Virus record (IMG/VR): IMGVR_UViG_3300030099_007384
Location: 1 to 43,917 of that record
Source: a virus
Reading direction: 5' to 3' (one strand)
DNA length: 43,917 nucleotides
Shown here: one piece after another, positions 1-43,917 of the stretch
Numbering within the stretch: the first letter of the stretch is position 1
How the letters are laid out: each line of letters begins with the position of its first letter
The notes under the pieces: generated by a model
Told to the model about the DNA's origin: nothing
The model's input: only the letters and a program-made list of their open reading frames with translations
The model's database searches: none
Program-made: the position numbers and the translations under genes

Positions 1-66
1 AAGGTAACGATGTCGAAAATGACTTCTCAATACGAGCAAGTTATTCATTCTAATAATAAACAATAA
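1..66 (+). CDS. 3' end of an unidentified gene (partial)
   Basis: The window opens inside an open frame in phase 1. It reads KVTMSKMTSQYEQVIHSNNK and one further Gln before TAA at 64-66. Only 21 residues are visible, polar and without a recognisable motif, so no function can be assigned. A start at the ATG at position 10 cannot be excluded, but no ribosome binding site precedes it, so continuation from outside the window is more likely. The next gene follows after 18 bases on the same strand, and its ribosome binding site lies in that gap, so the two are probably co-transcribed. Confidence 0.45.
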   Translation, partial: KVTMSKMTSQYEQVIHSNNKQ

Positions 67-84
67 ACAACGGAGGATTAACAA

Positions 85-315
85 ATGAATGTTAAATCAA
101 TTTTCGGAACAATAGGTGATACACTAAATGGATTATTCGGTGTACTAACAGGTCTTGTAGGCGTAGCAATTATGTCTCAAGTAATCTTTGGTACTGGCTG
201 GATGGGTATGGATGTTATAGGCAATATTTCAAATATTGTTAATACATTCCTAACAGGTGGTGTAACTGGATTACTTACATTGATTGTTCTATTTTCATTA
301 ATAGACAATAAGTAA
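85..315 (+). CDS. Small hydrophobic membrane protein, unknown function
   Basis: This 76-residue protein has two hydrophobic stretches, about residues 17-35 (LFGVLTGLVGVAIMSQVIF) and 57-71 (GGVTGLLTLIVLFSL), rich in Gly and Thr. They suggest two membrane helices with short polar ends. There are no Cys residues and no catalytic motif. The start is well supported by GGAGG at 72-76, eight bases before the ATG. A strong hairpin terminator follows at 339-366, so this gene ends a transcription unit and may be highly expressed. Size and topology would fit a holin, a minor membrane-associated virion component or a superinfection-exclusion protein, but nothing in the sequence discriminates between them. 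Confidence 0.7.
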   Translation: MNVKSIFGTIGDTLNGLFGVLTGLVGVAIMSQVIFGTGWMGMDVIGNISNIVNTFLTGGVTGLLTLIVLFSLIDNK

Positions 316-338
316 GTGATTTAAATCACAAATAAAAT

Positions 339-366
339 AAATGGGGCTTGAAATATAGCCCCATTT
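339..366 (+). terminator. Rho-independent terminator after the 76-residue membrane protein gene
   Basis: A perfect 10-bp inverted repeat pairs 339-348 (AAATGGGGCT) with 357-366 (AGCCCCATTT) around an 8-base loop. A T-rich tract (GTTTATTTAATTT) follows. It separates the gene at 85-315 from phoH at 446. Confidence 0.85.
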
Positions 367-392
367 GTTTATTTAATTTAATGGAAACCATA

Positions 393-410
393 ATATATAT
401 GATATTTATA
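393..410 (+). promoter_or_regulatory. Candidate phage (late-type) promoter upstream of the PhoH-like gene
   Basis: The gap before 446 contains TATATATGA at 394-402 followed directly by TATTTATA at 403-410. TATATATGA recurs in the leaders of 6584 and 38327. TATTTATA, the reverse complement of the T4 late box TATAAATA, also recurs there. The site lies about 36-44 bases upstream of the ATG and just after a terminator, where a promoter is expected. AT-rich sequence makes chance matches common, and the order of the two elements differs from that at the other two sites. Confidence 0.35.
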
Positions 411-445
411 ATAAACCAATAGGGGTTAATATAGGAGATGTTATT

Positions 446-1309
446 ATGGCAAGAACAAAAGCAACTCAAAAAAAGGTTTCACTATCCGAATTAAACAATC
501 ACACTGTAAATAATAAAAGACAAGCCTTAAAGGATTTAAAAATGCTAAATTTTGATGAAATACAATTTAAGAATCCAGCTCAGAAAAGATTCTATAAAAC
601 TATTTCTTCAAAAGATATTACATTTGGTATAGGTCCTGCTGGTTGTGGTAAAACCTTTTTATCTGTACACCGAGCATTACGAGAGTTAGGTGATAAATCA
701 AATTCTATAGATGGAATTGTTATCGTTAAACCTCTTGTAGAAGCTGCGGGTGAAAAGATAGGGTATTTACCAGGTGATGTAGAAGAAAAAACGGCACCAT
801 TTATGATGTCTTTTTATTACAATATGGAACAGATTATTGGTAAACAAAGATTACAAGTCTTAAAAGACAATAATATTATTCAGGTAATACCAATGGCTTA
901 TATGAGAGGTATAACTCTTTCAAACAAATTCGTAATATTAGATGAAGCTCAAAATGCAACACCTGAACAAATCAAAATGTTCGTAACAAGAATTGGTGAA
1001 AATAGTAAATATATTATCACAGGTGACTTGGAACAATCTGATATACAAAAACACAAAAGTGGATTAGAAGACGCCATTAAAAGATTCGCTGGTGTACATG
1101 GTGTAGGTTTAGCTCAATTTAAAGAAAAAGATGTTGTAAGACATTCTTTAGTTAGAAGATTGTTAAAAAGATATAAACCATCTTTTAATATAATTGATGA
1201 AGTATCAGCAGAAAAAACTATATCAATGTGGATTCATGAACAGGGTTTAGATTCTGTTAATGATGGTTCATTACATACGGATGATACTTTTTATAAATTA
1301 AAAAAATAA
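446..1309 (+). CDS. phoH: PhoH-like ATPase
   Basis: This 287-residue protein matches the PhoH family of P-loop ATPases. Walker A is GPAGCGKT at residues 63-70 and Walker B is FVILDEAQ at 162-169. Between them is the family segment with KPLVEAAGEKIGYLPGD around residues 95-111, and 'ITGDLEQSDI' at 191-200 is also typical. PhoH proteins are frequent in marine phages. Cellular relatives have been linked to phosphate starvation and RNA metabolism, but the phage role is not established. About 45 N-terminal residues precede the ATPase core. The gene stands between a terminator and a new promoter region, so it may be transcribed alone. GGAG at 434-437 serves as the ribosome binding site. Confidence 0.93.
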   Translation: MARTKATQKKVSLSELNNHTVNNKRQALKDLKMLNFDEIQFKNPAQKRFYKTISSKDITFGIGPAGCGKTFLSVHRALRELGDKSNSIDGIVIVKPLVEAAGEKIGYLPGDVEEKTAPFMMSFYYNMEQIIGKQRLQVLKDNNIIQVIPMAYMRGITLSNKFVILDEAQNATPEQIKMFVTRIGENSKYIITGDLEQSDIQKHKSGLEDAIKRFAGVHGVGLAQFKEKDVVRHSLVRRLLKRYKPSFNIIDEVSAEKTISMWIHEQGLDSVNDGSLHTDDTFYKLKK

Positions 1310-1313
1310 AACG

Positions 1314-1343
1314 TTGACTAATATAATATAAAGGTTGTATATT
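1314..1343 (+). promoter_or_regulatory. Candidate sigma70-type promoter for the 1379 gene
   Basis: TTGACT at 1314-1319 and TATATT at 1338-1343 are separated by 18 bases, a good bacterial sigma70 arrangement. It lies in the 69-base gap between the PhoH gene and the 3D-domain gene. Transcription would start near 1350, leaving a leader of about 30 bases that contains a TAGGAG ribosome binding site. The -10 box and the following GT match the candidate promoter before the primase gene. This would suit expression by unmodified host polymerase. Confidence 0.45.
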
Positions 1344-1378
1344 GTTATATGTATTTTTAATAATATAGGAGAATCTTT

Positions 1379-1897
1379 ATGATAAAAACTTCATATGCAA
1401 CTTGGGGTGCTGTTATCCCAATGTTAATTTTAACTTGGTACTTTTCTGGTATGATGGATGAGTATCACGAAGAAAAAATGAGGTTACAAAAAAGAGTTTG
1501 GGAATTAGAAGATGATTGTGGATTTATAGAAGCAGGTAAAATAGCTTTTGATGTTACAGTTACTACTTATAATCCAACTCGACAACAATGTGATTCAACA
1601 CCAAACATTACAGCCGATGGTACAAGGATAAATCCAAAGAGAGCAACTCAATATCGTTATGTTGCACTTTCAAGAGATTTACTTTCTCGTTGGGGTGGTC
1701 CGTTTGATTATGGAGATTACATTGTTATTGAAGGTACAGGTAAATGGGATGGTGTATATCAAGTGAGAGATACAATGAATCCCAAATGGACTAAACGAGT
1801 AGATATACTTACTACAAATAGTAGATTTAAATATAATAATATTACTATGTATAAGTATGCAAAAGATAGTTATCTGGTTACAGATACAGGTTATTAA
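1379..1897 (+). CDS. Membrane-anchored 3D-domain protein, putative peptidoglycan lytic transglycosylase
   Basis: The 172-residue protein starts with a hydrophobic segment (about residues 10-24, ending WYFSG), then a charged, possibly coiled region (27-45). A 3D (three-aspartate) domain of the MltA/YuiC double-psi barrel type spans roughly 55-160. Supporting sequence includes VTTYNPT near 61, NITADGT at 76-82, and the two downstream blocks with D131 (YQVRDT) and D142 (KRVDIL). D100 in LSRDLL is the likely first aspartate. Domains of this type cleave glycan strands in cell-wall turnover. An N-terminal signal anchor would place it on the periplasmic face, so a role in lysis or wall remodelling is a reasonable inference. 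It has its own TAGGAG site and a promoter-like sequence upstream. Confidence 0.72.
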   Translation: MIKTSYATWGAVIPMLILTWYFSGMMDEYHEEKMRLQKRVWELEDDCGFIEAGKIAFDVTVTTYNPTRQQCDSTPNITADGTRINPKRATQYRYVALSRDLLSRWGGPFDYGDYIVIEGTGKWDGVYQVRDTMNPKWTKRVDILTTNSRFKYNNITMYKYAKDSYLVTDTGY

Positions 1898-1915
1898 ACA
1901 TAGGAGAAGCACAAT

Positions 1916-2131
1916 ATGAAGTGTATGATGAGTGTGGATGGCTCTAACATCGTTAGAGTATCTGATGATAAAGCAGCAACTTTATATCACGAAGGATGGA
2001 GATATGTAGCAAAATCTTTTTGGAAAGAAAAAGTTCGTGATGTAAACAAAGAAGAAAAAACACCAAAAGGTAATATTAAATCCAATAAGATGTCTAAAGC
2101 ACAAAAACGGCATATGAGGAAATCTAATTAA
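1916..2131 (+). CDS. Small basic hypothetical protein
   Basis: This 71-residue protein has an N-terminal half ending in ATLYHEGWRYVAKSFWKEKV and a strongly basic, probably disordered tail (NKMSKAQKRHMRKSN). The first half looks like a compact fold with conserved-looking aromatic residues. The tail could bind nucleic acid or ribosomes. No family was recognised. ATAGGAG sits nine bases upstream of the ATG, and the stop codon overlaps the next gene's start, so it is translationally coupled to the membrane protein at 2131. Confidence 0.68.
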   Translation: MKCMMSVDGSNIVRVSDDKAATLYHEGWRYVAKSFWKEKVRDVNKEEKTPKGNIKSNKMSKAQKRHMRKSN

Positions 2132-2469
2132 TGATTAAAATAATATTTACTATATTTTTATTTATAATTACAAATATTATAATATGGTATCAACTTAATT
2201 CACAACTTGTATGGGATTGGGCTAAGGGATATAAATCTATGTGGATTATGTCTTTACTTGGTATACCAATTAGTTTATTGTTGTGGTATTGTACAAAAAT
2301 AGGTTATGTTGGATTTGGTAATTTATGGGCTGTGAGATTTATGGGATTCGCAACATCGATGATGGTATTTCCTATAATGACTTATTTTTATTTAGGTGAA
2401 CCAATGACTTTAAAAGTATGGATAACATTAGGGCTAGCTATAATAATAATGATCATACAGTTATTTTGA
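2131..2469 (+). CDS. Four-helix integral membrane protein, unknown function
   Basis: The 112-residue product is almost entirely hydrophobic. It has about four transmembrane segments, near residues 2-19, 37-56, 64-86 and 93-111, connected by very short loops. The last half, with FMGFATSMMVFPIMTYFYLGE followed by a final helix, resembles the end of an EamA/small-multidrug-resistance-type transporter. The resemblance is general and no substrate can be named. Its ATG lies inside the preceding TAA (TAATG), so translation is coupled. A palindrome-rich regulatory gap follows, which suggests the operon ends here. Confidence 0.6.
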   Translation: MIKIIFTIFLFIITNIIIWYQLNSQLVWDWAKGYKSMWIMSLLGIPISLLLWYCTKIGYVGFGNLWAVRFMGFATSMMVFPIMTYFYLGEPMTLKVWITLGLAIIIMIIQLF

Positions 2470-2472
2470 TCA

Positions 2473-2504
2473 ACTGTACAGTACTGTACAGTACAGTTAT
2501 AACT
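2473..2504. promoter_or_regulatory. Cluster of palindromes, probable operator, upstream of the DruA-like pair
   Basis: Three perfect palindromes occupy 32 bases: ACTGTACAGT (2473-2482), GTACTGTACAGTAC (2481-2494) and AGTTATAACT (2495-2504). The first two arise from a 10-bp direct repeat, CTGTACAGTA, at 2474-2483 and 2484-2493 plus a partial third copy. A weak sigma70-like pair, TGTACA (2475-2480) and TATAAC (2498-2503) with a 17-base spacer, lies under the palindromes. This layout would let a dimeric repressor or activator control the downstream genes. No T tract follows, so it is not a terminator. Confidence 0.5.
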
Positions 2505-2528
2505 ATTAACAAATTAAAAAAATAAATT

Positions 2529-3695
2529 ATGAAATTAGATAACTTTTTTAACATAGATACAGAATTTAACTTTGATAAAGAAAAAGAACTCTTTATTAAT
2601 AATTTAGATATGCTTAAATCTATGTCTGTACAAGAACAAACATTATATAAAAAATGGTTGGAGTTTAATAACAATGAAAAGACGAGACAGAGATTTATTA
2701 AAAATTATTCTAAATCAGAAATTCTCTACAACAACATATGGAGACCAACTGACATATTCAATCAAGAACAAACAATCAAAGAGATTGAAAATCTGGACCC
2801 GATTGTTGAATTGGCTGAAACACCTGAAACTTGGACTCTATTAAGAACACTTATTTCATCTATGGAGTTTACAGCAAATCCTGGTAGAAATATTAGATTC
2901 TTTGCTAGAGATAAAGTTACAGGTAAATATCTTGGTGTTATATCAGTTGGTTCAGATGTGACTTCAATTAAAGTTAGAGATGATTATATTAAATGGACTA
3001 AAGATAATAAATTCGTAGACCACAAACTTAATCATACTTGTATCGGAACATCAATTGTTCCAACTCAACCATTGGGTTTTAACTTTCTTGGTGGTAAGTT
3101 ATTATCAGCTTTAGTAACAACATCAACTATTAGAGACCAATGGAAGAAAAATTACAATGAAACTTTAATTGGTGTTACTACAACTTCTCTCTATGGTGTT
3201 CACTCCCAATACAACGGAATACCACATTGGAAAACATTAGGTGAATCTACGGGCAAGATTGCAATCAAACCTGATGATTCTGTATACAAAGTATGGAGTA
3301 ATTGGTTAAAAGAGAATCACAGAGAAGAGTTCGATAAAGCTATTAGTGGAACAGGTCCTAAACAAAACATTCTAAACAAAGTATTTAGGCATATGGGAAT
3401 CAAAGTTAAAGATTACGAACATGGATTTAAAAGAGGTGTATTCTTTGCCAATATGTACGACAATGGTTTGGAGTATCTACGAAATGAAATTGATGATAGT
3501 GAATTGGTTATGAAGAAAAAGTTTGTGGAAGATTATGAATACATCAATAGGTGGTGGAAGAAGAAAGCAATTAAAAGATATACCAAAATGTTAGAACAAG
3601 GTAGAATAAAAGATGAAACATTATTCTACAATGATATGTTTAACATGACTTGGGAAGAAGCTAAGGAGAAATATTTAACTGATGTTGGTAGATAA
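2529..3695 (+). CDS. DruA-like (DUF4338-like) protein, paralog 1
   Basis: The 388-residue protein has a helical N-terminus (1-110) and a core at about 115-245. The core contains NPGRN (117-121), GKYLGVISVGSD, RDDYIKW, NFLGGKL and TTTSLYGVHSQYNG, then GESTGK. The order and spacing resemble the DUF4338 domain of DruA, a component of the Druantia anti-phage system that also occurs in transposon-associated proteins. Its biochemical activity is unknown to me, and a GNAT-like acyltransferase relationship is possible but unproven. It shares the whole architecture with the next gene, and the matching N-termini (MKLDNFFNIDTEF here, MLVDKFFDTEIEF there) support both starts. No Shine-Dalgarno is visible, and the leader is A-rich. 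It follows the palindromic control region. Confidence 0.6.
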   Translation: MKLDNFFNIDTEFNFDKEKELFINNLDMLKSMSVQEQTLYKKWLEFNNNEKTRQRFIKNYSKSEILYNNIWRPTDIFNQEQTIKEIENLDPIVELAETPETWTLLRTLISSMEFTANPGRNIRFFARDKVTGKYLGVISVGSDVTSIKVRDDYIKWTKDNKFVDHKLNHTCIGTSIVPTQPLGFNFLGGKLLSALVTTSTIRDQWKKNYNETLIGVTTTSLYGVHSQYNGIPHWKTLGESTGKIAIKPDDSVYKVWSNWLKENHREEFDKAISGTGPKQNILNKVFRHMGIKVKDYEHGFKRGVFFANMYDNGLEYLRNEIDDSELVMKKKFVEDYEYINRWWKKKAIKRYTKMLEQGRIKDETLFYNDMFNMTWEEAKEKYLTDVGR

Positions 3696-4773
3696 ATTTT
3701 TTGATACTGAAATAGAATTTGATTTGGATTCTGAAAAACAAAAAATAATTGATTTTATAGATATGAAAAAGAATCAATCTGCAGCTGAAGCAGTATTCTT
3801 TGATAAGTATCATGAGATACAAGCCTGTTCAGGTGAACAATTTAAAATCAATACATTAAAAAATAAAGTATGGAATGAAACAGATATATCTAATCTTAAA
3901 CCAAAAGTTATTTTAGTTGATACCAAAGAACAACTTGATGATTGGCGTTACCTTATTCGTTTCACATCAAGTTTCAAAAATGTTTCTAACCCTGGCCGTA
4001 ATATGAAATTTTTAGTTGTAGATGAAACTACTAATAAATATCTTGGAGCTTTGACTGTAACTTCAGACTTCGGTGACTTGGGTGGTAGAGATAAGTATAT
4101 TGGTTGGACACGAGATGACAGATACAAAAATAAAAGATTAAACAATGTAGCTTGTGGACAGGCTATAATTCCAATGCAACCATTAGGACATAACTTCTTG
4201 GGTGGTAAACTTATGGCACTTATGATTACTTCAGATGTAATTAGAAAATCTTGGGAAGATAAGTATGGTGACATATTGGTTGGTATGACTACAACATCAT
4301 TGTACGGAACACATTCTCAATACAATAGTATGCCAACATTTAAAAAGAGAGGTAAGACAACTGGTAAAATGCCAATTAAATTACCAAAAGATATGGTTAG
4401 AGTTTGGGAAGAATACTTTGGTGAAAAACGAAAAGTTAGATCTAATTTGGATACAAAGATATACAGAGAATGTGGTATGAAACCGGCTGATTATATTAGT
4501 GGAATGCAAAGAGGAATTTACTTTTGTTCATTCTATGATAACACACGAGAATTTTTATGTGGAAAAATTAAAAAAAGTTCTTTGCTTTTACGGCAGGATT
4601 TCGTATATTATAATAATTTAATATCTGAATGGTGGAAACCAAAAGCAGAAAAAAGATTTAATAAACTAAAATTTGATAACAAAGTAATATCAGAATTACA
4701 TTTTTGGGATAAGTTATTTAGTTTAACTTATAAACAAGCAAAAGAAAAATATTTAGGGGAAGTTGGAAGATGA
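3682..4773 (+). CDS. DruA-like (DUF4338-like) protein, paralog 2
   Basis: This 363-residue paralog of the preceding protein repeats its key blocks: NPGRNMKF, KYLGALTVTSDF, RDKYIGWT, LNNVACG, NFLGGKLMAL, TTTSLYGTHSQYN and a GKTTGK segment. It is closer than paralog 1 to the generic DUF4338 pattern (SDFGDLGGRDKYIGW). Divergence is clear outside these blocks, so the duplication is not recent. The ATG overlaps the end of paralog 1 by 14 bases, and AAGGAGAA at 3663-3670 provides a ribosome binding site. The pair probably acts as a heteromer or on related substrates. DNA modification, counter-defence or host-nucleic-acid attack are all speculative roles. Confidence 0.62.
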   Translation: MLVDKFFDTEIEFDLDSEKQKIIDFIDMKKNQSAAEAVFFDKYHEIQACSGEQFKINTLKNKVWNETDISNLKPKVILVDTKEQLDDWRYLIRFTSSFKNVSNPGRNMKFLVVDETTNKYLGALTVTSDFGDLGGRDKYIGWTRDDRYKNKRLNNVACGQAIIPMQPLGHNFLGGKLMALMITSDVIRKSWEDKYGDILVGMTTTSLYGTHSQYNSMPTFKKRGKTTGKMPIKLPKDMVRVWEEYFGEKRKVRSNLDTKIYRECGMKPADYISGMQRGIYFCSFYDNTREFLCGKIKKSSLLLRQDFVYYNNLISEWWKPKAEKRFNKLKFDNKVISELHFWDKLFSLTYKQAKEKYLGEVGR

Positions 4774-5498
4774 TAAATCAAGAACAAATGGATAATAACT
4801 GGAAAGAATTGATGTCAATTATTGACAAACACTTTGAAGGTGAACAAAAAGAAAATATTCTAAAGTTACATAGTGACTTTGAAGATGAATATAAAACAGC
4901 ACCTGCATCAGGTAGACCAAACTATCACAATTGTTTTAAAGGTGGTTATTTAGACCATATATTACATGTAATTAAAAACTCGTTAAAAATTAAAAGACAA
5001 TATGAATCAAATGGTGTAAAGGTAATTCATCCAGATTCTGATGTAGTATTAGCAGCTATGTTTCATGACTTGGGTAAACTTGGTGATGGAACTCAACCAT
5101 ACTACAAGTATCAAACTGATGATTGGAGAAGAAAGAAATTAAAAGAGTGGTATACTCATAATCAAGATTTAGATTATATGACGGTTCATGATAGAGCTTT
5201 ATGGTTACTGGCTAAATATCACATTGATGTTAACCCTCATGTATATAAAGCTATATTATGTGCTGATGGGTTATTTGATCCAGCAGCTGAAACTTATTTT
5301 AAATCTTATGTAGATACAAGACACGTTCTTGGTTCAATAGTTCACTTTGGTGATTGGTTATCGACAATCTGTGAAAAACAAAATTGGTTACAAGGTGAAG
5401 AAGAACATTCTGATGAGGGTGAAGTTGTTACTAAAAAGAGTGTTTCTGATAAAGACATAAAAAATATGAAAGCTAAATTTGATGAGCTTTTTAATTAG
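4770..5498 (+). CDS. HD-domain phosphohydrolase
   Basis: The 242-residue protein carries an HD-type metal-binding signature: H63 in YLDHILHV, then H99-D100 in MFHDLGKLGDG, and a later aspartate at D166 (CADG). HD proteins hydrolyse phosphate esters of nucleotides or nucleic acids using divalent metals. Phage members are often dNTPases, 5'-nucleotidases or cyclic-nucleotide enzymes, but the specific substrate cannot be read here. The C-terminus (about 200-242) is acidic and then lysine-rich. Its ATG overlaps the stop of the DruA-like paralog (ATGA), so the three genes at 2529, 3682 and 4770 form a tight operon and may belong to one process. Confidence 0.82.
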   Translation: MINQEQMDNNWKELMSIIDKHFEGEQKENILKLHSDFEDEYKTAPASGRPNYHNCFKGGYLDHILHVIKNSLKIKRQYESNGVKVIHPDSDVVLAAMFHDLGKLGDGTQPYYKYQTDDWRRKKLKEWYTHNQDLDYMTVHDRALWLLAKYHIDVNPHVYKAILCADGLFDPAAETYFKSYVDTRHVLGSIVHFGDWLSTICEKQNWLQGEEEHSDEGEVVTKKSVSDKDIKNMKAKFDELFN

Positions 5499-5506
5499 GA
5501 GATAAT

Positions 5507-5788
5507 ATGTGGTGGACACTATTTATAATATTTTTATTAATTAGTATATTTTCTTCAACTGCATTATTTTATGCATTGAAGAGAATAAATCAATACGAGG
5601 ATTTTATTATAAAAATTCAACAGATGATTGAGTATTCTACTGAAAGAATGAAACTTGTTGATTCTAAAGGTACTTTTGAATCTGATGACGAAGTAGGATT
5701 TTTTTTCAAACAATTAAAAGATATACAATTTTTATTAAATGATATATTCGAAACCGAGGAGATAGATAATGCCAAGACCAAAAAGTAA
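5507..5788 (+). CDS. Small single-pass membrane protein
   Basis: The 93-residue protein has one N-terminal transmembrane helix (about residues 2-25, WWTLFIIFLLISIFSSTALF) followed by a charged helical region (28-88), probably coiled coil. No enzymatic motif was recognised. TTAGGAGAT lies just before the ATG. Its 3' end overlaps the gp55-like gene by 20 bases, and the ribosome binding site for that gene lies within it. This arrangement implies coupled translation. A similar N-terminal anchor plus helix occurs in many phage spanin-like or accessory proteins, but there is no specific evidence for such a role. Confidence 0.68.
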   Translation: MWWTLFIIFLLISIFSSTALFYALKRINQYEDFIIKIQQMIEYSTERMKLVDSKGTFESDDEVGFFFKQLKDIQFLLNDIFETEEIDNAKTKK

Positions 5789-6467
5789 AAAAAGAATGTA
5801 TTTTGATGAGGTGGTACAAGAGGCTATAATAGAATACAACCAAACGGAAAATCACAATGTAAAAAACAAAATATATTCAGATAGGATACATAAGGCTTTT
5901 GATAAACTGGCAGAAAATATAATCAATACTTTTAAGTTTACTTATTTTGATTATCCATTTGAAGATGTAAAGGCGGAAGTAGTTTCTTTTCTTGTAATGA
6001 ATATGCATAAATACGACCACACTAAAGGTTCAAAAGCTTTTAGTTATTTTTCTATCGTAGCAAAAAATTATTTAATTCTTCATAATAATAATAATTACAA
6101 AAGATTAAAAATTCACGATAACATTGATGTTATTTCTAATAAATCTCACCAGTCAACTGAAGCTGAAGAATTAGCTAAAGATTTATTAAAAGATGTAATA
6201 GATTATTTTGAAGATAATATATTAGATATTTTTAATAAAAAAAGAGATATAGAAGTCGCTTATGCTATAATAGAATTATTTAAAAACAAAGATGAAATAG
6301 AAAATTTTAATAAAAAAGCACTATACATTTTAATAAGAGAAATGACCGATGTAAATACAATTCACATAACTTCCGTTGTTAATGTTTTTAAAAAACACTA
6401 TAAAAAAATAATACAACAGCATTTTGATGTAGGACATGTTAAAAAAATATCAAATAAATTTTTTTAA
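5769..6467 (+). CDS. 55: Late-transcription RNA polymerase sigma factor, gp55-like
   Basis: The 232-residue protein resembles the T4 gp55 family. A sigma region-2-like segment lies at about residues 58-105, where DYPFEDVKAEVVSFLVM is followed by HKYDHTKGSKAFSYFSIVAK. gp55 replaces the host sigma on core polymerase to read late promoters, usually together with a sliding clamp and a gp33-like coactivator, neither of which is in this window. The C-terminal half (120-232) is helical and basic. The start is set by GAGGAGAT 9-16 bases upstream, inside the preceding gene. A terminator follows at 6491, and the tail genes begin just after it. The product is therefore the likely activator of the block from 6584 onward. 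Confidence 0.78.
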   Translation: MPRPKSKKRMYFDEVVQEAIIEYNQTENHNVKNKIYSDRIHKAFDKLAENIINTFKFTYFDYPFEDVKAEVVSFLVMNMHKYDHTKGSKAFSYFSIVAKNYLILHNNNNYKRLKIHDNIDVISNKSHQSTEAEELAKDLLKDVIDYFEDNILDIFNKKRDIEVAYAIIELFKNKDEIENFNKKALYILIREMTDVNTIHITSVVNVFKKHYKKIIQQHFDVGHVKKISNKFF

Positions 6468-6490
6468 ATTAATTTTAAAATAAATTGTAA

Positions 6491-6519
6491 AAAGCCCACT
6501 TTTTTAGTGGGTTTTTTTA
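6491..6519 (+). terminator. Rho-independent terminator after the gp55-like gene
   Basis: CCCACT (6495-6500) pairs with AGTGGG (6506-6511) around five T's. Flanking A and T runs extend the stem, and a run of seven T's starts at 6512. It closes the early/middle-type operon before the structural block. Confidence 0.85.
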
Positions 6520-6543
6520 TTTTTACTGACAATTTTATTAAAC

Positions 6544-6560
6544 TTTATATTTATATATGA
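6544..6560 (+). promoter_or_regulatory. Candidate late promoter for the tail operon
   Basis: The 17-bp sequence TTTATATTTATATATGA is identical to 38241-38257, the leader of another structural gene. It contains TATTTATA, the reverse complement of the T4 late box, and TATATATGA, which is also seen before 446. It lies between a terminator and the first gene of the tail block, 24 bases from the ATG. Sigma specificity is inferred from the nearby gp55-like gene, not demonstrated. Confidence 0.45.
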
Positions 6561-6583
6561 TTAGGTATATATAGGAGAAAACC

Positions 6584-6988
6584 ATGTCAGAAAAAAAAGA
6601 AATATTTGAGGGTAAAACCTTTCAAGATTTAACAAAAGATATTTACGAAAACACTACAAAACGTAAAGTTCAAATAGATTTGTTAATATCAGAAATTCAC
6701 GGATTTATTCAAACTATTGATGATGTCGTAATGGTTGCTCCTATTATAAAAGAATATATGGAAACTGCTGTTAAAAATGATGAACATTTAGTTAAATTAG
6801 CAGGTGTACTTCAAAGAATTATTTCTAAATCATCTGGTGAATCAGATGAATCCATGTTATTATCAGAATCTGAAAAAGAAGAATTGATGGGAACACTTCA
6901 AGATACAGTTCAAGACTTACAAAATGAAAGTGATAAACTTTCTAACATAAAAGAAAAAACAATTAATTTTAAAGGGGGTAAAACTTAA
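6584..6988 (+). CDS. Helical protein at the head of the tail operon, unknown function
   Basis: The 134-residue, acidic, almost entirely helical protein has a hydrophobic central part (about 40-65, FIQTIDDVVMVAPIIKEYM) and a C-terminal coiled-coil-like stretch (90-125, LQDTVQDLQNESDKLSNI). No enzymatic motif is present. ATAGGAGAAAACC precedes the ATG, and the stop overlaps the next start (TAATG). Position directly before the gp5-like hub gene suggests a baseplate, chaperone or virion-assembly role, but this rests on context only. Confidence 0.6.
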   Translation: MSEKKEIFEGKTFQDLTKDIYENTTKRKVQIDLLISEIHGFIQTIDDVVMVAPIIKEYMETAVKNDEHLVKLAGVLQRIISKSSGESDESMLLSESEKEELMGTLQDTVQDLQNESDKLSNIKEKTINFKGGKT

Positions 6989-8319
6989 TGGCTTCTACAA
7001 TGACAGTTATGCCCCAAAAAAATAATCAAACAGGTTTTTTGGGTACTTCAAAACCTATTCCTGTTTGGTTACAATTTGTACCTGGTATCGTGTTAGATGT
7101 TGTCATTAATGACGAGTCACCATCATATCAAACAGACAGAGATATAAATAGTGTTATAGCAAAACCACATATTTCACCTAATGATGGTTTAAAGTTAAAA
7201 GGTGTTAATAAGACAAGATATTATCCATTGTTTAGGGGTTTTACTGATACACCAATAAAAGGAGACCAGGTTTTATTATGTACTTTTGGTGGGGTTAATT
7301 ATTATATGGGACCTGTAAATACAACAAATAGTCCAAACTGGAATATAGATCACATAAATATCAGAAATAGTAGTGAACTTGGTTCAGTAGCTAAGTCAAC
7401 CGATGGCTCAAAAGGTTTATCTAAATATGGATTACCTTTAACATTTCCTACATCTGAAGATATAAAAAGACTACAAAAACAATACAATCTTAAATTAGAT
7501 GATTCTTTGGATAGATATAAAAGAACAAAACTAAAAGAAACTCATGGTGATATGTTAATTGAAGGTAGACATGGTAATAGTATAAGAGTTGGTAGTAGAG
7601 ATATGAATCCTTATATAATTATTTCTAATGGTAGAGAGTTAGGAAATTCAAATGAAAGTAATGTTGATGGAACTATTATTCTAATATCAGATGATGGTAC
7701 TATACACCAACACTTTTCAACTGATGTTTCTTTAGGAGAAGATGGTTTACCAATTGAAAATTTATTTATATTATCAAGTGATACTGTTGGTGAAGATAAA
7801 GAAAACGGACAAGTTAGATTAATAGGATCTAAAGATCCTGAAAATGAAAATTCAAAAGGTTTATATAATTATGATTATAATCAACCACAATTATTTTTAA
7901 ATTCTGATAGAATTACTTTTAACTCAAAAAAAGATAGTATTTTTTTATCATCAAAACAAGATTTAATTTTTGGAGCAGGAAAATCTATAAATTTAATTTC
8001 AGAAAAAGAGACAATTATTGAATCTTCTAATATTTATTTAGGAAAGCAAGCTAAAATTAAAAAAGAAGAAGGTGGAGAAACACCTGTTGAACCAATAGTT
8101 TTAGGGGAACAATTAAGGTTATTTTTAGAAGAATTTATAAGTGTAATGGAACAGGCACATGGATTATGTCAAGGAGCACCGATACCAATAATGGATTCAT
8201 CTGGTGCACCATTGTTACCTAAATTACAACAACTTAAACAGAAAATAAGTGATATCAAAACTACAGCTTTTGCTAGTCAATATCACTTTATAGAAGATAA
8301 TGGTCACAAACCCGAATAG
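6988..8319 (+). CDS. 5: Baseplate hub/central spike protein, gp5-like, without lysozyme domain
   Basis: The 443-residue protein looks like the hub-spike component of T4-like marine phages. An N-terminal OB-fold-like region (about 28-115) includes VLLCTFGGVNYYMGPVN. A beta-rich domain with short strand repeats follows at about 305-355 (DRITFNSKKDSIFLSSKQDL and ISEKETIIESSNIYLG), like the spike helix of gp5/VgrG. The C-terminus is helical (365-440). T4 gp5 carries a lysozyme domain in the middle, and no such domain or catalytic motif is visible here, so wall degradation must come from another protein. The next genes include gp25 and gp6, consistent with a baseplate cluster. Confidence 0.72.
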   Translation: MASTMTVMPQKNNQTGFLGTSKPIPVWLQFVPGIVLDVVINDESPSYQTDRDINSVIAKPHISPNDGLKLKGVNKTRYYPLFRGFTDTPIKGDQVLLCTFGGVNYYMGPVNTTNSPNWNIDHINIRNSSELGSVAKSTDGSKGLSKYGLPLTFPTSEDIKRLQKQYNLKLDDSLDRYKRTKLKETHGDMLIEGRHGNSIRVGSRDMNPYIIISNGRELGNSNESNVDGTIILISDDGTIHQHFSTDVSLGEDGLPIENLFILSSDTVGEDKENGQVRLIGSKDPENENSKGLYNYDYNQPQLFLNSDRITFNSKKDSIFLSSKQDLIFGAGKSINLISEKETIIESSNIYLGKQAKIKKEEGGETPVEPIVLGEQLRLFLEEFISVMEQAHGLCQGAPIPIMDSSGAPLLPKLQQLKQKISDIKTTAFASQYHFIEDNGHKPE

Positions 8320-8328
8320 AGAGGTCAT

Positions 8329-8718
8329 ATGAAAAAGAAAAAAAGTATAAAAACTATAATCAGACAAATCGTTAGAGAAGAAGTTGCAATGGCAATTCAA
8401 GAAGTAATAACTGAATTGAAACAACCAACTCAATCTAAACCACAACCAAAGAAAATTGCTAATAAAAAATCATATTCAAAAAATTCAGTATTGAATGATG
8501 TATTAAATGAAACTGCAGCTTCTGATGAGTGGAAAACATTGGGTGGTGATACATTTGATTCAAGTAAAATGAATCAAGTAATGTCAGGACAATATAGTGA
8601 TGTAATGAATAATAATTCACAAGCACCTATATCTGTTGATGGACAGACACCAGATTTTTTAAAAAAAGATTATAGAAAACTAATGAAAGCTATTGATAAA
8701 AAACAAGGAAAAGTTTAA
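8329..8718 (+). CDS. Hypothetical protein, probably baseplate-associated
   Basis: The 129-residue protein begins with a very basic helix (MKKKKSIKTIIRQIVREEVA, to residue 20). A Gln/Lys/Pro-rich linker follows (38-55), then a polar C-terminal half ending in DFLKKDYRKLMKAIDKKQGK. It looks partly disordered. No family was recognised. AGAGG lies five bases before the ATG. Its stop overlaps the next ATG, so it is translated with the small protein at 8718. Placement between the gp5-like and gp25 genes suggests a minor structural or assembly function. Confidence 0.6.
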   Translation: MKKKKSIKTIIRQIVREEVAMAIQEVITELKQPTQSKPQPKKIANKKSYSKNSVLNDVLNETAASDEWKTLGGDTFDSSKMNQVMSGQYSDVMNNNSQAPISVDGQTPDFLKKDYRKLMKAIDKKQGKV

Positions 8719-9179
8719 TGGGTTTAAAAGCAAATTTGGAACAAGCTTGTATAGATAGTGTTGGAAATGATGCCGTTAATACAGGTAATTGTGCTACATT
8801 AGCTCAAGCACAAGCTGATGCTATAGTTGATTGGATTACATCACAAACATTTAGAATAGTTGAGATGAAAGCTATTCTTGAGGTGGAAAAAATGACAACA
8901 ACCGCTCCTTATCAGGCAGATGTTTTACCAACGGTAATGGTTGCACCTGGTATTCCAACTGTAGGTTCACCAGCTGCTCAAAGTACTGTTGCTCCTGGTC
9001 CTCTTCAAGGTGGTAGTAAGGGTGTACTTGTACCAAAAGTAAATTTTAGTAAAACAGGTGGACAAGGTGGTGCATTACAATCAAAAGGTTATTCTTATAT
9101 AGGAAATAATCCTGTAGGTGAAACAAACGAGAAAAAAACAAAAGTAAAATTATTAAGAGAAGATTTGGTAGATTTATAA
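8718..9179 (+). CDS. Hypothetical small virion-type protein
   Basis: The 153-residue protein has a helical N-terminal half with a GNCATLAQAQADAIVDWITS segment (about 22-41). A low-complexity Pro/Gly/Thr-rich middle (75-120, with PTVMVAPGIPTVGSPAAQST) and a polar end follow. This suggests a short helical base joined to an extended region. No catalytic motif or recognised family is present. The start overlaps the previous stop (TAATG) and the gp25 gene follows after a single base, so it belongs to the baseplate operon. Structural function is inferred from context. Confidence 0.58.
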   Translation: MGLKANLEQACIDSVGNDAVNTGNCATLAQAQADAIVDWITSQTFRIVEMKAILEVEKMTTTAPYQADVLPTVMVAPGIPTVGSPAAQSTVAPGPLQGGSKGVLVPKVNFSKTGGQGGALQSKGYSYIGNNPVGETNEKKTKVKLLREDLVDL

Positions 9180-9180
9180 T

Positions 9181-9627
9181 ATGGCTATAATTAATAATAA
9201 AGTAAAACCAAGAAAAGATGATAGAGACAATAATGTTTTTATAGGAATAGATTTACCTTTTAGAAAATCAGATGGTAATGATGGTTGGTTCAAATCAACC
9301 GAAACTACATTTAAGGCCGTTAGAAATAATGTAAAATCTTTATTATTAACGGAAAGAGGTGAACGAATGATGCAACCATCACTGGGTTTAAATTTAAAAA
9401 AATATTTATTTGAGCCATTAAATGATGATTTAAGGTTAACCATTGAAAATGAAATATTTGAAACTTTTAATTTTTGGTTACCTTTTGTTAATATAGTTGA
9501 TATGACCATAGATATGAATGGTGATGTTTCTGATATTGGTAGAAATAAAATAGACATATCTTTAAAATTTAGTATAAAACAAAATCAAAATTATTTTGAT
9601 ACTGTGGATGTAACGATAGGAGAATAG
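9181..9627 (+). CDS. 25: Baseplate wedge protein gp25 (GPW/gp25 family)
   Basis: The 148-residue product matches the gp25/GPW family in size and pattern. A central region (about 40-95) has the V..N...LLLTERGERMM, QPSLGLNLKKYLFEP and DDL...IENEI blocks. gp25 forms part of the inner baseplate wedge core with gp6 and primes sheath assembly in contractile tails. T4 gp25 is 132 residues, so the length is normal. The immediately following gene is gp6, the expected partner. The ATG follows the previous stop by one base. Confidence 0.9.
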   Translation: MAIINNKVKPRKDDRDNNVFIGIDLPFRKSDGNDGWFKSTETTFKAVRNNVKSLLLTERGERMMQPSLGLNLKKYLFEPLNDDLRLTIENEIFETFNFWLPFVNIVDMTIDMNGDVSDIGRNKIDISLKFSIKQNQNYFDTVDVTIGE

Positions 9628-9630
9628 TAA

Positions 9631-11811
9631 ATGCCATATTCCAATAAAGAATTTAAAGAAACCAATGTAAATTATTTAAATAAAGATTTTGATAGTTTTA
9701 AATCTAATTTAATTGAGTATGCAAAAACATATTTTCCAAATTCTTATAAAGATTTTAATGAAACATCTCCTGGTATGATGTTGATAGAAATGTCTGCTTA
9801 TGTTGGTGATGTGTTATCTTTTTATATAGACCAACAATATAAAGAAATGATGTTACCATTGGCACAAGAGAGAAGAAATATAACTAACATAGCTAAAATG
9901 TTAGGTTATAAAGTAAAACCTATAATACCAGCATATGTTGATTTAACAATAACACAAGAAGTACCTAGTAACAATGATATAAATAATATTAGTCCAAATT
10001 ATTCTACTGCAGTAGTTTTAGATAAAGGTTTACAGGTACAATCTTCTGAAGATTCAAATGTTATATTCGAAACATTAGAACCTGTAGATTTTACTGTTAG
10101 TAGTTCAGCAGACCCTTTACCAGAACCATCTGAATATGATGATAATGGAATAGTTTCACAATATAGATTGACAAGAAAAGTGAGAGCGATTAGTGGTGAA
10201 ACAAAAACAAGAGACTTTACCTTGGGAAGTCCACAACAATTTTTAAGATTAACATTAAATGAAGAAAATGTCATTGACATTATAAAAGTTGAAGATTTGA
10301 ATAATGGTAATAGGTATTATGAAGTTGATTATTTAGCACAAGATAAAATACCAATTGAAAGTTTTTATATAGGTGACTCGACAAGAACAACTGCATATCA
10401 CGATAGTAATGATTCTGTTTTATCAGTGCCAGTTCCATATACATTACAATATATTAAAACAGGAAAAAGATTTATAACAGAAATAAATGATGATGATACA
10501 ACATCTTTAGTATTTGGTAATGGTGTTTTAAGGAGAGGTGCTGGAACATTAGAAACGGAATTTACAAATTTAGAAGATGCTGCAGTTATTACTCCTGGAG
10601 ATCCAGACTCTAATAATATAGACTTATCTTTAGACCCAAGAGAGGGTGACTCAAGAATGACTCTAGGTGAAATACCATCAAACACCACTTTAAGAATTAC
10701 ATATAGAACTGGTGGTGGTATTTCAAGTAACACATCAGCTGGTACTCTATCTTCACAGACAAACACAGCTACTAAATATTTAAATGGCCAAACAACACCA
10801 ATAGTTGTTAATAATGATGAACCAGCTTATGGTGGTAGTGATAAAGAAACAGTAGAAGAAATACGGCACAAGTCTAAACAATTTTTTGCATCTCAAAACA
10901 GGTGTGTAACTAAAGAAGATTTTGAAGCTAGGGTATTGAGTATGCCATCTAGATTTGGTGGTATAGCAAAAGTATTTGCAAAAAGAACAGGAGTAAATAG
11001 AATAGGTTCATCTTTAAATGATTTATTTCTTGAATTAGATTCTGATGGTAATCCTGGATTTCAAGTAAATGATTTAACAACTATTATAAATAAGTTTAAT
11101 AGTGGTGATAATATTGAAATAGAAGAAGCTACATCATTATTAACAAATTTTGGTAACGCTTATCAACAACATATAGATAACATTGGTACTAATGCATTTT
11201 CTACAATTGATATATTTGTTTTAGGATATAACAATAGTAAAAACTTAACTTATCTACCATCAACAGCTGGTGTCGTTCATCCAATAAAAGAAAATATTAA
11301 AGAATATTTAAACAATTTTAGAATGATAACAGATCAAATTAATATAAGAGATGGTAAAATAATTAATTTTGGTGTTGCTTTTGAAGTAGTTGCACATCGT
11401 TCAGCTAATAAAGGTGATGTTAAATTGAGATGTATAAATAAAATAACTGAATATTTTACTATAGATAAAATGCAATTTAGAGATGTTATTTATACATCGG
11501 ATTTGGAATATGAATTAATGGGGTTAGATGGTGTTAGGTCTGTAAATTTTGTACAACTTACACAAAATTTTAATGGTTTATATAATGAAGTTTTAGATGG
11601 TATACCAAATGACTTACCTTTATTATATAATTTTAGTATGGATGGTGATAATATCGGAACTGTTGGTTATAATTGGCAATATGATTTTGCACAATTTTAT
11701 AATCCTACTAGTGGAGCTTTCGTTTCTAAAGGTGTAGTTTTACCATCTGTAGAACCCGCGGTATTTGAATTAAAAAAACCAACCGAAAATATAAGAGGAG
11801 TAGTAATATAA
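9631..11811 (+). CDS. 6: Baseplate wedge protein gp6 (gpJ-like)
   Basis: The 726-residue protein resembles T4 gp6 (660 residues) and the related gpJ family. The N-terminus carries the typical sequence LNKDFDSFKSNLIEYAKTYF, FNETSPGMMLIEMSAYVGDV and LPLAQERRNI. The middle contains the gpJ-like segment KETVEEIRHKSKQFFASQNR and VTKEDFEARV (about 408-440). The C-terminal part includes LRCINKITEYFTID near 595-608 and ends with ENIRGVVI. gp6 dimers link neighbouring wedges around the hub and interlock with gp25, encoded immediately upstream. GGAGAATAGTAA precedes the ATG, and the stop overlaps the next start. Confidence 0.88.
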   Translation: MPYSNKEFKETNVNYLNKDFDSFKSNLIEYAKTYFPNSYKDFNETSPGMMLIEMSAYVGDVLSFYIDQQYKEMMLPLAQERRNITNIAKMLGYKVKPIIPAYVDLTITQEVPSNNDINNISPNYSTAVVLDKGLQVQSSEDSNVIFETLEPVDFTVSSSADPLPEPSEYDDNGIVSQYRLTRKVRAISGETKTRDFTLGSPQQFLRLTLNEENVIDIIKVEDLNNGNRYYEVDYLAQDKIPIESFYIGDSTRTTAYHDSNDSVLSVPVPYTLQYIKTGKRFITEINDDDTTSLVFGNGVLRRGAGTLETEFTNLEDAAVITPGDPDSNNIDLSLDPREGDSRMTLGEIPSNTTLRITYRTGGGISSNTSAGTLSSQTNTATKYLNGQTTPIVVNNDEPAYGGSDKETVEEIRHKSKQFFASQNRCVTKEDFEARVLSMPSRFGGIAKVFAKRTGVNRIGSSLNDLFLELDSDGNPGFQVNDLTTIINKFNSGDNIEIEEATSLLTNFGNAYQQHIDNIGTNAFSTIDIFVLGYNNSKNLTYLPSTAGVVHPIKENIKEYLNNFRMITDQINIRDGKIINFGVAFEVVAHRSANKGDVKLRCINKITEYFTIDKMQFRDVIYTSDLEYELMGLDGVRSVNFVQLTQNFNGLYNEVLDGIPNDLPLLYNFSMDGDNIGTVGYNWQYDFAQFYNPTSGAFVSKGVVLPSVEPAVFELKKPTENIRGVVI

Positions 11812-12974
11812 TGTATCATTTTATTTTTCCAACACAAGACACGTGGATATCAACAGGTTCTAATAAAATTACTGGAACACCAGAAACAGACCAAAATTTT
11901 GGTAAAGATGAAATATTAGAAGTAAAAAAAGTTTTTCATAATAGTTCTTTTGATTATCAAACAAGAGCTCTAATAAAATTTGGAGGAACTGATTTTATAG
12001 AAATGTCAAAATCAGTTTCTGATGGTGCTATCAAAGATCCAAGTTTCTTTTTAAGACTTTATGAAGCAGAGGGTAATTCTGATATTCAAACAGATTATAC
12101 TTTAGCATTTCAACCAATATCTGAATCTTGGACAGAAGGTACTGGTAAGTTTGGTGATGTACCAAAAAATACAAATGGTTGTAGTTGGAATAATAGATTT
12201 AATCCTACGGGTGGTTCTGAAACGACATGGATTAGTCATAGTTTAGGTGGTTCAGTAGTTACTTCTTCACATGCTGGTGGACTTGCTCATTCTGCTGGTG
12301 TTCAAATAGCTAGTTCATCAATACAAACATTTTCTAATCAATCACCTGATATTAATGTTGATATAACTAATATGGTAAATGGTTGGTTATCTGGAGTTGA
12401 ACATGGTGGTTTAGATAATCATGGATTACTCATTAGGTTTAGTGGGAGTCAAGAAACAGATTCTACAACATTTGGTAATTTAAAATTTTTCTCAAGAGAC
12501 ACTAATACTATATATGCACCGAGATTGGAAGTTCGTTGGGATGACCACTCTCCTTGTACAGGATCTAATACAGGTAGTTTACTTACATTAGATGCTACTG
12601 GTAATTCTGATAACTATTTATATATGAAAGGTTTAAAAGAAAGTTATAAAGAGGGTGATAGGGTTAAATTTAGAGTGGGAGCTAGAAAAAGATACATTCA
12701 AAAAACATTTGATACTTCAGTTCAAACAGTAACTGGTTCTTTTATACCTGAAGGTAGTGGTTCATACGCTATTAAAGATGTAGCTACTGATGAATTTATA
12801 GTTCCGTTTGATACTTATACATCAATGAGTTGTGACAATACATCTTCATATTTTAACCAATGGTTAGATGGTTTTTATCCTGATAGGGTTTATAAAATAT
12901 TATTGAAACTAAAAATGGATGATGGTCAAGAACAAATCTTTGACGATGGTTTTGAATTTAAAGTAAAAAGGTAA
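11811..12974 (+). CDS. Baseplate/tail protein with DNRLRE-like domain
   Basis: The 387-residue protein begins with a beta-rich region (about 1-245) resembling the DNRLRE family: TQDTWISTG, NFGKDEILEV, ALIKF, then WTEGTG, VDITNMVNGWLSG, GLLIRF and FFSRDTNTIYAPRLEVRW. Such domains form jelly-roll-like modules in extracellular and phage structural proteins. The C-terminal region (250-387) has GDRVKFRVGARKRY and further strands. Its place right after gp6 corresponds to the position of gp7/gp8 wedge genes in T4, but no sequence similarity to those was recognised. A tail or baseplate function is an inference from domain type and location. Confidence 0.62.
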   Translation: MYHFIFPTQDTWISTGSNKITGTPETDQNFGKDEILEVKKVFHNSSFDYQTRALIKFGGTDFIEMSKSVSDGAIKDPSFFLRLYEAEGNSDIQTDYTLAFQPISESWTEGTGKFGDVPKNTNGCSWNNRFNPTGGSETTWISHSLGGSVVTSSHAGGLAHSAGVQIASSSIQTFSNQSPDINVDITNMVNGWLSGVEHGGLDNHGLLIRFSGSQETDSTTFGNLKFFSRDTNTIYAPRLEVRWDDHSPCTGSNTGSLLTLDATGNSDNYLYMKGLKESYKEGDRVKFRVGARKRYIQKTFDTSVQTVTGSFIPEGSGSYAIKDVATDEFIVPFDTYTSMSCDNTSSYFNQWLDGFYPDRVYKILLKLKMDDGQEQIFDDGFEFKVKR

Positions 12975-12981
12975 ATAAAAA

Positions 12982-14820
12982 ATGTGGACTAAAAATCAAA
13001 TTACTGATCACATTATAGATCAAATTATACAAATGATTATGTTGAGTAGACATGAACCTTATTTTTATAATGAAGCTTTTCAATTAGATTTAGCTTATTA
13101 TAGGAGAACAGTTAGTGACTCTGGATATATTCAAACAGGAGGTTTGGCTGAAGATGATAATAGACAAAATATAATTTATCAAGAAGATTATCAAAAATAT
13201 AATTATAATAGTACAGACTATATCAATAATGATTTTTCATTAGAAACTTTTATAGACCAAGTTTCAGAATGTTATTTTTCAGGACAAGTAAATCAGTTTG
13301 GAGATAAATTATATAATATACCTGATGTTGAGTGGGTTACTCCTGAAATTGATGGTGCGTGGATATGGGATTGGAATGGTTTTTCTACAGAACCTTCTAC
13401 ATCTGTAGATGAGTTTAACAATCCAATATATGGTCCACCAGATGCAAATTTTTCAGGTGCAGCTCATATAATAGCATATCATTCTTGTCCAACTGAAGAT
13501 GGTGCCATTGATGCCGCATATACTTTAGAAGTACTTTCACCATCATCTTCAGCATGTAATGGTTGTATAACTCCTGTTTTAAATCTATTAAGTCAAATTA
13601 TATCTTTAGAAAATGATAAAACATTAATAGACGAAGAAAAAGCAGAAGAAATTTTAGATACAACAATATACGAATTATTACCTGGTATACAGACAAGACA
13701 AGAAAGGATAGATAGACTTTTTTCAGAATTTAATCAACTATTGGCACCGAATCCACCAGACTTTGATGTAGATGGTATTGAAGGTGTTGACAATGGATGG
13801 GATATGGGTGGTGATACAGGACCATTTTCAGATGATTATAGTGATTTATATGACATATCAAAATTAGGTCCTAATGCCGGTTATATAACGAGGTTAGTAA
13901 GACATACCGAACTAGAGTATGGAGCAACCAGTGAAGCTAATATAAATAAATCTTTAGAATCATTGAGAAATCAAATAAATCCTTATTTAAGAGACATTGA
14001 TGAAATTATAGATCCAGTTGAAGATGACCAAAGAATAGATTATGAAGATGTGGCAGAAGGATATTTAAAATTTAGGGGATTGAATCAATCTATAATTATT
14101 CGTTCTGAAAATAATGAGTTAACTGGATTAGAAGATTATCAAAATGATGGATTTACAATAACAATGTGGGTTAGATTTATTGATAAAAAATCTAATGGTA
14201 CACTTTTTAATTTTGGAGCTCCACTTGGGAATGGTAGTACATATGGATTTATGTTAGAAACATTTTCATTAGGTGAAGATGATTTTACAGATTCAGACGA
14301 ATCACAAACATTTGGTGAATATAATGGGGGGTTATTTACAGATAATAGTCATGCTAGATTTATAAGATTAGTAGTTAATGACAATGGAAGTTTATATAGT
14401 TCACATGTCGGTTCATCAACAAAACCTAGACAAGGAGTTAGTACAGGTTTACCTCATGTTTATAATCAAATGATGGGAGAAGTTGATACTAATAATTTAG
14501 ATATGGTTTTTAATTATACACAGGTTCCTATTGATAGAAATGAATGGTACTTTATAGTAGCTAATTATAGTCCTCTCATAAACGAAACAGAAGCAGATGA
14601 ATTAGGAACTTGTTCAGGTACAGCACCTGATTGTACTGGTACTGCTTGTAATCCTGAATGTGTTTCTATATATGAAGATTCAGATTATTGGAGATGGAAT
14701 GTTACAAGAGGTAATAATGCACCAGGAACTTATATAAATAATTCTGGTGAAGGTGCTAGATGTAAAGTGGAGATTATATCAAAGAGTGATTTGTTAAGAG
14801 CTCGTGGTTACAATATTTAA
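12982..14820 (+). CDS. Tail/baseplate protein with C-terminal LamG-like lectin domain
   Basis: The 612-residue protein has a unique N-terminal half (MWTKNQITDHIIDQIIQMIM, then acidic sequence). A concanavalin/LamG-like domain starts near residue 360: YLKFRGL, DGFTITMWVRFID, GTLFNFG, and EWYFIVANYSP near 528. Within that domain sits a short Cys-rich insert (about 544-560, TCSGTAPDCTGTACNPEC), and another small CNGC motif occurs near 193. LamG-like domains often bind glycans, so this could contribute to host contact. The same reading frame continues past two stop codons into the Cys-rich 14836 gene. The ribosome binding site is weak (AAAAGG). Confidence 0.65.
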   Translation: MWTKNQITDHIIDQIIQMIMLSRHEPYFYNEAFQLDLAYYRRTVSDSGYIQTGGLAEDDNRQNIIYQEDYQKYNYNSTDYINNDFSLETFIDQVSECYFSGQVNQFGDKLYNIPDVEWVTPEIDGAWIWDWNGFSTEPSTSVDEFNNPIYGPPDANFSGAAHIIAYHSCPTEDGAIDAAYTLEVLSPSSSACNGCITPVLNLLSQIISLENDKTLIDEEKAEEILDTTIYELLPGIQTRQERIDRLFSEFNQLLAPNPPDFDVDGIEGVDNGWDMGGDTGPFSDDYSDLYDISKLGPNAGYITRLVRHTELEYGATSEANINKSLESLRNQINPYLRDIDEIIDPVEDDQRIDYEDVAEGYLKFRGLNQSIIIRSENNELTGLEDYQNDGFTITMWVRFIDKKSNGTLFNFGAPLGNGSTYGFMLETFSLGEDDFTDSDESQTFGEYNGGLFTDNSHARFIRLVVNDNGSLYSSHVGSSTKPRQGVSTGLPHVYNQMMGEVDTNNLDMVFNYTQVPIDRNEWYFIVANYSPLINETEADELGTCSGTAPDCTGTACNPECVSIYEDSDYWRWNVTRGNNAPGTYINNSGEGARCKVEIISKSDLLRARGYNI

Positions 14821-14835
14821 ATGGGAGTCAAATAA

Positions 14836-17800
14836 GTGACACCACCTAATAGAAATAAATATAATATTACTGATGAAGAGAAAAAAGCACTCGAATCTTT
14901 GCGCTCTCGATTATTAGAAAGTTTAACTAGGTCTGAACAAACTATTCCAAATTATGGTATTGTTGAGAATCCTGATAAATTACCAGTAAAACCTGATAAA
15001 GGAACTCCTACATGTAGTTGTATGTTTTTACCATATGATATCGTAGGTTCTGAAGATTTAAATTTAACAGTTGATGGTGAGTGTAATACTTCAAGAAATT
15101 GTCATTGGGAATATGAAAACTATTCAGAACCTGCATTTGATTATAAAGCACATTGCAAAAAACTAGAATCAGGAGGTTGTGCATGTGAATGTAAACATTA
15201 TTCTGAATTTGAAGATAGTGATACTGGTTCTATAACTCCGTTTACTAGTTGTAACCCATCAGAAAACCAAATAGGTGGTGGTGGTTTAAACCAAACTTGT
15301 ATAGAACTTAATAGTGATACACCATATTGTAATCAAGATGCTGTGTGTGTTGAATGTATTAATGATGACGATTGTCCACTTGATGTGGGTGGAAGAAATT
15401 GTATAAATTATCAATGTAGTGAACCTGATACTGCAGTTCTTCAATGTGACGATTCATTGGCTATAAATTTTCAAACTGATATATCTCAATATCAATGTCC
15501 ATCATCAGCTAGTGAATGTATAAGTTTTTTTCAAACAGAATATGGAATGTTTTGGCCACATACTGAATCAGATATGTTGTCTGATGGGTGTTGTTGTTAT
15601 AATTTATTGGGTGTTGATGTTGAATCATTACAGGGTGACATGAATGGTGATGGTTCTATTAATGTATTAGATGTTGTTATAATGGTAAATATTATAATTG
15701 GAGACGGAGACCCTCCTGTTGATAATTTTTATTTACCACCATATAATCCAGGAACTGGTGATTCTTGTCCAGCTGGAACAGAGTGTTTTGTTATAGATGA
15801 AGATGGAACACCGACTGGATATTATACTGATATTGAGTGTCAAGAATTATATAATTGTGATACATTAGATTGTTGTGATGGTTTAATACCAGAAGATGAT
15901 TGTAATACTTGTTGTGATCCATGTCCAGATTTACCAATACTTGGTTGTACAGATGATGGTGCTAATAATCCATATGGAGAGTATCCAGCGTGTAACTACG
16001 ACTCAACTGCAACCCAAGATGATAATAGTTGTACATATACTGTCGGACCTGATAGTTTTTCAGGACCAGGTGAAGGCCCTTTTGCATGTGATGGATTTAT
16101 GGGTGGAGCAGGAACTTGTTTAGGATTTTTAGATACAGATGTATTACATATGTATCCAGAAGGAAGTGCAAACCAAGGACAACAATGTGATGGTTCTTGT
16201 GGTAAATCTACAGATCCAATTCCAAATAAAATAAAAATATTAGATTGTAATGGAACATGTATAAGTTTAAATATTTGGTTAAATTATGTTCAAAATGACC
16301 CGTATGATGAACCTGGTGTTTGTATGGATGGTATATCTCCAAATGCTAATTTTGCTTGTACTTCCGCAACACAAGTTGATGGTCAAGAATTTTATTTTAA
16401 TTGTTCTTTAGGTAATTGTGAAGACAATTGTGGTGCTTGTTTGGGAATTAATGAATGTGGTGATTGTAATGGTGTTCCACATGGAGCAAGTGATTTTGAT
16501 GCTTATCCATTAAGTGAAACAACATTATTAACTGTGACAGATGATCAAGGTGGTTGTTGTCCAGCTGATACCAGAATAAAATATTATTTAGATTTAGACG
16601 GAGATGGTTTAGGAGAAGATACACCAACAAATGAATCTCCTGATAATCAAGGTTATTCATTATGTGCTGATAATCCAAATTTATCAGATCATTGTTACTC
16701 ACCAACCAATGATGTGGGTTGTGGAGCTTTTGATAATTTAACAGATTGTGAAAATGCTGGTTGTACATTCGGTACACCTTTTGTTTCAAATCAATTAGAT
16801 AATTGTCCAAATGGTGGATATATTGATATTTGTGGAAATTGTACAACTGATGCAGATTATCCAGGTACTGCAGTGTGTGGTGGGTGTACAGATGATGCAA
16901 CTCCAGCATGTAATTATGATGAAGAAGCTATTTGGGATGATGGAAGTTGTTTTTATACTTATGATAACAACACTTCATATTGTAATTGTGCTGATGATTC
17001 ACAACCAGATCCTGGATTTGATTGTGATGGAAATTGTATTACATTCATAGATTGTTTTGGTGAGTGTGGTGGAACAGCAGTAGAAGATTGTTCAGGAGAA
17101 TGTGACGGAGATGCTGTGGTTTGTCAAACAGAGGGAGCTTGTAACATAGGTGTATGTGCTCCTTGTTCATTCCCACCAGCTTATCGTGATTGTAATGGAA
17201 ACTGTATTAATGATGTTGATATGGATGGAATATGTGATGAAGATGATGAGTGTGTAGGTGAATATGATGAATGTGGTGAATGTAATGGTACTGGTATTTT
17301 AGATGACTGTGGAGTTTGTGATGGTACAGGTTATGACGAATGTGGAACATGTGATGGTTCACTTGTAGATCTTGGATGTGGTTGTGGAAATCCAGCACCC
17401 ATAGATTGTACAGTTACAATAGATTCTGCTACAGGAGATACATTGTGCGGACCTACATCAACTTGTTATCCTGATTTTGAATGTTATACAAGGTCTGGTT
17501 GTGATAATCAATGTGGTTCAACAGCTGAATTAGATGAATGTGGTGTATGTGACGGTGATGGTCCACCAACAAATTATGATTGTAATGGAGATTGTATAGC
17601 AGTAGTAGATTGTGCTGGAGTATGTGGTGGAACTTCAGAAATAGATGATTGTGATGAATGTACAGGTGATGTAAATTATCAACCCGAATCTTGTTATGGT
17701 TGTACATATGAATCTGCTGATAACTTTGACCCTCTTGCAACAATAGATAATGGTGATTGTGTATTTGGTTTAAGAGCAGAATCTGACAATGTAGAACTTT

Positions 17801-18369
17801 TAGGAGATTTACTTATACCATCAGCTGTAGGAGAAAAAGAAACTTATTGGCATACTTTTTATTATCCATACTCACAATCAATACCAGCTTTTGATTTATA
17901 TAATAATATTTGGTTAGAAAATCCAATTGATATTTGTGTAGACGCTGATGGAGAATCAATACCATGGAAAGATTGTGATATGTCTTCAGTGCCTACTTTA
18001 GCTGTCGTTGAAAATGATTTAATAGAATCATATTCAAGAAATGGTATGAATAAACAAGCTGCATTTATATTTGGTGTTTGGAACACATCAAGTCAAGATC
18101 CTAATGAAACAAATTTTGGTAATGCTGATGATAGTTGTAATCCAGATATTCCGGGAACATGTATCGAAAAAGGTTTTGTTGGTAGAATTGGATTGAATGT
18201 AGATTATGAATGTACCCCAAATCAATGTACTGGATCATGTCCATCACAAGCTTTACCAGGTGGTTCATATACATGTGATTGTGGAGTAAGAGAAGAAATG
18301 TTAGATTGTGATAATGTAATAGGTTGGTTGAAATTTAAACAACCAGAACCACCGGGAGATATTGAATAA
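14836..18369 (+). CDS. Cys/Asp-rich repeat protein with dockerin-like segment, virion-associated
   Basis: The 1177-residue protein starts at GTG, supported by GGGAG at 14823-14827 and the absence of an in-frame ATG until about residue 63. Residues 60-978 are a Cys-rich array with many CxxC pairs, including DECGVCDGDG, DDCGVCDGTG and DCNGNC units and a GCTYESADNFDPLATIDNGDC unit at 955-975. Acidic calcium-type motifs occur: DLDGDGLGED near 586 and DVDMDGICDEDDEC near 794. A dockerin-like segment at 267-288 reads GDMNGDGSINVLDVVIMVN. Residues 979-1177 form a different, low-Cys globular end. There is no signal peptide. Position in the tail operon implies a structural or adhesive role. The exact function is unknown. 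Confidence 0.72.
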   Translation: MTPPNRNKYNITDEEKKALESLRSRLLESLTRSEQTIPNYGIVENPDKLPVKPDKGTPTCSCMFLPYDIVGSEDLNLTVDGECNTSRNCHWEYENYSEPAFDYKAHCKKLESGGCACECKHYSEFEDSDTGSITPFTSCNPSENQIGGGGLNQTCIELNSDTPYCNQDAVCVECINDDDCPLDVGGRNCINYQCSEPDTAVLQCDDSLAINFQTDISQYQCPSSASECISFFQTEYGMFWPHTESDMLSDGCCCYNLLGVDVESLQGDMNGDGSINVLDVVIMVNIIIGDGDPPVDNFYLPPYNPGTGDSCPAGTECFVIDEDGTPTGYYTDIECQELYNCDTLDCCDGLIPEDDCNTCCDPCPDLPILGCTDDGANNPYGEYPACNYDSTATQDDNSCTYTVGPDSFSGPGEGPFACDGFMGGAGTCLGFLDTDVLHMYPEGSANQGQQCDGSCGKSTDPIPNKIKILDCNGTCISLNIWLNYVQNDPYDEPGVCMDGISPNANFACTSATQVDGQEFYFNCSLGNCEDNCGACLGINECGDCNGVPHGASDFDAYPLSETTLLTVTDDQGGCCPADTRIKYYLDLDGDGLGEDTPTNESPDNQGYSLCADNPNLSDHCYSPTNDVGCGAFDNLTDCENAGCTFGTPFVSNQLDNCPNGGYIDICGNCTTDADYPGTAVCGGCTDDATPACNYDEEAIWDDGSCFYTYDNNTSYCNCADDSQPDPGFDCDGNCITFIDCFGECGGTAVEDCSGECDGDAVVCQTEGACNIGVCAPCSFPPAYRDCNGNCINDVDMDGICDEDDECVGEYDECGECNGTGILDDCGVCDGTGYDECGTCDGSLVDLGCGCGNPAPIDCTVTIDSATGDTLCGPTSTCYPDFECYTRSGCDNQCGSTAELDECGVCDGDGPPTNYDCNGDCIAVVDCAGVCGGTSEIDDCDECTGDVNYQPESCYGCTYESADNFDPLATIDNGDCVFGLRAESDNVELLGDLLIPSAVGEKETYWHTFYYPYSQSIPAFDLYNNIWLENPIDICVDADGESIPWKDCDMSSVPTLAVVENDLIESYSRNGMNKQAAFIFGVWNTSSQDPNETNFGNADDSCNPDIPGTCIEKGFVGRIGLNVDYECTPNQCTGSCPSQALPGGSYTCDCGVREEMLDCDNVIGWLKFKQPEPPGDIE

Positions 18370-20513
18370 TGGGATCACAACAGATATCATATAATATAGA
18401 TGTAGATTTAAACACCGATGGTGGATATTGCACTGGACCAAGTGGGCAAACATCTGATTTTACTATAACAGGATTTTTGATGACTTGTCCAGAATCAGCT
18501 ACATTAACAATACAATGTGGTGGTGCTAATTGTTATGGTCAAGCTTCACGAACAATAGGGTATATGTGTGGTGATAGTCCTGTTAGTTGTGGTGCATATA
18601 GTATATGTACAAATACTTACTATGGTGGTACTGATAATTCTCATAGTCATGAACACGATTATCCAGGTATGAATTTAAACTGTACTTGTGACCCATTTTA
18701 TGGAATGGGTTATGATCATTCTGATAAATTTGAAGCTTTGGGTGGTTGTGGTGAATACACAGGATGTCCAGAAGCTCAAAAAACTCAAGGCCCGGATGCT
18801 TGTGGTGACTCATGGAGTGGGCTTTGTGGAAATGATTGTCCTGTTGATGTTCACACAAGTTGTGAAGATTATAATGAAACTACAGGTGGAACTTGTACTT
18901 GTATGTATGCATGTCCAACTGATTGTGCAAGTGGTCACTCTTGTGATTATTACAGTGGTGGTGTTTGTAATGATACAAACAATATTCAAGCAGATGGTGG
19001 TAGGGGTGATTGTGGTTCATGTCCTGACCCTACCTCTTGTTATACTTGTATTAATCAATGCTGTGTCGTAAAAAATAGAGATGTATATAACATAAGTTCC
19101 CTAAACCCATATACAATAGAAATAGGTGAAGAAGAAAATCAACAATTTATTCATCGTTGGAGCAGTGGTATAGATAATAATGGAAGTCGACAATATGTAG
19201 GTACTTTAACATATAAAGTAAGAGATTTAACAAGATTAGAAGAATGGGAATTATTAACATACACTACTAACGATCATGAAACATGTTCTAGTCGATATAT
19301 AAACACAGAAGTAAATGAAGAAACAGGTTATCCTATGAACGCTACAGAAGGCGGCTCATCAGGTCGTTTTAGATGGAATCCTGAAAAATTTTTTAAAGGA
19401 ATATATGGAAATGCATTAGAAGTAATAGCTACTGGAACTTCATTTCAATTAATAGTTGAAAGTACTTGGCATTCAGCACGAACTCAAAATTTTCAAATAA
19501 AAGATGATGTCAGAGCTGGATGTACAGACCCATTAGCTAATGGAGACTTGAGTGGTAATGGTGTTTATGATGCAAACGCTACTGAAGATGATGGTACATG
19601 TAGGTATACTGGATGTAAAGATGAAAATGCAGCAAACTATTCTTGTGGAACTGATGGATTAGGAAATGCCAATCCTAATTTAGTTGACTCTTACGCTTGT
19701 GGAGCTGCGACGAATGCAGAAGAAGGTGACAATGGATATAACTATACTTTAGACGATATGGATGATAATGGTTTGTGTCAATTTTATCCAATCGCGGTAG
19801 TATCACATTCACCAGCTAATGTAAATGAAGGAACAAATATATCAATAACATCCACTAATTCAACTGTACATGACAATGGAACATACACTTGTACTGAATG
19901 TACTGGTGGATTAAGTTATTTTTGGGATATTACAGATACAGATGGAAATGATTATTCGGCTTTTATAGTAGATACGCATACTTTAAATTTTCCTATACCT
20001 TTAATGATTGGTGAAAATTATGGTGGTGGTGGAATTTTAAATGTAAATTTAACAATAGAAAATGAACAAGGATGGTCTGATACTTTAGATAGTGTTCATC
20101 AAATAAGTATTAATGATGTTGATATAATTGGAACACAATTATCTAACTTTCCACCTATTTATATACCAGGAGGAGGAGCATATAGTTTAATAGGTTCTTA
20201 CTTACCTCCAAATGATGATGATAATAGATATGATATGATTGATTTGTTAAACTCATCATTTTTTATAAATAATCCGAGTGAGGCTGATGAACCTATACCT
20301 AATATTTACATGACAGGTGATTATGCTTATGTTATTTTATGTGCAAATGAAAATTGTGCGGGTAGTGACGAAAATTTAGACAATGGATTTTTTAATTATA
20401 TTAGTGGAGTAGGCTGGTTTGGACCTGAAATAGATCTAAAACCTGGAATGGGAATAAAATTACAAACACAAAATGCTGGTTGGTTTAGATGGACTTTACC
20501 AGAGGAAGTATAA
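18369..20513 (+). CDS. Cys-rich virion protein with PKD-like domain
   Basis: The 714-residue protein shows about five regions. Residues 1-235 are Cys-rich. Residues 236-382 are a beta-rich part with few Cys (YTIEIGEEENQQFIHRWSSG). Residues 383-475 hold GCTDPLANGDLSGNG-type repeats, with NATEDDGTC and a second GCKDENAANY unit. Residues 476-585 are a PKD/Ig-like domain (ANVNEGTNISITS, LSYFWDITDTDG). The remainder is a C-terminal domain (YSLIGSYLPPNDDDN to PGMGIKLQTQNAGW). There is no signal peptide. The start overlaps the previous stop (TAATG), and the stop is immediately followed by the ATG of the 3404-residue gene. It is most likely a tail-fibre or baseplate-periphery component. Confidence 0.68.
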   Translation: MGSQQISYNIDVDLNTDGGYCTGPSGQTSDFTITGFLMTCPESATLTIQCGGANCYGQASRTIGYMCGDSPVSCGAYSICTNTYYGGTDNSHSHEHDYPGMNLNCTCDPFYGMGYDHSDKFEALGGCGEYTGCPEAQKTQGPDACGDSWSGLCGNDCPVDVHTSCEDYNETTGGTCTCMYACPTDCASGHSCDYYSGGVCNDTNNIQADGGRGDCGSCPDPTSCYTCINQCCVVKNRDVYNISSLNPYTIEIGEEENQQFIHRWSSGIDNNGSRQYVGTLTYKVRDLTRLEEWELLTYTTNDHETCSSRYINTEVNEETGYPMNATEGGSSGRFRWNPEKFFKGIYGNALEVIATGTSFQLIVESTWHSARTQNFQIKDDVRAGCTDPLANGDLSGNGVYDANATEDDGTCRYTGCKDENAANYSCGTDGLGNANPNLVDSYACGAATNAEEGDNGYNYTLDDMDDNGLCQFYPIAVVSHSPANVNEGTNISITSTNSTVHDNGTYTCTECTGGLSYFWDITDTDGNDYSAFIVDTHTLNFPIPLMIGENYGGGGILNVNLTIENEQGWSDTLDSVHQISINDVDIIGTQLSNFPPIYIPGGGAYSLIGSYLPPNDDDNRYDMIDLLNSSFFINNPSEADEPIPNIYMTGDYAYVILCANENCAGSDENLDNGFFNYISGVGWFGPEIDLKPGMGIKLQTQNAGWFRWTLPEEV

Positions 20514-23500
20514 ATGGCAGCTAAAGATATAAATATTATACTACAAGGATATCAATTAACCGATAAAGATGGTAACTCTGTTGATATCAATTCGTCTGAT
20601 GAGTTTAGAGTTTATATTGAAAATGAAACTGATGGAAAGATTGAACAAGAAATTTATTCTGGAGACTCTTATGTTAATATTTTTGAGGAAGCTAACACAG
20701 CTGTAATATCTATAAGTCAAACAGATAATTTTGGTTATTTAACAATACAAGTAAAACCTAATGGGTTAGATTATTATTTAACTGCTACTACTGATGGAAC
20801 TAATGTAGCTACATCAAATTTTATACCTGATACAGGTGCTTCATTTGTTACACCTGATTTATTTGATACAACATTTTTTTCTCCTCAATTTGTTTACATA
20901 ATAATACCTGGTTGTAGTGATGATAGTACTTATGGTCCTTTTCCAGATATATATGGTTTTTGTAGGCCGGATCCTTTTACTGGAGAAGACAGACTCCCCA
21001 ATGCATTTGGTTATTGTAAAGATCCAGATTATGATAATGTTATGTTTCCAAATACAGGGTATTCTGTTTGTAACTTTGACCCTGATTCAAATGATGAAAG
21101 TAATGATGATTGTGTTTATACTGCAAATGGAGTAGTTGGTACTCCAGAAACACCATTTGATGCTGTTCAAGATGATACATATTGTGATTGTTATGGGCAT
21201 ACTTTAGATTGTGCAGGAATGTGTATATCACAACACCAAACAGGAGAATGTTCAGCTACAAATACTGCGGCTAGTGGAAATTTATTTACAAATGGTTTTG
21301 GTTGTAATATATTAACTTGTTCTGGGGAAGGAGACCCAACTCCTGTTGATGAAGGACAATGTATTTCGGCAGATCAATGGATTGCTTTTCGTGATGATGG
21401 CGGTAACGACAATTTTTGTGACATATATTATTGTTCAGGTGTATTTCAGGGTATAGGTCACCCATTAGTTGGAACTGATTATGTAGATAGTGATGGAATA
21501 GCTACTTTTAATTGTGGATTAAACAATTGTGAAGATTGTAATGGAGAGTGTTCATCAAATGATGTGTGGAGTGATGAAGTAGGTGATTGTAATCCTCAAG
21601 AATGTATAGGTGGAACTTCAACCGACGCTATATATGGTTGTGCACCCTTTTGGATTCCTGAAGACGAACAAGGAGATAATTGGATATGTGAACAAGATTG
21701 GTCTAAAGATTGTTTTGGTAATTGTCCAGAACATGAAGATTATCAAGGAGCTTGTGGTAGAGGTTCTGCAAGTGGAATAATCGTATATGGAGATGGGGAA
21801 TATTCTCCTGAAATTCAAACTATATTAGAAAGTTTTCAAGTAGACAATCATTGTGGTATTGATTGTGCAGGTATATGTGGTGGTGATTCAGTTTTTGATG
21901 TTTGTGGTGTATGTGGAGGAAATGGATATGAAGATGTAGAGAACGATACAGATGGTGAATATGATTCTTGTGATTGTGATGGAAATGTAGATTTAGGTTG
22001 TGGTTGTGGAGAACCGGCACCTGATGATTGTGGAGTTTGTGGTGGTAATGGTATTCCTGAAGGTGAATGTGATTGTAATTCTATTAATGGAGTGCCACCA
22101 GTTCCTCACTATTTAGATTGTAAGGGTGATTGCGTTTTAGAAGAAGATATGGCGGTTATAGATGATTGTGGTGTATGTTCTGGTGGTAATACTGGAGTTG
22201 ATGGTTATTTCTTTACATTAGAAAATGGAGATTCATGTGAACAATATACATCAATTGATTGTTTAATTGGTGGCCAATATTGTTCATGTGGTGATTTAGC
22301 TCAAGGTGGTGTGGGTAATACTTTTGATTGTCGTGCTGATAGTGCTTATCTATTACCAGCTGACGAAGAATATTTAGAATTACAGGCTTCATGTGGTGGT
22401 GCACTTGTATATGATGCATGTCAAGACCAGATTCCAAATATAGATAGTTGTGGTGGTGCGTGTGAATCATGTGGTTGTGGTTGTAATGAAGCTAATTTAG
22501 ATATTTGTGAGGTTTGTGGTGGTATTGGTTTAACTATATATGATGACCCAAAACAAGGTCCTGAAATACCTAATGGTGATTCTTGTCCTAACGGACCAGA
22601 TGACTATGGTTTAACGTGTAATTGTGCCGGAGATGAATGTGATATCTGTGGTATATGTGGTGGAACTGGATATGGAACTTCTACTTTTTCTGATTTTGAA
22701 TATAATGGAGTAACAATTCCAGGAGTTTCAGGAATACCAAATTGTGATTGTTCAGGAACTCCACCTCAACTTTGGTGTTATGATGGTGATGGTGATGGTA
22801 TAGGTTGTTATGATTGTATAACAGAACCCGTTTATTCTTGTAATAATCCAGGTGGAACAGAGTTTGGGGGTAGTTGGGTAGGTAGTGGAGAAGGACCAGT
22901 AGAAATGGATAGTTTCTGTTCTCAAACTTCACTTGAAGAAATTTGTAATAGTGGATACGATGAGTGTGGTGTCTGTGGTGGAAATTCAAATGATTATGTT
23001 TGTTCATCAACAGCTATAGATCCTTATTGTTGTGACACACTTCCAATAGATGGCTTTTTAACATGTGATTGTAATGATGTTTGTACAAATATCCCACCAG
23101 CTGGAAACTTGGGATACGATGAATTTGGAAACTTATCAGATACTGGTTATTATGATTGTTCTGGTACATGTAGAGGTGATGCATATTTAGATACTTGTAA
23201 TAAATGTTGTGTGGATGGATTTCTATATGATTCGAATACAAACTCTGTAACCAATATACCGTGTGGTATACCTTTGGGTGATTGTGATTGTAATGGTAAT
23301 CAATATGATTGTACATATAATCCAGAAGAAGAATATGATAGTGAAACAAACTTAGCTTCTTGTGGTGGAAATCAAACATTAGATAATTGTGGAATTTGTG
23401 GTGGTGATTGTATTGGTGATGGTATATGTGACGAAGAAAATGATTGTGGGGATTGTTTCGTTGATTGGAATCCTGTAACATGTGATACAGATAATCCAGA

Positions 23501-26500
23501 TAACACATTTAATCAAATTTGTAATTGTGAAGGCAATGTTTGTGATGATTGTGGAGTTTGTGGTGGTTCAGGTTCAAAAGAGTATTATTATGATGAAGAT
23601 GGTGATGGTGTTGTATGTGACGCTGGTGGTGCTTATTTTTGTGATGGAGATCCAAATTTAGGAACACTATGTGGAATAAATAGTAATCCTTGTTGGGTTT
23701 TAGTTGATGGGTATGATGGTGAAACTGAATCGTTTACAGCAGATAATAACTTATGTGATTGCCCATATACTTATGACAATTGTGGTAGATGTGTACAAGA
23801 ACCATATGTAGATCAACCACTTTGTCAAATAGATGGGTCTGGTCAAAGATTACCTGATTGTGTAAATGAAAATGATCCAGGATTAGGAATAACTTGTAAT
23901 AGTAAATATTGTAAATATGGTTCATATGAATGTAACCAACAATGTGATGATGCATATTATATCTATGAATATATTCCTGAATTTGGAACTAGTGGATATA
24001 TTAGGCCAGAGTTACAACCAGGTGGTTTGGGAGAAAGACCTCAATTAGACCAATGTGGAGATTGTAGAAAACCAGGTTGTAGTAATTATCTTTATACAGA
24101 TTTACCTGATGAATCATTATGGGCTAATTTAACTACTGGTGAAATTTATGGTGATTTTCCTGTTTGTGATGATAATATTTCATATCATGATAATCCAGTT
24201 CCTACAAATCAAGAGTGGAATAGTCAATGTGTTGATTGTGCAGGTGTTATTAATGGAAGTAATTTTGAGAATTGTGATGGTGTGTGTGAATCTACAATTT
24301 CAGCTATTGGAAATGGTATATGTAATGGAACAACATATACATGTGACCCAAAACCTCTTTATCCAGGACACCCATACGCTAATGTCGATTTAGATGGTGA
24401 TGGAATAAATGACCATATTGACTTTCAATGTGATGGTGATGATTGTAGAGGATGTGATGGAGAGTGTAGAGCCATTCCATATGAAGACCAATTTAATCGT
24501 CATGGAGAATTTTGTGGTTGTGGTGAACCTGATACTTTAACAGAAGAAAATGGATGTTGTTTAGGTGGAGTTCAAGATTGTGAAGGTTATTGTTCTGAAT
24601 CAGACAATTGGATTGGTGATGATGATTTTACACCAGATTCTGGAAGAGATTGTGCTGGTATATGTCAAGGTGATGCAGAAGAACAAGTATGTTGTGATAC
24701 AGTTAAATATTGTTTTGGAGATGATGGTGTAGTTAATGGAACAAGTTGTTTGGATGTAGCAGCTTGTGGATGTTATTCAGACCCAACAGCTTGTAATTAT
24801 AATCCTACTAATCAATCTGATGTTGAAACATTTTTAACAGGTAAAAGCACTTATGAACTTTTTGATTATCGTTGTGTTTTTCCTGGTGACGATGGATATT
24901 TTACAATTGATGTTAATAGTGGTTTTGTAACTGATGAATTTATAGAATTGTGTGACAATTATGGTGTTGGAGTTGGTGATTGTTGTAATTGTGAAGGACA
25001 ATTATTAGATTGTGATTTATCTTGTGGTGGTGAAAATATTAGAAAACAATATTATCATGATTATGATTGTGATGGTTTAGGTGGTGGTGAACCTACTAAT
25101 AATTATTATTGTTCTGATGAATTACCTGATACCGATGGTTGTTGGTCTTTAACACAAGATGAAGATGAACTTGGTGATTTTTGTAGAATTGATAACATAT
25201 GGACTAATGCAATACCATCAAGTATGGTTGGTGGTAGAATGTTACCTAATGAATCTTTTATTTGTAAACCAAAAGAATCTTATGGTGGTTACTCAAATAC
25301 AGAAGTTACAGCATATTGTAGTGGTATACAAGACGCAGCTACTTGTTCTTCAGAAGAACAAACACCTGAATGTAAATGGGAACCAGATTACTTTTTTGGA
25401 ATAGATGATTGTGGTAATTGTCATAGATTAGGTTTAGGTGAAGGTGATATAAATCCTGCATTTAATCAATATGGTGAATCTTCTCAAGATTGTAATGGTT
25501 GTTGTAATTATGGTTCTACTTCTGGATGTGGTTCACCATACGAAGAAGGAGTTTGTGTTGATGGTTCAACAGAATGTAATTTTGATGGAACTATAACACA
25601 AGACCATAATGGTATAGACCAATATCCTGGATTAGACCAATGTGGTGATTGTCATGGAAATGGTCAAAGATGTGCGGGTTGTATGTATGTTGGGGCTTTA
25701 GATGGCCCTGGAACAGAAGGACAAGGTTGTACCACTATTGATGGATTACCAATGCCTTGTTTATTTGATTGTAGTGCTCATTATGATTTTGCAGCTAATA
25801 CCGAAACAGCTTGTTGTGATTTTACTCAAGATTGTATGGGAAACACTTTAGAAAACGATTGGGGTGGTGCAGGAGGACCTGCAGTTACTGATTGGTGTGG
25901 TGTATGTACAGGTGGAACTTCGGGTGTAGATTTTAATGTTTTATTAGTATGTGGGTGTTGTCCATCACAACAATCAAGTTACTATGATAATTATAATTTA
26001 GGATTTTCAGCAGCTGGTTCATCAGATATTACACCATATACTCACTATGGGGAGTGTACATTTGATGGAGAGACTTATGTTGATTTTGATACATTTATAA
26101 ATGATAATTATGAAGGTTCTGGTTCATACACAATTGAGATGTATCCTAATTTTAAAGCTTGTGATGGAAATGGTTCTTGTTTTGATGATAATTATATAGA
26201 CGCATGTGGTATATGTAACGACCCAGATGACGCTTGGGTTATTACAGATAATGTAGATTTTAATTATTCTACACCCGGTGATTCTACATCCTGGTTATTA
26301 TGTTCGTGTGAAGATACAGATGGTGATGGAGTAGGAACACCATTATATCATGATGATTGTGGTGCGTGTGGATTACAACAATTTAATCAATTATATCAAG
26401 CTGAAGCACAATGTAGTTGTGATGGTGGTACACAAAGTTTTTGGGATGAGTGTCCTGATTTGGGTGATTTAAGTTGTGGTGGAGATGGGTTTGTAGATGA

Positions 26501-29500
26501 TTGTTTAGATAGTAATGATTGTGAAAATATGGATTGTCTCGGTGTCTGTGGTGGAGAAAATTTTTATAATGTTGTCAATGGTATAGCACAATGTTGTTTA
26601 GGTCAAGGACCTAATGATGGGGATAAAGATTCTTGTGGTGTTTGTTTTGGTGGAGATTTAGATTTAGGTTGTGATGGAGTATGTTTTAGTGGAAATGTTC
26701 AACAAGATTGTGGTTGTGGTGCACCAGGAACATTAGGAACAACAGAACATTGTTTTGATGCAGATGGTGATGGATTAGGTGACCCAACATTTAAACAAAA
26801 CATATGTGCAAATGGAACACCACTAGCAGGATTTAATCCAGCATTCCAAGAATATTATAGTATACCAGCAGACTATAGTGTACCTGAACCAAATACTTAT
26901 ACAACAAATTGTGATGGAGATCCAGAACCTGATTGTCCAACTACAACTGATGAATGTGGACAATGTGGTGGAACTAATGTTATTTGTTTTGGTTGTAATA
27001 TTGAAGAAGCTTGTAACTATGGAATGAGAAAAGATGGTAATGGATATTGTACAACAATACCTTGTACATTTGCAGATAATAATACATGTATAATGCCAAT
27101 TGATTGTGATGGAGAATGTGATGATGGAACACAATATTGTCCACCTACAGCTACAATAAATGGAACTGAAGATGTTCCAATTTGTGAAGGTGGTTGGGGA
27201 ACATGTCAAGATGAGATTTGTATTGATTCTTTAGATTGCCCAGCAAATGGTTGTCAAGGAAATAAACTAACATATTGTCCTGGTGAAATACAAGAAGAAG
27301 TTTGTTGGTATCCAGATGATTGTGGAGTTTGTGTTGAAGGTAATGCTGAATACAATACAACTGGTAGTTGGACTTGTAATGAATGTTTCGTACCAAGTGA
27401 CATAGCTTGTTCTACTTGTGCTTGTACCGGTTGCACAGATCCAGAATGTGAAGGAAATGGTTTATATGATGATAAAGCTTTATATCCAATAAATCCAACA
27501 TATCAAACAGTTGATAATGATGACGCGTTTTGTGGTATTTTAGATTGTGATGGAAATTGTGGTGGATATTGTGTGGTAGATGAATGTGGAAGTTGTACAG
27601 GAGCAGATTGTACAGGTGGTGAATATAATAGTGGAATAGATGGTGATTTGAATCCTTGTGGTTGTGATGATAGAGTTTTATATTATAGTTATGAACAATG
27701 TCCACAATCAGGTCCTTGTTATTGTAATGATTGTGACCCCAACGACCAAGATTGTCGACCAAGTGGTTGTGATGGTAATGAGTGGTTTGGTTGTAATTCG
27801 TGTGGTGAACAACCTGATTTATGTGGAAATTGTTCAGATGATGGTTGGGGTGGATATGGTGTTCCTAATTTAGCATGTGCAGTTTGTAATGTAGTAGGAG
27901 CATGTAATTATGTAGCAACAATACCTGATGGACAATATGGTAATCCAGATGTCTGTCTTTGGAATAATATAAATGGGGATTGTGTATGTCAAGCTCTTTG
28001 GACAAATCCTGATGAACATAATAACTTTTGTGCTGAGGGTGGTGTTTATGTTGATGATTGTGACCCACCAAATATAGTTGATAGTTTAGATGATCCTGAT
28101 TTTAATAATTGTCAAGGTTGTAAAACAGAAGGTGCTGTAAATTATAATCCAAATCTTGGTCCAAATGACCCACAAGGTACTTGTTTCTTTGGTGATTTAG
28201 TAAGAGTACCATCTTCTACAATAGGAGCAGGTTTAGATTATTATGTATTAAGACCAGCTGGTAATGATACGCAAGGTGTACAATGTAATGATGGTGAAAT
28301 AGAAACATATACTACTTGTAACGAAAATTATGGTGGATTTGAATCTATAAGTCCAGAGGGAGATTTAAATGAAATATCTGCATATAAATTAGAAATATTT
28401 GATTCAAACAATGTTTCTCAAAAATATTGGTACGCATTATCTTCAATACATTATTTTGATTATTCTGGTTCTTCTGGAAATGAAGAAAATGAAAACCCTG
28501 AATGTCCTATACTTTATGATATCGATGATGATGATACTTTAGAAAATATAGATGGTTCGATAAATATACATACTTTTGTAGCCTGTGGTGTTGGATATCG
28601 TTTTATAAAAAATGATACATATCGAATCGAATTAACAATTTATGATACTGATGGTGATAGTTATACTTTAACAAATGAATTAGAAATTGGTGGTTCAATT
28701 GATTGGGAAGTTTCTATTCAAAAATACGAAAATCCATGGCAAGGAATGGAGTTACCTTTCCCCTTACCAACAGATTTTAAATATAAAAAAAGAGATTTTG
28801 AATCTGTTACAGATGGTGGTTATGATAATGATGGAAGGCCTTCGTTAGGAACATTTTATTTTTCTGATGACCCAAATAATAATAAATTAATTAATAGTAG
28901 TAATTTAGATGATAGTGGTTATATAGAATCTTATTTTAGGGAATCTTTTTCTATGTCAGGTAAAAAATGGGGGGATAATGGTGGAATTGGTAAAAAATAT
29001 AATGGTTTATTAGAAAATATACAAAATGAATGTGGAGTTGACTTAGCTGTATATTTAAATACATCTGATTTAACAACAAACCCAACTTCAAATTCAGGAG
29101 AAGGAAGTAATAATGGTTGTTTTATGCCTGATAGTGGTGGTGGATATGTTAATTGGTTACCAGATATTCTTCCATTTACACAAAGAAGTTTAACAGGAAA
29201 TAAATCAAGATTATGGGAATATTATGATTCTGAATTACAACCTGAATTATATCAAGAAACGACAACACCTACTGAAGTTATTTTTTATTTTCAACCAACT
29301 AAATTTAGTAGTACTCCGTGGGGTAATAATAGAGAAACAGAAGAACAATTGAATAGTATTAATCCAATGTATTTATTGAGTTTAGATTGGGGTGATGGTG
29401 AAATAGAATATGAAACAGAAGCTTATAATTTAAATGAAAATCAAGAATTAAGACATACATATTCAAAACCAGGAGTTTATTCAATAACAGGTTATTGGTT

Positions 29501-30728
29501 TTCAATACATAAAGGCAGAACATGTGTAAACATTTATGGTGAACATGATGGTAGAAATTTAGCTTGCTCTGATGACCAACATTGTCGTGGTGTATGTAGT
29601 AATACAGATACGGGTGGTATATGTCTTGGTGGTTCAGTAGATGGTAATCAATGTAATTCACATGATGATTGTTATTTCCTAACAAATTCATTAGACCCAA
29701 ATAAAAATATAGTTTGTCAATCTGCAGATTTAGAACCTAAATATTTACATAATTTTGGTGTAAATAGATTTTTTAAATTTACGAGTAGAATAAATTTAAA
29801 TGAACCTGAAAATTATTCACAACATCCATATATTTTAAATGAAACCAATACAAATAATGTTGTGGTTGGTGGTATATCTAAAAATGGAATTTACTATAAA
29901 AATATTTTAAGACAATTAGGTTATTTTCCAGATTTACCTGAAGAAGAACCTTTGGATTTACAATTTCAATTTCAATATGATGATATAATTACTCAATATG
30001 CTCTGGCTCAAATGGATGAAAACTATACAACAGATGATTTAATAGCTTTTCAACAACAAAGATTTGATGGTGTTCAAGAGATTTACAAGGGTAAATATAA
30101 AGATTATATAGGTGAGTTAGGAAAAAGTTTTGGAAATTTAGATTTAGGGCAAGTGAGATATTACAATACATCAATTAGTATGGCAGAAATGTTAGGATTT
30201 GATGATGAGGTTGGTGGTAATCCAGGCATAGAAACTTATTATAAAAACATAATTCCTCAAGATTATTGGATAGGTTTAAGAACAGGTTTAGAGTATGATG
30301 AATTTGACATAACATCAGTTAATCCATCTGATACTGATGGGCAAATTTGGATTGGACAAAACGAATATGGTAATAATTATTATTATCCAGTTTTACCAAA
30401 ATTAAATGTTTATGGTTATTTTGATTCTGATAATTATGGTTTACAAGGAAATAGAATACCATTTGGAACTACTGGAAGAAATTGGGATGGTGTAGATATT
30501 GACTCTTTAGCAACTTCTCTCTCGTCAAATGATTTTGTTAAATATTTATTAATAGATATAGATTTTTCATCGGAAAGTGATGGAAAATTACAAGATTTAA
30601 GTGGTAATGGAAATGATGGTTTTATATTTAATGATTATAGAATTGATTATGAAGAGGGTACTCGTGTTCCTGAAAAAATAGAAGGAACAATAAAACCTAT
30701 AATAGATAAGAGTGAGAAACAATTTTAA
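20514..30728 (+). CDS. Giant Cys/Asp-rich repeat virion protein (3404 residues)
   Basis: This is the largest gene in the window. Residues 1-130 form a low-Cys beta-rich domain. Residues 131-2560 are a continuous Cys/Asp/Gly-rich array of loosely repeated units such as DDCGVCGGNG, DCNGNQ, CDCNG and ACNYNPT. Cys makes up roughly a tenth of the sampled parts. Thrombospondin-3-like acidic motifs recur (DGDGDGIG, DEDGDGVV, DTDGDGVG, DADGDGLGD). Residues 2560-3404 are again low in Cys. They include a PKD domain near 2925-3080 (LDWGDGEIEYE, HTYSKPGVYSITG) that is interrupted by a Cys-rich insert, and a C-terminal region paralogous to the next gene. No signal peptide is present, and AGAGGAAG precedes the ATG. 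A long adhesive tail fibre is inferred. Confidence 0.75.
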   Translation: MAAKDINIILQGYQLTDKDGNSVDINSSDEFRVYIENETDGKIEQEIYSGDSYVNIFEEANTAVISISQTDNFGYLTIQVKPNGLDYYLTATTDGTNVATSNFIPDTGASFVTPDLFDTTFFSPQFVYIIIPGCSDDSTYGPFPDIYGFCRPDPFTGEDRLPNAFGYCKDPDYDNVMFPNTGYSVCNFDPDSNDESNDDCVYTANGVVGTPETPFDAVQDDTYCDCYGHTLDCAGMCISQHQTGECSATNTAASGNLFTNGFGCNILTCSGEGDPTPVDEGQCISADQWIAFRDDGGNDNFCDIYYCSGVFQGIGHPLVGTDYVDSDGIATFNCGLNNCEDCNGECSSNDVWSDEVGDCNPQECIGGTSTDAIYGCAPFWIPEDEQGDNWICEQDWSKDCFGNCPEHEDYQGACGRGSASGIIVYGDGEYSPEIQTILESFQVDNHCGIDCAGICGGDSVFDVCGVCGGNGYEDVENDTDGEYDSCDCDGNVDLGCGCGEPAPDDCGVCGGNGIPEGECDCNSINGVPPVPHYLDCKGDCVLEEDMAVIDDCGVCSGGNTGVDGYFFTLENGDSCEQYTSIDCLIGGQYCSCGDLAQGGVGNTFDCRADSAYLLPADEEYLELQASCGGALVYDACQDQIPNIDSCGGACESCGCGCNEANLDICEVCGGIGLTIYDDPKQGPEIPNGDSCPNGPDDYGLTCNCAGDECDICGICGGTGYGTSTFSDFEYNGVTIPGVSGIPNCDCSGTPPQLWCYDGDGDGIGCYDCITEPVYSCNNPGGTEFGGSWVGSGEGPVEMDSFCSQTSLEEICNSGYDECGVCGGNSNDYVCSSTAIDPYCCDTLPIDGFLTCDCNDVCTNIPPAGNLGYDEFGNLSDTGYYDCSGTCRGDAYLDTCNKCCVDGFLYDSNTNSVTNIPCGIPLGDCDCNGNQYDCTYNPEEEYDSETNLASCGGNQTLDNCGICGGDCIGDGICDEENDCGDCFVDWNPVTCDTDNPDNTFNQICNCEGNVCDDCGVCGGSGSKEYYYDEDGDGVVCDAGGAYFCDGDPNLGTLCGINSNPCWVLVDGYDGETESFTADNNLCDCPYTYDNCGRCVQEPYVDQPLCQIDGSGQRLPDCVNENDPGLGITCNSKYCKYGSYECNQQCDDAYYIYEYIPEFGTSGYIRPELQPGGLGERPQLDQCGDCRKPGCSNYLYTDLPDESLWANLTTGEIYGDFPVCDDNISYHDNPVPTNQEWNSQCVDCAGVINGSNFENCDGVCESTISAIGNGICNGTTYTCDPKPLYPGHPYANVDLDGDGINDHIDFQCDGDDCRGCDGECRAIPYEDQFNRHGEFCGCGEPDTLTEENGCCLGGVQDCEGYCSESDNWIGDDDFTPDSGRDCAGICQGDAEEQVCCDTVKYCFGDDGVVNGTSCLDVAACGCYSDPTACNYNPTNQSDVETFLTGKSTYELFDYRCVFPGDDGYFTIDVNSGFVTDEFIELCDNYGVGVGDCCNCEGQLLDCDLSCGGENIRKQYYHDYDCDGLGGGEPTNNYYCSDELPDTDGCWSLTQDEDELGDFCRIDNIWTNAIPSSMVGGRMLPNESFICKPKESYGGYSNTEVTAYCSGIQDAATCSSEEQTPECKWEPDYFFGIDDCGNCHRLGLGEGDINPAFNQYGESSQDCNGCCNYGSTSGCGSPYEEGVCVDGSTECNFDGTITQDHNGIDQYPGLDQCGDCHGNGQRCAGCMYVGALDGPGTEGQGCTTIDGLPMPCLFDCSAHYDFAANTETACCDFTQDCMGNTLENDWGGAGGPAVTDWCGVCTGGTSGVDFNVLLVCGCCPSQQSSYYDNYNLGFSAAGSSDITPYTHYGECTFDGETYVDFDTFINDNYEGSGSYTIEMYPNFKACDGNGSCFDDNYIDACGICNDPDDAWVITDNVDFNYSTPGDSTSWLLCSCEDTDGDGVGTPLYHDDCGACGLQQFNQLYQAEAQCSCDGGTQSFWDECPDLGDLSCGGDGFVDDCLDSNDCENMDCLGVCGGENFYNVVNGIAQCCLGQGPNDGDKDSCGVCFGGDLDLGCDGVCFSGNVQQDCGCGAPGTLGTTEHCFDADGDGLGDPTFKQNICANGTPLAGFNPAFQEYYSIPADYSVPEPNTYTTNCDGDPEPDCPTTTDECGQCGGTNVICFGCNIEEACNYGMRKDGNGYCTTIPCTFADNNTCIMPIDCDGECDDGTQYCPPTATINGTEDVPICEGGWGTCQDEICIDSLDCPANGCQGNKLTYCPGEIQEEVCWYPDDCGVCVEGNAEYNTTGSWTCNECFVPSDIACSTCACTGCTDPECEGNGLYDDKALYPINPTYQTVDNDDAFCGILDCDGNCGGYCVVDECGSCTGADCTGGEYNSGIDGDLNPCGCDDRVLYYSYEQCPQSGPCYCNDCDPNDQDCRPSGCDGNEWFGCNSCGEQPDLCGNCSDDGWGGYGVPNLACAVCNVVGACNYVATIPDGQYGNPDVCLWNNINGDCVCQALWTNPDEHNNFCAEGGVYVDDCDPPNIVDSLDDPDFNNCQGCKTEGAVNYNPNLGPNDPQGTCFFGDLVRVPSSTIGAGLDYYVLRPAGNDTQGVQCNDGEIETYTTCNENYGGFESISPEGDLNEISAYKLEIFDSNNVSQKYWYALSSIHYFDYSGSSGNEENENPECPILYDIDDDDTLENIDGSINIHTFVACGVGYRFIKNDTYRIELTIYDTDGDSYTLTNELEIGGSIDWEVSIQKYENPWQGMELPFPLPTDFKYKKRDFESVTDGGYDNDGRPSLGTFYFSDDPNNNKLINSSNLDDSGYIESYFRESFSMSGKKWGDNGGIGKKYNGLLENIQNECGVDLAVYLNTSDLTTNPTSNSGEGSNNGCFMPDSGGGYVNWLPDILPFTQRSLTGNKSRLWEYYDSELQPELYQETTTPTEVIFYFQPTKFSSTPWGNNRETEEQLNSINPMYLLSLDWGDGEIEYETEAYNLNENQELRHTYSKPGVYSITGYWFSIHKGRTCVNIYGEHDGRNLACSDDQHCRGVCSNTDTGGICLGGSVDGNQCNSHDDCYFLTNSLDPNKNIVCQSADLEPKYLHNFGVNRFFKFTSRINLNEPENYSQHPYILNETNTNNVVVGGISKNGIYYKNILRQLGYFPDLPEEEPLDLQFQFQYDDIITQYALAQMDENYTTDDLIAFQQQRFDGVQEIYKGKYKDYIGELGKSFGNLDLGQVRYYNTSISMAEMLGFDDEVGGNPGIETYYKNIIPQDYWIGLRTGLEYDEFDITSVNPSDTDGQIWIGQNEYGNNYYYPVLPKLNVYGYFDSDNYGLQGNRIPFGTTGRNWDGVDIDSLATSLSSNDFVKYLLIDIDFSSESDGKLQDLSGNGNDGFIFNDYRIDYEEGTRVPEKIEGTIKPIIDKSEKQF
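20909..28190 (+). repeat. Cys-rich repeat array within the giant virion gene
   Basis: About 7.3 kb encodes degenerate units built on TGT codons, with GATTGTGGTGTATGTGGTGG-like strings recurring in many variants. Units differ in length and are mixed with GCTD..ACNY-type and DGDG-type motifs. The array therefore grew by shuffling and divergence rather than by recent exact duplication. Similar but shorter arrays occupy 15010-17765 and parts of 18430-19800. Confidence 0.75.
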
Positions 30729-32014
30729 TGGCTGGTAGAATAGAATATAAAATATTAAAAAATATGCCTTTTTATAATGCGTATAGTCAATACTATTATA
30801 ATGAAGATGATAATTTAGAATTTTTAGATGGCTCTGGTATAATCACTACATTTAAAAGTGATGATTTATATACAAGAATTACTGAAGAGGGTTATATTAA
30901 TGCATCTGACGATGATAATATGCCAGATTGGAGACCAATTACTGAAGTCTTTATTGGTAACTCAACTGATATAGATAATCCAGCAAATGTGTTCTTACAA
31001 AGATATTATGAATTTGGTTCATCTGATTATATAAGAACATCTGCACCAAATGTTGTTAGTTTGGTGGTTTCATTAGCTGAAAATAATAACGCGTTTAACA
31101 TAACGCCGATAACTAATCCATATGAAGCTGGTGGTGGAGAGATAGGTATTAGAGTTTTAAATTGGGATTGGTCTGAAGGTGAATATGAATTTTTAAATGA
31201 TTTTATTTCTGATGATCCAGGTTCTGATGAAAATTATGTTAATTTACTTGATGAAGATGCTTTTTTAACACACCAATATGAATCATCTGGTTTAAAAACT
31301 ATAAAAGCAACAGTTTATGCCAGAGAAGATGATAAAATAAGATATAAACATATTGAAATAAAAATATTTCTTGGTTTGGATGGAGTATTTGTAGAAGATT
31401 TTATAGACATAGGTGGTCCTGATTTTACTTATCTTCCTTGGCCACAAACAACACCTATAATTGGTGGAATCTCAAAAGAAAGTGATTATTATCAATCTGT
31501 AAATTCTATTGTAAATTCTAATATGTTTGGAGAAAATGAGAAATTCGAAAGATTTTTTGCAGAAAAAGCTTTTCATAATAACCAACTTGGTGATAGCTTA
31601 GGTGATTCTGATATTGAACAAGTTAGAGCTTTTAAAGGTGGTGGTACTGATATGAATTATATGTTAGGTATAGTTGGGGAATTAACATTAAATGGATTTA
31701 ATCCTTACTATGAAAATGGTGTAGGACAATATTGGGATGGAGAGCCTTTAACAGGAAATACTTTTCCAAGAGAAACTTCTGTTGGAACACTATTTATAGA
31801 TGAATCAGAGGACCAACAATTAATAAATAATTGTTTGTTTGAATTAAATTGTGGTGAAGTAAATGTTTCAAATATAATAGATACTTGTGGTAATGGTAAT
31901 AAAGGTATTTTAATTGGGGATTATAAAATCACAAAAGAAGATGTAGGTATAAAAGCTAGGAGAGATACCGTTATAAATATTCCAGAAACAGACACGAAAA
32001 ATGGAGCTCTATAG
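30728..32014 (+). CDS. Tail protein paralogous to the giant protein's C-terminus
   Basis: The 428-residue protein shares a run of motifs with the end of the 3404-residue protein. PIIGGISKESDYYQSV matches VVVGGISKNGIYYKNI. GDSDIEQVRAFKGG matches GNLDLGQVRYYNTS, and GNGNKGILIGDYKI matches GNGNDGFIFNDYRI. A PKD-like domain lies at about 137-215 (VLNWDWSEGEYEF, HQYESSGLKTIKATVY). It lacks the Cys-rich array and so may represent the ancestral, uninserted form. The ATG overlaps the previous stop (TAATG), and the TAG stop is directly followed by the next ATG. Structural role is inferred from paralogy and position. Confidence 0.65.
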   Translation: MAGRIEYKILKNMPFYNAYSQYYYNEDDNLEFLDGSGIITTFKSDDLYTRITEEGYINASDDDNMPDWRPITEVFIGNSTDIDNPANVFLQRYYEFGSSDYIRTSAPNVVSLVVSLAENNNAFNITPITNPYEAGGGEIGIRVLNWDWSEGEYEFLNDFISDDPGSDENYVNLLDEDAFLTHQYESSGLKTIKATVYAREDDKIRYKHIEIKIFLGLDGVFVEDFIDIGGPDFTYLPWPQTTPIIGGISKESDYYQSVNSIVNSNMFGENEKFERFFAEKAFHNNQLGDSLGDSDIEQVRAFKGGGTDMNYMLGIVGELTLNGFNPYYENGVGQYWDGEPLTGNTFPRETSVGTLFIDESEDQQLINNCLFELNCGEVNVSNIIDTCGNGNKGILIGDYKITKEDVGIKARRDTVINIPETDTKNGAL

Positions 32015-35000
32015 ATGCCAATAAATCAAGAAAATTATAGTCAAAATCAATTAGACTTGATACTAAAAGGTACAACAGAAAATCAAACACTTTCTACTGA
32101 TGATTATGTTAGGTTAAGTGTTTATGAAGAAGCTACCGATGTATTTGTTGGAAGATTTTATTCAAATGCATTAACTCCTGATAATATTCCTCAAATAGAA
32201 GTATATAATTTAAACGGAACTATTTCAGTTAAACCTAATGAAATATTAGAAGCTAATTATGTAGCTGGTGGTAATTATAAATTAGAATTTGATTTTTTAA
32301 AAAATGTATTTTCACTTATACCAGCGACTTCTGTTGCAGATAACCCGAAATTTATAATAACAGAAATTGCACCTTCACGAAAAGAAATTAGAGTTATAGC
32401 TAGAAATAATGGTGATGATATATTATTTGATAATGATTTTATGATTGAATTTATGTCTTCATTATCACCTGCAGGTTCTTATACATATGATTGGGTTTTA
32501 ACCTTTAATAAAGATAAAAATATATCAATTAATAATTTTACATTTGATGAAATATCTAATCCTGAAAAAATAAGTTTAATTTTAAGATTAGATAAACCAA
32601 TACCTGCAACTTATAAAAGATTAGATAAAGTAAATATTGAAAAAGAAGTTATAAATACACAAATACAAAACATAATATATGTTAGTAATATAACTTCAAC
32701 ATTTGCTGGAAGTGGGTTAACACCAGATCCAAGTGTGTGGACACGAGAAGTTGTTTATGAAGCAGATTCTGCAGAAAACTATGAACAATTAGTTGTTAGT
32801 TCATCATTTACTGAAAATACATTTAATGATATAGTAACAAAACAAAAAGGTGAAGTAAATCTAAATGTTGATTTTTCAAAATTTGAAAATCATGTATTTT
32901 TTGGTTCTGCAAAAAAGAAACTTCAAAACTTTAAAACAAAAGTAGGAAAAATACAAGGACAATTAAATTTAATTTCCCAATCTTTAAGTACAGCTCATAA
33001 TGTTGGTACATTTACAGGTTCAACAATTCCTGATTTAAGAAAAAATGCATTTAATGAAATAACAAATATAAAAAAAACATTTACACCATATGAAAAATTT
33101 TTATATGATGATAATCAGAGTTATTCTACATCTTCTGCTCCTGGTTTAGGTTTGAATCATGCACATACAATACCAGTAACTCAAAATTCAGGACAATATT
33201 CATTATTAACAAATCAAGAAGGATTTAAAGTTGTACATAAACATGAACCTAACCCTGCAGGAAATACTTTTATAGATTTATTTACAGATCAATATTTTGC
33301 CGATGATACACCATTTTTTAATTACACAGGTTCATTATATCTTTCTTTCTTAATGAAAGCTGACGATACCATATCTGATACTATGCATGCAGATCAAGAT
33401 ATAGGAAATGGAAGATTTGTGTGGGAAAACTCAAATAAAGTTGGTTACGGTGGTTATCCAAGGATACCACAAGAAGCTCTGCATCAAGAATTTATTTTGA
33501 GACCAAATACAACTGGAAGTCATTTTCAAAGATTTATATTACATGCCTCACAATCACATTGGAGACCAACAGGTTCAGTCACTTTAAACGATGCCGGCGT
33601 TCAAGATGTTAGTTTAATTCCACAAGATAATGCATCATTTACTGGAAACAATAATGTTTATTATTCTATTTTAAGTTCATCTGTTCAAGTAACATCTGCT
33701 TCGATGACTCATACTGAAAAAATTAGTTTACCAGAAAATTATTCTGGTTTAGGAACTTCACTAACAAGTAGTAATCATCCATTTCACGGTTCAGTATTAC
33801 CAGCTGGTGAATTATTTAGAATTTATTATAGGGCACAGGATATTAGTGGCACTGAAGCAACAGCTTCTTTTATTACTGATGTTAAAGTAACAAAGAATAA
33901 TCCTTTAAACACTCAACCATTTTCATTTATATATCCAACAGGTTCAACTGAATTTGACACTTGGTATAATGGTATTTATTCACAAGCTGAAACATATGAT
34001 AATAACAATATTCATAGTTTAGTACATAATGTACCAGAACAAGTTATAACAAGTTCAGATGATGTCCAAACATTTTTAGATATGTGGGGTGAACATTTTG
34101 ATGGTGTAAGAAATCATATTGATACCTTTAAAACATTTTACAATAGAAGTTATAATGAAAAAACTTCTATGCCTTCTAATCTATTACCTATTTTAGGGGC
34201 TAATTTAGGTTGGGAACTTATAAATCCATTTAGTAGTAGTTTGAGTGATTACTTTAGTACACTAACAGGTTCTTTATCAACAATGCAAGATGTTACTAAT
34301 AACACTTGGAGAAAAATAATAAATAATTTGGTATATATTTATAAATCAAAAGGAACACAAAATAGTTTAAGGGCTCTTTTAAATATTTATGGATATCCAC
34401 CAGATTTAATTACAGTTACTGAACATGGTGGTTCAATGCAAGAACATAACCCTATAATTATAGATGATACTTTTTCTACATTTAATTCAGGATTAAAAGC
34501 ATCTTCTGGTAATGTTTCATTTATAGAAGAACCAATTATGTATAGAATGATGAATTTTAATCAATTTAATGAGGGAATACAATTGGATTGGCATATGAAT
34601 GGTGCGAATGGTACAGGTATGGAATTTACAATGATACCAACTGTAACTAATGTAAGTATGTCTTTGTTAGAAAGTAGTGGTAGTTTAACAGAATCACTTT
34701 GGGATTTACAATATGTTCCATCTGCTAGTAGTCCAACAGTTGGTAGTTTAAGGTTTAGGCTACATCATGGTATAGATGCACCTGCATCAGCGACATCTTC
34801 TTTATCTTTAAATGCATCATCTGCTAGTACAGATTATTTTACTATTGGTGATGATAAAATGTTTAATGTTTTTATGGGTATACATAATTCAGAATATACA
34901 GTTGTTGTATCACAAAAAGAAAATGATAGTATAAATTTATTTACAACTGCTAGTTTGAATATGACAGATGAAGTAATAGCTGGAAATATAAGTGTAGCAA

Positions 35001-38000
35001 ATATTGCAAATTCAACTTTTGCTTTTTTAGGTAGTGGTAGTAGACATCCATTATCAGCATCTAATTTATATGTAGGTAGAACTTATACTGGTAGTTTAGC
35101 AGATATTAGAATGTGGAAAGGATTTCAAAGTGCATCTAAAATAAAACAACACACTTTAAATCCTGTATCAATAGTTGGTAATCATTTTAATAGTCAAGAA
35201 AGTGAATTAATTTATAGATTTAAATTAAATGAAAATACAATACCAGGTTCTACAGGCAGAATAAAAGATTCTAATCCAACAAATATAAAAGATTTTTCAA
35301 GAGATACGGCATTTAATATAAGTAATGGTATGTATATTACAAAAATAATTGATACCTTTAAATTTTTACCAAGAACAGATGGTGTTTCTCATAGAAATAC
35401 TAATATGGTTACTACTGACATGGATAGAGGATTTATGAAACATAATTTAAGTCCTATAAAAAATAGTTTTAATCCTAATTTAGATGAAAAATCTAATAAT
35501 AAAAGAGAAGTATCAGAAGTTGTTAGTTTTACAAAATCACCTATTGATAAGATAGATGATTATATTACACAAGTTTTAGCTGATAAAGATATATCACAAT
35601 ACTTTTCAAAATGGTCTGACACATATGAACCATTTTATGAGGATTTGGATGATTTAAGAAATAAAATTATGAGTGGTGTTTCTGTTGATATAAATAAATA
35701 CATAAACACAGTAGCTAAATTATTTAATCCATCCATAATAGAAGCTGTAGAATCTATATTACCATTAAGTTCTAGATTTGATACTGGTGTTGAAATAAGA
35801 CAATCTATTTTAGAAAGAAATAAAATACAATATAAAAAAAGTAGTGTGTTTAGAATACCTGTACATTTAGGTACTCTTGAAAATATTTATAATATAACTT
35901 CTACTATCGTTGATTTACCAAAAGGTAATTTAGAAAATCATCAACCTGATTTAAGTTTAAGTTTTATTACTCCACCGAAGGGTGAAATACAAACATCTGT
36001 AGATGGATATACTTATTCTATTAATTATTTAAGTATATATAACTCAAATAATATTAATATATATGAAGATATTATTGATTTTAATGTTAAAAATATTGAA
36101 CTTATAAACTTTAATACAATAAGTTTAATAAAACAAGATAATAATTTCAAAATTAATTTTGTAAATCCGATACAATCTAATGTGATGGATTTATATAATG
36201 ACTTTATTAATTATAAAATTGAATATACAAAACCATTAGATGTGATTTTATCTAATGTAAATGGTAAAACACAATTTTATAATTTTTCTATAAATAATAT
36301 AAACAATTTAATTAATTTTGATGTAATAAATATATATGAAGATTTTGTTAATTATAACATAAACTACTTAAAAATTTATAGTACTAATTTACAAAATTGG
36401 CCATTTGAACAAATATTAACAGAATATTTAACAGTATTAGAAACTGAAATACAAGAACATAAATTTAAAGAATTTTCAACTTCTTATTCACCTATACATC
36501 AATTTAATATTGATGAATGGGAATATCAAGATTTTAATATGAACTATATAAATCTTTATCAATCGAATAATTTATCTATTATTGATGTAGATGATTTTTC
36601 ATATAATAGTTTAAAATTAGAATATAATAATATAAGTGAAAACAAACTGAAAAGATGGCCATTTGAATCATTTGGTGGTTCTTTCATAAACGTATACAGT
36701 GATAATTTAGAAAACTGGCCATTTGAAAACTTTAGTATTACTAAACTAAATATAATAGAAGAAAATATAGAACAATGGCCTTTTGAAAGTTTCAGTTCAA
36801 ACTATAACGAAGTATATGAAACAGATATTCAACTTAGCTATGATAGTGAATTTGATAAAAATCAATATTCACTTTCAGTATCAGAAAATGATTCTACTGA
36901 AGCTACTTTAAGTATGCAATTTTTCGTATCCTCAACAACTAAAGCTAATGATCCAGCAAATTGGGATGGGGGTACAATCACATTAAGAGACGGAAATGGA
37001 GTACGTAGAACTTATATTTTTGACGATGATGGTACTGGAGATAATGGAGATTTAGATGGTTCTGGTAGAGTAATAGTACAAATTATTGGTAATAGTTCGT
37101 GGCCACAACAAAGAACTGCTCTTGTAAACGCATTGGCTCATGCTAACGGGCATAATGGAAGTATAAGAACTACAAATACATCAAAAGGACTCCTTCTAAC
37201 ACAAGATGTGGGGGGTACAGTTGGAAACACATCAGTATCTGTTACTGGTTTAAATGCATTAGATGGAGGAACATCAATAGGTGGTGTTTTAGTTTCAAGT
37301 GCTGCTAGTTTCACAACAAGTTTTACAGGTGGTGTTGATTTTAATTTTAAAAATTATATAGAAAAAAGAGATAAATTTAAAATGGAATACATAGATGTTT
37401 ATAGTAAAGATGTGTTTGATGTTCAAAATTTAATGTGGGTAGATAGAAAACAATCACCACTTAAAACATGGGGAACTAATCCGAGTGATACTTGGATAAT
37501 GAATATGGCAGTATCGGGTTCTGGTAGTAGAAACTACAATACAGGTTATTATAATGATACTGTTTTTAATTATATGATTCAAGATATGGAATATATTTCA
37601 GGTTCAAGAAAGAAAAAAATATGTGCAGAAATATTACAATCTAATGAAGTTTTAGATTATGATAGAGCGTGTGTAGATCCTGAAGATTATTGTGATTCTT
37701 CTGATTGGAGGTGTTTTTATAATAGATTAATTTTAGATGATGGATTAACAGGAGATATATATCAATCTTACTTTGGTGATTCTGGTGGAACATCTCCTAT
37801 AAAAGGTAGACCAATTGGTAAAACAACTTTCATAGCTACTGCTTCTAATGGTGATTTAATTTATCCATCAAACCATCATATTAATTATAGTACAACCAAA
37901 GATCAAATGAGATTTTTATTTTATGAAAAAACACCAACTTCAATAACAGTTATTGATAGAAATAATGAATTTGATGAAACAAACCATAATAAAGGTATAC

Positions 38001-38182
38001 AGTTCGAAGGTGACTTATTTCCAAGAGAATCAGTTTATACTTTACAAGTGGAAGGTGCTGATACTGAAAATATTTTAAGAGTAGAGAAAAAAACAGATAG
38101 ACCTACTACTGGAGGTAAAATAGAAAATATAAGAAAGGGTAGAAGAAATCCTAATAAAAAAGGTCCTACTGGACCAAAATAG
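32015..38182 (+). CDS. Large tail structural protein (2055 residues) with LamG-like domain and WPFE repeats
   Basis: Domains in order are as follows. A beta-rich N-terminus (1-250) leads to a long middle part. A segment with IYKSKGTQNSLRALLNIYG (about 777-795) is typical of phage tail proteins near P2 gpI. A LamG-like region (about 850-1050) ends LYVGRTYTGSLADIRMW. Tandem repeats of about 20 residues (1330-1605) include NWPFEQI, RWPFESF, NWPFENF and QWPFESF. An inserted, less AT-rich domain (about 1625-1775) contains GGTITLRDGNGVRRTYIFDD. The C-terminus is basic (RRNPNKKGPTGPK). A host-contacting fibre or baseplate-attachment role is likely but not specifically assignable. It closes the tail operon. 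Confidence 0.68.
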   Translation: MPINQENYSQNQLDLILKGTTENQTLSTDDYVRLSVYEEATDVFVGRFYSNALTPDNIPQIEVYNLNGTISVKPNEILEANYVAGGNYKLEFDFLKNVFSLIPATSVADNPKFIITEIAPSRKEIRVIARNNGDDILFDNDFMIEFMSSLSPAGSYTYDWVLTFNKDKNISINNFTFDEISNPEKISLILRLDKPIPATYKRLDKVNIEKEVINTQIQNIIYVSNITSTFAGSGLTPDPSVWTREVVYEADSAENYEQLVVSSSFTENTFNDIVTKQKGEVNLNVDFSKFENHVFFGSAKKKLQNFKTKVGKIQGQLNLISQSLSTAHNVGTFTGSTIPDLRKNAFNEITNIKKTFTPYEKFLYDDNQSYSTSSAPGLGLNHAHTIPVTQNSGQYSLLTNQEGFKVVHKHEPNPAGNTFIDLFTDQYFADDTPFFNYTGSLYLSFLMKADDTISDTMHADQDIGNGRFVWENSNKVGYGGYPRIPQEALHQEFILRPNTTGSHFQRFILHASQSHWRPTGSVTLNDAGVQDVSLIPQDNASFTGNNNVYYSILSSSVQVTSASMTHTEKISLPENYSGLGTSLTSSNHPFHGSVLPAGELFRIYYRAQDISGTEATASFITDVKVTKNNPLNTQPFSFIYPTGSTEFDTWYNGIYSQAETYDNNNIHSLVHNVPEQVITSSDDVQTFLDMWGEHFDGVRNHIDTFKTFYNRSYNEKTSMPSNLLPILGANLGWELINPFSSSLSDYFSTLTGSLSTMQDVTNNTWRKIINNLVYIYKSKGTQNSLRALLNIYGYPPDLITVTEHGGSMQEHNPIIIDDTFSTFNSGLKASSGNVSFIEEPIMYRMMNFNQFNEGIQLDWHMNGANGTGMEFTMIPTVTNVSMSLLESSGSLTESLWDLQYVPSASSPTVGSLRFRLHHGIDAPASATSSLSLNASSASTDYFTIGDDKMFNVFMGIHNSEYTVVVSQKENDSINLFTTASLNMTDEVIAGNISVANIANSTFAFLGSGSRHPLSASNLYVGRTYTGSLADIRMWKGFQSASKIKQHTLNPVSIVGNHFNSQESELIYRFKLNENTIPGSTGRIKDSNPTNIKDFSRDTAFNISNGMYITKIIDTFKFLPRTDGVSHRNTNMVTTDMDRGFMKHNLSPIKNSFNPNLDEKSNNKREVSEVVSFTKSPIDKIDDYITQVLADKDISQYFSKWSDTYEPFYEDLDDLRNKIMSGVSVDINKYINTVAKLFNPSIIEAVESILPLSSRFDTGVEIRQSILERNKIQYKKSSVFRIPVHLGTLENIYNITSTIVDLPKGNLENHQPDLSLSFITPPKGEIQTSVDGYTYSINYLSIYNSNNINIYEDIIDFNVKNIELINFNTISLIKQDNNFKINFVNPIQSNVMDLYNDFINYKIEYTKPLDVILSNVNGKTQFYNFSINNINNLINFDVINIYEDFVNYNINYLKIYSTNLQNWPFEQILTEYLTVLETEIQEHKFKEFSTSYSPIHQFNIDEWEYQDFNMNYINLYQSNNLSIIDVDDFSYNSLKLEYNNISENKLKRWPFESFGGSFINVYSDNLENWPFENFSITKLNIIEENIEQWPFESFSSNYNEVYETDIQLSYDSEFDKNQYSLSVSENDSTEATLSMQFFVSSTTKANDPANWDGGTITLRDGNGVRRTYIFDDDGTGDNGDLDGSGRVIVQIIGNSSWPQQRTALVNALAHANGHNGSIRTTNTSKGLLLTQDVGGTVGNTSVSVTGLNALDGGTSIGGVLVSSAASFTTSFTGGVDFNFKNYIEKRDKFKMEYIDVYSKDVFDVQNLMWVDRKQSPLKTWGTNPSDTWIMNMAVSGSGSRNYNTGYYNDTVFNYMIQDMEYISGSRKKKICAEILQSNEVLDYDRACVDPEDYCDSSDWRCFYNRLILDDGLTGDIYQSYFGDSGGTSPIKGRPIGKTTFIATASNGDLIYPSNHHINYSTTKDQMRFLFYEKTPTSITVIDRNNEFDETNHNKGIQFEGDLFPRESVYTLQVEGADTENILRVEKKTDRPTTGGKIENIRKGRRNPNKKGPTGPK
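36009..36833 (+). repeat. Tandem 20-residue repeats in the large tail protein
   Basis: A degenerate 60-base periodicity is visible. The Trp codons of the WPFE motif start at 36656, 36716 and 36776, exactly 60 bases apart. Looser matches stand one period apart at 36338, 36398, 36458 and 36518. One unit near 36581-36655 is longer, by 15 bases. The protein consensus is roughly xxWPFExFxxxYxxIYxxxI. Confidence 0.75.
36890..37345 (+). other. Inserted domain interrupting the tail-protein repeat array
   Basis: This in-frame segment encodes GGTITLRDGNGVRRTYIFDD, then ALVNALAHANG, KGLLLTQDVGGTVGNTSVSV and SFTTSFTGG. The pattern is seen as a module in other phage structural proteins. It is visibly less AT-rich than its flanks. 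On its far side the protein resumes with FKMEYIDVYSKDV, which fits the repeat pattern, so the module appears to have been inserted. Confidence 0.6.
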
Positions 38183-38240
38183 GTATTAAACCAAAATATT
38201 AATTATAAATTAAAATAATTTATACAATTTTTTAAATACT

Positions 38241-38257
38241 TTTATATTTATATATGA
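38241..38257 (+). promoter_or_regulatory. Candidate late promoter upstream of the 213-residue structural gene
   Basis: TTTATATTTATATATGA here is identical to 6544-6560 and lies in the 144-base gap after the 31.6-kb tail block. It is 70 bases upstream of the ATG. The remainder of the gap is AT-rich leader ending in a strong TAGGAG site. The matched 17 bases in two structural-gene leaders support shared regulation. Confidence 0.45.
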
Positions 38258-38326
38258 AATTATAAAACAATTATTAAACAATAAAAAAGTTTTAATCACA
38301 AAAGAATTATAATAGGAGAAACTCAA

Positions 38327-38968
38327 ATGGGATATTTAGATGGATCAACAATAACAGTAGACGCCATTCTAACAGGAGAAGGTAGAAAAAAATTAGCCAA
38401 TGGTGGTGGTTTAGGTATAACTAAATTTTCTCTTGGGGATGACGGTGTAGATTATAAATTATATAATGTAAATCACGCAAGTGGTTCTTCATTTTATGGA
38501 GAAGCTATTGATAATCTTCCAAACTTGGAAGCTTCAACTGATTCACATGTAGGTATGAGATACCATTTAATGACAATGGATAGAGATAGAGTTTTCTTAC
38601 CTAATCTACAAATAACCCCAGCAGCTGGTATTGAAATAAGTTCACAATATGAAGAAGGTGCAAAACTTATTGATGTATATACCCGTAACTTTGGTACAGA
38701 AATGTATGAATATACAATCTTTGACCAATCTGCAATTACAGTAGATGCTGTAACAACAGATAGGTCTGCATCTAATGTTAAATTTAACTCAAGACAAGAA
38801 ATTGCACAAACTACTGTTGCGAGATCAGGACAGACATTAAGAGTTATGGCTTTACCATTAGATCATGATGTTTCAACTATTATAGAAATTTATGGTATGG
38901 ATTCAGGTGCAGTTGGTTATGTTGGCGTAACAGCATTTGCAAACATCAGACCAAGAAGAAGAAGATAA
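38327..38968 (+). CDS. Virion structural protein, type unknown
   Basis: The 213-residue protein opens with MGYLDGSTITVDAILTGEGR and KKLANGGGLGITKFSLGDDG. This N-terminus (a 'TGEGRKKLA.GG..ITKF.LGDD' pattern) is familiar from uncharacterised tail/virion proteins of T4-like phages. The rest is beta-rich, with VMALPLDHDVSTIIEIYGMD near 180 and a basic end (RPRRRR). AATAGGAG precedes the ATG, with a long separate leader and a candidate promoter. It begins a three-gene structural set with 38993 and 40065. No enzymatic motif is present. Confidence 0.6.
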   Translation: MGYLDGSTITVDAILTGEGRKKLANGGGLGITKFSLGDDGVDYKLYNVNHASGSSFYGEAIDNLPNLEASTDSHVGMRYHLMTMDRDRVFLPNLQITPAAGIEISSQYEEGAKLIDVYTRNFGTEMYEYTIFDQSAITVDAVTTDRSASNVKFNSRQEIAQTTVARSGQTLRVMALPLDHDVSTIIEIYGMDSGAVGYVGVTAFANIRPRRRR

Positions 38969-38992
38969 AAATTTTAATTAGGAGAAAGAAAA

Positions 38993-40048
38993 ATGCCACA
39001 ATATCAAATATTTGACGCTGAAGACAGAATAGTAGAAACGACTAAAGTCACCACCGGATATTTTTCCGATGGAGCTGGAACTTTAGGAGGTTCTTCTATG
39101 ATAACATCTTCGATTACAGGTTCACAAAAAAAATATTATCATAACATAAGAAAAAATGGATCTACAGCTGATGAATTTAGTATTACATTTGGTAATAGAA
39201 GCGGAGTAGGTTCAGCAGATGTAACTGGCCATACAAAAGCTGTTTATCAATATTATGCAGACTTACTTCTTTTTCCTGATGATATAGAAACAAAAGGTTT
39301 TCAATTTGCTACTGGTTCAACAGAAGATAATATATTTATTATAGCTGGTGAAAGAGCTAGAATGAAAGATAGATGGAATAGAAAAAATTGGACATTAAAC
39401 TTGGGTGGAGCAAAGTATTCTCCAGGAAATCCAGCAGTTGCGTCATCTTCAAATCTATATCTAACTGATGATAGTGATACAGTAACAGCTACTCCAACTC
39501 CTGTTGGTCCAAGATATAATATTGTTAGTGGAGCTTTAGGTACTAAAGTTGGTACAACAGGATTTTTTGAAACTGGACAACCTTATGGATTCTTTTATCC
39601 AAATGTAGGTGTTTTAGTTCTAAACGGAACAGCTTTATCAGCTAGTCTTCCAGGAACACACATAACTTCTGGTAGTGTTGAAGAAGATAGACCAATGGGT
39701 GTAGGATTTGGTATTGACACAGCAACAACAGCTAAAAATCATCTCAAATTATTCAACTCACTTGTAAGTGGTAGTTTAACAGCTAGAAGTGAAGAAGATC
39801 AAATTACAACTTCTTACTTTGTAAGAGCAAGAGCAGCTCACTTTAACTTTAGTAACAACCCAACATTCTATAGTGGTTCAGATGCTACATTTTCTATACC
39901 AGAGTTTACAGGTAATCCTCAAACATTTATAACAACTGTTGGATTACACGACGCTCAAGGTATAATGGTAGCTGTTGGTAGATTAAGTACACCTGTATTG
40001 AAAAACTTTAGTACAGAGTTTACAGCTAAGGTTAACTTGGTTCACTAG
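38993..40048 (+). CDS. Virion structural protein, related to the 40065 product
   Basis: The 351-residue beta-rich protein contains FSITFGNRSGVG near 64-75, KAVYQYYADLLLFPDD (82-97) and RMKDRWNRKNWTLNLGG (122-138). Its end reads HFNFSNNPTFYSGSD, then TTVGLHDAQGIMVAVGRLST and FTAKVNL. The last block matches the end of the next gene's product (EFNKTNNPTAREGI, NTVGFYDEDNNLVAKARYPQ, LKIKLDF), so the two share a C-terminal domain. This combination is seen in structural proteins of marine T4-like phages. TTAGGAGAAAG precedes the ATG. A tail or fibre-attachment role is inferred. Confidence 0.6.
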   Translation: MPQYQIFDAEDRIVETTKVTTGYFSDGAGTLGGSSMITSSITGSQKKYYHNIRKNGSTADEFSITFGNRSGVGSADVTGHTKAVYQYYADLLLFPDDIETKGFQFATGSTEDNIFIIAGERARMKDRWNRKNWTLNLGGAKYSPGNPAVASSSNLYLTDDSDTVTATPTPVGPRYNIVSGALGTKVGTTGFFETGQPYGFFYPNVGVLVLNGTALSASLPGTHITSGSVEEDRPMGVGFGIDTATTAKNHLKLFNSLVSGSLTARSEEDQITTSYFVRARAAHFNFSNNPTFYSGSDATFSIPEFTGNPQTFITTVGLHDAQGIMVAVGRLSTPVLKNFSTEFTAKVNLVH

Positions 40049-40064
40049 GATAAAGTGATATGGT

Positions 40065-40979
40065 ATGTCTATATACAAACAAATCACAAGTGAAAATGTA
40101 ACTACATCTGAAGTAGAAGTATATCAATCTCAATCAATAATGATGAATCTTACGGATGGTAATCCTGATTCTCCAGAAGTATTGCCTTATGTAAATTCAA
40201 CAGCAGATTATACATCACTTAACGCTACAATACAAAAGTATAATGATTATTATCACTCCCTTAAACATAATTTTTATTTAAGTGGTTCTGACTATTCTAT
40301 ATCTGAATCAAGATATAATGCACCATACTTTAAAAAAGGTCCTGAATATAATTCTTCGAATCCTCAATATTTTCATAAATTTCATAAAAGTTCGTCCTTA
40401 AATAACTTATTATTTACAATACCACAACATTTTTATGGGGATTATATAAAACCAGGAAGTTTTAAATTAAATACTGATACTATCACTATTATTGATGATA
40501 AATATGGAAATCTCTACTCTACAACTGCAACTGTAAGTTCAAGTATAGGGCATTTATCATCTTCTGATAATTATGTTGGAAATATATTTTATAGAGCTGG
40601 TGTGGCAGTATTAACAACAGCTGCAGAAATTCACAATGGTAGCACTAGATATTTTAATCATTTTTTATCTTCAGCTGCTGGGAATAATGTATCTTGTTCA
40701 TTTCTATCGTCAAAAAATATATATGTTACTGAATATTCTTTAACTATAGAACCAAATGAATTTAATAAAACAAATAATCCAACTGCAAGAGAAGGAATAA
40801 GTGGTTCAGAAGCAGGTATTATACATAGTAATTTTACAGCTAGTAATTGGTCACCTTATTTTAATACTGTAGGTTTTTATGATGAAGATAATAATTTAGT
40901 TGCAAAAGCTAGATATCCACAAAATATAAAAACAAGAAGAGACATACCGGTAACACTAAAGATAAAGTTAGATTTTTAA
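40065..40979 (+). CDS. Virion structural protein, C-terminal paralog of the 38993 product
   Basis: The 304-residue protein shares the C-terminal block NNPTAREG, FNTVGFYDEDNNLVAKARYP and TLKIKLDF with its upstream neighbour. Its N-terminal part is different (ENVTTSEVEVYQSQSIMMN) and contains HNFYLSGSDYSISESRYN. The AGGA site at 40047-40050 is unusually far (14 bases) from the ATG. The overlapping ATG at 40060 is in another frame, so expression may be modest or coupled to the gene before. No enzymatic motif is present. It is the last structural-looking gene before the DNA-metabolism block. Confidence 0.6.
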   Translation: MSIYKQITSENVTTSEVEVYQSQSIMMNLTDGNPDSPEVLPYVNSTADYTSLNATIQKYNDYYHSLKHNFYLSGSDYSISESRYNAPYFKKGPEYNSSNPQYFHKFHKSSSLNNLLFTIPQHFYGDYIKPGSFKLNTDTITIIDDKYGNLYSTTATVSSSIGHLSSSDNYVGNIFYRAGVAVLTTAAEIHNGSTRYFNHFLSSAAGNNVSCSFLSSKNIYVTEYSLTIEPNEFNKTNNPTAREGISGSEAGIIHSNFTASNWSPYFNTVGFYDEDNNLVAKARYPQNIKTRRDIPVTLKIKLDF

Positions 40980-40991
40980 ATAGGAGAAAAA

Positions 40992-41501
40992 ATGGTTTCA
41001 TTAGGATTAGATGCATCCACAACTTGTGTTGGTTATGCATTCACAGAAGATAAGAAGATTCTCGATATGGGATTCATCGACATCAAAAAAGAAAAAACAC
41101 CAAAAGATAAAGTGCAAAAAGTGCTTGGATTTATTCATGAAAGTCCGTATATTGATGATGTCAATGATATTAACATTGAAGACAATCTATCAGGTTTTGC
41201 TGGTGGAAGAACTTCACAACAAGTTATTATCAAGTTAGCAAAGTTCAATGCTATACTATGTTTTATGTTAGAGAACTTTGAATTTAATGTTCATAGTATA
41301 AATCCAATGACTGCTAGAAAACAAGTGTTTGGAAAAGCAAGAGTCAAAGGTAAAAAAGCAAAAGAATTTGTACAAGAGGAAATTGAAAAAATGTATAATA
41401 CTAACAAATGGTGTAAAGAAACTGCACGAGGAAATTGGGATAAAAGAAATATTGATATGTATGATGGATTGGTTATGTCACTTTTTGAAAAAAAAGCTTG
41501 A
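40992..41501 (+). CDS. RuvC-like Holliday-junction nuclease
   Basis: The 169-residue protein has an RNase H-fold signature of RuvC-type resolvases. D7 lies in SLGLDASTTCVGYAF, E63 in INIEDNL, and D155/D158 in NIDMYDGLVMSL. A lysine-rich part (110-126, KQVFGKARVKGKKAKEF) likely contacts DNA. T4 itself uses endonuclease VII (gp49), whereas many marine phages carry RuvC-like enzymes, so this may resolve branched DNA before packaging. ATAGGAG stands just before the ATG. The following primase gene begins 31 bases downstream. Confidence 0.8.
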   Translation: MVSLGLDASTTCVGYAFTEDKKILDMGFIDIKKEKTPKDKVQKVLGFIHESPYIDDVNDINIEDNLSGFAGGRTSQQVIIKLAKFNAILCFMLENFEFNVHSINPMTARKQVFGKARVKGKKAKEFVQEEIEKMYNTNKWCKETARGNWDKRNIDMYDGLVMSLFEKKA

Positions 41502-41526
41502 TTTATTTCCAAAACTGTCGTATATT
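41498..41526 (+). promoter_or_regulatory. Candidate sigma70-type promoter at the primase start
   Basis: TTGATT (41498-41503) and TATATT (41521-41526) have a 17-base spacer. The predicted start point, about seven bases on, falls on or next to the ATG at 41533, implying a nearly leaderless transcript. GTATATTGT at 41520-41528 also occurs at 1337-1345, in the other sigma70-like site of this window. Confidence 0.42.
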
Positions 41527-41532
41527 GTATAA

Positions 41533-42453
41533 ATGTATAAATACGAATTAGTTAAATTATTAGAAAAAGTTTTATATCCAAGTTATGAAATGAAAGGTGG
41601 AGAGCATGCTTTCCATTGTCCTTTTTGTAATCATCACAAGAAAAAACTTCAAGTAAACTTTGAAACACAGAAGTGGCATTGTTGGGTTTGTAATCAAGGT
41701 GGACATAAGATTGGTATATTACTTCGTAAAATAAACGCACCCAAAAACATCATTTCAGAGGTTTTAAAGATACTTGGTGATTACAAAGGTGTCAAGAGTG
41801 AAAAAAATGAAAAGACAGAATATAATGTTTCATTACCACAATGTTATCAACCACTTTGGAAAAAGTCAGAAGACCCATTACATAAAAATGCAATTGCATA
41901 TTTAAAAAGACGAGGTATTAATGGTATTGATATTCTTCGTTATTCTATGGGTTATTGTTCTTCTAATGGTTACGCTAATCGTATCATTATACCAAGTTAT
42001 GATGCAGATGGTAAATTGAATTATTTTATAGCTAGAGATATGTTTCCTAATTCTAAACTAAAATACAAGAATCCACCAATGTCAAAAGATACTGTATGTT
42101 TTGAAATGTTTATAAATTGGAATGAACCTATTGTGTTAGTGGAAGGTGCTTTTGATGCTATTGCTGTTAGAAGAAATGTAATACCTTTATTAGGTAAATT
42201 TCCAAGTAAAACATTAGTGAAAAGATTAGTAGAAAAGAAAGTTAAAAAGATTTATGTAGCATTGGATGAAGACGCTAGACAAGATGCAATTAAGTTAAGT
42301 AAGTTTTTAATGGATTATGGAATTAAAACATACTTATTAAATATGAAAGATAAAGACCCATCGGAATTAGGTTTTACAAAGTTTTGGAATATTATAAAAA
42401 ATACAAAACAATCAACATTTTCAGATATTATAAAGGGTAGGTTATATGGCTAA
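41533..42453 (+). CDS. 61: DNA primase with CHC2 zinc finger and TOPRIM domain (gp61-like)
   Basis: The 306-residue protein has a zinc-binding motif, C29xxC32 (HCPFC) and C50xxC53 (CWVC), with nearby His residues. This is followed by a TOPRIM domain with E204 in VLVEGAFDAI and D245xD247 in VALDEDA. The arrangement is that of a single-subunit primase that makes RNA primers for lagging-strand synthesis, like T4 gp61. No helicase domain is fused. No Shine-Dalgarno is visible before the ATG, and a sigma70-like promoter ends at the start codon, so translation may be leaderless. Its last bases overlap the ATP-grasp gene. Confidence 0.85.
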   Translation: MYKYELVKLLEKVLYPSYEMKGGEHAFHCPFCNHHKKKLQVNFETQKWHCWVCNQGGHKIGILLRKINAPKNIISEVLKILGDYKGVKSEKNEKTEYNVSLPQCYQPLWKKSEDPLHKNAIAYLKRRGINGIDILRYSMGYCSSNGYANRIIIPSYDADGKLNYFIARDMFPNSKLKYKNPPMSKDTVCFEMFINWNEPIVLVEGAFDAIAVRRNVIPLLGKFPSKTLVKRLVEKKVKKIYVALDEDARQDAIKLSKFLMDYGIKTYLLNMKDKDPSELGFTKFWNIIKNTKQSTFSDIIKGRLYG

Positions 42454-43348
42454 AGGTTGGATGTTAGTTAAACCAAAGTTTCAAGAATCATATGAAACAG
42501 AAAGATTACTTGAAGAGTTTGGAAATCACGGTATAGAAGTTAAACTTATCGACCCAAATGAAATAGATATTTTTGTTAATAAAGAAAACAAACAATCTAT
42601 ATTAGTAAATGGTAAATCTCTACCATTACCAAAGTTTGTATTTCCACGAACTGGTAGTGGAACGACTTATTATATTAAAGCAGTTATACGACACTTTGAA
42701 AGAATGGGAGTACCTGTAATTAATTCATCAGATGCTATAGATAATGTAAAAGATAAATTATACACACATCAAATCTTAGCACAATCAAATCTTGACATAC
42801 CAAATACAATGTTATTGAAACACCCAATTGATATTGACTTTGTAGAAAAAAACATTGGGTTTCCTGTAATTGTTAAAAAGATTAGTGGTAGTTATGGTAG
42901 AGGTGTGTTTTTATGTGAGAATAAAAAACAATTAAATCAGTTAATTACTATGGCTGAATTAACTAAAAAATCATACGACATTATAATACAAGAATTTGTT
43001 AAAGATACTTGGGGTAAAGACTTACGAGTATTTGTGGTTAATAATAAAGTAGTGGGTTGTATGATGAGACAATCTACTGATGATGATTTTAGAGCTAATT
43101 TATCTCGTGGTGGAGAGGGATTTCCATATGAGGTAAATGAACAAATAGAATGGTTATCATCAGAAGCATCTAAAGCGTTGGGGTTAGATATAGCTGGTGT
43201 GGATTTATTGTTTCAAAATGGTGGATATAAAATATGTGAAGTTAATTCCAATCCTGGTTTTGAAGGAATGGAAAACTTTACAAAGAAAAATATAGCTAGT
43301 GAAATTGTGTCGTTTATAAAATTAAAATTGGGGTTGAATAATGAATAA
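42446..43348 (+). CDS. RimK-like ATP-grasp ligase
   Basis: The 300-residue protein has an ATP-grasp fold of the RimK type. Key features are K144, the Gly-rich loop GSYGRG at 148-153, KDLRVFVV (191-198), FRANLSRGG (215-223), and metal-binding EVNSNPGF (265-272). RimK enzymes add amino acids such as glutamate to a carboxylate or a protein C-terminus. Here the substrate could be a phage or host protein, or a small peptide, and it cannot be deduced. The ATG overlaps the primase by 8 bases and the next ATG by 8, so expression is coupled. It would be a notable accessory gene in a T4-like phage. Confidence 0.83.
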   Translation: MAKGWMLVKPKFQESYETERLLEEFGNHGIEVKLIDPNEIDIFVNKENKQSILVNGKSLPLPKFVFPRTGSGTTYYIKAVIRHFERMGVPVINSSDAIDNVKDKLYTHQILAQSNLDIPNTMLLKHPIDIDFVEKNIGFPVIVKKISGSYGRGVFLCENKKQLNQLITMAELTKKSYDIIIQEFVKDTWGKDLRVFVVNNKVVGCMMRQSTDDDFRANLSRGGEGFPYEVNEQIEWLSSEASKALGLDIAGVDLLFQNGGYKICEVNSNPGFEGMENFTKKNIASEIVSFIKLKLGLNNE

Positions 43349-43917
43349 AGTATATATATTTGATGTAGATGGAACATTAACACCATCACGATTAAGAATG
43401 ACAGAAGAGTTTGCTAAATTCTTTGATAAGTGGAGTAATGAAAACAAATATTATTTAGTTACGGGTAGTGATTTAGATAAAACAAAAGAACAATTACCAA
43501 TTGCCTATATCGATAGAGCTGAAGCTATATTCACTTGTTGTGGAAATCAAATGTGGAGAGATGATGAATTAATATATAATAATAAATTTAAAGTTACAAA
43601 AAAATTAAATAAATTACTAGGAACAATATTAAGTAATAATGAATATCCTGTTAAAGTTGGTAATCACATTGAAGATAGAGGTTCAATGCTTAATTTTAGT
43701 ATTGTAGGTAGAAATTGTAGTTTACAACAAAGAAAAGATTACTTTGAATATGATAATTTAACAAAAGAAAGAAAAATAATAGCAAATGCTATAAAAGAAA
43801 AATTTACTAATTTAGATGCTGTTCTTGGTGGACAAATATCAATTGACATTTATCCAAAAGGTATGGATAAATCACAAATATTTAATGTTATAAAACAAGA
43901 AAGGTTAGTTCAACCTG
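43341..43917 (+). CDS. Phosphomannomutase-like HAD protein (partial, cut by window end)
   Basis: The 192 visible residues begin with the HAD motif FDVDGTLTPSR (D8, D10) and then TGSDLDKTKEQL. Further on comes HIEDRGSMLNFSIVGRNCS, followed by GGQISIDIYPKGMDK. These are characteristic of the eukaryote-type phosphomannomutase (PMM1/PMM2) branch of the HAD superfamily, which interconverts mannose-6-phosphate and mannose-1-phosphate. A related sugar or lipid phosphatase role is also possible. The gene overlaps the ATP-grasp gene by 8 bases. It is open to the last base, so the C-terminus is missing only because the window stops. Confidence 0.82.
   Translation, partial: MNKVYIFDVDGTLTPSRLRMTEEFAKFFDKWSNENKYYLVTGSDLDKTKEQLPIAYIDRAEAIFTCCGNQMWRDDELIYNNKFKVTKKLNKLLGTILSNNEYPVKVGNHIEDRGSMLNFSIVGRNCSLQQRKDYFEYDNLTKERKIIANAIKEKFTNLDAVLGGQISIDIYPKGMDKSQIFNVIKQERLVQP

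Follow-up and report, generated by a model that had tools for sequence, protein, structure and literature searches.

The window analyzed here, a 43,917-nucleotide stretch of DNA from a marine phage, belongs to IMG/VR virus record IMGVR_UViG_3300030099_007384, which is 56 kb long and is itself a fragment. The record carries features of T4-like phages (PhoH, primase, and RimK) and a long open reading frame (ORF) that, by eye, has the look of a fused SbcCD-type recombination protein. The nearest relatives of its primase are found in Flavobacterium and Microcystis phages, so the host is uncertain. A PhoH-like ATPase gene (positions 446 to 1309, plus strand) is an upstream neighbor conserved in the phage clade, and a small phrog_21574 protein encoded at positions 1379 to 1897, upstream of ORF A, is retained in most of that clade. 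ORF A (2529 to 3695; 388 amino acids) and ORF B (3682 to 4773; 363 amino acids) adjoin on the plus strand and overlap by 14 nucleotides (3682 to 3695), and the junction sequences place the start codon of B inside the final codons of A. B in turn overlaps by ATGA the gene at 4770 to 5498 (plus strand), which in relatives without B overlaps A, likewise by ATGA. The product of this downstream gene had been described as an HD-domain enzyme; it is HD-like by its PHROG match (metal-dependent phosphohydrolase, 2e-10), but its Pfam HD match (0.0027) is below threshold, and we refer to it as a putative HD-domain metal-dependent phosphohydrolase.

A and B are both members of the DruA family. The Pfam DruA profile (PF14236) matched A with 74.2 bits (E = 1.3e-20) and B with 77.9 bits (E = 9.8e-22), both above the gathering cutoff of 27 bits. 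The preliminary description, which was made from the letters alone, had already claimed tandem DruA-like paralogs, and this claim was borne out: both ORFs exist, both exceed the PF14236 cutoff, and they share 38% identity over 391 alignment columns. The profile searches could have assigned them to an unrelated family; DruA was instead the only above-threshold Pfam family for either protein, and the PADLOC DruA matches of A and B (1e-22 and 3e-17) agree. PHROG 19197, a family of unknown function, was matched too, in agreement with the DruA assignment, and an NCBIfam search with A and B gave no match. The four ordered motif blocks noticed earlier are found in both proteins: YLGVISVGS in A and YLGALTVTS in B, RDDYIKW in A and RDKYIGW in B, NFLGGKL in each, and TTTSLYGVHSQYN in A and TTTSLYGTHSQYN in B. 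Residues kept family-wide (A numbering) are G119, G136, R150, P181, GGKL at 188 to 191, T218, S220, G223, S226, Y228, G238, R302, and R350; in the alignment, they are present in the phage rows and in the Nitrosococcus DruA, and B retains all of them. The recurrence of the pair (see below) and pN/pS ratios of 0.08 to 0.39 for A and B (0.09 to 0.17 for A alone) indicate that A and B are genuine genes and that purifying selection acts on both.

The A and B pair was also found in at least eight other IMG/VR contigs, with A followed by B in L003, L004, L007, L022 to L025, and L034. Among the other contigs with A, the HD gene, which forms the conserved edge of a variable slot, directly follows A in eleven, and a different cassette follows it in about 10. 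This slot, bounded upstream by A, is empty in some relatives; in others it is occupied by B, by Mom genes, or by nuclease/glycosyltransferase cassettes. B starts inside A, and its 3' end agrees with the A/HD junction seen in relatives that lack it; B is thus an accessory gene that occupies a fixed position. In L003, two tandem Mom genes (Pfam Mom, 2.8e-38 and 1.9e-50) lie between A and B, and the first of them starts inside A at the same place as B does in the window; across the relatives, PF25680 (Mom) matches in the slot after A reached 2.8e-38, 1.9e-50, and 3e-41. The slot of L012 holds Mom, an endonuclease VII-like protein, a GmrSD_N-HNH protein with matches to NsnA in PADLOC and to a model of a type II restriction enzyme, and a glycosyltransferase, and that of L013 to L018, L027, and L028 holds variable proteins, mostly without a database match, plus a glycosyltransferase. 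Mom and glycosyltransferase genes were also sought in the window's own 56-kb record, a fragment, and none was found there.

Some cassette proteins deserve mention in their own right. The L012 glycosyltransferase (L012:9763-11103, Glycos_transf_1) has a C-terminal tail with a winged-helix look by eye and has homologues in many of the contigs L013 to L028 and L058 to L120; glycosyltransferases of this type near DNA polymerase or DruA-like genes are candidate DNA glycosyltransferases. Cassette proteins without clear database matches are encoded at L018:2566-3735, L015:7250-8467, and L013:3011-4546, the first of which, on inspection by eye, shows a PD-(D/E)XK-like motif of the IEIK type.

In quick trees, in which long branches meet, A grouped with single-copy phage homologues and B formed a separate deep lineage outside the clade that holds A. 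Judged from these sequences, A is of a lineage in common with the single-copy phage homologues. We considered a recent duplication of A as the source of B and rejected it on the tree position of B, although a sister placement of A and B was not rejected (p-AU = 0.27). B may have arisen by ancient duplication, by transfer, or through fast divergence.

AlphaFold (AF2) models of A (pLDDT 90.2, pTM 0.87) and B (pLDDT 85.1, pTM 0.82) have a strand and helix order that fits a GNAT core, which in the A model spans approximately residues 85 to 318, flanked by helical N- and C-terminal extensions. DUF4338 has been described as a GNAT domain and found fused to DndF (PMC10853773). When the top Foldseek chains were realigned, the best matches of both models were nearly all GNAT chains (Z of about 8 to 11), and the top PDB chain for each was 8bv8, the inactive S124A mutant of phage Mu Mom (A: Z 10.2, 181 residues, 4.2 Å, next chain 8.8; B: Z 11.1, 174 residues, 4.0 Å, next chain 10.1). 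The GNAT comparison proposed at the outset gave a GNAT fold for both predicted models, with Mom as the best PDB match, a ranking that comes from the realignment and in which the lead of Mom, a longer chain, over other GNATs is modest (1.0 to 1.4 Z, only 1.0 for B). Plain Foldseek returned mostly GNAT enzymes at weak E values (best, 0.0096), and Mom was absent from its best 50 rows. Searching the PDB by sequence, with either A or the A2 profile as the query, gave chance matches only. Ser124 of Mom appears to correspond to the Ser of an N-x-E-S turn before helix 3, for which the DruA counterpart would be GGKL; by this inferred alignment, the equivalent residue appears not to be Ser in the DruA-like family. 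In the BFVD database, proteins strongly similar to A in structure occur in the giant viruses Faunusvirus, Yasminevirus, and Dasosvirus (A0A3G4ZXG3, A0A5K0UAJ3, and A0A3G4ZRA1), two of them longer than 1,100 amino acids.

Mom is a DNA-modifying enzyme of phage Mu (PMC7824862; PMC6483171). The Pfam Mom profile (PF25680) did not match A or B at E values of up to 10, and hhalign of the long DruA-like family against Mom detected no similarity (probability 1.4%), with no gain when distant rows were added. At the level of gene neighborhoods, 24 of 35 DruA-like records also contained Mom, and 23 of 30 Mom records also contained a DruA-like gene. The two lay within 10 kb of each other in 13 of 19 selected contigs carrying both, compared to 4.3 expected at random, an indication rather than a clean P value, as the records are related and significance is overstated. 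A DruA-like gene was present in five isolate records, of which just one also had Mom, far away from that gene.

Short DruA-like proteins (∼180 to 240 amino acids), whose genes in several genomes are directly adjacent to Mom genes or overlap them, bear on the relation of the two families. One of them, from L131, matched both DruA (8.6e-23) and PHROG Mom (8.4e-5). A profile of the short proteins matched the long DruA-like family with an E value of 1.5e-11 (probability, 97%) and aligned with Mom colinearly and weakly (E = 0.0011; probability, 20%); the stretch common to the short proteins and Mom resembles N-G-x-V-Y-x-A-x-N-W-x-x-x-G. On sequence grounds, the short proteins are suggestive, short of proof, of a common descent of DruA-like proteins and Mom. 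Short DruA-like genes were observed in L217 to L222 and at L131:5295-6005, L093:3642-4370, and L208:5419-6132, and the isolated-phage collection held no relative of the short protein.

A profile scan found at least 572 DruA-like relatives in IMG/VR (572 of 600 candidates among the matches listed). In marine T4-like phages, DruA-like genes adjoin those for DNA polymerase, the sliding clamp, or the clamp loader, often with a 4-nt overlap. Of 100 loci, 55 had pol, gp45, or gp44 as the direct neighbor; the median gaps ran from −4 to +7 nt, the median being 1 nt where the gene followed gp45 and −4 nt where it preceded gp44. The flanks of the 100 loci held a glycosyltransferase cluster in 37 and Mom in 18. 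In cyanophages, the gene lies between gp44 and gp62, and in Pelagibacter phages, it lies near gp46. The preliminary description had called two copies in one phage unusual, which is partly right: among marine T4-like phages, one copy is found in many and two in a few, and the cultured Pelagibacter phage HTVC008M, like the window, has two divergent DruA-like genes. Of other cultured phages, Mosig has one DruA-like gene and S-SSM7 a DruA-like gene plus Mom. Unlike A and B, the HTVC008M copies lie apart, one near gp46 and the second (L224:3236-4360; HTVC008M positions 99535 to 100659) overlapping the DNA polymerase gene by 4 nt. The window copies are outside the replisome operon and keep all family-wide residues.

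With respect to known systems, the DruA protein of Druantia type I (PF14236/DUF4338) belongs with A and B in one family on profile evidence (1e-20 to 1e-22) and has the same invariant residues, and the DruA of a Nitrosococcus plasmid aligns with A and B over the GNAT core; the differences are an identity of only ∼21 to 25% and the phage replication or modification context of A and B. A DruE-like helicase query matched the control plasmid and found none in G000 or in six related phage records (fragments), and the neighbors of A and B had no Druantia PADLOC matches. Mu Mom (PF25680, 8bv8), a methylcarbamoylase, is the best solved match of both models, has tandem paralogs, and is a neighbor in relatives, but A and B are longer, have helical extensions, and do not match its profile. 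DruA-like cyanophage proteins have already been reported: the available part of one study names such proteins by structure in six Synechococcus phages (PMC12774648). These belong to a homologous family recovered by tblastn and, in the phages checked, are encoded by a single copy between gp44 and gp62, in contrast to the pair described here; a Mom link, a tandem pair, and the replisome placement are not described in that part. The deposited annotation of one cyanophage homologue reads "methylcarbamoylase mom," and GNAT, Mom, and DruA go unmentioned in a report of carboxymethylcytosine in phage S-B43 (PMC12783734).

We lean slightly toward the view that A and B act as GNAT-fold acyltransferases on phage DNA, each with its own specificity, thereby guarding it against host nucleases, and they are probably distant relatives of phage Mu Mom. 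In this view, a CoA-type molecule would donate an acyl group that A and B attach to bases of phage DNA (or of another replication-linked nucleic acid) during or after replication, which would render the DNA resistant to host nucleases. With two copies, the phage would cover two specificities, for sequence or for base, which is probably also what the tandem Mom pairs do for related phages. We infer here CoA binding, catalysis, the DNA substrate, the identity of the mark, and the division of labor between A and B. DNA modification was one of the roles suggested earlier, and the predicted GNAT fold with its Mom match and the gene context in relatives favor it. The main rival, which we consider unlikely, is that A and B acylate proteins such as the sliding clamp, clamp loader, polymerase, or host RNA polymerase in a takeover of replication or transcription; the phage GNAT Rac acts on RNA polymerase (PMC7824862; PMC7552054). 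The GNAT fold is generic, acetyltransferases acting on amines or proteins are numerous among the close structural matches, and DruA-like genes sit within the gp43/gp45/gp44/gp62 operon, all of which would suit a protein target. The best single structural match is nevertheless the DNA enzyme Mom, DruA-like genes are repeatedly coupled to Mom, glycosyltransferase, and nuclease cassettes, and A and B keep all residues while located outside the replisome operon.

The long helical extensions outside the GNAT core and the lack of a verified classical acyl-CoA loop motif would also suit a protein without enzymatic activity that binds DNA or assists the replisome and is built on a degenerate GNAT scaffold. 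We regard this as improbable: the invariant GGKL, R150, T218, S220, S226, Y228, and R302 look like an active site, and they span phage and Druantia proteins. The least supported reading, a decoy or inhibitor of host Druantia, draws on the homology to DruA and was among the roles proposed in the preliminary description. The results speak against it, and we consider it very improbable: the family is conserved, common in diverse marine phages (at least 572 relatives), and widespread in replication operons, A and B have lost none of the residues conserved across it, the slow evolution of A (pN/pS of 0.09 to 0.17) is not that of an arms-race inhibitor, and the phage records examined, which are fragments, yielded no DruE-like helicase. 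Attack on a competing element, also raised there, would be conceivable only by way of the nuclease cassettes of relatives.

Compared to the open-access literature, the Mom association, the replisome placement, the tandem pair, and the cultured two-copy phage are apparently new, and the accessible portions of the open-access DUF4338/DruA literature state no biochemical role of DruA. The fold, the neighborhood, and the (weak) sequence ties to Mom suggest a testable DruA function. As a tentative extension, possible rather than probable, the DruA family might form, next to Mom and related to it, a second class of enzymes for the acyl hypermodification of DNA, common in marine T4-like phage lineages and coupled to the replisome, with tandem copies placing two marks, and the DruA of Druantia might act likewise. 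If so, Druantia DruA would be a DNA (or nucleotide) acyltransferase and Druantia type I a modification-linked defense. From the ties to Mom, one would expect an acyl modification, so far unreported, in the DNA of abundant SAR11 and Synechococcus ocean phages, which would be directly assayable in the DNA of the cultured phages HTVC008M, Mosig, and S-SSM7.
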